A stretch of 49,770 nucleotides of DNA. It comes from an uncultured Chromatiales bacterium. Lineage in GTDB: Bacteria; Pseudomonadota; Gammaproteobacteria; Steroidobacterales; BM003. The first letter of the stretch is position 1. Each line of letters begins with the position of its first letter. Below the pieces are notes generated by a model. That model saw only the letters and a program-made list of their open reading frames with translations, did no database searches and was not told the DNA's origin. Below, piece by piece: positions 1 to 49,770 of the stretch. The stretch spans positions 1-49,770 of the forward strand of contig CAKZML010000303.1 of assembly GCA_937128475.1 (NCBI GenBank), in the 5' to 3' direction. A program made the translations under genes and the position numbers.

Positions 1-80
1 TGGGGCTGAGTTACAACCAACTCCGGGGCTTGCTGCGAAAACACGACCTGGTATCTCGAATGGGCCGTGGCAGGGGCTGA
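1..80 (+). CDS. C-terminal end of a sigma-54-dependent activator (PspF-like), partial
   Basis: Reading frame 3 is open from the window edge to a TGA at 78-80. It encodes a tail beginning GLSYNQLRGLLRKHDL, which matches the Fis-type helix-turn-helix that ends sigma-54 enhancer-binding proteins. PspF-type regulators carry a very similar 'LGL(S/T)Y-QLR-LL-K' helix. Only the DNA-binding end is visible; the AAA+ domain lies outside the window, so PspF itself is a guess and another NtrC-family activator would fit. The gene converges on the minus-strand operon whose terminator lies at 134-165. Confidence 0.6.
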   Translation, partial: GLSYNQLRGLLRKHDLVSRMGRGRG

Positions 81-133
81 TGACCTCCTGGGGGCCTGGC
101 AGGTTAATCACGAGTTGCCTGCCTCGAACCAGG

Positions 134-165
134 AATAAAAAAGGCCCGACCAAACGGCCGGGCCT
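134..165 (-). terminator. Rho-independent terminator of the GntR/ABC/DUF4097 operon
   Basis: The 7-bp arms AGGCCCG (142-148) and CGGGCCT (159-165) enclose a 10-base loop. On the minus strand the stem is followed by a run of six T (137-142 read in reverse), as an intrinsic terminator requires. It lies about 30 bases past the stop codon of the DUF4097 gene. The plus-strand side has no T-tract, so it probably does not serve the sigma-54 activator gene. Confidence 0.75.
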
Positions 166-194
166 CTCACCATCCCTGGCAAACTCTGTAAAAC

Positions 195-1373
195 CTAGTT
201 CTTGACCATGTGAATGTCGACATCGCCACTTCCCGTGCCGATAACCCCTCGGCCGCTTCCTTTACCAAACGCCGTTTCCAACCGGTGCCGGGAAACTTTC
301 GTTGCCTTCATGCCGGGAACATCCACGTTGATATCTCCGCTGGAGACTTCAATGCGCAGGGTCATATCGGGCGCAGCCAGCATCTGAATATCCACATCGC
401 CGCTGCCCGTATCCAGATTGAGACTGCTCAGGCCCGCGAAGTCACCCTTAATGCGAATGCTTCCACTACCGGTATCAATATCAATGAAATCACTATCATC
501 TATTCCATCAACCTTCACCGAACCCGAGCCGGTATCCGCAGAGAAAGATCCACGAAGACTTCGTCCCTTTACAGACCCTGAACCGGTATCGGCCGATATC
601 TTGTCGCCCATGATTTCTGCAAATTCCACACCACCGGAACCCGTATCAGCGGTGACGTTTCCGCTTACTCCGGTGACCTTCACGGTTCCCGAACCGGTAT
701 CTACATTTACGTTGCCGAGCACGTTCTCAATTTCCACGGCACCGGATCCTGTATCAACCTCTACAGACCCTTCATGACTGGAGACATTGACCCGACCGCT
801 GCCGGTATCCAACTCCAGATTGCCCTTGCCATCCGCCGAGGAAATTGACCCACTTGCCACATCCACTCGAATGTCGGCTACGACATTTGCCAGGTCCACC
901 GCGCCGACCAGGTTCTTCAAACTATCCATCCGGCTTCCGGCTGGCAGGAAGACTTCCAGGTCAACATGCAAGGCGACGGTTCCGCGGCCATCGCTGCCAC
1001 TGATCTTGTACTTCTTGCCATGGTAGCGAACGTTGGAACGTGAACCCCTGTTCAAGGCGTCATAGAAAATATTTCTCTCGTCCTCAGGATAAATTATATC
1101 CAGCTGCTGCAGGCTGCCCTTGTTGGTCAACTCAAACGTCACCGCTTCGGCCAGCGCGTCAGATTCAGCAACAACCGTTGCCTTCACAATCGCCACGGCT
1201 CCATCGGCAGGCCTGACCCGCACACTGCCCACCAGGTTTTGCACAGCTATCCGGCTATCCGCCTCGAAACGAAATTCCTTGTCGAGCGTGGCTGCTGATG
1301 CAACCCCCGACAGGCTGAGAAACATCGCCGCAACAAAGGCGACCTGAAATACATTTCTTAATTCGAGCTTCAT
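195..1373 (-). CDS. Secreted DUF4097-type beta-solenoid protein with DTGSG repeats
   Basis: The protein has 392 residues. Residues 1-28 form a signal peptide with a likely ASA/A cleavage. Residues 30-175 form a beta-rich domain. Residues 189-325 carry eight DTGSG motifs spaced 18-21 residues apart, followed by degenerate copies to the end. Such regular beta-strand/turn repeats are typical of DUF4097 (putative adhesin, DUF2807-like) proteins, which fold as right-handed beta-helices. It is the last gene of a six-gene operon with a GntR repressor, an ABC exporter and a BON lipoprotein, so it probably acts in the periplasm or at the cell surface. In other bacteria DUF4097 genes often sit beside regulators and membrane proteins of envelope responses. 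No catalytic residues are visible and the ligand is unknown. Confidence 0.8.
   Translation of the reverse strand: MKLELRNVFQVAFVAAMFLSLSGVASAATLDKEFRFEADSRIAVQNLVGSVRVRPADGAVAIVKATVVAESDALAEAVTFELTNKGSLQQLDIIYPEDERNIFYDALNRGSRSNVRYHGKKYKISGSDGRGTVALHVDLEVFLPAGSRMDSLKNLVGAVDLANVVADIRVDVASGSISSADGKGNLELDTGSGRVNVSSHEGSVEVDTGSGAVEIENVLGNVNVDTGSGTVKVTGVSGNVTADTGSGGVEFAEIMGDKISADTGSGSVKGRSLRGSFSADTGSGSVKVDGIDDSDFIDIDTGSGSIRIKGDFAGLSSLNLDTGSGDVDIQMLAAPDMTLRIEVSSGDINVDVPGMKATKVSRHRLETAFGKGSGRGVIGTGSGDVDIHMVKN
399..809 (-). repeat. Tandem coding repeats of about 54 bp (DTGSG coils)
   Basis: Eight consecutive units of the DUF4097 gene encode one beta-helix coil each. Their DTGSG cores start at residues 189, 207, 225, 243, 262, 280, 300 and 321. 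The first four intervals are about 18 residues (54 bp) and later ones drift to 21. The DNA copies have diverged in the third codon position but keep a recognisable 'gaaccggtatc' core on the plus strand. Copy number could vary by slippage or recombination. Confidence 0.8.
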
Positions 1374-1430
1374 TGCTCTATCCCCGTTTATGTTTTATTT
1401 GCCCCGCCGATGCTGCTGATCTCGCAGCGA

Positions 1431-1793
1431 TTACTCGACCGGGAACTCCACCGATAATCTCGACACCACGCTGGTGACACCCGGGACGCCGGCAGCTAAC
1501 TGCAAGGCACGATTCACGGCATCTGTGCTGGCCACGCTGCCATGCAGAGCGATCGCGCCACGACGAGCCGAGACATTGATCTTCTCACCCGCCAGGGACT
1601 TGTCTGCGGCTAGGGCAGCGCTTACTTGCCTGGCCAGATCCTGGTTAGCTTCGGTAGCCAATTCATTTTCTGCTTCCCAGGTGCTGGCCCACTTCACTTC
1701 GCCATCATCGCGGCCATCGACCACCACGACGCATCCACTCAGAGTAGCCAACGAGGCTGTAGCGAGTAGTGAGGCAATAATTTTGGTATTCAT
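1431..1793 (-). CDS. BON-domain lipoprotein
   Basis: Starting at ATG 1793 the product has 120 residues. It begins with a lipoprotein signal (lipobox LSGC, Cys21) followed by VVVVDGRDD. Residues about 50-118 form a BON domain with the expected pattern 'V-ALAADKSL-G-INV-AR-GAIALHGSV-S'. BON domains bind phospholipid or envelope surfaces, as in OsmY and DolP. I prefer this start to the upstream in-frame ATG at 1844. It has an AAGGATG element just upstream and puts the lipobox in place, whereas the longer form would bury the signal peptide behind 17 polar residues. It lies between the ABC permease and DUF4097 genes and belongs to their operon. It probably acts in the outer-membrane or periplasmic stress response. 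Confidence 0.8.
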   Translation of the reverse strand: MNTKIIASLLATASLATLSGCVVVVDGRDDGEVKWASTWEAENELATEANQDLARQVSAALAADKSLAGEKINVSARRGAIALHGSVASTDAVNRALQLAAGVPGVTSVVSRLSVEFPVE

Positions 1794-1844
1794 GTTTCTT
1801 ACATCCTTGGAATTAAATTCGGATTTGATTGAGTTCACAGGCAA

Positions 1845-2756
1845 CTAGGCGCTGTCGTCTCCATAGCGGCGTAAATACACTGCCCCGGCGATAAAGCCCG
1901 CTGCGACCACCAGCCCCAGCCAGAATCCAGCGCTTTGCAACAGCGGAGCAACATTGATCACCTCAGACAATGGGCTGTCGATCTTGTCGGCCAGCTCGCC
2001 CAGGGATTCCACATTGCCACTTCGAACGTTGACATCAAATGCCAGCGGAAAGACGCCGCCCAGACGATCTGCAATCAAAGTCGCGAAATGACGTGTGCCA
2101 AGCAACTGTTGTTCGAGCACAGAGATTACCAACGGGGGAATAACCGCCCAGACCATCACCGCGCGCTTGGCAAATGCCGAGACAAGCATCAGATAGCCCA
2201 TTAACGGCAGGTACCACAGCACCTGGACAATCATTGCGTAAAAGACCAGCGCAGAGGTACTGAAAATAGGATTCGGGGCCCAAAGCATTTCCCAGGGACT
2301 GGCGCCCAATACCAACAGATCAATCGTGCCCACGATCAACAACAAGACGTGAGTAACAAGGCTGACGGCGAAAGCGATCAAGGGAATCAGGACCGCCGCA
2401 GTCAGCAGCTTCGAGAGCACCGTCTTCAGGTCAGAGACCGGCAGGGATTTCCAGAACAGGATGCTGCGGTCCTTGCGATCCGCCAACAGGCAGTCCAGCA
2501 GGTAGAACGTGGCGACAACACTCATCACCATGGCAAACCAGCCGAACAGTGCGAAATTGAACGCGGCCAGGCCACCGGTCAGTTCACGCGCATCCACGCT
2601 ATGGTCGGTCATAACCTCAACGGAAACATTATCAATCAATCCGAAGGAGGCCATTACTGCAAGCACTAACAGCACCAGTGACATTACAACCGGAACCAGC
2701 CAAATAGCACTGTGCTCCCAAGCTTCTCTGCGTACTAACGTTATAAGTGTCTTCAT
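1845..2756 (-). CDS. ABC-2 type transporter permease
   Basis: This 303-residue membrane protein has about six hydrophobic segments, near residues 15-38, 64-92, 112-138, 165-190, 192-215 and 275-298. The N-terminal 'VRREAWEHSAIW' amphipathic start is usual for ABC-2 permeases that partner a YtrB-like ATPase. Its ATG overlaps the ATPase stop codon (ATGA at 2753-2756), so the two are translationally coupled and form one exporter. The substrate cannot be read from the sequence. Relatives placed with YtrA regulators respond to cell-wall antibiotics or membrane stress; this is family knowledge applied by context. Confidence 0.85.
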   Translation of the reverse strand: MKTLITLVRREAWEHSAIWLVPVVMSLVLLVLAVMASFGLIDNVSVEVMTDHSVDARELTGGLAAFNFALFGWFAMVMSVVATFYLLDCLLADRKDRSILFWKSLPVSDLKTVLSKLLTAAVLIPLIAFAVSLVTHVLLLIVGTIDLLVLGASPWEMLWAPNPIFSTSALVFYAMIVQVLWYLPLMGYLMLVSAFAKRAVMVWAVIPPLVISVLEQQLLGTRHFATLIADRLGGVFPLAFDVNVRSGNVESLGELADKIDSPLSEVINVAPLLQSAGFWLGLVVAAGFIAGAVYLRRYGDDSA

Positions 2757-3610
2757 TTGCGTGTTGCCTTTATTTTGGCGACAAAAAGGTCAGCGATACT
2801 GGGGACCCGAAGCTCTCCACAACCCTTGAATCGATCCAGCGGCTTATCCTCGAACAACATGATTGTTCTACCAAAGGACTGCTGTTCACTGATCGGTCCC
2901 CAGCTACGCAGCTCATCTACCTTGTCGGGGTGCACTGCTATTTCCGCGTAACGCTCGGCCAGGTCATCCATCGATGAATTCAGGACCAGCTTGCCCTGGT
3001 TCACGAACATCAAATCCGTCAGCAGGTGTTCGATTTCCTCTACCTGGTGAGTGGTGATCAGGATGGTCCGCTTTTCGTCAAAGTAGTCATTCAGCAGCAA
3101 GCGATAAAATTCCTTGCGAAACAGGATGTCCAGGCCAAGGGTCGGCTCATCCAGCACCAGCAGGCGGGCATCGATGGCCATCACCAGGGCAAGATGCAAC
3201 TGGGTGACCATGCCCTTGGACAGGGAGCTGATCTTGCTCTTCATCCTGACATCGGTACGACCAAGGAATTCCTCTGCCTTGCTGCGATCAAACCTGGGGT
3301 GCACCTGTTCTACCAGGTACAGCGCCTGGCTGACCCTCATCCAGCGAGGCAGCACCGCGACGTCTGCGATAAAACAAACGTGCTGCATAACCTCGGCCCG
3401 CTGGCGACGGGGATCCAGCCCCATGACTTCCAGGTCACCATCAAATTTTGTCAGGCCAAGGATGGCTTTCAGCGCCGTGGTCTTGCCTGCACCGTTGGGA
3501 CCGATCAAGCCAACTATGCGTCCTTCTTCGATATCGAAGCTGACGTCATTAAGCGCTTTCAGGTCGCCGTAATTCTTGGTCAGGCCGCGTGCGGATACCA
3601 ACTGGGTCAC
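2753..3610 (-). CDS. ABC transporter ATP-binding protein (YtrB-like)
   Basis: The 285-residue ATPase has a Walker A (GPNGAGKTT, residues 37-45), a signature SLSKGM in place of the common LSGGQ, and a Walker B ending LVLDEPTLGLD. A switch histidine follows in ITTHQVEEIEHL. The C-terminal 80 residues form the extra domain common in exporter-type ATPases of this class. Its ATG overlaps the GntR stop and its TGA overlaps the permease ATG, so regulator, ATPase and permease are coupled head to tail. It powers the adjacent ABC-2 permease. The LSKGM variant is common among YtrB/CcmA-like ATPases and does not imply loss of activity. Confidence 0.9.
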   Translation of the reverse strand: MTQLVSARGLTKNYGDLKALNDVSFDIEEGRIVGLIGPNGAGKTTALKAILGLTKFDGDLEVMGLDPRRQRAEVMQHVCFIADVAVLPRWMRVSQALYLVEQVHPRFDRSKAEEFLGRTDVRMKSKISSLSKGMVTQLHLALVMAIDARLLVLDEPTLGLDILFRKEFYRLLLNDYFDEKRTILITTHQVEEIEHLLTDLMFVNQGKLVLNSSMDDLAERYAEIAVHPDKVDELRSWGPISEQQSFGRTIMLFEDKPLDRFKGCGELRVPSIADLFVAKIKATRK

Positions 3611-3996
3611 TTGCCTTCTCCCTCATCACTATCAGCAGAATCACTTTCCGCAGCCGCTACCAGGTCCGCTACAGACAGGCCCAGCCGGCCAATGCGTTCC
3701 AGCACCAGCGGCCATTCGTCTTCCAGGAAGCGTCGACGCTCATCTTTCAACAGCTCGACCCTTGCGCCGTCCATCACAAACATTCCGCGGCCGCGTTTCT
3801 TCTCCACCAGGTTCTCGTCTACAAGCTCCTGGTAACCCTTCAGCACGGTAAGTGGGTTCAGACGATATTCGGCCGCCACATTTCGCACCGACGGCAAGGC
3901 ATCGCCGTCTTTCAAAACGCCTTCGAGAATCATCGCGACCACCCTGTCCCTTAGTTGGCGATAAATGGGTAAATTGTCGTTCCAGTTAGGATCCAT
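3607..3996 (-). CDS. GntR-family transcriptional regulator, YtrA subfamily
   Basis: The short 129-residue protein has an N-terminal winged helix (residues 8-77) with the standard GntR pattern 'PIYRQLRDRVVAMIL-G-L-DGDALPSVRNVAAEYRLNPLTV'. It has only a small helical C-terminal part, as YtrA-type regulators do. YtrA proteins repress the operon that encodes them together with an ABC exporter, which is the arrangement here. The palindrome at 4392-4413 upstream of the operon is the natural candidate operator. The C-terminus overlaps the ATPase gene by 4 bases. Confidence 0.9.
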   Translation of the reverse strand: MDPNWNDNLPIYRQLRDRVVAMILEGVLKDGDALPSVRNVAAEYRLNPLTVLKGYQELVDENLVEKKRGRGMFVMDGARVELLKDERRRFLEDEWPLVLERIGRLGLSVADLVAAAESDSADSDEGEGK

Positions 3997-4039
3997 TTTT
4001 GATGCCCCGACCTCTATGTTCAGCGCTATGCACTATTTG

Positions 4040-4330
4040 CTAGAAACTGCGACTCAGGCCATCGCGAGAACCACTACAGTCATCATCACCACACAACGGA
4101 GCATTTTCAGCCTGGCTGGAAAGCACCGAGCCGGCACCGGAAATCACCTGAATCGCCAGGTCGCCTGCGACCTCACGCAGTTGCACCTTGACCTTGGTCA
4201 TATCCACCGCGGCCTCCTGTACAACAGGTTGAGGATGAGACGCCTCGCCACTCGCCACGCCGGCCAGCACCAATACCGCCATCAAGATCCCAGGAATCAT
4301 TTCGCCAATCAGATTTTTTTTCACGCTCAT
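4040..4330 (-). CDS. Small secreted or membrane-anchored protein, function unknown
   Basis: This 96-residue product is the first gene of the GntR/ABC operon. Residues 11-28 are hydrophobic and could be a signal peptide or anchor, with a possible cleavage after ASGEA. The rest is polar and ends in an acidic, cysteine-containing stretch (CGDDDCSGSRDG). An AGGAG ribosome-binding site precedes the ATG by about 7 bases, and the start falls about 65 bases below the predicted promoter. I do not recognise the family. Position and export signal suggest an envelope sensor or cofactor for the exporter, but this is inference. Confidence 0.55.
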   Translation of the reverse strand: MSVKKNLIGEMIPGILMAVLVLAGVASGEASHPQPVVQEAAVDMTKVKVQLREVAGDLAIQVISGAGSVLSSQAENAPLCGDDDCSGSRDGLSRSF

Positions 4331-4391
4331 GTCAGAGCTCCTGTTATTTCAGTCCAGGGCGTCCTGCCCTGATCATCTCCCAAGTGGGATA

Positions 4392-4413
4392 GTGTTGTAG
4401 TTGACTATAACAC
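4392..4413. promoter_or_regulatory. Palindromic operator, probable GntR (YtrA-type) binding site
   Basis: A 22-bp near-perfect inverted repeat reads GTGTT-n-TAGT-nn-ACTA-n-AACAC: 18 of its 22 positions pair. It covers the predicted -10 element of the minus-strand operon that encodes the GntR protein. Size and symmetry fit a dimeric winged-helix repressor. Assignment to this regulator is by position; no binding data can be seen. Confidence 0.65.
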
Positions 4414-4431
4414 CCATTCCGAATAATGCAA
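4404..4431 (-). promoter_or_regulatory. Sigma-70-type promoter of the GntR/ABC/DUF4097 operon
   Basis: Read on the minus strand, a -35 TTGCAT (4431-4426) and a -10 TATAGT (4409-4404) are 16 bases apart. Transcription would start near 4397, leaving a leader of about 65 bases before the first ATG at 4330. The -10 element lies inside the palindrome at 4392-4413, so repressor binding would block RNA polymerase directly. Confidence 0.55.
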
Positions 4432-4762
4432 GCAATCCAGGCAAATTTTTCTCGACCACCTGCCTGCCTTAAAAATAAATAGATTTTTCAGCGGGTTATA
4501 TCATCTCGCCCCCGCCATATCCGAGGCCCTCAGGGGGCTCAGCCCAAGAAAATCCATAGAAATGCGATGGTTTTTGGCACCCGGGTATAACACCCCTGCC
4601 CCGTTTCCAACGCTCCCGGGCCGTCTTGACGTTGCGGCTAGTCCCAATGTTCCTGCCCCGGTGTCGTACCGTAGTATTTCGGAATGCTAGAATTTCCAAT
4701 TGATTTTTATTAGTGCACCGTCGTTTCCCTTGAGGAAGCGCCAACCTTAAGGAAGGCAACCC

Positions 4763-5740
4763 ATGAAGAATCCCGTCCGCGTGGCCATTACCGGCGCAGC
4801 TGGTCAAATTGGCTATCAACTGTGTTTCCGTATCGCCTCAGGCCAAATGCTGGGCGCTGACCAGCCAGTCATCCTGCAGCTGCTTGAAATTCCCCAGGCC
4901 CTTGGCGCCCTCCAGGGCGTGGCCATGGAACTCAACGACTGCGCTTTCCCCACCCTGGCCGGCATCGTATGCACTGATGACCCCAACGTGGCCTTCAAGG
5001 GCACAGACTACGCTTTGCTGGTCGGCGCACGTCCGCGTGGCCCCGGCATGGAACGTAAGGACCTGTTGCTGGCCAACGCAGCGATTTTCTCGGTTCAGGG
5101 CAAGGCTATGAACGAGCACGCCAGTCGTGACGTCAGAGTGCTGGTCGTGGGCAACCCTGCCAACACCAACTCCCTGATTGCCCAGGCGAATGCTCCGGAT
5201 CTGCCGGCAGCCAACTTCACCGCCATGACCCGACTGGACCACAACCGGGCCATGAGCCAGCTGGCCAACAAGACCGACAGCCACGTCAACGACATCAAGA
5301 AGATGATCATCTGGGGCAACCACTCTGCCACCCAGTACCCGGACATCAGCCATGCCACGATTGCCGGAAAACCCGCCAAGGCGATGGTTGACCAGGGCTG
5401 GCTGGAAGGTGATTTCATTCCCACCGTACAGCAGCGTGGAGCCGCTATTATCAAGGCACGCGGCGCCTCCTCGGCAGCATCTGCCGCATCGGCTGCCATC
5501 GATCACATGCGTGATTGGGCCATGGGCACCCCCAAAGGGGACTGGGTCAGCATGGGTATTCCCTCAGACGGTAGCTACGGCATTGAAGCCGGCGTGATCT
5601 ATTCCTACCCTGTCACCTGCAGCGGCGGAAAATACGAAATCGTCCAGGGGCTGGAAATTGATGCGTTCAGCCGGGCTCGTATGGACGCCACCGACGTCGA
5701 ATTGCGCGAAGAACGCGACGGTGTGAAAGACCTCCTCTAA
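4763..5740 (+). CDS. mdh: Malate dehydrogenase (NAD-dependent)
   Basis: This 325-residue enzyme of the TCA cycle interconverts malate and oxaloacetate in the cytoplasm. The NAD-binding loop GAAGQIG is at residues 11-17. '[18 protein letters not shown]' follows the second strand. Substrate-binding [13 protein letters not shown] and the catalytic histidine in [11 protein letters not shown] (His187) are all present. Length and motifs match the roughly 325-residue MDH class (close to cytosolic and Thermus enzymes) rather than the 312-residue E. coli class. A strong AAGGAAGG ribosome-binding site fixes the start. The gene is monocistronic, with its own terminator at 5767-5791. Confidence 0.97.
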
Positions 5741-5766
5741 AGCTGGATACCAGCAAATTAGCGAGA

Positions 5767-5791
5767 AAGGCCCCTTCCCGGGGCCTTTTTT
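5767..5791 (+). terminator. Rho-independent terminator of mdh
   Basis: Perfect 8-bp arms AAGGCCCC (5767-5774) and GGGGCCTT (5780-5787) enclose a TTCCC loop and run into six T (5786-5791). It lies 27 bases after the mdh stop codon. Confidence 0.92.
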
Positions 5792-5896
5792 GTTGCCTCG
5801 CATCATTTCTATGTAAGATAGTCTGTTCGGAAACTGTCACGCATGACACTCGGGCAGCCTGGGTCTCCAGCGCCCGTCACACGGAGAGTAAGCAAG

Positions 5897-8491
5897 ATGC
5901 TTAGCGGAATTTTTTGGCTAGTTCTTTTCATCGGCAGTGCCCTGACACTCGCCTACCAGCGGATTGATCTGCGCAGGTCAACCATGGTTATTGGCGGGCT
6001 GCTGCTTGCCTATACCTTGCTTGGCGACGCAGGCTTTTTATGGACCCTGCTGTTGTGGGTAGTATTTGCCGCCATGGTCGCGCTAAACGCCGACGAGTTC
6101 CGACGGGATCGTATCGTCCGTCCCATGCTGGACATCTATCGCAGCATGGTACCCAGCATGTCCTCCACCGAACGCGAAGCCCTGGAAGCGGGCACGGTAT
6201 GGTGGGAGGGAGAACTGTTCAGCGGCGCCCCGGACTGGAGCCAGCTTAATTCAGCCCCTGCACCAAAACTCAGCGATGAGGAGCAGGCATTTATCGATGG
6301 TCCGGTTGAAGCCCTGTGCGGCATGGTGAACGTATGGGAGGTCTCTCACAAACAGGCCGACCTGAGCAGCGCCACCTGGGAATTCATGAAGAGCGAAGGA
6401 TTCTTCGCCATGATCATCCCGAAAAAGTATGGCGGTCTTGAGTTCTCCGCTTACGCCCATTCCTGTGTATTGGCCAAGATTGCCAGCCACAGCACTATCG
6501 CCGCATCGACTGTTGCGGTCCCCAACTCCCTGGGTCCGGCTGAATTGCTGCTGCACTACGGAACCGAGGAACAAAAGAATCATTACCTGCCACGACTCGC
6601 CAGTGGCAAGGAAATCCCCTGCTTCGCGCTGACCGGACCCACTGCGGGCTCGGATGCAGCGTCCATTCCGGATTACGGAGTGGTCTGCAAGGGCACCTAT
6701 GAAGGCGAGGAAGTGCTGGGAATACGGCTGAACTGGGACAAGCGATACATCACCCTGGCCCCGGTTGCCACGGTGCTGGGCCTGGCGTTTCAACTGCACG
6801 ACCCCGACCAATTGCTGGGCGAGCAGAAAGACCTGGGCATCACCGCCGCACTGATTCCCACGAATTTGCCGGGTATCACCATCGGTCGCAGGCACTTCCC
6901 CCTGAACGTGCCGTTCCAGAATGGTCCTACCCAGGGCAAGGACGTCTTTGTGCCCCTGAACGCCATCATTGGCGGTCCGGCAATGGCAGGAGAAGGCTGG
7001 CGCATGCTGGTGGAATGCCTGGCCGTCGGACGCAGCATCTCGTTGCCCGGCAACTCCACTGGTGGCGCGAAAGCCGCCCTGCACGCCACCGGCGCCTATG
7101 CCCGGATCAGGCAACAATTCGGCATGCCCATCGGAAGGTTTGAAGGCATAGGCGAGGCGCTTTCGCGTATCGCCGGCTTCACCTACATCATGGATGCCAG
7201 CCGCAGTGTTACCGCCGGGGCGATCGACCAGGGCGCCAGGCCCTCGGTACCCTCTGCAATACTGAAGTACCACAGCACCGAGATGGGCCGGAAGATTGCC
7301 AATGACGCCATGGATATCCACGGCGGCAAGGGCATATGCCTGGGTCCGAAAAACTACCTGGCCCGCGGTTACCAGGCGGTACCCATCGCCATCACGGTTG
7401 AAGGCGCGAACATCCTCACCCGCAGCCTGATCATCTTTGGCCAGGGCGCAGTGCGCTGCCATCCCTATGTGCTCAAGGAAATGCAAGCTGCCCGCGAGAG
7501 CGATACCGAAACCGCAGTGCGTGCCTTCGACGAGGCTATATTCGGTCACATCGGATATGCCACCAGCAATGCCGCGCGCGCCTTTGTCATGGCCATGACC
7601 AATGCACGGTATTCTGACGTCCCGAATCACGGCCCGACGCGTCGCTACTACCAGCACATCAACCGCTACAGTGCAGCGTTCGCACTGGTGACCGATGCCG
7701 CCATGCTGACCCTGGGCGGAGATTTGAAAAAACGTGAATCTATTTCGGCCCGCCTGGGCGATGTACTAAGCGCTACCTACCTGGCCTCATGCGTACTCAA
7801 GCACTACGAGAACCAGGGACGCCCCCAGGAAGATCTACCCATTGTCGAATGGGCTTGCCGTCACCTGCTGTATTCCGCCCAAGAGCAGTTGCACGGTCTG
7901 CTGCGTAACTTCCCCAACCGGCCGGTTGCCGCGGTCCTGAGGATGCTGGTGTTCCCAAGGGGACGGATGTATGCAGCACCCTCTGACAAGCTGAGCAAGA
8001 AGGTGATCAACCTGGTACTGGAAAACACTGAAAGCCGGGCCCGCCTGTGCAGCGGAATATATTCCTCCCCTGTGGAGAGCAACGCGCTACACCGGCTGCA
8101 AAAGGCCATGGAATTGGCCGTCCTGGTGGAACCCATTGAAAAGGGTCTGCGAGGAAGCTTGCAGGAAGAAGCCCTGCCCGGCGAGACAGTCGAAGCACGC
8201 ATCCAGCGGTTGCATGATCTTGACCTGATCTCTAAAGAACAGGCAGAGCTTATGAATAATTACTGGGATCTGCTGGAACCGATAATCGCAGTGGATGATT
8301 TTGATCCGGCAGAAATTGCTGCGGAACCCCTGGTGAAAAAGCCTGCCCGCAAGGCGCCGGCCAAAAAAGTTGCCGCCAGGAAAACCGTCGCGAAAAAGCC
8401 CAAAGCCCCAGCCAGGACCAAGGCTGCCTCGGTAAAAAAGGCCGACAGCAAAAATGATTCGCAACCTGAAAACGACGAAAAGAAAAGCTGA
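5897..8491 (+). CDS. fadE: Acyl-CoA dehydrogenase, FadE type, with lysine/alanine-rich tail
   Basis: The enzyme carries out the first, FAD-dependent oxidation of fatty acyl-CoA in beta-oxidation. From ATG 5897 it has 864 residues, somewhat longer than E. coli FadE (about 814). Residues 1-60 hold two hydrophobic segments, the membrane anchor typical of FadE. The dehydrogenase core follows (CFALTGPTAGSDAAS for FAD binding, GRSISLPGNSTGGAK, AILKYHSTEMGRKIANDAMDIHGGKGICLGP), then the long FadE-specific C-terminal domain (DUF1974). I chose ATG 5897 because GGAG at 5883-5886 lies 10 bases upstream and the protein then opens with the hydrophobic segment; an in-frame ATG at 5843 adds 18 unlikely residues. 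The last 52 residues (8333-8488) form a basic tail of KKPA/KKVA type not usual for FadE. Confidence 0.93.
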   Translation: MLSGIFWLVLFIGSALTLAYQRIDLRRSTMVIGGLLLAYTLLGDAGFLWTLLLWVVFAAMVALNADEFRRDRIVRPMLDIYRSMVPSMSSTEREALEAGTVWWEGELFSGAPDWSQLNSAPAPKLSDEEQAFIDGPVEALCGMVNVWEVSHKQADLSSATWEFMKSEGFFAMIIPKKYGGLEFSAYAHSCVLAKIASHSTIAASTVAVPNSLGPAELLLHYGTEEQKNHYLPRLASGKEIPCFALTGPTAGSDAASIPDYGVVCKGTYEGEEVLGIRLNWDKRYITLAPVATVLGLAFQLHDPDQLLGEQKDLGITAALIPTNLPGITIGRRHFPLNVPFQNGPTQGKDVFVPLNAIIGGPAMAGEGWRMLVECLAVGRSISLPGNSTGGAKAALHATGAYARIRQQFGMPIGRFEGIGEALSRIAGFTYIMDASRSVTAGAIDQGARPSVPSAILKYHSTEMGRKIANDAMDIHGGKGICLGPKNYLARGYQAVPIAITVEGANILTRSLIIFGQGAVRCHPYVLKEMQAARESDTETAVRAFDEAIFGHIGYATSNAARAFVMAMTNARYSDVPNHGPTRRYYQHINRYSAAFALVTDAAMLTLGGDLKKRESISARLGDVLSATYLASCVLKHYENQGRPQEDLPIVEWACRHLLYSAQEQLHGLLRNFPNRPVAAVLRMLVFPRGRMYAAPSDKLSKKVINLVLENTESRARLCSGIYSSPVESNALHRLQKAMELAVLVEPIEKGLRGSLQEEALPGETVEARIQRLHDLDLISKEQAELMNNYWDLLEPIIAVDDFDPAEIAAEPLVKKPARKAPAKKVAARKTVAKKPKAPARTKAASVKKADSKNDSQPENDEKKS

Positions 8492-8584
8492 CCCAGGCCT
8501 GACGCCCGGGCAATGAGGGTTTGCCGCTGGTGGGCGTGGCGCATATAGTGGTTTGCGTCACCTCCACCAGCAAAGTAATTCTTC

Positions 8585-9958
8585 ATGTCCGAGCCCAACA
8601 TCATCTATGAGTTAAACCTGGACACCGATCCAGGCATCGGCGATGAATTCGAACCCTGGTTAAGAAAACACACCAGCGCCATGCTGGAGCTAAGCGGATT
8701 CAGGCTGGCAACCCTGTATAGCGTTGAGTCCGCGGACGATACCGAACATCGTCACTACAGCGTCCACTTCCTGCTGGAATCTCATGCCGCCCTGGAACAA
8801 TCTGTCAGCGAGCACGCAGCGGAAACCCGCAGGGTCGGGCAAGAGCGATTCGGCGAACAACTTACGATTCACCACCGGGTTCTGACAGAAAGCGACGCAC
8901 TAAGCCCTCATGCTCCGGACATGTACTGCCGGAATTGCAGTTCACCAATCCGCGGCCAGTACTGCGCCGGATGCGGGCAGCGCTCCATCTCCAGGGTGAT
9001 CACCATGTGGGAACTGACCCGCGACATGGTGGGGGATATCGCCGATCTGGATTCGCGAATCTGGCGTAGCCTTATTCCCTTGCTGTTAAAGCCGGGACAC
9101 CTGACCGCGGATTATCTTCAGGGTCGAAGAGCCCGCTACATGCCGCCATTTCGCATGTACCTGGTTCTCAGCATCCTGTTCTTCCTTTTGATGTCGGTGT
9201 TTCACGATAGTGGCACCTTCATAGACGACGGTGTCATAAGCGTTGATTCGGAAGAAAAACTTGACCAGGCACAACTCGATCAGGCCAGGGAAACCCTGGC
9301 CGAAGTAATACCAGAGCATGCAGACAACCCGGAACTCGCCAAGAAGCTGGCTGAAATTCGGGACAGCCTGCCGCAATCGGTTTCTGATGGTGAGACAGTC
9401 CCGTCTGTAGAGAGCGACGAAAACGACGATAGGTCCGTTGAGGAAAAATGTAACGACGCCAACATCGATATTGGCGACGATTTCATGCCCTGGATCAGCG
9501 AGGAAGAGGCCGAAGCCAAGGCCCGGCAGATATGTCGCAAAGTGGTAGGTGACCGAGGTAGAAGCCTGTTAAAGGGATTGCAGGAAAACTTCCCCACGAT
9601 GCTGTTCATTTTCCTGCCGGTCATCGCCCTGGTGCTCAAGGGCCTCTACCCCCTGTCCCGCCGGTACTACGTGGAACACCTGTTGTTTGTCATCCACTTC
9701 CACGCCTTTGTCTTCCTGGCGTTAATACTGGAATTACTGATCTTCGAACTGGCCGCAACCATTCAATTTCCCACCTGGCCTTTTACCACGGTGCTGTCAC
9801 TTTACATCCCCTACTACCTGTACCGGTCAATGCGCAGGGTATACGGGCAATCCCGTGCAGCAACGCTTTACAAGTATGTTCTGCTATTATTTTTCTACTT
9901 CTTCAGCTTATTGCTGACATTCCTGGCCGCATTGGTCTTTACGGCTTTCACCTTGTAG
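8585..9958 (+). CDS. DUF4286-DUF3667 fusion, zinc-ribbon membrane protein
   Basis: The 457-residue protein joins two families. Residues 5-102 match DUF4286, a small ferredoxin-like domain ('NIIYELN', 'HYSVHFLLESHAALEQ-VSEHA', 'ERFGEQLTIHHRVL'). Residues 113-460 match DUF3667: a zinc ribbon with Cys115, 118, 127 and 130, then 'DSRIWRSLIPLLLKPGHLTADYLQGRRARYMPPFRMYLVL', a membrane segment at about 193-215, an acidic linker of about 120 residues, and three C-terminal membrane segments. DUF3667 proteins are membrane proteins of unknown role. No strong ribosome-binding site precedes the start, but the DUF4286 match begins at once. It stands 11 bases before the DUF4399 gene, so they may be co-transcribed. 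Confidence 0.8.
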   Translation: MSEPNIIYELNLDTDPGIGDEFEPWLRKHTSAMLELSGFRLATLYSVESADDTEHRHYSVHFLLESHAALEQSVSEHAAETRRVGQERFGEQLTIHHRVLTESDALSPHAPDMYCRNCSSPIRGQYCAGCGQRSISRVITMWELTRDMVGDIADLDSRIWRSLIPLLLKPGHLTADYLQGRRARYMPPFRMYLVLSILFFLLMSVFHDSGTFIDDGVISVDSEEKLDQAQLDQARETLAEVIPEHADNPELAKKLAEIRDSLPQSVSDGETVPSVESDENDDRSVEEKCNDANIDIGDDFMPWISEEEAEAKARQICRKVVGDRGRSLLKGLQENFPTMLFIFLPVIALVLKGLYPLSRRYYVEHLLFVIHFHAFVFLALILELLIFELAATIQFPTWPFTTVLSLYIPYYLYRSMRRVYGQSRAATLYKYVLLLFFYFFSLLLTFLAALVFTAFTL

Positions 9959-9968
9959 GAAACAAATC

Positions 9969-10391
9969 ATGGCAATTCGAAACACACTACTTTCAATACT
10001 ACTATTTTCGCTCAGCGCACTTGCCGGCGCCGCAGATCAAAGCACCTCACCCGAGCAGGCCACCGCCTACATCGTCTCCCCCGCTGACGGCGCAACCGTC
10101 TCCGGTCCGGTTGTGGTGGTCTTCGGGCTCAAGGGAATGGGCGTGGCCCCCGCGGGTACCGACAAGGCCAACACCGGACACCATCACCTGCTGATCGATG
10201 CCGAACTCCCGACCATGGACCAGCCGTTACCGGCCAGTGCCAAGCTGATCCACTTTGGTGGCGGTCAGACCCAGACAACCCTGGAACTGGAACCTGGAAC
10301 CCATACCCTGCAACTGGTGCTGGGTGATAAAAATCACATTCCCCACAACCCACCGGTAGTCTCGGAAAAGATCACCATCACGGTGAAGTAG
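9969..10391 (+). CDS. Periplasmic DUF4399 protein
   Basis: This 140-residue protein has a signal peptide at residues 1-22 (ending AGAADQ). Residues 34-140 form a DUF4399 domain with 'YIVSPADGATVSGPVVVVFGLKGMGVAPAG' (read in two halves), 'NTGHHHLLID' and 'LELEPGTHTLQLVLGDKNHIPHNPPV'. The histidine-rich loop and immunoglobulin-like strands suggest a ligand- or metal-binding periplasmic domain, but the function of the family is not established. An AGGAAA ribosome-binding site lies 7 bases before the ATG. Confidence 0.85.
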   Translation: MAIRNTLLSILLFSLSALAGAADQSTSPEQATAYIVSPADGATVSGPVVVVFGLKGMGVAPAGTDKANTGHHHLLIDAELPTMDQPLPASAKLIHFGGGQTQTTLELEPGTHTLQLVLGDKNHIPHNPPVVSEKITITVK

Positions 10392-10430
10392 GCCGCGCCG
10401 ATACTGAACTGAGTAAGCGCGACTGCTGCC

Positions 10431-11627
10431 ATGAACACACTTCAATCCGGCATTTCCGGCCGGATCATTTTCCATGTGGACATGGATGCTTTCTACGCCT
10501 CGGTGGAACAACGGGATAACCCCCAGTGGCGAGGACTACCAGTTCTGGTGGGCGGCACCGGTCCCCGGGGCGTGGTGGCGGCGGCGAGTTACGAGGCAAG
10601 GGGTTTCGGCGTGCGCTCGGCCATGCCCATGAGCGAGGCACTGCGGCGCTGCCCCAGTGCAATCTGTGCGCGACCACGAATTGACCGCTACCGTGAAGTA
10701 TCCAGGGAGGTTTTCGCTATCTTCCGTAGCGTGACCCCCCTGGTACAGGGCCTCTCCCTGGACGAGGCCTTTCTGGATGTTAGCGACCAGGTCAGGACCC
10801 GCCGACAAGCCAGGGAGCTTGGCCGATCCATTAAACAGCGAATTCACCAGGCCACAGGACTGACCGCCTCGGTGGGAATTGGGCCCAACAAGCTGGTGGC
10901 AAAGATAGCTTCCGACCTGGAGAAGCCGGATGGCCTGGTCCTGGTTGGCAGGAAAGAGGTGCAAGCCGTACTGGACCCTCTTCCGGTTCGGGCAATCAAC
11001 GGCATCGGACCGCGTACCGGGGAAGTCCTGGAGACGCGCGGCATTCACCTGATTCGCGATCTCAGGGTCTGTCCGGTGGAATTGCTGACGCCGGTATTCG
11101 GGCGCTTCACCCGGCGAATGCTGGACAAGGCCAGCGGTATCGATAACCGCCCCGTGGAACCCGGGGGCAAGTCAAAGTCCATCAGCGCCGAGGAAACCTT
11201 CGACCAGGACTTGCTGGAACTGCCCGAGATGCTGGAACAGCTGAGCCTGTTAAGCATCCGCACCGCACGCCGACTGGCAGCCAAGGAACTGCAGGCCACC
11301 ACGGTGTCGGTGAAAATCCGCGACCGGGAGTTTCGCACCGTCACCCGCCAGCACAGCTTCTCCCCGGCCACCCAGAGCGCGGACATCCTTGAGCAGACCT
11401 CCCGCCATTTGCTGGAACAATGGCGGGCAGAACATCCTTATTCCGCTGTGCGCCTGCTTGGGGTCGGCGTTTCGGGGCTGGAGCCGGCCAGGCAGATGGA
11501 CCTGTTCACCAGCGAAGTGCAGAGGAGTTCCTCACAGGTTCAGGAGTTGATTAAAGAGGTCCGCCAGAGATACGGTAGCAATGCCCTGAGAAAGGGACCG
11601 GCACTGAAGGGAAAACGCCAGACGTAG
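10431..11627 (+). CDS. dinB: DNA polymerase IV (Y-family translesion polymerase)
   Basis: At 398 residues it is slightly longer than E. coli Pol IV (351). The palm carries HVDMDAFYASVE (metal ligand Asp17) and SLDEAFLDVS (Asp111, Glu112). The steric-gate and finger region reads 'VVAAASYEARGFGVRSAMP'. The helix-hairpin-helix 'INGIGPRTGEVLETRGI' and the little-finger domain follow. Near the C-terminus QMDLF is a clean beta-clamp-binding motif, here followed by about 40 more residues rather than sitting at the very end. No LexA box is obvious in the 40 bases upstream, and the ribosome-binding site is weak. It performs error-prone bypass synthesis at damaged DNA. Confidence 0.96.
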   Translation: MNTLQSGISGRIIFHVDMDAFYASVEQRDNPQWRGLPVLVGGTGPRGVVAAASYEARGFGVRSAMPMSEALRRCPSAICARPRIDRYREVSREVFAIFRSVTPLVQGLSLDEAFLDVSDQVRTRRQARELGRSIKQRIHQATGLTASVGIGPNKLVAKIASDLEKPDGLVLVGRKEVQAVLDPLPVRAINGIGPRTGEVLETRGIHLIRDLRVCPVELLTPVFGRFTRRMLDKASGIDNRPVEPGGKSKSISAEETFDQDLLELPEMLEQLSLLSIRTARRLAAKELQATTVSVKIRDREFRTVTRQHSFSPATQSADILEQTSRHLLEQWRAEHPYSAVRLLGVGVSGLEPARQMDLFTSEVQRSSSQVQELIKEVRQRYGSNALRKGPALKGKRQT

Positions 11628-11713
11628 ATGCCTGCTACAATGGGCCGCCGCACCACTATGGCAGACTCTGGGCGGGCTGGAACGCTGTAACTAAACTGGG
11701 GTAAAACGCGCAT

Positions 11714-13432
11714 ATGTACGAGCGCTATTTCGGGCTAAACGAAAAGCCCTTTTCAATCACTCCGGACCCCAGGTACCTGTACCTGACCAAGCGCCATGCC
11801 GAAGCGCTTGCCCACCTGTTGTACGGCGTAACCGAGAGCGGAGGCTTCGTGCAGCTCACCGGCGAGGTGGGCACCGGGAAAACCACCCTGGTTCGCAGCC
11901 TGCTTGAGAAAGTTCCCGGCGACGTGGAAGTGGCGTTGATTCTTAACCCCCGCCTTTCCCCTAATGAATTTCTGCATGCCATTTGTGACGAGTTGGGCGC
12001 CGAGATACCAGAACAGGCCAGCCCCAAGGAAATGGTTGATGCCCTGAACCGACACCTGCTCGACGCTCATGGCCGGGGCAGCCGGGTGGTATTGATCGTC
12101 GACGAGGCACAGAACCTCAGCGCCGAAGTGCTGGAGCAGGTGCGCCTGCTGACAAATCTCGAGACCGCCAAGCAGAAATTGCTGCAGATCATACTTATCG
12201 GACAGACCGAACTTCGCGAGTTGCTGGCGCGTAACGACCTCAGGCAGCTTGCCCAGCGTATTACCGGTCGTTACCACCTGGATCCGCTGCACAAAGACGA
12301 GTCCATGGCCTATGTCCGGCATCGTTTACAAGTCGCGGGCTGCACTACAGAGGTCATGCGACCCTCTGCCCTGACCGAACTGCACCGGATTTCCGGCGGC
12401 GTTCCCCGGAGCATTAATGTGATCGGCGACCGCGCACTGCTGGGCGCCTACACACGCGAGCAACGGGTGGTCAACGGCGCACTGGTACGCGAGGCGGCCT
12501 CGGAAGTTTTCGGGCACAAGGTGCGGTCCCGCTGGGCGCCCATGTTCAATGCCGCCGCCATGGTGGCCGCCGGATTAATCATTGCCGCAGGACTGTGGCA
12601 GGCCCGGGACCTGTTGCCAGGATTCGATAAGCAGGCAGTCGTCCCAGCCCAGGCCAGTGTTCAGCCGGCCATGGTTGAGCCGGTGGTGCGTCCACCGACG
12701 CCCCAGCAGGCAATCAGCGAAACCACCACCGAAACCCCATCCATAGAGCATGGGGTCGATGACACGATTAACCGCGGGCATATCGATCGGGAAGATAGCC
12801 TCAGTTTCCCGACCGTCCAGGATCTGCTCGCTGAGCGTTCAGACTCATTCGGCACTGACGATGCCTTGAGCAGCCTGTTCACCTTATGGGATGCACGCTA
12901 CCAACCGGGCCAGGACACCGGTTGTAACCAGGCCCGGGGACAAGGACTGGATTGCCTGTTCCAGCGTGGATCCTGGCGCAGCCTGGTGACTCTGAATGTT
13001 CCCGCCGTGTTATCCCTGAGCGATGACCAGGGCAGCGGCTACCAGGTAGTACTGGCATCCATCGGCGATCAATACGCCGAGCTTTTGATAGAGGGTCAAC
13101 GCACGAGAGTCAGCCTGCTGGACCTGTCCAGTTACTGGGACGGAGAGTTCCTGCTGATTTGGCGCCCCCTGTCGGTTGGCGCCCCGGACATCGTTCCCGG
13201 TTATCGCGGAGCCGAGGTTCCCGTGCTCAGGGATGCCCTGGGAAGTATTGACGGGCAAGTCAGCGAGGCGGCCGACCCAGAGTTATTTGATGAACCCCTG
13301 GCCCAGAGAGTACGGGCATTCCAGAAGAAACATCGCCTGGAACCGGATGCCATTGTGGGAGCGCGTACCCAGATCGTGTTAAACCTTGTCTCGGGTGCAA
13401 GTTCCGGCCCACGTCTGACCGGCGGGCAATAA
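11714..13432 (+). CDS. exeA: ExeA-like AAA ATPase with peptidoglycan-binding domain
   Basis: The 572-residue protein starts MYERYFGLNEKPFSITPDPR, the hallmark of ExeA/GspA and MshM ATPases. Walker A is at residues 50-58 (GEVGTGKTT) and Walker B at 125-131 (VVLIVDE). A single membrane segment lies at about 277-297. A periplasmic proline-rich linker follows, then a C-terminal peptidoglycan-binding domain (about 500-565, 'VRAFQKKHRLEPDAIVGARTQ'). ExeA with ExeB opens or remodels peptidoglycan so that the type II secretin can assemble. The ExeB/GspB-like gene follows 4 bases later, which supports the role. No other secretion genes are in the window, so MSHA-pilus MshM is an alternative. Confidence 0.88.
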   Translation: MYERYFGLNEKPFSITPDPRYLYLTKRHAEALAHLLYGVTESGGFVQLTGEVGTGKTTLVRSLLEKVPGDVEVALILNPRLSPNEFLHAICDELGAEIPEQASPKEMVDALNRHLLDAHGRGSRVVLIVDEAQNLSAEVLEQVRLLTNLETAKQKLLQIILIGQTELRELLARNDLRQLAQRITGRYHLDPLHKDESMAYVRHRLQVAGCTTEVMRPSALTELHRISGGVPRSINVIGDRALLGAYTREQRVVNGALVREAASEVFGHKVRSRWAPMFNAAAMVAAGLIIAAGLWQARDLLPGFDKQAVVPAQASVQPAMVEPVVRPPTPQQAISETTTETPSIEHGVDDTINRGHIDREDSLSFPTVQDLLAERSDSFGTDDALSSLFTLWDARYQPGQDTGCNQARGQGLDCLFQRGSWRSLVTLNVPAVLSLSDDQGSGYQVVLASIGDQYAELLIEGQRTRVSLLDLSSYWDGEFLLIWRPLSVGAPDIVPGYRGAEVPVLRDALGSIDGQVSEAADPELFDEPLAQRVRAFQKKHRLEPDAIVGARTQIVLNLVSGASSGPRLTGGQ

Positions 13433-13436
13433 CACC

Positions 13437-14168
13437 ATGTCTTTTATACTTGATGCCTTGAAAAAATCCGAAGACGAGAGACTGGGCCAGTCGGGTCCAA
13501 ACCTGGCCTACGCCCACAACGGTGCGAAGCGCGAAGCGATTCCCCGGTGGGTGCTGATCCTGTCCGCATTGTTACTGGTCAACCTGGCAGGCCTTGTTGC
13601 AGTCATGGCCTGGAAATCAGACACCCCAGCTGAGAATTCCAAATCCACCGCGCAGCCAGTCATCCAGGAAGAGCCCATCCAGCAAAACCCGGTGGGTTTT
13701 CGTGCCAGCCCCGACTACCCCAGCCCTGTCGTTCAGCAACCAGTTACCCAGGCGCCACCACCGGTTCAGAGCAACCGGGATGAAGTGCGCTCGCTGGCCC
13801 GGGAGGCCAGCAAACCGTCAAGCGAATCACCCAGCGCTTCGGTTACACCCTCTGCCACCCAGACCCCGGCAACACCTCCGGTAACCCCCCGGCAAGCGGA
13901 GTCTCAAACTGACGCCGAGGCAGCCCAGGCCGCCATGGCGCCAACGCTGAATGAACTACTGGGCCAGGGGCGGCTGATGAACTTGCCCGCCCTGAAAGTG
14001 GATCTTCATGTATATGCGGCACGCAAGGAAGACCGCTTTGTATTCATCAATCTAGCCAAATACCAGGAAGGACAGCGCCTGAAAGAAGGACCGCTGGTCG
14101 AGGCAATCACCAACGATGGTGTGATCCTCCAGTATCAAGGCGAGAGATTTCTAATACCCCGAAGTTAA
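13437..14168 (+). CDS. gspB: GspB/ExeB-like protein
   Basis: This 243-residue partner of the ATPase upstream begins MSFILDALKKSE, diagnostic for GspB/ExeB. A membrane segment lies at residues 39-58. A long proline/serine/threonine-rich periplasmic linker (60-165) comes next. The C-terminal GspB domain (170-243) reads 'LNELLGQGRLMNLPALKVDLHVYA' and ends 'YQGERFLIPRS'. In Aeromonas, ExeB forms a complex with ExeA and guides secretin ExeD through the peptidoglycan. It starts 4 bases after exeA and ends 1 base before the next ATG, so all three genes are probably one transcript. Confidence 0.88.
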   Translation: MSFILDALKKSEDERLGQSGPNLAYAHNGAKREAIPRWVLILSALLLVNLAGLVAVMAWKSDTPAENSKSTAQPVIQEEPIQQNPVGFRASPDYPSPVVQQPVTQAPPPVQSNRDEVRSLAREASKPSSESPSASVTPSATQTPATPPVTPRQAESQTDAEAAQAAMAPTLNELLGQGRLMNLPALKVDLHVYAARKEDRFVFINLAKYQEGQRLKEGPLVEAITNDGVILQYQGERFLIPRS

Positions 14169-14169
14169 T

Positions 14170-16026
14170 ATGCCGACACCCCAAACTACCAACCAAAAAG
14201 GCGTTCTCTACCTCGACGGTACCCGCCTGAGTCGTGCCCTGAAGGCCGGCATCGCCCGGGTCCTCAATGACGCCGACCACCTGAACAAGATCAACGTCTT
14301 CCCGGTCCCTGATGGTGACACCGGGACCAACCTGGTCCTGACCATGCGCTCCGTATTGATGGCCCTGGCCAACCACAAGGACCGCAACCTGGGACGCACC
14401 ATCGAACTGGTCGCCGACTCGGCTCTGGATGGCGCCAGGGGAAATTCCGGCGCGATCATGGCGCAGTTTTTCCACGGCCTATCCGACGGCGCCTCCGGGG
14501 TCGCTCGCTGGTGTACCGATAATTTCTCCAAGGCCGTGGTACGCGGCGCCGAATACGCCCGGGAAGCCATGGGGGAACCCCGCGAGGGGACGATCATCTC
14601 GGTGATTGACGCGTTCTCCGCCGAAGTGACCCTGCAGGCAGGTGAGTCCGGCGGGAAAGACTTTGCCCAGGTGCTGGAGCGAGGACTTGCCCGGGCACGA
14701 ATCGCCCTCGCCAATACACCCAATCAACTGGAAGTGCTGCGCAAGGCCGGCGTGGTGGATGCCGGCGCCAAGGGCTTCGTGGATTTACTGGAGGGCGTTA
14801 CAGACTTTGTACTCAATGGCTCCCCACGGGATTCCCTGGATCAACCCCTGCCCCAGATTCCGGCAGAAGAGACGGAGTTTGCCGGCATGGAGACGGTGGA
14901 CCTGACCCACCGCTATTGCACCGAGTGCGTCATCGTTGGCGAGAATCTCGACCGCCGCAAGGTACATGAATCCCTGGCAGGAATCGGCAGCAGCATGGTG
15001 ATCGCCGGCTTGAGAAGCCGCATCCGTGTGCACATTCACGTCAACGATCCAAACACGGTCTTTGAGATTGCTGCTCAGCATGGCGAGGTGCAGAACACCA
15101 AGGCCGATGACATGCTCCAGCAACAACGCAGCGCCAGCCAGAAGGGACGCCGTGTTGTCGTGGCGACCGACTCCGCCGCGGATCTGCCAGATGAGGCGCT
15201 GGAGAACCTGGGTATCCACATGATCCCTGTTCGGCTGCATTTTGGAGAACGCAGTTTCCTGGACAAGATGTCCCTGAGCCACGCCGAATTTTACGAAGAA
15301 TTGCGAACCAATCCGATACATCCCCAGACCTCCCAGCCCGCCCCGGGGGATCTGCGAAGAATGTTTGAGTTCCTGGCCGCCCACTTTGAACACGTGGTCT
15401 CGCTGCACGTGACCGGCAAGGCCAGCGGTACGTTTCAGGCAGCACAGTCGGCAACCACCCGCTTGCATGCGCCCGACAAAGTGACGGCCATGGATTCCAT
15501 GAACGCCTCGGCGGGACAGGGACTGGTTGCCATGTATGCAGCGGAACTTGCCGCCACAGGCGCCGGACCGGAAGAGGTCATCGCAGGGGTGACCCACATC
15601 ATTCCCCTGACACGCACCTATGCGCTGCTGGGAAATCTGGCATACGCCGTAAAAGGCGGACGAGTAGCCGCCTCGAAGAAGCGCATCGCAGATTTATTCA
15701 GGGCAACGCCGGTCCTGGAGCTTGGCGACGGGGGCAGTATCGACGTGGGTGGCATGTTCTTCGGGCGCAAGAACAGACTGCGTAAATTCGTTCGCTTCGT
15801 AAAACGCCGGCAGGACATTTCAAGCAACAGCCGTATCCTGATTGCCCACGCTGAATGTGCTGAGCAAGCCAAACAACTGGAGGGCCTGCTGCGAGAAGCA
15901 CTGCCTAACACCCAGGACATTCAGATCACCCAGCTGGGCACCGCCATCGGCGTGCACGGCGGGGCAGGCACCCTGGTGGTGGCCATTCAAACAGGCTACG
16001 AACTTCCGGAAAAGAAATCTTCCTAG
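14170..16026 (+). CDS. One-chain fatty-acid kinase: FakA (DhaL/DAK2) fused to FakB (DegV)
   Basis: The 618-residue protein joins domains that are separate proteins in Firmicutes. Residues 15-210 are a DhaL/DAK2 kinase domain with the magnesium/ATP loop FPVPDGDTGTN (Asp48, Asp50 region). Residues 240-325 are the FakA middle domain ('YCTECVIVGENLDRRKV', 'VHIHVNDPN'). Residues 330-610 are a DegV domain with TDSAADLPDE and the fatty-acid pocket motif TSQPAPGDL (about 387-395). FakA phosphorylates fatty acids presented by FakB, yielding acyl phosphate for phospholipid synthesis. Fused versions occur in gammaproteobacteria, where their role is less well studied. The stop codon shares a CTAG with the convergent yedK. 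Confidence 0.9.
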   Translation: MPTPQTTNQKGVLYLDGTRLSRALKAGIARVLNDADHLNKINVFPVPDGDTGTNLVLTMRSVLMALANHKDRNLGRTIELVADSALDGARGNSGAIMAQFFHGLSDGASGVARWCTDNFSKAVVRGAEYAREAMGEPREGTIISVIDAFSAEVTLQAGESGGKDFAQVLERGLARARIALANTPNQLEVLRKAGVVDAGAKGFVDLLEGVTDFVLNGSPRDSLDQPLPQIPAEETEFAGMETVDLTHRYCTECVIVGENLDRRKVHESLAGIGSSMVIAGLRSRIRVHIHVNDPNTVFEIAAQHGEVQNTKADDMLQQQRSASQKGRRVVVATDSAADLPDEALENLGIHMIPVRLHFGERSFLDKMSLSHAEFYEELRTNPIHPQTSQPAPGDLRRMFEFLAAHFEHVVSLHVTGKASGTFQAAQSATTRLHAPDKVTAMDSMNASAGQGLVAMYAAELAATGAGPEEVIAGVTHIIPLTRTYALLGNLAYAVKGGRVAASKKRIADLFRATPVLELGDGGSIDVGGMFFGRKNRLRKFVRFVKRRQDISSNSRILIAHAECAEQAKQLEGLLREALPNTQDIQITQLGTAIGVHGGAGTLVVAIQTGYELPEKKSS

Positions 16027-16688
16027 GCCACCGGGTCCAGTAACTCGGCACCCTCGTTGCGGGGACTGTTGACGCGGGTGCTAACTGGCCAGGCCTGCAG
16101 GCTGTCCTCCTGCAGGGGCCGCAATAGATCGGCCGCCTCGACAATCCCGACATTCTTACTGTCCAGCCAGCGACCACAGTCCTCCGGGGCAAGCATGGCC
16201 GGCATCCGATGATGCAGGGCCTGCATGAAGTCGTTGGCCTCGGTGGTAATGATGGTGCAGGACTCCAGTGACTCGGTTTCCTGACGCCAACCCTCCCACA
16301 GACCCGCCATGGCAATGGGCTCTGAGTCCTTGCGGCTGATGAAGTAAGGACGCTTGGCGCCGCCTTCCTTGCGCCATTCATAAAACCCGCTAGTCAACAC
16401 GAGGCAGCGTCGCTGGCTGAAGGCTTTCTTGAACGAGGGCTTCTCAGCCAGGGTTTCCGCCCGGGCATTAATCATGCGATTGCCAATAGCCTTTTCCCTG
16501 GCCCAGGACGGCACCAGGCCCCAGTGCAACATGACCAGTTGCCTCTGGCCCTGGGGATCCAGTCGGATCGCCGGCACGAATTGGGTTGGCGCGATGTTGT
16601 AGCGCGCCTCAATGGACACCGGCACCGGTGTATCAAACAACCGGGTCACCGATTCACGGGGAGAAAAGAATGTGTAACGACCGCACAT
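16023..16688 (-). CDS. yedK: SRAP/HMCES abasic-site DNA-protein crosslinker YedK
   Basis: This 221-residue cytoplasmic protein begins MCGRYT. Cys2 becomes the N-terminus after methionine removal and forms a thiazolidine crosslink with abasic sites in single-stranded DNA. Other family marks are present: 'YNIAPTQFVPAI' with the substrate asparagine, 'MINARAETL', 'GFYEW' and the histidine motif 'LHHRMPAML'. It protects ssDNA abasic sites during replication. The length is normal for the family. It converges on the fatty-acid-kinase gene, the two stop codons overlapping in one CTAG. Confidence 0.95.
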   Translation of the reverse strand: MCGRYTFFSPRESVTRLFDTPVPVSIEARYNIAPTQFVPAIRLDPQGQRQLVMLHWGLVPSWAREKAIGNRMINARAETLAEKPSFKKAFSQRRCLVLTSGFYEWRKEGGAKRPYFISRKDSEPIAMAGLWEGWRQETESLESCTIITTEANDFMQALHHRMPAMLAPEDCGRWLDSKNVGIVEAADLLRPLQEDSLQAWPVSTRVNSPRNEGAELLDPVA

Positions 16689-16703
16689 ATTCCCACCCTT
16701 TTC

Positions 16704-17477
16704 CTAATCGCGGATTCCCACGCCCTTGCGCATCAGCATCAGGGCGGTGGTAAACAACACCACCAGGAAGACCATGATAATCGCGTAGGCCGTGCCCAAA
16801 CCAATGTCAGACACACCCAGGATGCCGTGGCGGAATGCATTCACCATGTACAGGATTGGATTTGCCCGTGACACGCCCTGCCAGAATTCCGGAAGCATGT
16901 TTATCGAGTAGAAAACGCCACCCAGGTAGGTCAACGGGGTCAGGATGAATGTGGGCACGATGGCAATATCATCAAACTTCTTGGCAAAAATTGCATTGAT
17001 CATGCCAGCCAGGGAAAACACTGCCGAGGTCAGCAGCGCAACACTGAGCGTCACCGGGAGACTGTGCAATTGCAGCTCTGTGAAAAATAGCGCAATGATC
17101 GTGACCGCGATACCTACCATCAAGCCCCGGGCCATTCCGCCGGCCATGTGGCCCAGAATAATCAGCCAATTTGGAAGTGGCGATACCAGCATTTCCTCCA
17201 GGTACTTACCAAACTTGGCGCCAAAAAAGGACGAGACCACATTGCCGTAAGAGTTGGTGATCACTGACATCATGATCAGTCCCGGGGCAATGTATTGCAT
17301 GTAATCAAAGCCATCCATCAGGCCGATACGCCGACCAATCAGGTTGCCAAAAATAATGAAATACAAGGTCATGGTGATGACCGGCGGCAGCAGGGTCTGC
17401 ATCCAGATTCGCAATATCCGGGACAATTCTTTCAGCACGATGGTCTTGAAGCCGATCCAGTTTTCCCGGTGCCTCAT
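16704..17477 (-). CDS. yadH: ABC-2 transporter permease, YadH type
   Basis: The 257-residue inner-membrane protein has six hydrophobic segments and the ABC-2 signature 'GGVFYSINMLPEFWQ-VSRANPILYMVNAFRHG'. It overlaps the preceding ATPase gene by 4 bases (ATGA at 17474-17477), so the pair is one exporter. The family is widespread in gammaproteobacteria as YadG/YadH; the substrate is unproven. It ends 15 bases before the yedK start, and the three genes may be transcribed together. Confidence 0.92.
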   Translation of the reverse strand: MRHRENWIGFKTIVLKELSRILRIWMQTLLPPVITMTLYFIIFGNLIGRRIGLMDGFDYMQYIAPGLIMMSVITNSYGNVVSSFFGAKFGKYLEEMLVSPLPNWLIILGHMAGGMARGLMVGIAVTIIALFFTELQLHSLPVTLSVALLTSAVFSLAGMINAIFAKKFDDIAIVPTFILTPLTYLGGVFYSINMLPEFWQGVSRANPILYMVNAFRHGILGVSDIGLGTAYAIIMVFLVVLFTTALMLMRKGVGIRD

Positions 17478-18421
17478 GACTTACCCTCCGCCGCGGCCTG
17501 CTGTCGTCCGGCGCGGTTCTCTACCAGGTCCATGAACAACTCCTCGAGTCGATTGCTCTTGTTGCGCATGCTCTGCACCACGATGCCGCGGCTGTTGAGT
17601 TGCTCAAACAATGCACTGAGACCCCGTTGGTCAGTGATCTCCACTTCCAGGGTCTCTTCATCCACCCGGCGACAAAGATAGCCGTCGAGTTCCGGGGCTG
17701 CCTCGACAGGACCGGCCAGGTTCAACAACACGATTTCCTTGTGCAACTTACGCAGCAAACGGTCCATGCGGTTGTGTTCGATAATCCGCCCCTCATCGAT
17801 GATCGCGATGTTGCGGCACAGGTTCTCGGCTTCTTCCAGGTAGTGGGTGGTCAGGATGATGGTGGTGCCGGCTTCATTGATGCCCTTCACGAATTCCCAC
17901 ATGGAACGGCGAATCTCGATGTCCACCCCTGCGGTGGGCTCATCCAGGATCAACAAGCGGGGTTCGTGTACCAGGGCGCGGGCAATCATCAGGCGGCGCT
18001 TCATGCCACCGGAAAGGCTGCGGGATATCTGGTCGCGCTTTTCCCAAAGCTCCAGTTGCCGCAGATACTTCTCGGCGCGCCGACAGGCCTCTGCCCGGGG
18101 AATCCCGTAATAGCCCGCCTGGTTCACGACGATATTGAATACTTTTTCGAACTGGTTGAAATTGATCTCCTGGGGTACGACCCCGATCATCGATTTGGCA
18201 ATTTCCAGTTCCTGGTCGATGTCGTGACCAAAGATTTCTACCTTTCCGGCGGTCTTGTTCACCAGGGAGGTGATGATACCGATGGCGGTGGTCTTTCCCG
18301 CTCCGTTGGGACCGAGAAGCGCAAAGAAATCTCCCTCGTCCACCTCAAGGTTAATGCCATCCAGGGCCCGCACGCCGTTGGCGTACACCTTTTCCAATCC
18401 AATCAGTGAAAGGGCTTTCAT
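17474..18421 (-). CDS. yadG: ABC transporter ATP-binding protein, YadG type
   Basis: At 315 residues it is the usual YadG length. It shows Walker A GPNGAGKTTA (about 39-48), signature SLSGGMKRRL, Walker B LLILDEPTAGVD and the switch histidine in TTHYLEEAENL. The C-terminal 90 residues carry the regulatory beta-domain seen in this group. The neighbouring YadH permease completes the exporter. No specific promoter could be recognised in the 87 bases between this gene and the FlhD-like gene, which runs in the same direction upstream. Confidence 0.93.
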   Translation of the reverse strand: MKALSLIGLEKVYANGVRALDGINLEVDEGDFFALLGPNGAGKTTAIGIITSLVNKTAGKVEIFGHDIDQELEIAKSMIGVVPQEINFNQFEKVFNIVVNQAGYYGIPRAEACRRAEKYLRQLELWEKRDQISRSLSGGMKRRLMIARALVHEPRLLILDEPTAGVDIEIRRSMWEFVKGINEAGTTIILTTHYLEEAENLCRNIAIIDEGRIIEHNRMDRLLRKLHKEIVLLNLAGPVEAAPELDGYLCRRVDEETLEVEITDQRGLSALFEQLNSRGIVVQSMRNKSNRLEELFMDLVENRAGRQQAAAEGKS

Positions 18422-18508
18422 CTGTCCTCGCGAAAATGCTCATCAAAGCAGGTAAGTGTAGCAGCGAGGGCTCATTCAGATAACCGCCGGACCGACCTGG
18501 CAGATAAA

Positions 18509-19093
18509 TCATTTACGGGGCCGCTGGCTGATAAACTGGGCGCTCCAGGCACGGGCGACTTCCCATCCCTTATCCCCCGGGTCACGGACACTGCACAGCA
18601 GGTCTGGCCAAAACCTGGGATGGGCCCACATCTTCAACGTTACCGCCGGTTTGCAGGCCAGGGTGGCCCTCACAACATCAGCCAGGCTAAGCGCACCGAG
18701 CTCGAGTACCCGCTCTCTGGACCAGCCCAACACCAACGCTGCGGCCATCGGACTGGTCTGACTCAGGTGCCAGGCAAAGCTCGATGCAACCAGGCCAAAC
18801 TCCCGGACCAGCAGTTCATCTGCGCTGCCCCCGGAAACCCTTGCCTGTTCGGCAACTCCCATCTGCTGACCGGGTCGGGTATCGAGTTTCAGCGAAAATA
18901 GTGCGGCCCGGGTGGTGCACAGCATTTCAGCCTGGTCTGGATCCAGTCCGGCGATCATTTCCGACAGGCCGCTTCTACAATCCAGCCGGCTGGCCATTGC
19001 CGACCCCTCGCAATGGTGAATCAACCCCAGGAACGCTGCATTCAAGCGCCGAAGCTCAGCGAAAGCCCGCCGGTCCAAAACCTCCCTTTCCAT
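18509..19093 (-). CDS. FlhD-like regulator with two tandem FlhD units
   Basis: The 194-residue protein aligns by eye with the FlhD core twice. Unit 1 (residues 14-71) shows 'LNAAFLGLIHHCEGSAMASRL', corresponding to FlhD 'INLSYLLLAQRL-(DK)ASAMFRL', and then 'AALFSLKLD' for 'QLVCHFRFD'. Unit 2 (residues 98-156) shows SPMAAALVLGWSRERVLELG then ALSLADVVRATLACKPAV and TLKM, matching FlhD LGINEEMATTLAALTLPQMV and the strand after it. E. coli FlhD (116-119 residues) has one unit and dimerises; this protein may be a built-in dimer. Neither unit keeps E. coli Cys65. A tryptophan-rich tail (156-194) is extra. A perfect AAGGAGGT ribosome-binding site precedes the ATG. The divergent FlhC homologue next door supports the call. 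Targets are unknown. Confidence 0.72.
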   Translation of the reverse strand: MEREVLDRRAFAELRRLNAAFLGLIHHCEGSAMASRLDCRSGLSEMIAGLDPDQAEMLCTTRAALFSLKLDTRPGQQMGVAEQARVSGGSADELLVREFGLVASSFAWHLSQTSPMAAALVLGWSRERVLELGALSLADVVRATLACKPAVTLKMWAHPRFWPDLLCSVRDPGDKGWEVARAWSAQFISQRPRK

Positions 19094-19098
19094 GCCCC

Positions 19099-19106
19099 AC
19101 CTCCTT
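19099..19106 (-). promoter_or_regulatory. Perfect Shine-Dalgarno of the FlhD-like gene
   Basis: AAGGAGGT on the minus strand is fully complementary to the 16S rRNA 3' end and lies 5 bases before the ATG at 19093. It is among the strongest ribosome-binding sites I see in the window and fixes the start codon. Confidence 0.8.
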
Positions 19107-19152
19107 TAAATCGAACAGGAATGGAACATTAAACACTGTTTTATTGGGATAC

Positions 19153-19173
19153 AAAAGACATTAATGGTCTTTT
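19153..19173. repeat. Inverted repeat in the shared FlhD/FlhC-like upstream region
   Basis: Perfect 7-bp arms AAAAGAC (19153-19159) and GTCTTTT (19167-19173) flank ATTAATG. It lies near the middle of the 168-base AT-rich region between the divergent genes. A TATAGT at 19183-19188 could be a -10 element towards the FlhC-like gene. The repeat is placed to act as an operator for both promoters. A terminator role is less likely, since neither strand has a transcript ending here. Confidence 0.4.
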
Positions 19174-19261
19174 TACCCCAAATATAGTATTTTTACTTCT
19201 CGAAAATTCAATAAAGTGAGGTTTCGCCAATAAATCGCACAGTACTCCAGGAGAAACCGCT

Positions 19262-19816
19262 ATGACGCACACACTAACCCGCTACACACGCGAGCAGTCT
19301 CGCACGGACCTGGCCATCAGAATGATTGGTCACGAGGTCAGGACCTACTTGATCCGCCGCTGTACCGGCCTGAGCGAAGACCGGATACGCAAGCTATACA
19401 ACGTCTATTTTCGCCAGGACGGGTGCCCGGTAACCCGCCATCGTGGCAAGACGCCCAGGCAACCCGAGTATTTTACCCGCAATCTCACTGCGCAACTCGA
19501 GGCGACGACATTTATCCGGGTATGCCTGGCCGCCGGCATCATCAGGTTCAACGAACAAGACAGGATCACCCCGACCCTCCCCGCGTCCAGCGCCGAATAC
19601 GGACAGAAATTCTGCGACGCCTACGAGGCGTACATGGTCCTGCACAACCCGCCCGGGCTGAGCTTTGAACGCGCCTGGAACCTGATTGATGCGCTTTGCA
19701 GGGGACACGTAGTCGGTATGACAAACTGCCGGCGCTGCGAAGTCTCATTTCTGCGAGACACACTGGACGCCAATGACGTAGTCTGCCCGGCATGCTGTCT
19801 CGGCCCCCTGCAATAA
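19262..19816 (+). CDS. FlhC-like transcriptional regulator
   Basis: The 184-residue protein follows FlhC along its length: 'DLAIRMIGHEVRTYLIRRCTG' then 'LSEDRIRKLY' (FlhC LSRGRLIKLYKE), central 'FCDAYEAYMVLH' and 'LSFERAWNLIDAL' (FlhC LTRAWTLVRF). The C-terminal zinc site is Cys156, Cys159, Cys175 and Cys178, with spacing close to E. coli Cys137/140/157/160. It stops just after the zinc site, lacking about 30 C-terminal residues of E. coli FlhC. FlhC is the DNA-binding part of the FlhD4C2 flagellar master activator. Here the gene is divergent from a tandem FlhD-like gene instead of in one operon with flhD. AGGAG lies 8 bases before the ATG. Confidence 0.8.
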   Translation: MTHTLTRYTREQSRTDLAIRMIGHEVRTYLIRRCTGLSEDRIRKLYNVYFRQDGCPVTRHRGKTPRQPEYFTRNLTAQLEATTFIRVCLAAGIIRFNEQDRITPTLPASSAEYGQKFCDAYEAYMVLHNPPGLSFERAWNLIDALCRGHVVGMTNCRRCEVSFLRDTLDANDVVCPACCLGPLQ

Positions 19817-19904
19817 CCATTCAGGTTCCCCACAGCCATGGCAGAGCCGACGCCGAAAAGGTACTCTCAATGCAATCCGACAAATCTCTTGCAGGAGCAA
19901 GAAC

Positions 19905-20387
19905 ATGGACTGGTGTACCGCCGACTTATGCGACAATTTCAGCGATGAACTACAGATAGCTCAGCCGCTGTTCCAGGCCTATGGCGGGGCTCCCAGCTTC
20001 CACGGACCGGCAGCCACTGTGAAAGTGCTCGAAGATAATTCCCTGGTGCGCGAGGCATTTGAAAGCCCCGGACTGGGACGGGTCCTGGTGGTGGATGGCG
20101 CAGGCTCGCTGCGCTGCGCACTGGTAGGAGACATGCTGGCAAAGCTGGCTATCGACAACGGCTGGGCCGGGGCCATCGTCAACGCCCCGATCCGCGACAG
20201 CAAGGTCATTGGCGAGATGCCCATTGGCTTTCGGGCCCTGGGAACCTGCCCTCTGAAAAGCGTAAAACTCGGCGCCGGGGAGAAAGAGTTGCCGGTGAAA
20301 TTCGCCGGCGTTTCCATCAAGCCCGGAGACTGGGTCTACGCAGACGAAGACGGAATCGTCATCGCCTCTCGCGAGTTACCCCTTTGA
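19905..20387 (+). CDS. rraA: Regulator of RNase E activity A
   Basis: The 160-residue protein matches RraA: 'TADLCDNF', 'GGAPSFHGPAATVKVLEDNSL', 'GRVLVVDGAGSLRCALVGDMLA', 'GWAGAIVNAPIRD' and 'GVSIKPGDWVYADEDGIVIA'. RraA binds RNase E and inhibits RNA decay. It keeps the Arg-Asp pair (PIRD) also found in RraA-like aldolases and in Pseudomonas RraA, so an enzymatic role cannot be excluded from sequence alone. AGGAG lies 8 bases before the ATG. Its TGA overlaps the TTG start of nudC. Confidence 0.92.
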   Translation: MDWCTADLCDNFSDELQIAQPLFQAYGGAPSFHGPAATVKVLEDNSLVREAFESPGLGRVLVVDGAGSLRCALVGDMLAKLAIDNGWAGAIVNAPIRDSKVIGEMPIGFRALGTCPLKSVKLGAGEKELPVKFAGVSIKPGDWVYADEDGIVIASRELPL

Positions 20388-21334
20388 CCGACACATTGAA
20401 GACACCCAGCATTCCGGCAGCTAATTCCTTTGCGGCAGCCCCGGTGGACCGGGCCGCCCACCTGCGCAAGGATGCCGCATGGCTGTCCCAGGCCATGCAG
20501 CATGAGGAAGCCCGGTTCTTGCCCTTGTCAGACGGCAAGAGCCTGGTGAACAATCCGGATTCGCCACAGCCGTGCATGCTGGACAGCGCCCAGGCCCAGG
20601 CCATCGGAGTGACCCCCGAGCGCCTGACCTTTCTCGGTCTTTGGGAAGACCGGGCCACTTTCGCCTTCGAGGCGCTGGATGCCGAATTAAGCGCCCTGGC
20701 CAGTCATGGCGAGTTCATGGACCTGTACAGCCTGGCCTACTCACTGGACGCCAACACCTCGGCAGTGCTGGGCTACGCCAGGGCGGTATTGCTCTGGCAG
20801 CAACGCCACCCCCATTGCAGCCGCTGTGGCGAGCTGGTGAATTTTGAGTTCGGCGGTCATGTACTGGCCTGCTCCAACCCGGACTGCGGCAAACACCAGT
20901 TCCCCCGCCTGGATCCGGCCATCATCGTGCTGGTGGAAGATGGAGAGCGCTGCCTGCTGGGAAGACAAGCAACCTGGCCTGCCCAGCGTTATTCCACCAT
21001 CGCCGGATTTGTTGAGCCGGGAGAAAGCCTGGAGGATGCAGTGATCCGGGAGGTGTACGAGGAAACCGGCGTGCACGTGCATTCACCTCGCTATCACTCC
21101 TCCCAACCCTGGCCCTTTCCCTCCTCCTTGATGCTCGGCTTCAATGCCACGGCCAGCTCGAGCGAAATCCAGCTTATTGACGAAGAACTGGAGGACGCTC
21201 GCTGGTTCACCCGGGAAGAACTGACCTCGGGAATCATCAAGCTGTCTCCCTCGATGTCGATTTCCTATCGCCTGATCCAGGCCTGGCATGACGCCGGTTC
21301 AGACACGCCCCTGGCAGAGATCCGCTCCTGGTAG
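20384..21334 (+). CDS. nudC: NAD(+) diphosphatase / RNA deNADding enzyme
   Basis: The 316-residue protein contains the NudC zinc site (CSRCG ... CSNPDC), the Nudix box GFVEPGESLEDAVIREVYEE and the NudC-specific SQPWPFPSSLM. It hydrolyses NADH/NAD and removes NAD caps from RNA 5' ends. The start is TTG at 20384, overlapping the rraA stop (TTGA). The next in-frame ATG is 37 codons later and would remove the conserved N-terminal domain, so the TTG is favoured. Translational coupling with rraA links two RNA-turnover functions. Confidence 0.94.
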   Translation: MTDTLKTPSIPAANSFAAAPVDRAAHLRKDAAWLSQAMQHEEARFLPLSDGKSLVNNPDSPQPCMLDSAQAQAIGVTPERLTFLGLWEDRATFAFEALDAELSALASHGEFMDLYSLAYSLDANTSAVLGYARAVLLWQQRHPHCSRCGELVNFEFGGHVLACSNPDCGKHQFPRLDPAIIVLVEDGERCLLGRQATWPAQRYSTIAGFVEPGESLEDAVIREVYEETGVHVHSPRYHSSQPWPFPSSLMLGFNATASSSEIQLIDEELEDARWFTREELTSGIIKLSPSMSISYRLIQAWHDAGSDTPLAEIRSW

Positions 21335-21413
21335 TGAGACACCGATCGGTGCGAGTTAAGCATTCAGGCGGTATGCTTAACCCCCTTTCGCTACTACGAA
21401 ACCACTTATTGTC

Positions 21414-22187
21414 ATGTGCCTGATTACCTTTGCCTGGCGCACACTGCCGGAATCACCACTCGTGTTCATTGGCAATCGCGATGAATTTCACAAGCGGCCG
21501 TCCGCCCCGGCCCACTGGTGGGACAATCCCGCCGGCATCCTGGCCGGCAAGGACCTGCAAGCCAACGGAACCTGGCTCGGCCTGAACCGCCAGGGCCGTG
21601 TCGCGGTGGTGACAAATTTTCGCGAAGGCGGCAGCGAACCGGCAAAACGCTCACGGGGTGAACTGGTAACCCGCTTCCTGGAAGGCATGGACAGCGATGC
21701 CCACTGGAACAGCCTGCACGAGCAAGCTGCCGACTACGCCGGCTTCAACCTGATTTTTTACGATGGCGAAACACTGGGCTATTTCAGTAACCGGGGTATG
21801 CATCGACGATCCCTGGAGCCCGGGGTGTACGCCCTGAGCAATAATTTCCTGGATACGCCCTGGCCCAAGGTAACGCGATTGAAACAAGCCCTTAACGACC
21901 AGCTGCAATTGCGCTGGAGCGATGAGGCAATGCTCGAACTAATGCATGACCGGCAGCCAGCCGACGACGAGGACCTGCCCGACACGGGAATAGGCAAGCA
22001 ATGGGAACGAATGCTGTCGCCTGCGTTCATAGTCAGTGAAGAATACGGCACCCGGTGTACCAGCCTGATTCGCCAGGATCAGAATGGTGAGTTCAGCTTC
22101 ACCGAAAGAAGCTTCGGCCGCGACGGCCTGCCCACCACTACCCAACAATTCACCTTTTCCCCCAAACAGGACGCCCGACAAGAATGA
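21414..22187 (+). CDS. NRDE-family protein (TANGO2 homologue)
   Basis: The 257-residue protein starts MCLITF and carries the name-giving GNRDEFHKRP, then PAHWW, 'ILAGKDLQANGTWLGLNRQGRVAVVTNFRE' and 'ALSNNFLDTPWPKV'. Cys2 after methionine removal suggests an N-terminal-nucleophile hydrolase fold. The family (NRDE, PF05742) includes human TANGO2, linked to haem or lipid handling; the bacterial function is not settled. Its stop overlaps the next start by 4 bases (ATGA), indicating an operon with the S9 peptidase. Confidence 0.92.
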   Translation: MCLITFAWRTLPESPLVFIGNRDEFHKRPSAPAHWWDNPAGILAGKDLQANGTWLGLNRQGRVAVVTNFREGGSEPAKRSRGELVTRFLEGMDSDAHWNSLHEQAADYAGFNLIFYDGETLGYFSNRGMHRRSLEPGVYALSNNFLDTPWPKVTRLKQALNDQLQLRWSDEAMLELMHDRQPADDEDLPDTGIGKQWERMLSPAFIVSEEYGTRCTSLIRQDQNGEFSFTERSFGRDGLPTTTQQFTFSPKQDARQE

Positions 22188-24118
22188 CCACCGCCACCTC
22201 CAGCATCCTCCCTTACGGCAGTTGGCCGTCCCGGATCAGCACAGACCTGCTCACCGGCGACAGTATCCGGCTGTCCTCGCCTGCCGCCGACCAGGGAGCC
22301 ATTTACTGGATAGAGGGGCGACCCGAGGAAAACGGCCGCTCGGTGCTGATGCGCCGGGACTCCGTGGGCACGACGCGAGAACTCAGCCCGCAACCCTTCA
22401 ATGTCAGGAGCAAGGTCCACGAATATGGTGGCGCACCTTTCATCGCCGCCGCGGGCCGATGCTGGTTCATTAATTTCAAGGATCAACATATCTACGAGAC
22501 CGGTCCCGACGGACCTCGAGACGTGGCCGGCTATCCCAATCACCGCTACGCAGATTTTGAACTGGACGCCAACAGGGGGCGCCTGCTGGCGGTTTGCGAG
22601 GTACACCAGGAACAGGGTGAGCCGCGCAACTCACTGGTGGCGGTGGACCTGGATTCAGGCGAGCTAAAAACCCTGGCCAGTGGCAAGGACTTCTACAGCA
22701 ACCCGCGCCTCAGTCCTGACGGGAAGCGCCTGGCCTGGCTGTGCTGGAGCCATCCCAATATGCCCTGGGACAGCAGCGAACTGTGGGTGGGCGAATTCAA
22801 CGCCCGGGGCGAATTGGAGAACTGCCAACAACTGGCGGGCTCCGCCGAGGAATCCATCTTCCAGCCATTATGGGCCGGGGACGGACGGCTGTTTTATGTC
22901 TCCGATGCGGATGACTGGTGGAACCTGTATTGCCGGGATGAAAACGGCTGCAGACAAATCACCCGGGAAAAGGCCGAGATGGGCCTGCCCCAGTGGGTGT
23001 TCGGCATGAGTACCTATGGGCTGGTGGACGCACAAACGGCGGTGGCCAGCTTCAAGGGTCCCGGGCAGAACACTGCCATGACCATTAACCTGGATACCGG
23101 GGAAACCCGAACGCTGGCTGTACCCTGTGCTGCCATAGAACACCTGGCGGTTGAGGACGGCAGGATCCTGCTACTGGGTGGATCCCCCTCCCGGGCCAAC
23201 ACACTGTATTGCTGCGAGCCGGATGGCACCAGGCTGGAAATTCTCAAGCAGAGCGTCGCCCTGGAACTGGACGATGCCTGGATATCCCAGCCTAGCTACA
23301 TCGAGTTCCCCACCAGCGACGGGCAAGGCAGTCGTGGTTACCACTACCCACCACAAAATCCGATGGCCAACGGCCCGGATGGCGAACTACCACCCCTGAT
23401 TATCGTCTGCCACGGCGGTCCCACCGCGGGCACATCCACGGCCATGGACCTGCGAATTCAATTCTGGACCAGCCGGGGCTTCGCCGTGTTCGACGTGGAT
23501 TACCGCGGCAGCACGGGCTACGGCCGTCCCTACCGCCGCGCCCTCTACGGAAAGTGGGGTGTCGCCGACGTTGAAGACTGTGTCTATGGAAGCCGATACT
23601 TGTGTGAGATGGGCCTGGCAGACCCGAAGCGATTACTGATCCGCGGTAGCAGTGCAGGTGGCTATCTGGTACTTTGCGCAGCCGCCTTTCACCGGCAATT
23701 CAGTGCCGGCGCGAGTTACTATGGAATAGGTGATCTCCAAAGCCTGCTGGAGGACACCCACAAGTTTGAGTCGCGCTACGATAACACTCTGCTGGGAGGT
23801 GGTAACGTGAATGAAATTATCGCCCAAAGGTCTCCCGCAAGACATGCGGAAGATGTTCGCATGCCACTGATATTGTTCCAGGGCCTCAATGACAAGGTCG
23901 TCCCTCCCGAGCAGTCGGAAAACATGTACAACATATTGTTGAAGCAAGGCCTGCCGGTTGCATATCTTGCTTTTGAGGGAGAAGGGCACGGCTTTCGTAA
24001 TGCACAAACCATTGCTACCAGCCTGCAAAGCGAACTGGCTTTCTATGGCCGAATTCTCGGCATCGCCGTGGCTGGCGACCTGCCCGAGGTAGCGATCCAG
24101 AATCTGCCTGCAGACTGA
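22184..24118 (+). CDS. S9-family prolyl oligopeptidase-like peptidase
   Basis: This 644-residue enzyme has an N-terminal beta-propeller (about 30-370, with 'NPRLSPDGKRLAWLCWSHPNMPWD') and a C-terminal alpha/beta-hydrolase domain (380-630). The nucleophile is Ser490 in GSSAGGY. The acid is in LNDKVVPPEQ and the histidine in GEGHGF. Strand motif 'CHGGPTAGTS' and 'DYRGSTGYGRPYR' mark the acylaminoacyl-peptidase / dipeptidyl-aminopeptidase branch. No signal peptide is visible, so it likely degrades oligopeptides in the cytoplasm. It is coupled to the NRDE gene upstream and is followed after 19 bases by tamA. Confidence 0.93.
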   Translation: MTTATSSILPYGSWPSRISTDLLTGDSIRLSSPAADQGAIYWIEGRPEENGRSVLMRRDSVGTTRELSPQPFNVRSKVHEYGGAPFIAAAGRCWFINFKDQHIYETGPDGPRDVAGYPNHRYADFELDANRGRLLAVCEVHQEQGEPRNSLVAVDLDSGELKTLASGKDFYSNPRLSPDGKRLAWLCWSHPNMPWDSSELWVGEFNARGELENCQQLAGSAEESIFQPLWAGDGRLFYVSDADDWWNLYCRDENGCRQITREKAEMGLPQWVFGMSTYGLVDAQTAVASFKGPGQNTAMTINLDTGETRTLAVPCAAIEHLAVEDGRILLLGGSPSRANTLYCCEPDGTRLEILKQSVALELDDAWISQPSYIEFPTSDGQGSRGYHYPPQNPMANGPDGELPPLIIVCHGGPTAGTSTAMDLRIQFWTSRGFAVFDVDYRGSTGYGRPYRRALYGKWGVADVEDCVYGSRYLCEMGLADPKRLLIRGSSAGGYLVLCAAAFHRQFSAGASYYGIGDLQSLLEDTHKFESRYDNTLLGGGNVNEIIAQRSPARHAEDVRMPLILFQGLNDKVVPPEQSENMYNILLKQGLPVAYLAFEGEGHGFRNAQTIATSLQSELAFYGRILGIAVAGDLPEVAIQNLPAD

Positions 24119-24137
24119 GGCGACCTGACCTATTCTT

Positions 24138-25862
24138 ATGAAATTCTTTCGGCTCATAATTTTGCTGACACTGGCACTGTGTTCCGCGGCTCACGCCGAG
24201 GTGACATTTTCCGTGTCTGGCGTCGAGGGAGCGGAAAAAGAAAACGTGGTGGCCTACCTGGAGGCTGGCTCTTACCGTCCGGGTAAAAACCCAACTGATC
24301 TTCGGCTTGCAAAGCTGTTGCAGCGAATTGAAAAGGACGCCAGTTCGTCCCTGGAGCCTTTCGGTTATTACACGCCGGTTATCACCAGTGAACTCACCCG
24401 GGATGGTGATGATTTACGGGTCAAGGTGAATATCGACCGGGGCGACCCCACCCTTTGGCAAATGCTCGATATACGGGTAAACGGTAGTGGCAAAACCGAG
24501 CAGGCATTTCAGAACATTCTTTCCAGCCAGCCCATGCTGCCAGGCCAGCGCGCCCTGCACGACCAGTACGATCAAACCAAGAAGCGCCTGCGGCGCGCCG
24601 CGTTGGACCTGGGTTACTTGAACGCCGAATTTGAATCCAGCGAGATCTTGATTAACCCGGTCACACGGTCGGCGGATGTCCAGCTCATCCTGCAGACCGG
24701 AGACAGGTTTATCTTCGGGCCGTTGATCATCGACCAGGACGTGATTGACGATGAACTGTTATCCCGTTACGTAAACATCACCGAAGGAGAACACTTCTCT
24801 TCCAACCGCTTGCTGATAGCCAAGCAAACACTGTACGCCACAGACTTTTTCAGCACGGTAGACGTCAGTGCCGATCGCACAGAGGCGATGGACGGCGTGG
24901 TTCCTGTGCGTATCACCGCGGAAAAAGGCAAGCGACACCGCTACGGGGTCGGCTGGGGTTACGGCAGTGACACCGGCTACCGGGTGAGCGGCAACTGGAC
25001 CATGCGTCGGATAAATAGCTCCGGACACAGCCTCGCCTTTGACGCCCGGTATTCACCCATTACCTGGAACTTCAACTCGACCTACATCATCCCTATTGGC
25101 AACCCGGTGCTGGAACGCCTGGCGCTTAGCGCCGGCACCGTTGATGAAGACCTGGGAGATGCAAACAGCAAGCGCCTGTATACCCGGGCCACCCTTATTC
25201 GCGTTCCCGGGCAATGGCAGCGCCAGACAACATTGAGTTTCCAGGACGAAACCTCAAACCTGGTGGACTACACCCGGCATGACCAGTATTGGGTTCCATC
25301 GCTGCGCATGATACGCACCTGGTCTGAAACCCGATTTGGCATGGTCAACGGCTTCAAGATTCTCGGTGAAGTCCAGGCCTCCGGTACCGGCCTGGGCCTG
25401 GAAACCAATTTCATCCAGGCCAGCTTGCAGGCGAAACTCATGATGCCCGTGGGAAGCCGGGGCAAGCTCTTGCTGCGCGGTCAGGCGGGCACCACATGGA
25501 CCGAGGACTTTGACTTGTTGCCGGTCTCACGCCGCTTCTTTACCGGTGGCGATGACAGCGTCCGCGGATACCGATACAACAGCATCAGCCCTCCCAGCCC
25601 AAGTGGCGCCGGGCTGGGCGGGAAACACCTGCTGGTGGGCAGCGTGGAATACGATCACGCAATCAAGGGTCCCTGGGGAGTCGCCGTTTTCGCCGATAGC
25701 GGAAACGCATTCAATACCACCGGGGACGAATTTGAAAACAGCGTCGGAGTCGGCCTGCGCTGGCGGTCCAAGATCGGTGTGGTGAAAATCGATATCGCAC
25801 AAAGCATCTCCGATGGAGAGCGGGCGCCTCGGCTGCACGTTTCAGTGGGGCCGGAGCTATGA
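24138..25862 (+). CDS. tamA: Outer-membrane translocation and assembly protein TamA
   Basis: The 574-residue Omp85-family protein has a signal peptide (residues 1-21, ending AHA). Three POTRA domains span about 22-265, and a 16-stranded barrel spans about 270-574. The conserved loop motif 'FFTGGDDSVRGYRYNS' near residue 470 is the VRGY/F signature of the Omp85 lid loop. TamA works with TamB in lipid transport to, and protein assembly in, the outer membrane. The stop codon overlaps the tamB ATG. Confidence 0.95.
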   Translation: MKFFRLIILLTLALCSAAHAEVTFSVSGVEGAEKENVVAYLEAGSYRPGKNPTDLRLAKLLQRIEKDASSSLEPFGYYTPVITSELTRDGDDLRVKVNIDRGDPTLWQMLDIRVNGSGKTEQAFQNILSSQPMLPGQRALHDQYDQTKKRLRRAALDLGYLNAEFESSEILINPVTRSADVQLILQTGDRFIFGPLIIDQDVIDDELLSRYVNITEGEHFSSNRLLIAKQTLYATDFFSTVDVSADRTEAMDGVVPVRITAEKGKRHRYGVGWGYGSDTGYRVSGNWTMRRINSSGHSLAFDARYSPITWNFNSTYIIPIGNPVLERLALSAGTVDEDLGDANSKRLYTRATLIRVPGQWQRQTTLSFQDETSNLVDYTRHDQYWVPSLRMIRTWSETRFGMVNGFKILGEVQASGTGLGLETNFIQASLQAKLMMPVGSRGKLLLRGQAGTTWTEDFDLLPVSRRFFTGGDDSVRGYRYNSISPPSPSGAGLGGKHLLVGSVEYDHAIKGPWGVAVFADSGNAFNTTGDEFENSVGVGLRWRSKIGVVKIDIAQSISDGERAPRLHVSVGPEL

Positions 25863-28800
25863 AGCGACGCCTACCGCCACTGAGTTTACTATTCCTGCTG
25901 ATAGTCGGACTGGGGCTGACCTGGGTGCTGCACAGTTCCGCCGCCCTGCGCTGGGGATTCTCGCTGGCCTCCGAAAATCTACCGCTGACACTGGAAGCGG
26001 CATCTGTGGACGGCAGCCTGGCCGGACCCCTGCATGTCAGGGGTCTGAATATCGTCAGCGGGAATATCGCCATCACCGCCCAGGACCTGGAGCTGGACTG
26101 GTGGGCCGGAGACTTGTTGCGGGGACGGGTTAATCTCAAGCATCTCAACGCCCGGGAGCTGGTGATTACCAGCCTTGAATCTACCCAGGCCGAGCAGCAG
26201 CCGGAAAGTAAATCCGAGCCCCTGGCCTTGCCCGAACTTCCAGTGAGCCTGGACCTGAAGAACCTCACGATTGACGGTCTTTCTTTTGTCAGCAATGGAA
26301 ATACCGTGCGACTGCTTGAACGCTTCAGGGGTGCTGCCAGCTGGAATTCCCAAGCCGTCAAAATCACTGTTGATGAACTGCAACGCACGGATGTCAGCCT
26401 GGCAAAATCCCGGCTGCAGATAGAGGGGCAACTGCCACACAAATTAAGCGGAACTCTTGAGTGGAAAATCCCGGGACTGCTCAGCAGCGAACTGAGCGGC
26501 CAGACAGAACTCGGTGGAGAACTGGCTAAACCCCACACCCGCAGCAAGCTGCTACAGCCGGCCCAGGCCAGTCTTGAACTCAGCGCGGATCTTGCACTTG
26601 CCACTCCCCTGGTCAAAGGCACGCTGGATACCCAACAGCTTAATCTGCGCACCCTGAACGATAGCTGGCCGGATCAACCCCTGACTGTACACACGGATTT
26701 TTCAATTGATGGCAGGGCTATTGACGCACACGGTGCATTGCAGTGGGCCGAGTTACCCGGCCTGGACATCGCACTGCAGAGCATCATCGAGGCAGACCAT
26801 ATCCAGTTACTGGCGCTGGATATCAGGCCCCGGGAGACCGGCGGAAACATCCTGGTGGCCGGAAAGATTCCGCTGTCTGAAGAGCAGGAATTCCAACTGA
26901 CCGCCCAGTGGAATGACCTGGACCTGGCCACGGCCGATAAGCAGTTGCGCTCGGCTGGCACAGCCAGCATGTCGGGAACGCCTTCCGCCTACACCTTGCA
27001 AGTCAGCACCGACAGCCAGATTGACGACTACCCCCAAATCGCTCTGCGCGCTTCCGCAACGGGAAGCGAAAAGGGATTGCTTATCTCAAGTTTCCTGGCA
27101 GAACTGATGAATGGCAGCGTAGCGGGTAACGCAGAACTGGACTGGCAGGATGGCCTCCAGGCAAGTGCCCACCTCAACGCGACGGGACTGGATACCTCAA
27201 CCCTGGAAGCCTCCTTCCCGGGACAGATCCCCCAGGGAATACTGAACCTGGATGCTGATCTTGAACTGGGCATGGACGAGACCGGTACACGGCTGGCAGT
27301 AGACCTGGAAAAACTCAGCGGTGAAATCGGCGGTGAGAAACTCTCAGGCCACGGCTCCCTGGCGCTCATTCCCGAGCAACTGAAACTGGACGCCCTGGAA
27401 TTACACCTGGGGGGAGGCATGATCAAGGCCTCGGGCACGCTTTCAGAAAACCTGGATTTCGATGTACAGGTCACGGAAATGCAGATGGCCCATTGGCTTC
27501 CAGAACTGGATGGCATCCTGGCGGCAGAACTTGCTCTGTCCGGGCCACTGAAAACTCCGATAGTGGAAGGGTTTGTATCCGCCAGTGGACCGAGCTTCGG
27601 TGACTGGCATGGGGACGTTATCAAGGCCCAATTGTCGGTAAACCTGGCTACCCAGGTCGCATCAAGTCTATCGTTGCAAGCCAGGGGATTGCACAACGCG
27701 GGGCACCTGCTGGGTGACCTGGACGTCCAGGCCCAGGGCGTGGCGGAAAGTCACGAATTCACACTCAAGTTGACCGGTGGTGAACAAGAACTACTCGCCG
27801 AGGCCCGGGGCGGTTACCAGGCAGCGCTTGGCTGGAACGGAGAGATCTCGAAAATCGAGCTTATCCCCTCTTCCAAATCTCCCACGCCATGGACCCTGGC
27901 CGCCGCCGCTGCGCTGGCAATAGGCGCCAGCGACTATCGCCTGGGGAACCTGTGCCTTGACCAGGGAGAAGCGCAAGCATGCCTGTCGGGAAACCTGGTT
28001 GATGGCGCGGGTGATGTAGACCTGAAGGCGTCCCAGGTGCCCCTGTCGATCCTGAATCCGTTGCTGGGCAGCAACCTTGATATTTCCGGCCTGCTCAACG
28101 GCGAGTTGCAGGGTCAGTTCAACGAACGCGGCGAACTGACCGGGCAGGTCACGCTGAAAATGGACGAGTCGAACATCAACTGGTACCGCTCAGGCGGAGA
28201 CCTGATTGCCGTCTCAATAGTGACCGCCAAGCTGGACGGTAAAGCGGATCAGCAAGGCATAGACCTGCAAGCCATGCTGGACCTGGGCGAACAGGACAAC
28301 ATTCAGCTCGCCCTGAATCTTCAAAGAAGCCCTGGGCCCGCAACCAGTTGGCCAGCCCGGGGATGGGTGTCGGTAAATCTCGATGACCTGTCGCGTTACG
28401 ACACCATGATGTCAGGCCTGGAAGAGCTGACAGGGAAACTCAGTTCCCGGCTGGACCTCTCTGGCAGCCTGGACGAACCGCTTACCTCGGGACACCTGAG
28501 CCTGGAAAACATGGAAACCTATCTGCCTGAGGTGGGCACCCGGATTTCCGCCGTCAGCGTGGACCTGAAAAACCAGAACCAGAGCACGCAGCTGGTCGCC
28601 AGTGCGACCGTTGGCTCAGGCCAGGTCGCATTGAACGGCGAGGTGGCGTTGCTGCAGGGCAAACCCCGGGCAGATCTGCACCTGACCGGTGATGGCCTGA
28701 CCCTGGTGGATTCCCAGAATCTTTACCTGCAGGCATCCCCCGACCTGTCACTGACCCTTGACGGCAACGACATAAACATCACCGGAAAGCTGTATGTACC

Positions 28801-29608
28801 CCTGGCTCGAATCAGGCCGGTTGACCTGGGCAGTGCGGTTCGCAGTTCCCCGGATGCAGTGGTACTCAACAGCGAGGGCGGCCGTGAAAACCGCGGACAA
28901 TTCAAGGTCACCACCAAGGTGGTGTTGGAACTGGGAAATCGAGTCAAGTTTGATGGTTACGGCCTGACCGCCAATATCGTCGGATTCCTTGAATATCGAG
29001 ACGTACCCGGCAAGATCCCCACGGGACGGGGCGAGCTCAACGTGCTTGATGGAAAGTACAAACTCTACGGCATGGAACTTGATGTGGAGCGTGGGCAACT
29101 GCTGTTCGCAGGCGGCCCCGTCGACACGCCGGGACTAAGTATTCGGGCAACTCGCGCAACCGATAATGTGCGAGTTGGAGTTGACGTGGGAGGCACATTG
29201 TCAGATCCAACCCTGACCATGTTCTCTTCACCCAGCATGCCCCAGTCAGAAATCGTCGCCTACCTGCTGACCGGCAAACCCATGGCCGACCTGGATTCCG
29301 CCAGCGGTCAAAAAGCCAGCGCCGCAGGCGATGCCCTGGCGCTAGCTGGCGGAAATCTGCTTACCGGTGAAATCGGCTCCCGGGTGGGCCTGGATGAAGT
29401 GGCACTGAGCAGCGACGCGGACACGGGCAACGAGGAACTTGTGCTGGGCAAGCACCTGTCTCCCGATCTGTACGTCAGTTACGGCATTGGCCTGTATGAG
29501 GCCATCAATACGCTGAGAATTCGCTACCAGCTAAACGAGAGACTATTTCTGCGTTCGGAATCCGGTGTCGCCAAGAGTGTGGATATTTTCTGGTCTGCCG
29601 AGCGATAA
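25859..29608 (+). CDS. tamB: Translocation and assembly module subunit TamB
   Basis: The 1249-residue protein has an N-terminal membrane anchor (residues 7-25). A very long beta-rich periplasmic region of AsmA/TamB repeats follows. The conserved C-terminal DUF490 domain ends 'LSPDLYVSYGIGLYEAINTLRIRYQLNERLFLRSESG'. TamB bridges inner and outer membranes as a hydrophobic groove and is now seen as a phospholipid carrier. The length is like E. coli TamB (1259). It overlaps tamA by 4 bases. It ends only 6 bases from the convergent AruI-like gene, and no terminator is visible between them. Confidence 0.95.
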   Translation: MKRRLPPLSLLFLLIVGLGLTWVLHSSAALRWGFSLASENLPLTLEAASVDGSLAGPLHVRGLNIVSGNIAITAQDLELDWWAGDLLRGRVNLKHLNARELVITSLESTQAEQQPESKSEPLALPELPVSLDLKNLTIDGLSFVSNGNTVRLLERFRGAASWNSQAVKITVDELQRTDVSLAKSRLQIEGQLPHKLSGTLEWKIPGLLSSELSGQTELGGELAKPHTRSKLLQPAQASLELSADLALATPLVKGTLDTQQLNLRTLNDSWPDQPLTVHTDFSIDGRAIDAHGALQWAELPGLDIALQSIIEADHIQLLALDIRPRETGGNILVAGKIPLSEEQEFQLTAQWNDLDLATADKQLRSAGTASMSGTPSAYTLQVSTDSQIDDYPQIALRASATGSEKGLLISSFLAELMNGSVAGNAELDWQDGLQASAHLNATGLDTSTLEASFPGQIPQGILNLDADLELGMDETGTRLAVDLEKLSGEIGGEKLSGHGSLALIPEQLKLDALELHLGGGMIKASGTLSENLDFDVQVTEMQMAHWLPELDGILAAELALSGPLKTPIVEGFVSASGPSFGDWHGDVIKAQLSVNLATQVASSLSLQARGLHNAGHLLGDLDVQAQGVAESHEFTLKLTGGEQELLAEARGGYQAALGWNGEISKIELIPSSKSPTPWTLAAAAALAIGASDYRLGNLCLDQGEAQACLSGNLVDGAGDVDLKASQVPLSILNPLLGSNLDISGLLNGELQGQFNERGELTGQVTLKMDESNINWYRSGGDLIAVSIVTAKLDGKADQQGIDLQAMLDLGEQDNIQLALNLQRSPGPATSWPARGWVSVNLDDLSRYDTMMSGLEELTGKLSSRLDLSGSLDEPLTSGHLSLENMETYLPEVGTRISAVSVDLKNQNQSTQLVASATVGSGQVALNGEVALLQGKPRADLHLTGDGLTLVDSQNLYLQASPDLSLTLDGNDINITGKLYVPLARIRPVDLGSAVRSSPDAVVLNSEGGRENRGQFKVTTKVVLELGNRVKFDGYGLTANIVGFLEYRDVPGKIPTGRGELNVLDGKYKLYGMELDVERGQLLFAGGPVDTPGLSIRATRATDNVRVGVDVGGTLSDPTLTMFSSPSMPQSEIVAYLLTGKPMADLDSASGQKASAAGDALALAGGNLLTGEIGSRVGLDEVALSSDADTGNEELVLGKHLSPDLYVSYGIGLYEAINTLRIRYQLNERLFLRSESGVAKSVDIFWSAER

Positions 29609-29614
29609 GCCGTC

Positions 29615-31225
29615 TTACAGGTCCAGGTAGCCATCCTTTTCGTGAATCTCAATCAAGGTGGGCCGATCCAGGCTCGCGCTGGCCATGACCAGTTCGACTA
29701 TCTGTTCCAGGCTGCCAGCCCGTTCTGCATGGCAACCCATGGCCCGGGCCACGCCAACGAAATCAGGTGTAAACAGGTCCACACCAATAATCGGCAGCTG
29801 CTTGGCCACCATGTAATCCTTGATCTCTCCGTAACCGTCGTTGTTCCAGACGATCACCGCACAGCCAATACCGGCCTCCACGCCTGCGGCCAGCTCACCC
29901 ACGGTGAACTGCAGACCACCGTCACCAATAATGCACACTACCGGTCGATCCGGCGCGCCCAGCCTGGCGCCAAGCGCCGCCGGTAACGCCCAACCCAGGG
30001 TCCCGTAACCCGTCGTACAGGTGATATAGCCCCTGGCCTGTCGCACAGGGAAATGATGATTCGCTTCATAGGCCAGTTGGGTGGAGTCCGTCACCATGAT
30101 GGTTTCGGGGGGTAGCGCCTCGCGCAGAACATTCAGCAGATTAATGCGCCGTTTCAGGGTGTCGTTCAGCCCCGAGGAAATCTCCTGCCTGAGTGCCGCA
30201 ACTCGCTCTTCACCCTTGCCCTGCCAACCCGCCACCTCAAGCCCATCCAACGCCAGGTTCAACTTGGCTAGCGCCTTGCGTGCGTCACCCAGGATCGGCA
30301 AATCAGGCCTGTGAGTCCGCATTAACTGCTCGGCCTCAATATCAATCCGTATGAGGCGGCCGTTGATCTCGATGGGGTCGGGATGAAGATTGCGGTCGGT
30401 TTCCGAAAACTCCGTCGCCACCGCAAGCACCAGGTCCGATTCCGCGATGACCTGGTGAACACAGGGGAAAGGCAGGGTCGCACCGCCACACAGCGGATGG
30501 GCCTCGTCCACCACACCCTTGGCAGCCAGGGTCAGGAAAGCCGGTGCACCGAGTTTCTCCACCAGCTCAACAGCCTCGGCGCTGGCATCCACACTACCGC
30601 CGCCAAACAGGATCACCGGATTCTTTGCCGCGGCCAGTTCGCGAGCGGCCTGCTGAATCACCTCGTAATCCGGAGAGGGTTTGGGGCAAATCACCGCATC
30701 GTCATGAATGAACTTCACTTCCTGGGTAATCACGTTCACCGGGATTTCGATGTGCACCGGGCCGGGACGTTCACCACTGAACGAGGCAAAAGCACGGGCC
30801 AGGACCTCGGCAAGATCCCTGGGGTTCAACAAGGTGTGACTGAATACCGTGTAGCCGGCGGTGACATTTCGCTGATCAGGCAGCTCGTGCAGGCGACCCA
30901 TACCCATGGCCAGGTCCTGGGTGTTGTTCACCGCCGAGATGACCAGCATAGGGATCGAGTCCGAATAGGCCTGGCCCATGGCCGTGGCGGCGTTGGTCAC
31001 ACCCGGGCCGGTAATCAGGAAACAGACACCGGGCTTGCCGGTAACTCTTGCATACCCGTCTGCCATGAAGCCTGCGCCTTGCTCATGGCGTGGCGTGATG
31101 TGTCGAATACCGGTAGCTGGAAGGCCCCGGTAGAGCTCGACGGTGTGCACACCCGGGATTCCGAAAACCGTATCCACGCCATATGCTTCCAGCAATTTGA
31201 CTAGCACTTCACCACAGGTTGCCAT
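29615..31225 (-). CDS. aruI: ThDP-dependent 5-guanidino-2-oxopentanoate decarboxylase-like enzyme
   Basis: The 536-residue enzyme belongs to the acetolactate-synthase-like ThDP family. It has the cofactor glutamate in RHEQGAGFMADGYAR and the ThDP/magnesium motif GDGGLQF ... WNNDGYGEI. 'GVDTVFGIPGVHTVELYRGLP' resembles Pseudomonas AruI, which decarboxylates 2-ketoarginine in the arginine transaminase pathway. I place the start at ATG 31225: the GGGAG ribosome-binding site is 8 bases before it, although a GTG one codon earlier is also open. The AruH transaminase is not in the window, so the substrate is inferred from similarity only. It is the last gene of a four-gene minus-strand cluster. Confidence 0.78.
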   Translation of the reverse strand: MATCGEVLVKLLEAYGVDTVFGIPGVHTVELYRGLPATGIRHITPRHEQGAGFMADGYARVTGKPGVCFLITGPGVTNAATAMGQAYSDSIPMLVISAVNNTQDLAMGMGRLHELPDQRNVTAGYTVFSHTLLNPRDLAEVLARAFASFSGERPGPVHIEIPVNVITQEVKFIHDDAVICPKPSPDYEVIQQAARELAAAKNPVILFGGGSVDASAEAVELVEKLGAPAFLTLAAKGVVDEAHPLCGGATLPFPCVHQVIAESDLVLAVATEFSETDRNLHPDPIEINGRLIRIDIEAEQLMRTHRPDLPILGDARKALAKLNLALDGLEVAGWQGKGEERVAALRQEISSGLNDTLKRRINLLNVLREALPPETIMVTDSTQLAYEANHHFPVRQARGYITCTTGYGTLGWALPAALGARLGAPDRPVVCIIGDGGLQFTVGELAAGVEAGIGCAVIVWNNDGYGEIKDYMVAKQLPIIGVDLFTPDFVGVARAMGCHAERAGSLEQIVELVMASASLDRPTLIEIHEKDGYLDL

Positions 31226-31237
31226 CACTTAATCTCC

Positions 31238-31921
31238 CTATCGCGCCTGTTCATCATGGCCAAACAACGACCGTAACCAGGCCCCGATATCATCTATTTC
31301 CTTGTCGCACACCGCATGAGGCATGTCATAGGCATGCCACTGCAAAGAATGCCCCCTTTCCTGCAAGCGGTCTCGTGCCAGTTCACCCAGGCCTATGGGT
31401 AACACAGGATCCTGCCTCCCATGAGCCATGAACATGGGAATGTTCTTCGCCACGTCGCTGGCTTCGGCTTCCAGTGTCCTGGCCAGGGGCATGTAGGTGG
31501 ACAGGGCCATAATGCCGGCCAGTGCCGAGGGCCTGCGCAACCCCAGGTGCAGGGCAATAGCGCCGCCTTGTGAAAATCCAGCCAGCACAATTCGCTCATC
31601 CGGAATTCCACGTTGATTTTCTCGCTGTATCAACGCCTCGACCTGGTCTGCACTGGCACGTATTCCCTGCTCATCCACGTTGCCGTCACGATCCAGGTTC
31701 AGGATATCGAACCAGGCACGCATGGGCATTCCGCCGTTCAGGGTCACCGGTCTCACCGATGCGTGGGGAAAAACGAAACGTATGCTCATCCCGGCCAGGT
31801 CCAATGCAGGAACAATCGGCTCGAAATCATGCCCGTCAGCGCCCAGGCCATGCAGCCAGATCACGCTGTAACGCGGATCTGCGCCGGTGCTAACTTCAAC
31901 AGTTTCCAGAATCTCGGACAT
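31238..31921 (-). CDS. Carboxylesterase / phospholipase, alpha/beta hydrolase
   Basis: This 227-residue enzyme of the carboxylesterase/LYPLA (EstB-like) family has the oxyanion strand 'VIWLHGLGADGHDF', nucleophile serine in GFSQGGAIAL, acid in HGRQDPVLPIG and histidine in 'YDMPHAVCDKE'. No signal peptide is seen, so it is cytoplasmic. Such enzymes hydrolyse short-chain esters or lysophospholipids; the true substrate is unknown. It lies 12 bases upstream of the AruI-like start and is probably co-transcribed with it. Confidence 0.93.
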   Translation of the reverse strand: MSEILETVEVSTGADPRYSVIWLHGLGADGHDFEPIVPALDLAGMSIRFVFPHASVRPVTLNGGMPMRAWFDILNLDRDGNVDEQGIRASADQVEALIQRENQRGIPDERIVLAGFSQGGAIALHLGLRRPSALAGIMALSTYMPLARTLEAEASDVAKNIPMFMAHGRQDPVLPIGLGELARDRLQERGHSLQWHAYDMPHAVCDKEIDDIGAWLRSLFGHDEQAR

Positions 31922-31964
31922 TGTGCCTCGCCATAGGGGTAAAGCGGCACATGGTAACAGACGT

Positions 31965-32609
31965 CTATACGGCGTCTGGCTGATTTTCCGGTGCGGCTTG
32001 CGCGAAAGCCGAAAGGGATTCCAGGTGCTGGGTCACCGCACTCAAGGCCGGATAAGGAGCCAGGTCCACATTAAACCGCCTTGCGTTGTACACCTGGGGC
32101 ACCAGGCAGACATCGGCCATGGTTATCTGTTGGCCATAACAGGTCTTTCCCGGCACGCCATGGCGCTGCACCAGTTTTTCCAGCGCAGCAAAGCCTTCTG
32201 CAATCCAATGCTGATACCAGTGCGAGAGGCTGACGTCATCCAGTTTCAGCTCGTTTTTCAGGTACTGCAGAACCCGCAGGTTGTTCAACGGATGGATGTC
32301 GCAGGCAATCAGCTGGGCCATGGCCCGGACCTGGGCCCGTTCTCCCGGCGAGACCGGCAGCAAGGGCATCCCGGGGTGGGTTTCTTCCAGGTATTCGATA
32401 ATCGCCAGGGACTGGGATATCACCACTCCCCCGTCGTCCAGCACCGGGATCAAACCCTGGGGGTTCACCTCCAGGAAATCGGGCTTGCGGTGTTCACCGC
32501 CATCCCGGAGAAAATGCTTGGGGACAGGCTCGTAGTCCAGGTCTTTCAGGTTGAGCGCGATGCGCACCCGGTATGCGGCGGAACTACGATAATAGGTATA
32601 CAGCTTCAT
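31965..32609 (-). CDS. maiA: Maleylacetoacetate isomerase (zeta-class GST)
   Basis: The 214-residue glutathione S-transferase-fold protein has the zeta-class start 'YTYYRSSAAYRVRIALNLK', 'VNPQGLIPVLDDGG', 'SLAIIEYLEE' and 'ACDIHPLNNLRVLQYL'. It isomerises maleylacetoacetate to fumarylacetoacetate in tyrosine/homogentisate breakdown using glutathione. Homogentisate dioxygenase and fumarylacetoacetase are not in the window. A GGGAGAGGATG ribosome-binding region fixes the start. It sits between the crotonase and carboxylesterase genes on one strand. Confidence 0.93.
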   Translation of the reverse strand: MKLYTYYRSSAAYRVRIALNLKDLDYEPVPKHFLRDGGEHRKPDFLEVNPQGLIPVLDDGGVVISQSLAIIEYLEETHPGMPLLPVSPGERAQVRAMAQLIACDIHPLNNLRVLQYLKNELKLDDVSLSHWYQHWIAEGFAALEKLVQRHGVPGKTCYGQQITMADVCLVPQVYNARRFNVDLAPYPALSAVTQHLESLSAFAQAAPENQPDAV

Positions 32610-32632
32610 TCATCCTCTCCCCAATTCTTTTT

Positions 32633-33406
32633 TTACTTCTCGCCAAGGGTGCTCCCATGACGACCCGCTCCCTGCATAAAGTTTTTCACACCCTGCCGCA
32701 TTTCACTGCCGGTGACCACATCCATTCCGCGCCTGAATTCATTTTTCAGTGCATCATCGCTATCCAAACTCCATTGCTCGTAGGCACTGGCCCGGTCGCT
32801 GCGCATACATTGCTGCGGCATCCGGGCTATCTGGGCCGCCAGTTCCATGGCCGTTTCCAATGCCTTGCCCGGCGGGCACATCCGATTCACCAGCCCCATG
32901 ATCCTGGCCTCCCGAGCATCGACTTCGCGGCCGGTGAGGATCATGTCCATGGCGTGGCCCATTCCCACCACACGAGGTAATCGAACGGTTCCGCCATCCA
33001 CCAGGGGAACGCCGAAGCGCCGGCAAAACACCCCTAGCACCGCATCCTCGGCAGCCACCCGCAAGTCACACCACAGGGCAAGTTCCAACCCGCCGGCCAC
33101 CGCGTAGCCCTCTATGGCGGCGATTACCGGCTTGGACAATTCCATGCGGGTGGGTCCCATGGGACCGTCTCCCTCCGGATGCAGGGCATTGGGATTTTCT
33201 CCCTGGGCCATGGCCTGCAGGTCAGCCCCGGCGCAAAAGCTTTTTCCGCCATGAAGCACCGCCACCCTGGCATCGGAATCCGCTTCAAATTGCCTGAAGG
33301 CTTCCGCCAGCGCGCGGGCGGTGGGACCGTCCACCGCATTACGCCGTTCAGGCCTGTCCAGACCAATCACGGTAATTCCGTCGTATCGCCTGACATTGAT
33401 GCTCAT
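32633..33406 (-). CDS. Crotonase-family protein lacking the usual catalytic Glu pair
   Basis: The start at ATG 33406 gives 257 residues beginning MSINVRRYDGITVIGLDRP, a normal crotonase opening; the in-frame ATG at 33481 adds an unlike 25-residue extension. Oxyanion-hole motifs GKSFCAGADL and 'GYAVAGGLELALWCDLRVA' are intact. A gap-free alignment to rat mitochondrial enoyl-CoA hydratase puts Cys in FCRR at the Glu144 position and Asp in AMDM at Glu164. It is therefore unlikely to be a standard hydratase; an isomerase, hydrolase or other CoA-ester role is possible. It is the first gene of the cluster with maiA, the esterase and the AruI-like gene. Confidence 0.85.
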   Translation of the reverse strand: MSINVRRYDGITVIGLDRPERRNAVDGPTARALAEAFRQFEADSDARVAVLHGGKSFCAGADLQAMAQGENPNALHPEGDGPMGPTRMELSKPVIAAIEGYAVAGGLELALWCDLRVAAEDAVLGVFCRRFGVPLVDGGTVRLPRVVGMGHAMDMILTGREVDAREARIMGLVNRMCPPGKALETAMELAAQIARMPQQCMRSDRASAYEQWSLDSDDALKNEFRRGMDVVTGSEMRQGVKNFMQGAGRHGSTLGEK

Positions 33407-33553
33407 TACTCGCGCTCCCGTAACCCCTGGCCCGAGGACTCTCTTCGTCCCTGCCCGGAACTTACCCAAAAACCGACGCATGTTCTATCATGCGTGATCT
33501 TGCCACGAACAACCCGACTGCCACTGCCAAACAGTCCTAACAGAGAACTGCCC

Positions 33554-33988
33554 ATGACCATCTGGTTCAAAGACCTATCGCTGGAAGATATCCAAAGGGC
33601 ATCGTCCCCGCCGAACCTGGCCGACGCGCTGGGTATCGAATTCACCGACATAGGTCCAGACTACCTGAGAGGTAGCATGCCCGTGGATGAGCGCACCCGG
33701 CAACCCTACGGACTGCTCCACGGAGGCGCCTCGGTGGCCCTGGCCGAAACCCTGGGCAGCTTCGGCTGCTACCTGACCTTGAATCCCAAGACTCACTACA
33801 ACGTGGGACTGGAAATCAATGCCAACCACGTTCGCAGTGTGCGCGAGGGGGTTGTCACCGGCACCGCCAGGCCTGTGCACATGGGGCGTACCACGCATAT
33901 CTGGGAAATCCGGATTGTCGACGAACGCGATAAACTGGTCTGCATTTCCCGCCTCACTCTCGCCGTACTTGAAATCACTGACGGCTGA
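33554..33988 (+). CDS. Hotdog-fold acyl-CoA thioesterase (YdiI/MenI-like)
   Basis: The start at ATG 33554 (MTIWFKDLSLEDIQ) gives 144 residues, the normal single hotdog length. The longer open frame to 33179 overlaps the divergent crotonase and carries no homology. The active-site stretch 'YGLLHGGASVALAETLGSFG' contains the HGG loop and catalytic glutamate of the YdiI/PaaI group, and 'GLEINANHVRSVREG' is the next strand. The family hydrolyses aromatic or acyl CoA thioesters (YdiI: 1,4-dihydroxy-2-naphthoyl-CoA). It lies 15 bases before lptM. Confidence 0.9.
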   Translation: MTIWFKDLSLEDIQRASSPPNLADALGIEFTDIGPDYLRGSMPVDERTRQPYGLLHGGASVALAETLGSFGCYLTLNPKTHYNVGLEINANHVRSVREGVVTGTARPVHMGRTTHIWEIRIVDERDKLVCISRLTLAVLEITDG

Positions 33989-34003
33989 TACCGGAGCACC
34001 AAC

Positions 34004-34195
34004 ATGAATCTCGCAGGTAACTCCCATCTCAATAAACCAGCCGCCGCACTGGCCGCCCTGTTGATTGCACTGGCACTGTCAGGTTGCGGCAACAAGGGCA
34101 GCCTGGTCCTGCCTGCGGACCCCGAGGCCAACGCACCTGAAGAAACAGTCCAGGGCGCCGAGACAGACCAGACGGAACCCAAAGAGACGCCATGA
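34004..34195 (+). CDS. lptM: LptM-type small lipoprotein (YifL family)
   Basis: This 63-residue lipoprotein has a signal peptide with lipobox ALSGC (Cys29) followed directly by GNKGSLVLP, the CG-KG-L--P signature of LptM/YifL. LptM helps the LptD-LptE outer-membrane LPS translocon mature its disulfides. The acidic tail is not conserved. In many gammaproteobacteria the gene precedes lysA; here it precedes polA, overlapping its ATG by 4 bases (ATGA at 34192-34195). An intact DsbA gene lies about 4 kb downstream. Confidence 0.85.
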
Positions 34196-36906
34196 GCAAA
34201 TCCAAACCCCTGGTACTGGTAGACGGCTCTTCCTACCTGTATCGAGCTTTCCATGCCCTGCCCCCGCTGACCAACTCACGGGGTGAGCCCACCGGCGCCA
34301 TTCACGGCGTGCTGAACATGCTTAACCGGCTGCTCAAGGATTATGAACCTGAGCGGGTGGCCGTGGTGTTTGACGCACGGGGCAAAACCTTCCGGGATGA
34401 GCTGTTTGATCAGTACAAGGCCAACCGCCCTCCCATGCCCGATGACCTGCGTAGCCAGGTGGAACCCCTGCTGGAAATGGTTAAAGCCATGGGCTTGCCG
34501 CTGCTGAGGGTCCAGGGCGTTGAGGCTGACGATGTTATTGGCACCCTGGCGCGGCGTGCCGCGGCTCAAGGCCAGGCGACCCTGATCTCCACCGGCGACA
34601 AAGACATGGCCCAGCTGGTGGACGAGCATGTCACCCTGGTCAACACCATGACCAACAAGACCATGGACAGGGACGGCGTCAAAGAGAAATTCGACGTGTT
34701 CCCGGAACAAATCGTGGACTACCTGGCACTGGTGGGCGACAGCTCGGACAATATTCCCGGCGTGCCCAAGGTGGGGCCGAAAACCGCAGCCAAGTGGTTA
34801 AACCAGTACGACAGCCTGGACAATATCATCGCCAACGCCGATGAAATCGGCGGAAAGGTAGGCGAGAGCCTGCGGGAAAATCTTGAACAGCTTGAGCTGT
34901 CCAGGAAACTGGCAACCATCGATTGTGATGTGACGCTGGACCTGGAGCCGGATGAACTTATTCAGACCGAACAGGACCTGGACACCCTGCGAGCCAGGTA
35001 CACCGAGCTGGAAATGAATACCCTGCTGCGCCAGCTTCCAGGCGGCGAAGAGTCCACACCCAAGCCTGTCGCCGAAGCTATGGTCACCCCGCCGGAAACA
35101 ATCGAGTACCAGACCGTACTGAACCTGGATGAGCTGAAACGCTGGAAAGAAAAACTCGAAGCGGCGGAGCTGGCCGCAGTGGACACAGAGACTACCGGCC
35201 TGGATTACATGCAGGCAGAACTGGTGGGCATCTCAGTCAGCGTCAAGGCAGGCGAAGCCGCCTACATTCCGGTTTCCCACGATTATCCCGGCGCCCCGGA
35301 TCAACTGGACCGGGATACCGTGCTGGCGGAACTAAAGCCCTGGCTGGAGAACCCCGATGCGCCCAAGGTGGGGCATCACATAAAGTTTGATACCCACATC
35401 CTGGCCCGATACGACATCGCCCTGGCGGGCATTGCACACGACACCATGCTGGAGTCCTACGTACTGGACAGCACCGCCACTCGCCATGACATGGATTCCA
35501 CCGCCCGCAAGTACCTGGGTGTGACCACCACCTCCTTTGAAGAGGTGGCCGGCAAGGGCGCCAAGCAACTGACCTTCAACCAGGTCCCGCTGGAAACCGC
35601 CGGGCACTATGCCGCGGAAGATGCTGACATCACCTTGCGCCTGCACCAGGTCATGTGGGAACAACTGAAGCAAAACCCTGACCTGCTAAAGATGTACCAG
35701 GAAATCGAGATTCCCCTGGTCAGCGTGCTGCAGAAAATGGAACACACTGGCGTGCTCATCGATACCTTCATGCTGGCCGGCCAGAGCACCGAACTGGCCC
35801 AGCGAATGCAGGAACTGGAGCAGCAGTGCCATGAAGCCGCTGGCGGCCCATTCAACGTGGCCTCTCCCAAGCAGCTGCAGGAAATCCTGTTCGAGCGTCT
35901 TGGACTGCCGGTGATTCGCAAGACACCCAAGGGACAACCCTCCACCGCGGAAGACGTGCTGCAGGAACTGGCGGGCGACTACCCGCTGCCCAGGCTGATC
36001 CTGGAACACCGCAGCCTGGCCAAGCTCAAATCCACCTACACCGACAAGTTACCGGGACAGGTAGACCGAACAACCGGACGGGTACACACCTCCTATCACC
36101 AGGCAGTGGCCGCCACCGGAAGACTGTCATCCTCGGATCCGAATTTGCAGAACATTCCCATCCGAACCGCCGAGGGCCGGCGAATTCGCCAGGCCTTTAT
36201 CGCGCCCAAAGAACACAGCCTGATCGCCGCCGATTATTCCCAGATCGAGCTTCGCATCATGGCCCACCTGTCCGAGGACCCGAGCCTGCTAAAGGCCTTC
36301 GCCGAGGATCGGGACATTCACCAGGCTACCGCCGCCGAAGTTTTCGGCGTCCCCCTGGACCAGGTCAGCAAGGACCAGCGACGTTCCGCCAAGGCGATTA
36401 ATTTCGGCCTGATTTACGGCATGTCGGCATTCGGACTCGCCCGCCAGTTGAGTATCGGCAGGGGTGAGGCCCAGGACTATGTGAACATGTATTTTGAGCG
36501 CTATCCCGGCGTGAAGACCTACATGGATAACACCCGCCAATTGGCCAAGGACCAGGGCTATGTGGAGACTGCCTTTGGTCGCAGGCTATACCTGCCGGAA
36601 ATCAATTCCCGCAACGGCCAGCGCCGCCAATATGCGGAACGCAGCGCGATTAACGCACCCATGCAAGGTACCGCCGCGGACATCATCAAGCTGGCCATGA
36701 TCAAGGTGGATCATTGGCTGGGCGAGTCGTCCCTGGACGCCCGCCTGATCATGCAGGTGCACGATGAACTGATCGTGGAAGTCGCCGATCCGATTGCCGG
36801 CCAGGTTCAGGCAGAGCTGATCAGCCGCATGAACAGCGCGGCCAGCTTGAAAGTTCCGCTAAAGGTGGAAGCCGCCTGCGGCATCAACTGGGACGAGGCC
36901 CACTAG
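34192..36906 (+). CDS. polA: DNA polymerase I
   Basis: The 904-residue enzyme has all three activities visible. The 5' nuclease (residues 1-290) shows '[18 protein letters not shown]', '[11 protein letters not shown]' and '[22 protein letters not shown]'. The 3'-5' proofreading domain has DTETTGLD (Asp331, Glu333) and '[12 protein letters not shown]'. The polymerase has motif [15 protein letters not shown] (Asp681), the O-helix '[21 protein letters not shown]' and motif [10 protein letters not shown] (Asp858). It processes Okazaki fragments and fills repair gaps. It is translationally coupled to lptM and shares its stop CTAG with convergent engB. Confidence 0.98.
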
Positions 36907-37508
36907 CTCTCGGGGGTCGCGTCCAGAGGCTCGAAGAATGCCTCAAGCGCGATCCGGGCCTCTTCCAGGCCGGTCTTCTTGGTGGCCGAAAACAGCTGGA
37001 CCGTTGCCAATTCACTCACCTCTTTGCGTACCTTGAGTAAGGTTCCTGCACCGGCCCCGCGGCTTAACTTATCCGCCTTGGTCAGCAAGATGTGAACCCT
37101 ACAGCCATTGGTGGTGGTCCATTCCAGCATCTGCTTGTCGAAATCCGTCAGCGGATGACGACAATCCATCACCAGTACCAGGCCTGCCAGCGAGCGTCGA
37201 TTGACAAAATATGCCTCCATCAGGGCACGCCAGTGGCGCCGAATGGCCTCCGGCACCTTCGCGTAGCCATAACCCGGCAAATCCACCAGCCGACGCCCCT
37301 GGTCCAGGGAGAAAAAGTTCACCAACTGGGTCCGGCCCGGGGTTTTACTGGTCCGCGCCAGGGCTTTGCGGCCGGTAATCGTGTTGAGAGCGCTTGATTT
37401 GCCCGCGTTGGAGCGTCCCGCAAAGGCCACTTCCAGCCCTTCATCGGGCAAAAACTGGTCGCCGCGGTTGGCGCTGGTCAGAAATTCAGTGTGAGGATAA
37501 GTAGACAC
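36903..37508 (-). CDS. engB: Ribosome-biogenesis GTPase EngB (YihA)
   Basis: The 201-residue GTPase has G1 [13 protein letters not shown]2 region '[11 protein letters not shown]', G3 DLPGYGYA and G4 LTKADKLS. It is needed for late 50S ribosome assembly and cell division in E. coli. The start is GTG at 37508 ([13 protein letters not shown]); no ATG lies close by, and upstream homology does not continue. It is convergent to polA with overlapping stop codons and divergent from cytochrome c4. The polA-engB-cytochrome c4-dsbA order is as I recall it for Pseudomonas. Confidence 0.95.
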
Positions 37509-37628
37509 AGTAATTTTCGTTCGCTTCAGATATTAGGGAGTCAGGCCATGTCGTGTACAATTGGCATTTTTCCGCAGGCTCGGCATGCCACAGCCTGCGA
37601 GAGTATCACCGTACGGAGCAACAACGCC

Positions 37629-38249
37629 ATGAAGAAGCTCGCTGTCTGTCTCAGCATTTGTCTTGGGCTCGGCCTAATTAACCAGGCGCAGGCCGAAGGC
37701 AACGCCGACGCCGGCAAGGCCCGATCTGTCACCTGCGCCGCCTGCCACGGGGCTGACGGTAACAGCATGAACCCGCAGTGGCCCAGCCTTGCTGGTCAAA
37801 ACGCCAGCTACCTGGAGCGCCAGCTCAAGGCGTTCAAGTCCAACGCCCGCCAGAATCCCCTGATGGGCCCCCAGGCCATGACCTTGTCTGACCAGGATAT
37901 CGCCGATTTGGCAGCCTACTTCAGCAGCCAGGAAATCAAGGGCGGCACCACCAACCCCGAACTGGCCCCTGCTGGTGAGCGCCTGTATCGTGGCGGCAAT
38001 CTCGAAGCCAACATCGCAGCCTGCGCCGCCTGCCATGGCCCAACCGGAAAAGGCAACGCTGCCGCGTCCTATCCCGCATTGGCCGGCCAGCACTCGGATT
38101 ACACGATCGCCCAGCTCAAAGCGTATCGCGAAGGCTCGCGCAAGACTGACAGCGCAATGAACCAGATGATGCGTGGCGTGGCCGCCAGGATGACCGATAG
38201 CGAAATGGCCGCAGTGGCCAGCTACATCCAGGGACTGCGCTCTGAATAA
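37629..38249 (+). CDS. Dihaem cytochrome c4
   Basis: The start at ATG 37629 gives 206 residues opening with a signal peptide (MKKLAVCLSICLGLGL, cleavage after AQA). A GGAG ribosome-binding site lies 11 bases upstream. Further upstream codons to 37491 encode no signal. Two haem c sites CAACHG (near residues 35 and 135) sit in two homologous halves, each with a later methionine ligand (QNPLMGPQAM; 'DSAMNQMMRGV'). Cytochrome c4 carries electrons to terminal oxidases (cbb3) in the periplasm. It is followed after 48 bases by dsbA. Confidence 0.95.
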   Translation: MKKLAVCLSICLGLGLINQAQAEGNADAGKARSVTCAACHGADGNSMNPQWPSLAGQNASYLERQLKAFKSNARQNPLMGPQAMTLSDQDIADLAAYFSSQEIKGGTTNPELAPAGERLYRGGNLEANIAACAACHGPTGKGNAAASYPALAGQHSDYTIAQLKAYREGSRKTDSAMNQMMRGVAARMTDSEMAAVASYIQGLRSE

Positions 38250-38297
38250 GGCCGCAGACACAACACTGATTTAGTAAAAATGATAAAGGGACTCCCT

Positions 38298-39128
38298 ATG
38301 CAACGAATGATTTTGTCTGCTGTATCCATCGCGCTGCTCCTGGTAGCTGGTTGCAGCAAGAACGACACTGAGCAACCCACTGCCCAGCCTGCTGCCGTTG
38401 AACAGCAAGCTCCTGCAGAAGAAGTCAGTGCCCCAGTGGAGGCTGAAAAGGCCGTCGCAGAAGCAGTCGAAGATGCTGTGGAGTCAGGTGAAGGCGAGGC
38501 TGCCCCCGAACCCCAGGCCAGTAATGAAATCCGCCTGGCCCGGACAACTTCGGCGCCCCTGGCCACCCGGTTTGTTGCTGGCAAGCACTACACCCTGCTC
38601 AATCCAGCGCAGCCCACCAGCAGCGCACCTGATCAGATCGAAGTGGCAGAGTTCTTCATGTACACCTGCCCGCATTGCTACAACTTCGAACCCATTGTGC
38701 AGACTTACCTGGCCAAGAAGCCGGCGGATGTGAATTTCATTCGGGTGCCGGTGGTGTTCAACCAGGTAGCTCAGCTGCATGCCCGGGCGTTCTACACCGC
38801 CGAGGTCATGGGAATTCTTGAAACCACTCATTACCCCATGTTCAAGGCCATCCACGTAGACCGGAACATGCTGGCCAGTGAAGAGGCGATAATCAGCCTG
38901 CTGACGCCCCTGGGTGTCGACGAGGCCGAGTTCCGCAAGAACTTCAATTCGTTTGCGGTGGACACCAAAATGCGCCAGGGGGCCACCATGGCCCGTCGCT
39001 TCCAGATCAGCTCGGTGCCTAACGTGATTGTTAACGGCAAATACCTCACCGGTGGCGCAATGGCCGGCAGTTACGAGACCTTGCTGGAAATCATTGACGA
39101 GCTGGTGATGATCGAACGCACTCGCTAG
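38298..39128 (+). CDS. dsbA: Thiol:disulfide interchange protein DsbA, predicted lipoprotein
   Basis: Starting at ATG 38298 (AAAGGGA six bases upstream; the ATG at 38280 is less well placed) the protein has 276 residues. It opens with lipobox LVAGC (Cys19, Ser at +2) instead of an ordinary signal peptide. Residues 20-80 are a linker rich in Glu, Ala and Pro. The thioredoxin-like DsbA domain follows with active site CPHC (124-127) and cis-proline motif SSVPNVIVNG. It introduces disulfides into exported proteins. DsbA is normally soluble and about 190-210 residues mature, so tethering by lipid is uncommon. A strong terminator follows at 39151. Confidence 0.92.
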   Translation: MQRMILSAVSIALLLVAGCSKNDTEQPTAQPAAVEQQAPAEEVSAPVEAEKAVAEAVEDAVESGEGEAAPEPQASNEIRLARTTSAPLATRFVAGKHYTLLNPAQPTSSAPDQIEVAEFFMYTCPHCYNFEPIVQTYLAKKPADVNFIRVPVVFNQVAQLHARAFYTAEVMGILETTHYPMFKAIHVDRNMLASEEAIISLLTPLGVDEAEFRKNFNSFAVDTKMRQGATMARRFQISSVPNVIVNGKYLTGGAMAGSYETLLEIIDELVMIERTR

Positions 39129-39150
39129 AAAAATGATTTAAATAGAGTTT

Positions 39151-39178
39151 AAAAAGGGGCCTCGCGGCCCCTTTTTTT
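39151..39178 (+). terminator. Rho-independent terminator after dsbA
   Basis: A stem GGGGCC/GGCCCC with a TCGC loop is flanked by five A on the left and seven T on the right (39151-39178). The A and T runs extend the pairing, so it may work in both directions. It lies 22 bases past the dsbA stop. Confidence 0.92.
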
Positions 39179-39279
39179 ATCCATAAATATCGACTGCGCT
39201 ATGCCAATTCGCCGCTACTGATGACAGCCTACGGCAAACTCTGATTGACAGTTCTCTGGGATCAGACTATTTCTGGTTT

Positions 39280-40128
39280 ATGGCTGATTCATCACGAGCC
39301 AGCGCTTTGTTGGCGGCAAGGAATACCAAGCCATTGTCTCCCAGACAAGTGGTGTTGCGGATTGCCTTGATCATCAGCATCGCAGAATCCGCCATCATGT
39401 TAGCCCTGAGCAGGCTTGAGCCCAGTGTTGGCCCTCTCCTCTTCGCCCTCCAGGACGGACTCCTGCTGATCCTGGTTTCTACGGGTCCCATTTATCTCTG
39501 GGTGGTCAGGCCATTTGCCCAGGCCCATGAGGACGCAACCCGGCACATCGGCTATCTGGCCTATCACGACCCCCTGACCGACCTGCCCAACCGGCGGATG
39601 CTCTTTGAACATCTTGAGCATCGACTGGCTGCCTGCGAACGCCACAAAAATTACGGGGCGTTGTTGCTGCTGGACCTGGATGGCTTCAAGGAAATTAACG
39701 ATACACGGGGTCATGACGTTGGCGACCTTCTGCTCCAGACAATTGCCCAACGCCTTGAGCAGAGTAGACGACAGGAAGACATCGCAGGGAGACTCGGGGG
39801 CGATGAGTTTATCGTGCTCGCCCAGCAACTGGCCTCAAACCGGGAACTGGCTGAGGAAAAGGCTTTTCGTATTGCACGCAAACTCCAGGAATCGCTAATT
39901 GAGCCCATCATCTACGATGGGATAAAACTGCAAATTGGATGCAGTATCGGTATCAGGCTAATGGAGCCTCAAAGAATCAGTACGGCCCAGGCGATCAGGG
40001 AGGCGGATATTGCGATGTACCGCGCCAAGCGAAATCGCAACAACGGAGTACAGATATTTACACCCACGCAACCCGTACCCAGTGCCGACTCCATTCCAAT
40101 CCAGGCACGCGCTATGAGCGGCCTTTAA
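39280..40128 (+). CDS. GGDEF diguanylate cyclase with two membrane segments
   Basis: The 282-residue protein has two hydrophobic segments (about 24-45 and 55-77) and a GGDEF domain from residue 90. The active site is intact (GGDEF, residues 173-177) and an inhibitory I-site RQED lies five residues before it (164-167), so product feedback is expected. It makes the second messenger c-di-GMP from GTP. There is no sensor domain beyond the membrane part. Its position after dsbA resembles, from memory, the Pseudomonas polA-dsbA-cyclase region. It has its own transcription unit after the terminator at 39151-39178. Confidence 0.93.
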   Translation: MADSSRASALLAARNTKPLSPRQVVLRIALIISIAESAIMLALSRLEPSVGPLLFALQDGLLLILVSTGPIYLWVVRPFAQAHEDATRHIGYLAYHDPLTDLPNRRMLFEHLEHRLAACERHKNYGALLLLDLDGFKEINDTRGHDVGDLLLQTIAQRLEQSRRQEDIAGRLGGDEFIVLAQQLASNRELAEEKAFRIARKLQESLIEPIIYDGIKLQIGCSIGIRLMEPQRISTAQAIREADIAMYRAKRNRNNGVQIFTPTQPVPSADSIPIQARAMSGL

Positions 40129-40484
40129 GGTAATCGTTCCCGAGAGCATGCTCTAGAAGCACACTCGCACATCGCCCTGAAATTCATCGACAACGCTGTC
40201 AATTGATAACTTATTTTGCTGCGCACAATCGCCTAATCAAAAAACTCAATTCTTTAGAACCAAACTAAAAAAATCCCACAATTCCACACTGTGAAATAAA
40301 TACATTAAAAAACGTATTAACTCATGGGTTTAGGGGCCCTTTTAACTAAAAAGGTTTGTTCCACAGGCTGTAATTGGGTATGTTCAGTGGAGTCGTGTTT
40401 CAGAATTCTCTTCGAAGGTTTTTTGCGAACCCGGCCAACAAACAATAAACGAAGCCGATAATACGAATCAGGGGGCCATGGCCA
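40129..40484 (+). promoter_or_regulatory. 356-base AT-rich upstream region of the TonB-dependent receptor
   Basis: No gene is seen here. The part from about 40200 to 40320 is strikingly AT-rich compared with its surroundings. Short inverted repeats include CACA-C-TGTG (40285-40293), AATAC/GTATT arms near 40300, and CCTTTT/AAAAGG with a 5-base loop (40338-40354). They could be operators or leader structure for a regulated receptor gene. I could not identify a convincing Fur box or a clear sigma-70 promoter. Confidence 0.4.
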
Positions 40485-43043
40485 ATGCGAAGCAGCACTT
40501 CAATTGCGGACACGCAAAATCCCGAACTAGAATCTAATCACTTAATAAAAACCCGGCATGCATTGACGCCTCTTGCGGCAGCAATGATTGCTGTATTGCA
40601 TCCAGGCTCAGCGGTACTTGCCCAGGAAGACACCAAGAAAGACGACAGCAATGATTTCACCATTGAAGAAATCATCGTAACGGCCACCAAGCGGCAGGAA
40701 AGCCTCCAGGACGTTGACCAGAGCATTAGTACTTTTGGCACCGACGCCATCGAGAAAATGCAGTTCAAGAACATGGAGGATTATCTCAAGGCCCTGCCCA
40801 GCGCCCAGTTAACCTCTGCCCAACCGGGACGCAACTCCCTGCAAATGCGTGGCATTTCCACCGGTTCCTACGAATATCGTACCGAATCGCAAGTGGCCAT
40901 GTACCTGGATGAACAGCCTATTACGTCTATTTCCCAGATGCCCGAAGTGCGCATGGTAGACATCGCGCGTATCGAAAGCCTGCCGGGACCCCAGGGCACA
41001 CTGTTTGGCGCCAGCTCCCAGTCGGGAACCATGCGTATCATCACCAACAAACCTTCGATGGATCGGCTCTCGGGCCAGATGGACGCCAGCCTTGGCACCA
41101 CCCAGGGTGGCGACAGCAGCTACGATGTCAGCGGTCACCTGAACATACCTGTCAATGACAAGTTCGCGCTCAGGCTGGTCGGCTTCGCATCCCACGATGG
41201 CGGCTATGTGGATGTGGTCCCCATGGACACCTATATCCAGCCCGAGCCGGGTTTCGGTGTAGGCAACAATGCTGATGTCGTGGACGACAATCAAAATACC
41301 TATGACCAGGTTGGTGGCCGTATCCATGCCCTCTGGCTGGTAAATGACAAATGGACTGTCGACGCCTCATTGATCGGACAGAAAGGCGAAACCAATGGTA
41401 CCTGGGAGTCGGACCCCGGCCTCGGTGACTATAAGGTCGCCAAGTTCTTTGACGAATACAGAAACGACCAGTGGTGGCAGGCCTCGGCCACTTTCACCGG
41501 CGACCTGGGCTTCGCAGAGTTCACCTCCACCACCTCCTACTTCGAGCGTGAGTCCGACTACAGGTGGGACAACATGGCCTACTTCCAGGAGTGGACTTAC
41601 GTTGCCAACTACACTGGCTACTATGTCGTATATGACTTCAATTATGCGTCTGGAGGCACGGTCTACAACGACCAGATACAAACCCGCTTCGCCCAGGAAT
41701 TCCGACTGGCCTCCCAGAGCGAGAGCAAGCTGCAGTGGATGGTGGGTGCTTTCTACGACAACACCTACGATGAGTGGGACTATGGCTTCCAGCTGCCCGA
41801 CGGCGTGTTTGCCCAGACAGACGCCTGGTATGCGAGCAACTACAGTTGGTACGGCGCTTGTTACTATGCGGCCAACGGCTTTGATGTAGCGTGCCCCATG
41901 GAGGAGACCAACTGGACCTACTACAACAACATGCAGAAAACGGTGAAGCAGACAGCCATTTTCGGCGAACTCAGTTACGACTTAACTGACAAGTTGACCG
42001 CAACGGTAGGTTATCGCTGGTTCGAGAATGACAGGAAAGATTACAACCTGAACACCCAACCCTTTGGCAAGGCGCCTCCCGGGGCCTACTGGGGCACCGT
42101 AGGTACCGACCTGATACCTGGCCTGGAGGAATTCCAGGGTAAGACCAGCAACTCCGTCGGGAAGCTCAGTGTCAAATACGCTCTCAACGACGACGCCATG
42201 GTCTACGGCACAATCAGCGAAGGCTTCCGCCTGGGCGGCACAAACAATCCCAGGGCCGTGGCAGAAGGCTGGATCACACCGGAATACAAGCCCGACAAGA
42301 TGACTAACTATGAAATAGGCGCGAAAACCGAGTGGCTGAACAGGCGACTGACGTTGAACGTTTCCGCGTACCTGATGGAATGGGATGACATCCAGGTCAA
42401 CAGCCGAGTAGGCCCCACCTGGAGAGAGTGGTGGGCAAGAGGAACCTGGAACGGCACAACAGGTGAAAGTAAAGGGCTTGAGCTCAATGGTACTTTCCAC
42501 GTGACCCAGAACTTCATGTTGGAGGGCAATGTTTACATGGGCAAATCGGAATTCACTGGTGATTCCTATGCGTCCAATTGCCTGGAAGGTGATCTCGATC
42601 CCGGTGGTGATCCTTGCGAGCCATATCTTGTAAACGGCACTCCCATGCCTGTCTCACCGAGTCTGAAGTACTGGCTTGCGGCAGAGTACACTGTACCCAA
42701 TGCCTTCGATTTACCTGGCGATCTGTGGTTCCGCTACGACACCAGCTTCCAGGACGAAGTCTGGGATAACACGGATTCTGCTGCCGAAGGTGATGTCAAC
42801 GGTATCGTCCCGTCCTGGCGCAGCTCAAACCTGCAGGTAGGACTGTCCCTGGACAATGAGTGGACCATTAGACTTATGGCTCGAAACGTCTGGAACAATC
42901 AGGGTATCAACGACCTCCAGATGAGCACCTATTACGCGGATTGGTTCGAAGGAGTCAGCGGCCAAGATCCTGGCTGGGGCAGATATATTAGGACTTATCA
43001 GAGGCCCAGAACTATCTCCCTGAGCCTGACAAAGAGGTTCTAG
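40485..43043 (+). CDS. TonB-dependent outer-membrane receptor with tyrosine-rich loops
   Basis: The 852-residue receptor starts with an extended N-terminus (about 28 polar residues) before the hydrophobic signal segment and a likely VLA/Q cleavage near residue 46. The plug begins with EEIIVTATKRQESLQDV, a TonB-box-like stretch. 'QMRGISTG' and 'RIESLPGPQGTLFGASSQSGTMRI' are plug hallmarks. The barrel ends in the usual aromatic residue (SLSLTKRF). Residues about 352-488 are rich in tyrosine (20 Tyr) and include Cys-x10-Cys; a later loop has Cys-x11-Cys. It takes up an unknown ligand using TonB energy. Neighbours suggest a peptide-like polymer, not a siderophore. Confidence 0.93.
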   Translation: MRSSTSIADTQNPELESNHLIKTRHALTPLAAAMIAVLHPGSAVLAQEDTKKDDSNDFTIEEIIVTATKRQESLQDVDQSISTFGTDAIEKMQFKNMEDYLKALPSAQLTSAQPGRNSLQMRGISTGSYEYRTESQVAMYLDEQPITSISQMPEVRMVDIARIESLPGPQGTLFGASSQSGTMRIITNKPSMDRLSGQMDASLGTTQGGDSSYDVSGHLNIPVNDKFALRLVGFASHDGGYVDVVPMDTYIQPEPGFGVGNNADVVDDNQNTYDQVGGRIHALWLVNDKWTVDASLIGQKGETNGTWESDPGLGDYKVAKFFDEYRNDQWWQASATFTGDLGFAEFTSTTSYFERESDYRWDNMAYFQEWTYVANYTGYYVVYDFNYASGGTVYNDQIQTRFAQEFRLASQSESKLQWMVGAFYDNTYDEWDYGFQLPDGVFAQTDAWYASNYSWYGACYYAANGFDVACPMEETNWTYYNNMQKTVKQTAIFGELSYDLTDKLTATVGYRWFENDRKDYNLNTQPFGKAPPGAYWGTVGTDLIPGLEEFQGKTSNSVGKLSVKYALNDDAMVYGTISEGFRLGGTNNPRAVAEGWITPEYKPDKMTNYEIGAKTEWLNRRLTLNVSAYLMEWDDIQVNSRVGPTWREWWARGTWNGTTGESKGLELNGTFHVTQNFMLEGNVYMGKSEFTGDSYASNCLEGDLDPGGDPCEPYLVNGTPMPVSPSLKYWLAAEYTVPNAFDLPGDLWFRYDTSFQDEVWDNTDSAAEGDVNGIVPSWRSSNLQVGLSLDNEWTIRLMARNVWNNQGINDLQMSTYYADWFEGVSGQDPGWGRYIRTYQRPRTISLSLTKRF

Positions 43044-43082
43044 TCCAAAGTGTGATGAACGAATTTTTCGCTCATCTAAAGT

Positions 43083-43120
43083 AAAAAGGGGCCCGGTTTC
43101 TAACCGGGCCCTTATTTTTT
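43083..43120 (+). terminator. Rho-independent terminator of the TonB-dependent receptor gene
   Basis: A perfect 10-bp stem GGGCCCGGTT (43089-43098) / AACCGGGCCC (43102-43111) with a TCT loop is followed by TTATTTTTT. An A-run precedes the stem, so it may be bidirectional. It lies about 40 bases past the stop codon. Confidence 0.93.
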
Positions 43121-43216
43121 GCCCAGGCTGGAATTGGCCGTCTTGCCAACTAGCGCGGCCAGCCCCTAATATGACCGACCTCACTTGCATCAACGAAATG
43201 AATAACAGGATTTTGA

Positions 43217-44143
43217 ATGACAAAGCTCGTTACGACATCGGTTATCAGGGGTAGCAACCAGGGCGAAAGCCACGGTGGTGTGTACTTACTGGACCTGGAT
43301 GCGCAAACGGTCGTGCAGACCATAGACTGGGACAAGGCGGATATTGACTGGCAGGGGCGCGGCTGGGACCGTGGCCTGCGTGGAATCGCCTTTGACGCAG
43401 AGACTGTTTACATCGCGGCCAGCGATGAGCTTTTTGCTTACACGCCAGAATTTAAACTTGTTGGATCGTGGAAGAATCCCTATCTTCGACATTGCCACGA
43501 GATCAGTGTCTTTGAACGAACTCTGTTCCTGAGTTCAACCGGGTATGACAGCATCCTGGCGTTCGACCTGGACAGCAAGGAATTCAAGTGGGGAATGCAC
43601 CTCAAACAAGAGAATTTCCAGTACAAGGCATCAACCTATGACCCGCTTAAGGACCAAGGGCCATTGATGCTGAACAAATTACATATCAATAACGTGGTTG
43701 CCAGCCAGGGCGGGCTGTACTTATCAGGCTTGCACAGTGGCGGCTTGCTTCACTTCAATGGCACGAACGTGAATATGGCCGTTGAGCTACCAGCAGGCAC
43801 CCACAACGCCCAGCCCTTCCGGGACGGTGTGTTGTTCAATGACAGCCAGGCAGATGCGCTGCGCTACTGCGGCCGCGGGGAAGGTGACGAGGATCGTGCG
43901 ATGCCGGTTCCCAAATACCCGGTGAGCCAGCTGCGATATACAGAAATGGACAAGAGCGGTGTGGCCCGACAAGGGTTTGCCCGTGGACTTTGCGTGCTGT
44001 CCGATACCCTGGTGGCTGGCGGTTCATCCCCATCCACGATCACCGTATACGACCTGGCCCAAAACACGCAGGTCTTGTCGGTAGCACTTACCATGGACGT
44101 GCGAAATGCTATCCATGGACTGGAGGTCTGGCCCTACAACTAA
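43217..44143 (+). CDS. Propeller-like protein of unknown function (possibly DUF4915/TIGR03032-like)
   Basis: This 308-residue protein has no signal peptide or membrane segment. Repeating blade-like strands can be seen: 'GGVYLLDLDAQTVVQTIDW', 'RGLRGIAFDAETVYIAASDELFAY', 'CHEISVFERTLFLSSTGYDS', 'ILAFDLDSKEFKW', 'HINNVVASQGGLYLSGLHSGG', 'HNAQPFRDGVLFNDS' and 'ARGLCVLSDTLVAGGSS'. This suggests a five- or six-bladed beta-propeller. His residues recur in the same place of several blades (RHCHE, LHINN, GTHNA), which may bind metal or ligand at the centre. I am not certain of the family. It is convergent with the TPR-sulfotransferase gene. Confidence 0.7.
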   Translation: MTKLVTTSVIRGSNQGESHGGVYLLDLDAQTVVQTIDWDKADIDWQGRGWDRGLRGIAFDAETVYIAASDELFAYTPEFKLVGSWKNPYLRHCHEISVFERTLFLSSTGYDSILAFDLDSKEFKWGMHLKQENFQYKASTYDPLKDQGPLMLNKLHINNVVASQGGLYLSGLHSGGLLHFNGTNVNMAVELPAGTHNAQPFRDGVLFNDSQADALRYCGRGEGDEDRAMPVPKYPVSQLRYTEMDKSGVARQGFARGLCVLSDTLVAGGSSPSTITVYDLAQNTQVLSVALTMDVRNAIHGLEVWPYN

Positions 44144-44167
44144 TCGGCGGGCCTGGCCGCCCTTCGG

Positions 44168-46186
44168 CTAAAGCCCCGCGTTGCGTATGGATTCAGGCAA
44201 TTCATCAATGATGTCTGCCAATTCTTCCTTCCAGTAGCCCAGGTGTTTCTCATAACGACGCCACTTGCCCAGTGCGTCACGGTAGATTGGCTGCCGCACC
44301 TGCTCAGAACTGGCGGTATTCACTGCTCTGTCGGTCTCATAATACCGAAGGCACTGTTCTTCAAAGGGAAGACCACAGTAATCCAGGATACGCCTGACCT
44401 GACCTTCCAGGTCCAGGACCGTATCCTCGTAATGCACATCCAGCACCTTGCCCGGCAGCACCTCTTGCCAGTGCTTCATTATCTGGTGATACCGGGAGTA
44501 ATAATGCTCCAGGTCCATGATGTCGTACGTCCAGTTCTGGCCGACACCCCAGAGCTGCTTGTAGGCACCCAGGCAACTGTCCAACGGGTGACGACGTGTG
44601 TTGATGATCTTTGCGTTAGGCAAAATCAGATGCAGCAATCCTACATGAGGAAAGTTATTCGGCAGCTTGTCAGTAAAAAATGGCTTATCGGAATGCCTGT
44701 GCCGACTGCTGTCCTCCATGTACTTATCGCCGTAGGCCTTCCAATCCTGCCTTCTCGCCTCCAGGGACAGTTCCGGGTATTTTTTCCCGTCGGTCCTGTA
44801 ACGACCCATGCTGGCAATCAAATTCGGTAGTTCCGTAAGCTCCGAAGTTCCCTCCACCTGGCTGTGACTGGAAAGAATCTGCTCAACCAGGGTGGAACCG
44901 GAACGCGGAAGTCCGACGATGAAGATCGGATCCGGGTCAGGGCAACCGTTGCCCTCGCTCTTTTCCAGAAATTCCCGGTCAAATGTTTCGATGATACTTT
45001 CGTGTTTCATCTCCATTTCCAGGGGATCGTGTTCCGCCTCCATGCGTTGCAACTTGTTTCCCGTATCGTAAAAATGCCAGGCCTTGTCGTAGTCGCGCCT
45101 GTCTTCCCAGGCTTTACCCAGGGCGAAGCGGAAATGAATTTCTTCACTGTCTGAAAGCTCGCCATGCTCCACCTGGTGTTCCATGGCCTCCACTTCTTCA
45201 TCATCAAACTTGAAGATTTTGAGGTTGGCCATGCTCCAGTACACTTCGCCAAAACTCGGCTTGGCCTTGATAGCCGCACGATACGCTGTCAAGGCACCGG
45301 GCTGATCCCCCACTGTCTTCAGGGCATGGGCATAGCTCATCTGCAAACCAGGCACATCGGGATTAATCGCAACTGCTCGCGCGTAAGCCTCCACCGCCTC
45401 TTCCGGGTGACTGGACTTGGATTGAACATGCGCCAACCCAGCCCACGCCTCTGCCATGCCCGGTGCCAGCTGGCTCGCCTTGGTAAAAACCGGTATCGCG
45501 TCGAGATACTTTCCTCGTTCAACAAGAATGGATCCCAGTAATAACCAGACCTCGAGATAATCTGGCGCCAGTTGAGTTGCCCGACGAAGCAGAGCCTCGG
45601 CGTCAGCCATATTCTTTTTCCCCGACCGCATTGTGGTAGCCAGGTAACGCATAGCCTCGACATTGTCCGGATTTTCCCTCAATGCCTCTTTGAGTAATTT
45701 TTCTCCTTCCTCTTCTTTACCCTGCTGGATGTGGGTAATGGCCTGCGCCACTTTGCTTTTATCTGGGTCGCGTTCCATGAATTTTCGGAATTCATCATCG
45801 GCCTCATTGCCACGACCCACGGCGATCAACGCGTGACCGAGTTTCTTGTAAGGCTGAGGACGGGAGGGATCCAGTTGAATAGCCCTGCGAAGATGGGAAA
45901 TGGCCTCATCAAAACGACCCAGCATTGCCGTGACACTACCCAGGTCTTCTTCTAACTGGGGCATTCCCGGTTCCATGGAAAGCGCAAAACGCAATGTGGT
46001 TTCAGCCTCTTCCAAGCGTTGTTGTTTTATGTAGGAATGTCCCAGCATTCGCCTGTGAAGCGCGCATCCCGGGTTTTCCGCCAGCCATGCCAGGCAAATG
46101 CGTTCGGCATCTTGCGCTCTGTTTTCGCGAATCAACTTGATTGCGAATGCGACGCTTTCTTCACGACTCGGTTTTTGTCCTTTCAT
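44168..46186 (-). CDS. TPR-repeat sulfotransferase
   Basis: At 672 residues, the N-terminal half (about 10-370) consists of tetratricopeptide repeats with the usual 34-residue rhythm and A/G-Y-F-P positions, for example 'LGSILVERGKYLDAIPVFTKA'. The C-terminal domain (about 410-640) is a sulfotransferase with the PAPS 5'-phosphosulfate loop 'PIFIVGLPRSGSTLVEQIL' and 3'-phosphate motif 'NTRRHPLDSCLGAYKQLW'. It should transfer sulfate from PAPS to an unknown acceptor in the cytoplasm. The domain is related to tyrosylprotein sulfotransferases. Such genes are often found beside TonB-dependent receptors in marine proteobacteria; this is from memory. Confidence 0.9.
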   Translation of the reverse strand: MKGQKPSREESVAFAIKLIRENRAQDAERICLAWLAENPGCALHRRMLGHSYIKQQRLEEAETTLRFALSMEPGMPQLEEDLGSVTAMLGRFDEAISHLRRAIQLDPSRPQPYKKLGHALIAVGRGNEADDEFRKFMERDPDKSKVAQAITHIQQGKEEEGEKLLKEALRENPDNVEAMRYLATTMRSGKKNMADAEALLRRATQLAPDYLEVWLLLGSILVERGKYLDAIPVFTKASQLAPGMAEAWAGLAHVQSKSSHPEEAVEAYARAVAINPDVPGLQMSYAHALKTVGDQPGALTAYRAAIKAKPSFGEVYWSMANLKIFKFDDEEVEAMEHQVEHGELSDSEEIHFRFALGKAWEDRRDYDKAWHFYDTGNKLQRMEAEHDPLEMEMKHESIIETFDREFLEKSEGNGCPDPDPIFIVGLPRSGSTLVEQILSSHSQVEGTSELTELPNLIASMGRYRTDGKKYPELSLEARRQDWKAYGDKYMEDSSRHRHSDKPFFTDKLPNNFPHVGLLHLILPNAKIINTRRHPLDSCLGAYKQLWGVGQNWTYDIMDLEHYYSRYHQIMKHWQEVLPGKVLDVHYEDTVLDLEGQVRRILDYCGLPFEEQCLRYYETDRAVNTASSEQVRQPIYRDALGKWRRYEKHLGYWKEELADIIDELPESIRNAGL

Positions 46187-46462
46187 GCCTGCCTTGTATT
46201 CCTGAGAGTTTTCATCGTTGGTATGTCGATATCCATTTCAGAATCTGGCCACAGGGTCAGTCTATGGCGAATCCATGCCAGCTTCGATTTCGGATTACAC
46301 ACTGAAATTCGAGTTGGAATAGTAGCCTGAACACGGCCTATTGTCCTGCCTTTACCAGGATGTGGAACACGCATCGTGAATTGCGGTAACTGCTTGTTGG
46401 CATGAAGCGCCGCACTGCCTAGTATGGAGCGGTGATAGCCACGAAATCCCGGGAAGAAACGC

Positions 46463-47485
46463 ATGTCCTCAAGCCATACCATTCATAGCAGTACCATTGC
46501 GCGAGCAAGCGTCGTTGCCGGGGTTTTACTGTTCTCCTGCCATGCAGGCGCTGCCGATGGCTACCAGTACTACCTGACAGGCAGTCCAGAAAATGTGCAA
46601 CGCGCGACCCAGGGTCTGATCGTGATGCAAGGTGGTGGTGACGACGTGGACGAGAACTACATCCGTATGGGCGCCATGGGTGGCGGCGGAGATTTTGTCG
46701 TCCTGCGGGCCTCGGGTGCCGAGGATTACAACGACTACATTTACGAGTTGTGTAACTGCGACTCGGTGGAAACCATCGTGTTCGACAATCGAGAGGCATC
46801 CACTGACCCCTTCGTCATCAAAACCATCCGCAACGCCGAGGCCTTGTTCATCGCCGGCGGCGATCAATCCAGGTATGTAAAGTTCTGGCAGGACACGCCT
46901 GTTCAGGACGCCATCAACTTCGTGGTGGCCAAGCCCGCCCCCATCGGCGGTACCAGCGCAGGGATGGCAGTAATGGGGGAATTTGTTTATTCCGCCATGA
47001 CCGAGAGCGTCACCACCGAGTCCGGACTTTCAGATCCATTTAATGCGGACCTGACCCTGGCAAAGGATTTCCTTCAGCTGCCATTTATGGAAAACATCAT
47101 CACTGACCAGCATCTCCAGGAACGTCAACGTATCGGTCGGACCATCTCCTTCATGGCGCGACTTGTCCATGACGGGTGGACCGAACAAAGCCGGGCCATT
47201 GCTGCAGACAGGGAAACAGCGGTGCACGTGGATCCGGCAACCGGCGTGGCGACGGTGCATGCCACCGCCGATCACGAAACACCGTTTGCCTATTTCATGC
47301 GCGGCGACGGGAAGCCCGAGCAATGTCTGCCCGGCAAGCCGTTAACCTATCGGAATATCCAGGTGTACCGGATTGGCCCCGACGGCAGCTTCAATATCGG
47401 CGAGTGGCGCGGTGAGGGTGGCATCAGCTACACCCTGGGCGCAGAGGACGGCAAACTTGTGTCGTCCCGGGAGAGCGCGTACTAA
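46463..47485 (+). CDS. Secreted cyanophycinase-like S51 peptidase
   Basis: The 340-residue protein has a signal peptide (residues 1-31, ending AGA/AD). The S51 features of cyanophycinase are present: FIAGGDQ (129-135), the nucleophile Ser165 in IGGTSAGMAVMG, and DQH (215-217) with the following 'RQRIGR'. Cyanophycinase cuts the Asp-Arg polymer cyanophycin into beta-Asp-Arg dipeptides. The export signal points to use of an extracellular or periplasmic substrate, as in secreted CphE enzymes. An alternative is an isoaspartyl-type peptidase with another substrate. It lies 97 bases upstream of the DUF5916 gene and diverges from the sulfotransferase gene. Confidence 0.85.
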   Translation: MSSSHTIHSSTIARASVVAGVLLFSCHAGAADGYQYYLTGSPENVQRATQGLIVMQGGGDDVDENYIRMGAMGGGGDFVVLRASGAEDYNDYIYELCNCDSVETIVFDNREASTDPFVIKTIRNAEALFIAGGDQSRYVKFWQDTPVQDAINFVVAKPAPIGGTSAGMAVMGEFVYSAMTESVTTESGLSDPFNADLTLAKDFLQLPFMENIITDQHLQERQRIGRTISFMARLVHDGWTEQSRAIAADRETAVHVDPATGVATVHATADHETPFAYFMRGDGKPEQCLPGKPLTYRNIQVYRIGPDGSFNIGEWRGEGGISYTLGAEDGKLVSSRESAY

Positions 47486-47581
47486 AAACGGCGGCCGCTA
47501 CCCGCCTTGCGAGCGGGGCCGAAAGCCAATTAATCCGCGCACCTGAATATCACGACATTATCCTGACCAGAGCCAGAGAAG

Positions 47582-49770
47582 ATGCCTGAACGCAACACAA
47601 CGCCCACCCTTGTTTCCGCCATACAGGCCCTGGTGCTGTTGCTGGCTCTTGGCGGAGCATCACTGGCGTTTCCGGACCGGGCCATTGCAGCACCCGAAGT
47701 CAGGGGAGGAACAACCGAGCAAGACATCAAGCTGGACGGTTTACTTGATGAGGCGGCGTGGGAGCAGGCAGGCGTCATACCTGATCTGGTTCAGCAAGAC
47801 CCCCACCCGGGCCGGCCCACCCCATTCACCACGGAAATTCGGGTGCTGGTAACCAGCAGCGACATCATTTTCGGCATCATCTGCCACGATCCTGATCCAG
47901 ACAGGATCGCCATTCACACCATGCAGCGCGATGGTGACATGGGGGGCGATGATTTTATATCCCTCATCCTTGATCCAATGAACGATAAGCGACGCGGCTA
48001 CTATTTTCGGTTAAATGCCGCCGGTGCACAGCTGGACGGACTGGTGGCCGGGTCCCAGGAGCTTTCCATTGACTGGGATGGAATCTGGGACTCAGCTACG
48101 CGGCGCACTGCCACAGGATGGACTGCTGAAATCCGAATCCCCGCTCAAACACTCCGTTTCCCCTGGGGAAAGGATCAATGGGGCATGAATGTGGGGCGCT
48201 ATATACCCCGCGTTCAGACCGGTCTGCGCTGGAGCGGTATAAGCCTGGATGCAAATTTCACCGACTTGCAGCGAGCAGGAACACTGAATGGAATGTCGGA
48301 TCTTCGCCCAGGTCGTGGCATATCATTCAGTCCTTTCGGCCTGGTTGGCGTGGACAGAGATTACGACATCAACCAGGACTCCAATAATCTCGAGGTTGGC
48401 GGCGATCTGACCTGGAATTTCAACAGTGATCTAAGCGCAATCCTGACCATCAATCCGGATTTTGCCGAGACCGAGGTGGACACTCGCCAGGCGAACCTGA
48501 CGCGATTCGCCCTGTTTTTCCCCGAAAAACGCCCGTTCTTTCTGGAAGGATCCGAAATGTTCAATTTCGGGCCCGGGCTCCAGGATGATTTCATCCCCTT
48601 TTTCTCTCGCAGGATTGGTCTGTTCGACGGCGAAATGATTGGCCTGCCCGCCGGCCTCAAACTGCTGGGCAACTCTGGTCCGTGGCAACTCGCGGGCCTG
48701 GCTGTCGCGGCAGAGCAGACAGAACTGACTGAAGAAACACAGCTGTTTGCCGGGCGGGTGAATTACGATGTGAGCGAAAATCTTACCCTGGGCGCCATTG
48801 CCACCAGCGGCGATCCAGAAGGCCAACGCGACAATACGCTGGTGGGCATGGATATCTATTGGCGCACCTCACAATTTCGCGGCGACAAGAACCTGTCCAT
48901 CGGCGGTTGGACTGCGGCCAGCTATGGCGATGTGCCCGATGGTGACAATGTCGGCTGGGGAGTCTCGGCTGAATACCCCAACGACCTCTGGGACCTGTCC
49001 GCAACGGTTAAGGAATTTGGCGAGAATCTCGATCCCGCGCTGGGCTTCCTGCCTCGCCCTGGCACCCGCTGGTACCAGGCCGGCGCAACATTCAAACCAC
49101 GCCCACAAAGCGAGAACCTGGCTTGGGCAAGGCAATTTTACTTCGAGTTCTATCCGAGGTTTATCCAGGACGCCAATGGCGATGTCGAATCCTGGCGGGT
49201 ATTCACCGCTCCCTTCAACGTGCGTACCCAATCCGGCGAACACATTGAGGCGAATTTCGTCCCCCAGTTCGAGCGCCTTGATGAGCCCTTCGAAATCACC
49301 GATGGAGTGGTGATCCCCGCGGGCGACTATCATTACAGCCGGTATCGGATGGAGGTCGTATCAGCCGGATACCGTCCATGGCAGCTAGGTGGAACAATCT
49401 GGTTTGGCGGCTTCTTCGATGGCACCCTGACCGAGACAAAAGCGTTCGCCAAATACACCACACTTGCCGGCCACCTCCAGCTTGAAGTTGGCATCGAACA
49501 AAACCGGGGAAATTTGGCCGGTGGCGATTTCAATATCAATATTGGCCAGTTCAAGGTGGTATACGCCTTCACCCCCGACATGGTGCTGTCCAGTAATATC
49601 CAGTACGACTCCGAATCCCGGGATGTGGGTGCCAATTCCCGTTTCCGCTGGACGATCAAGCCAGGAACCGATTTGTTCATTGTCTGGAACCGGGGCTGGC
49701 AACGACCCTTTGACAGTGAAAACCCGTTTGGCATGGAAACGGTCAGCGACCAGATCGCCGCGAAACTGCG
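47582..49770 (+). CDS. DUF5916 outer-membrane-type protein with CBM9-like domain, cut by window end
   Basis: The frame is open from ATG 47582 to the window edge (729 codons seen, no stop). It starts with a signal peptide (about 1-36, ending IAA). A family-9 carbohydrate-binding-like domain follows: 'IKLDGLLDEAAWEQAGVI', then 'GDDFISLILDPMNDKRRGYYF' and 'WTAEIRIPAQTLRFP'. Then comes a beta-rich DUF5916 region with 'LTINPDFAETEVD', 'NLTRFALFFPEKRPFFLEG' and 'IPFFSRRIG'. The alternating strands predict a barrel. Such proteins are often near TonB-dependent receptors and peptidases; the role is unknown. It may share a transcript with the cyanophycinase-like gene. Confidence 0.88.
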   Translation, partial: MPERNTTPTLVSAIQALVLLLALGGASLAFPDRAIAAPEVRGGTTEQDIKLDGLLDEAAWEQAGVIPDLVQQDPHPGRPTPFTTEIRVLVTSSDIIFGIICHDPDPDRIAIHTMQRDGDMGGDDFISLILDPMNDKRRGYYFRLNAAGAQLDGLVAGSQELSIDWDGIWDSATRRTATGWTAEIRIPAQTLRFPWGKDQWGMNVGRYIPRVQTGLRWSGISLDANFTDLQRAGTLNGMSDLRPGRGISFSPFGLVGVDRDYDINQDSNNLEVGGDLTWNFNSDLSAILTINPDFAETEVDTRQANLTRFALFFPEKRPFFLEGSEMFNFGPGLQDDFIPFFSRRIGLFDGEMIGLPAGLKLLGNSGPWQLAGLAVAAEQTELTEETQLFAGRVNYDVSENLTLGAIATSGDPEGQRDNTLVGMDIYWRTSQFRGDKNLSIGGWTAASYGDVPDGDNVGWGVSAEYPNDLWDLSATVKEFGENLDPALGFLPRPGTRWYQAGATFKPRPQSENLAWARQFYFEFYPRFIQDANGDVESWRVFTAPFNVRTQSGEHIEANFVPQFERLDEPFEITDGVVIPAGDYHYSRYRMEVVSAGYRPWQLGGTIWFGGFFDGTLTETKAFAKYTTLAGHLQLEVGIEQNRGNLAGGDFNINIGQFKVVYAFTPDMVLSSNIQYDSESRDVGANSRFRWTIKPGTDLFIVWNRGWQRPFDSENPFGMETVSDQIAAKL

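Follow-up and report, generated by a model that had tools for sequence, protein, structure and literature searches.

YtrA of Bacillus subtilis, the prototype of its subfamily, has a dyad-symmetrical operator, according to passages in PMC6746942 and PMC4730234. It resembles the regulator analyzed in this study in its link to an ABC operon (Yoshida et al. 2000, by the title given in PMC6746942) and differs from it in the operator, whose arms are 13 bp apart in the description of PMC4730234. The YtrA regulons of Suvorova et al. 2015, as presented in sections of PMC4494728, have long palindromes in which GT and AC lie at a distance from the center, include an ABC operon, and usually contain one site per operon; most of them consist of a single ABC operon, whereas the operators described here also precede RND and tolC genes. 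The main text of PMC4494728 contains no occurrence of efflux, RND, or Xanthomon-. For YtrA of Xanthomonas citri, PMC6746942 gives the motif GGTG-N16-CACC and cites Zhou et al. 2017. This protein belongs to the same subfamily and its motif has the same half-site spacing as the site in our window (the whole analyzed stretch of 49,770 nucleotides from an uncultured Chromatiales bacterium), with seven of the eight fixed bases matching the window site and all eight matching in several relatives. HpaR1 of Xanthomonas campestris, another YtrA-subfamily member with reported autorepression, differs in that it acts positively at a gumB site of other sequence with arms 1 bp apart (passages in PMC4730234).

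Very probably, a putative small repressor docks at the palindrome in the window and governs its own transporter genes as well as, by way of similar sites in other parts of the genome, a large RND efflux pump of the drug type and its outer-membrane channel TolC. Among the titles and abstracts found in a literature search, none described a link of YtrA with TolC or RND pumps. The kind of regulator is known, and the conserved RND and tolC operators would, within the literature searched, represent a wider regulon, as predicted by comparison of sequences. Reportedly, the 2017 study of X. citri YtrA found direct regulation of three operons, among them one with trmL and XAC0231, and detected motifs of this type in further bacteria such as Stenotrophomonas. 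If the ChIP-exo targets in X. citri already include RND or tolC operons, the present results extend known work and do not describe a new regulon. To our knowledge, no RND-TolC targets are to be expected for YtrA in the Gram-positive B. subtilis.

The Regulator and Its Operon

The regulator gene (3607..3996, minus strand) encodes a protein of 129 amino acids with a winged helix-turn-helix domain of the GntR type at the N-terminus (PF00392, 4.5e-13; 49.1 bits against a cut-off of 27). In the predicted model (mean pLDDT 87), the part after this domain consists of two helices, 84-105 and 109-124, in agreement with the short two-helix C-terminus of approximately 50 residues characteristic of the subfamily. 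The architecture assigned by the first-pass annotation, YtrA-type, is thus borne out by the domain match, the protein length, and the two modeled helices, and corresponds to the one described in the sections of PMC4494728 on this subfamily. In the comparison of folds, the highest ranks are taken by GntR proteins of short length, 3tqn (the best solved structure), 2ek5, and 2du9; 6sbs, which is named YtrA, ranks 19th. Two further features of the subfamily are also present, namely ABC genes in the same operon and a long palindromic operator whose GT and AC lie well away from the center, the conserved form here being [AG]GTG-N16-CAC[CT].

The operon is read from the minus strand and contains, in order, a 96-aa ORF, the GntR regulator, an ABC ATPase, a permease-like gene, a BON-domain gene, a DUF4097 gene, and a terminator. 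The ATPase gene (2753..3610; PF00005, 1.6e-21) overlaps the gntR stop, and a homologous ATPase on the same strand is found in 78 of the 80 named loci from public genomes. It is followed by a gene for a hydrophobic ABC transporter permease (1845..2756), assigned by position with no family match, for which a homolog on the same strand is found in 74 of the 80. The BON-domain protein (1431..1793; PF04972, 5.2e-14) was given a start at ATG 1793, the listed ORF extending to TTG 1844, and the DUF4097 (toastrack) protein is encoded at 195..1373 (PF13349, 3.5e-17). As core members of the operon the last two were rejected: searches with the window proteins detected BON and DUF4097 homologs in 3 and 5, respectively, of the 80 named loci, and these genes look lineage-specific from such comparisons. 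The intrinsic terminator (139..168, minus strand), a stem of 13 pairs followed by a T run, is real. The earlier gene list (GntR, ABC, BON, and DUF4097) fell a little short, as it omitted the 96-aa ORF before gntR and the permease after the ATPase.

This first ORF (4040..4330, minus strand) has one hydrophobic segment near the N-terminus and no Pfam or NCBIfam match. It evolves fast: the longest ORF at its place varies from 52 to 154 aa among relatives, with little likeness beyond the near ones, and the small ORF before gntR is missing in three relatives (35 of the 43 loci submitted to this comparison were resolved). For these reasons it was rejected as a conserved partner.

The Probable Operator and the Promoter beneath It

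The near-perfect 22-bp palindrome noticed at first reading, GTGTTGTAGTTGACTATAACAC, lies at 4392-4413 and has the form GTGTT-G-TAGT-TG-ACTA-T-AACAC, in which 9 of the 11 pairs are complementary. The preferred reading of the operator is a 24-mer of the minus strand, GGTGTTATAGTCAACTACAACACT (4414-4391). The symmetry is unremarkable, as the window contains 12 22-mers with at least 9 of 11 pairs; 20 first-order Markov simulations of the window gave 8.6 on average, with a range of 4-19. Significance by symmetry alone was therefore rejected, this being the chance level for a 50-kb window. The specific motif, however, is unique in the window, with 0 matches in 100 shuffles. A position weight matrix (PWM) was built from 46 own-operon sites of relatives, including the window's own site and without any tolC or RND sites; it scores the window operator at +40 and the next best 24-mer of the window at -8. 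Although the lone palindrome is no more symmetrical than expected by chance, its conservation is far beyond chance.

The promoter also agrees in its coordinates with the first-pass annotation: the -10 hexamer TATAGT (4404..4409, minus strand) lies within the upstream half of the operator, and the -35 hexamer TTGCAT (4426..4431, minus strand) is separated from it by a 16-base spacer. The -10 and the TTG of the -35 are kept together with the site in relatives. Of 46 autoregulatory sites, 44 have TATAGT as the -10 and two have TGTAGT, and 40 carry TTG at the -35 position given by a 16-base spacer; no comparable signal was obtained at other spacings. A simple promoter scan of the window did not list the operon promoter, which was accepted because of its conservation in relatives and not for consensus strength. 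TTG is found at the same position in 38 of the 42 RND sites and in 12 of the 50 tolC sites, where conservation of the -35 is poor. In all three classes of sites, own, RND, and tolC, the -10 is contained in the upstream half-site and is in most cases TATAGT or TATACT. Transcription is expected to start approximately 7 bases past the -10, hence inside the palindrome.

Several minor features were observed in this region. The -10 half of the RND operators carries a class signature, TATACT (38 of 42, for instance at 2823-2844 of locus L147), versus TATAGT in the own-operon class. C and A at 4386-4385 (minus strand), bases 28-29 from the operator start at 4414, are kept in 43 and 40, respectively, of the 46 autoregulatory promoters; the RND and tolC classes do not keep both. 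A lone half-site, GGTGTTATA, occurs at 4585-4593 (minus strand) in the mdh upstream region and could be due to chance. A divergent mdh promoter arising from the palindrome was rejected, as there is no -35-like hexamer at the right distance on the plus strand and the mdh start is about 350 bp away.

Conservation of the Site

Within the order (97 genomes, own included), 46 of the 50 regions upstream of gntR homologs carry the site with at most one mismatch; 44 of them are exact instances of the consensus RGTGTTATAGTNNNNTAYAACACY and two have one mismatch. Among the exceptions, the G096 site is degenerate (four mismatches), and G057, G021, and G063, with 7 to 9 mismatches, lack the site; the G021 and G063 homologs are 44-46% identical. 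For 20 of the 50 homologs the upstream region was read from short stretches, with the gene start set by the protein match; a first pass on own-operon sites had resolved 28 of 30 loci. The distance from the site to gntR ranges from 62 to about 703 bases, mostly because of the variable small ORF.

A PWM score of at least 12 was obtained in 78 of the 80 named loci, including those of Dokdonella and Massilia, the two misses being L096 (9.6) and L136 (-29.6). Among 185 genomes of the class, nine have an ortholog at E 1e-40 or better, three of which had been seen before; all six newly found orthologs, from other families, are preceded by the site, with scores of 28.0 to 38.5, and two weaker homologs of the class sample score 10.5 and 10.9. 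The operator proposal could have failed by absence of the palindrome from orthologous operons; with sites at 46 of 50 homologs and 78 of 80 named loci it survived, these counts being not independent, since the genomes share ancestry.

Probable Additional Members of the Regulon

The genome-wide search for the palindrome suggested in the first-pass annotation yielded two further sites. With three mismatches allowed, the genome contains 11 matches on both strands, compared to 10 in the control; hence the sites retained were the three that reach a PWM score of 25.9 or more, at 4392-4413, at 28322-28343 of contig 102, and at 79-100 of contig 191. Extension to a fourth site (contig 132, position 4060; score 7.8) was rejected. 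The contig 102 site is upstream of an operon of two HlyD-type adaptor genes and an AcrB-family permease gene, the adaptors and the permease start being seen on the contig. The contig 191 site is situated downstream of the contig's terminus as seen from pcm, in the interval that in relatives leads to tolC; the position of tolC itself, past the contig end, is inferred from pcm synteny. In relatives, the target genes belong to the HlyD/RND_mfp, ACR_tran, and OEP/TolC families, that is, they supply the adaptor, the AcrB-family permease, and the TolC-type channel of a tripartite RND pump. The locus had been described as a complete autoregulated unit, which proved too narrow, as the same operator is kept at the RND operon and tolC in this genome and in relatives.

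To avoid choosing genes by their sites, promoters were also taken target first. When RND adaptors were taken in this way, the site (score at least 25) was found in 42 of 44 promoters, the misses, G001 and G020, being at contig ends. With tolC taken first, PWM scores of at least 12 were obtained in 42 of the 46 YtrA-bearing genomes versus none of the 41 YtrA-less ones, whose best score is -11.2; the medians are 26.5 and -23.2, respectively. None of the reversed controls reaches 12, the highest scoring -2.2, and 45 of the 46 YtrA-bearing genomes beat every one of them. The four YtrA-bearing genomes below 12 score 11.6, 7.8, 3.7, and -3.5, the last being the exception, G084. In total, 93 of the 97 genomes were scored in this test, as G036, G057, G065, and G091 have no tolC match; G000, also without a match, was placed by pcm synteny. 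The four genomes that have sites and no detected YtrA (G020, G033, G042, and G056) were treated as a separate tolC group, and all score at least 12. The distant homologs of G021 and G063 were kept apart, with tolC scores of -28 and -31.

Sites with at most one mismatch occur in 51 of the 97 genomes, usually with one to four matches per strand, compared to three control matches overall. At least one site is present in 47 of the 48 genomes with a YtrA ortholog versus 4 of the 49 without, although shared ancestry makes these co-occurrence counts, too, dependent on each other. For each of these four, YtrA is present in the other members of the genus or family, and all of them carry the RND adaptor. 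One family, f10, holds both states; its five YtrA-less genomes have no site, and tolC, scored in four of these, is at -19.5 or lower. Outside the order, one genome of the class, G286, combines sites at the YtrA operon, the RND adaptor operon, and tolC, and in the Dokdonella and Lysobacterales genomes sites precede the YtrA operon and also occur at one or two adaptor genes of the RND type. In the four Massilia genomes searched, good scores were found only at the YtrA operon; such an autoregulatory site without others indicates that the wider regulon is not universal.

Regulatory Model and Alternatives

We consider it highly likely that the palindrome is a YtrA-type operator through which the regulator would repress its own ABC operon, the RND operon, and tolC by covering the -10. 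This reading is built on sequence, conservation, co-occurrence, and protein family, from which we infer binding, repression, co-induction, the inducing signal, and the substrate. Accepting it, a dimer would bind the pair of GGTGTT/AACACY half-sites, spaced by roughly two turns of the helix, and cover the -10 and probably the start point, so that RNA polymerase would be excluded; exclusion is the simplest reading, since the operator covers the -10 and the expected start is inside it. The own operon, with its small membrane protein, regulator, ABC exporter, and BON and DUF4097 envelope proteins, would thereby be repressed, and the two further operators would extend repression to the RND operon (adaptors and AcrB-family permease) and to tolC. 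An envelope or toxic signal would release all three targets together, and the ABC exporter and a complete adaptor-permease-TolC pump would be induced as one response. Of the initial proposal of an operator and promoter, an operator-like, conserved site over the -10 of a YtrA-type operon stands, and autoregulation is a prediction from the sequence.

Any regulator common to the three target operons could account for their shared site, and the palindrome might then be the operator of another protein that co-occurs with the YtrA operon, YtrA being merely one target. We regard this as quite improbable. The motif fits the one bound by the YtrA-subfamily protein of X. citri, as given in a passage of PMC6746942, and the site tracks the YtrA ortholog genome by genome (47 of 48 versus 4 of 49). 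Even within family f10 the YtrA-less genomes have neither sites nor tolC operators, and the site of the Massilia genomes searched is at the YtrA operon only. Somewhat less improbable, though still unlikely, is that the regulator and site are as proposed but the effect at some promoters is activation or mixed. The operator covers the -10 hexamer in all three classes of sites, which is the usual position for repression. Nevertheless, HpaR1 aids RNA polymerase at gumB (in a passage of PMC4730234), and not all members of the YtrA subfamily can be taken to be repressors. Finally, symmetry at the chance level in the window would be compatible with an RNA hairpin or a chance palindrome that binds no protein, to which we assign almost no probability: near-exact conservation across many families and three unrelated operons rules out chance, and the hairpin was rejected because the start implied by the -10 falls within the palindrome, leaving its left arm untranscribed.

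Returning to the YtrA-type repressor, PWM scores range from 32 to 42 at the own operon, from 25 to 40 at RND operons, and mostly from 15 to 35 at tolC, the matrix, built from own-operon sites, favoring the first class over the other two. This drop may reflect graded repression. By a narrow margin, we favor the broader proposal that, across many Gammaproteobacteria, TolC supply is under the common and conserved control of the YtrA-type repressor; a single protein responsive to a signal would set the levels of the ABC exporter, the RND pump, and the shared outer-membrane channel through graded operators, strong at the own and RND operons and weaker at tolC, and lineages that lost the regulator would also have lost the tolC operator. 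One palindrome would in this manner lead to a three-operon regulon in about a dozen families, and, for Gammaproteobacteria that have received little study, to a candidate for the regulator of tolC and of an RND pump. The pattern in which the operator is gone where the regulator is gone makes the assignment easy to check.

Additional Sites

Further operator-like sites were observed in individual loci. In several relatives (loci L339, L340, L163, and L374), an extra operator (near positions 1500, 1500, 2957, and 1467, respectively) adjoins a prc protease gene and precedes a gene whose product, 155-189 aa long, is predicted to be secreted; the protein of L163, the one of the four that was searched, has no Pfam match. 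In L376, the site at 1608 is a good operator match before a secreted-looking protein of 188 aa, and in L381 a good match at 1539 lies near two adjacent proteins of similar sequence.
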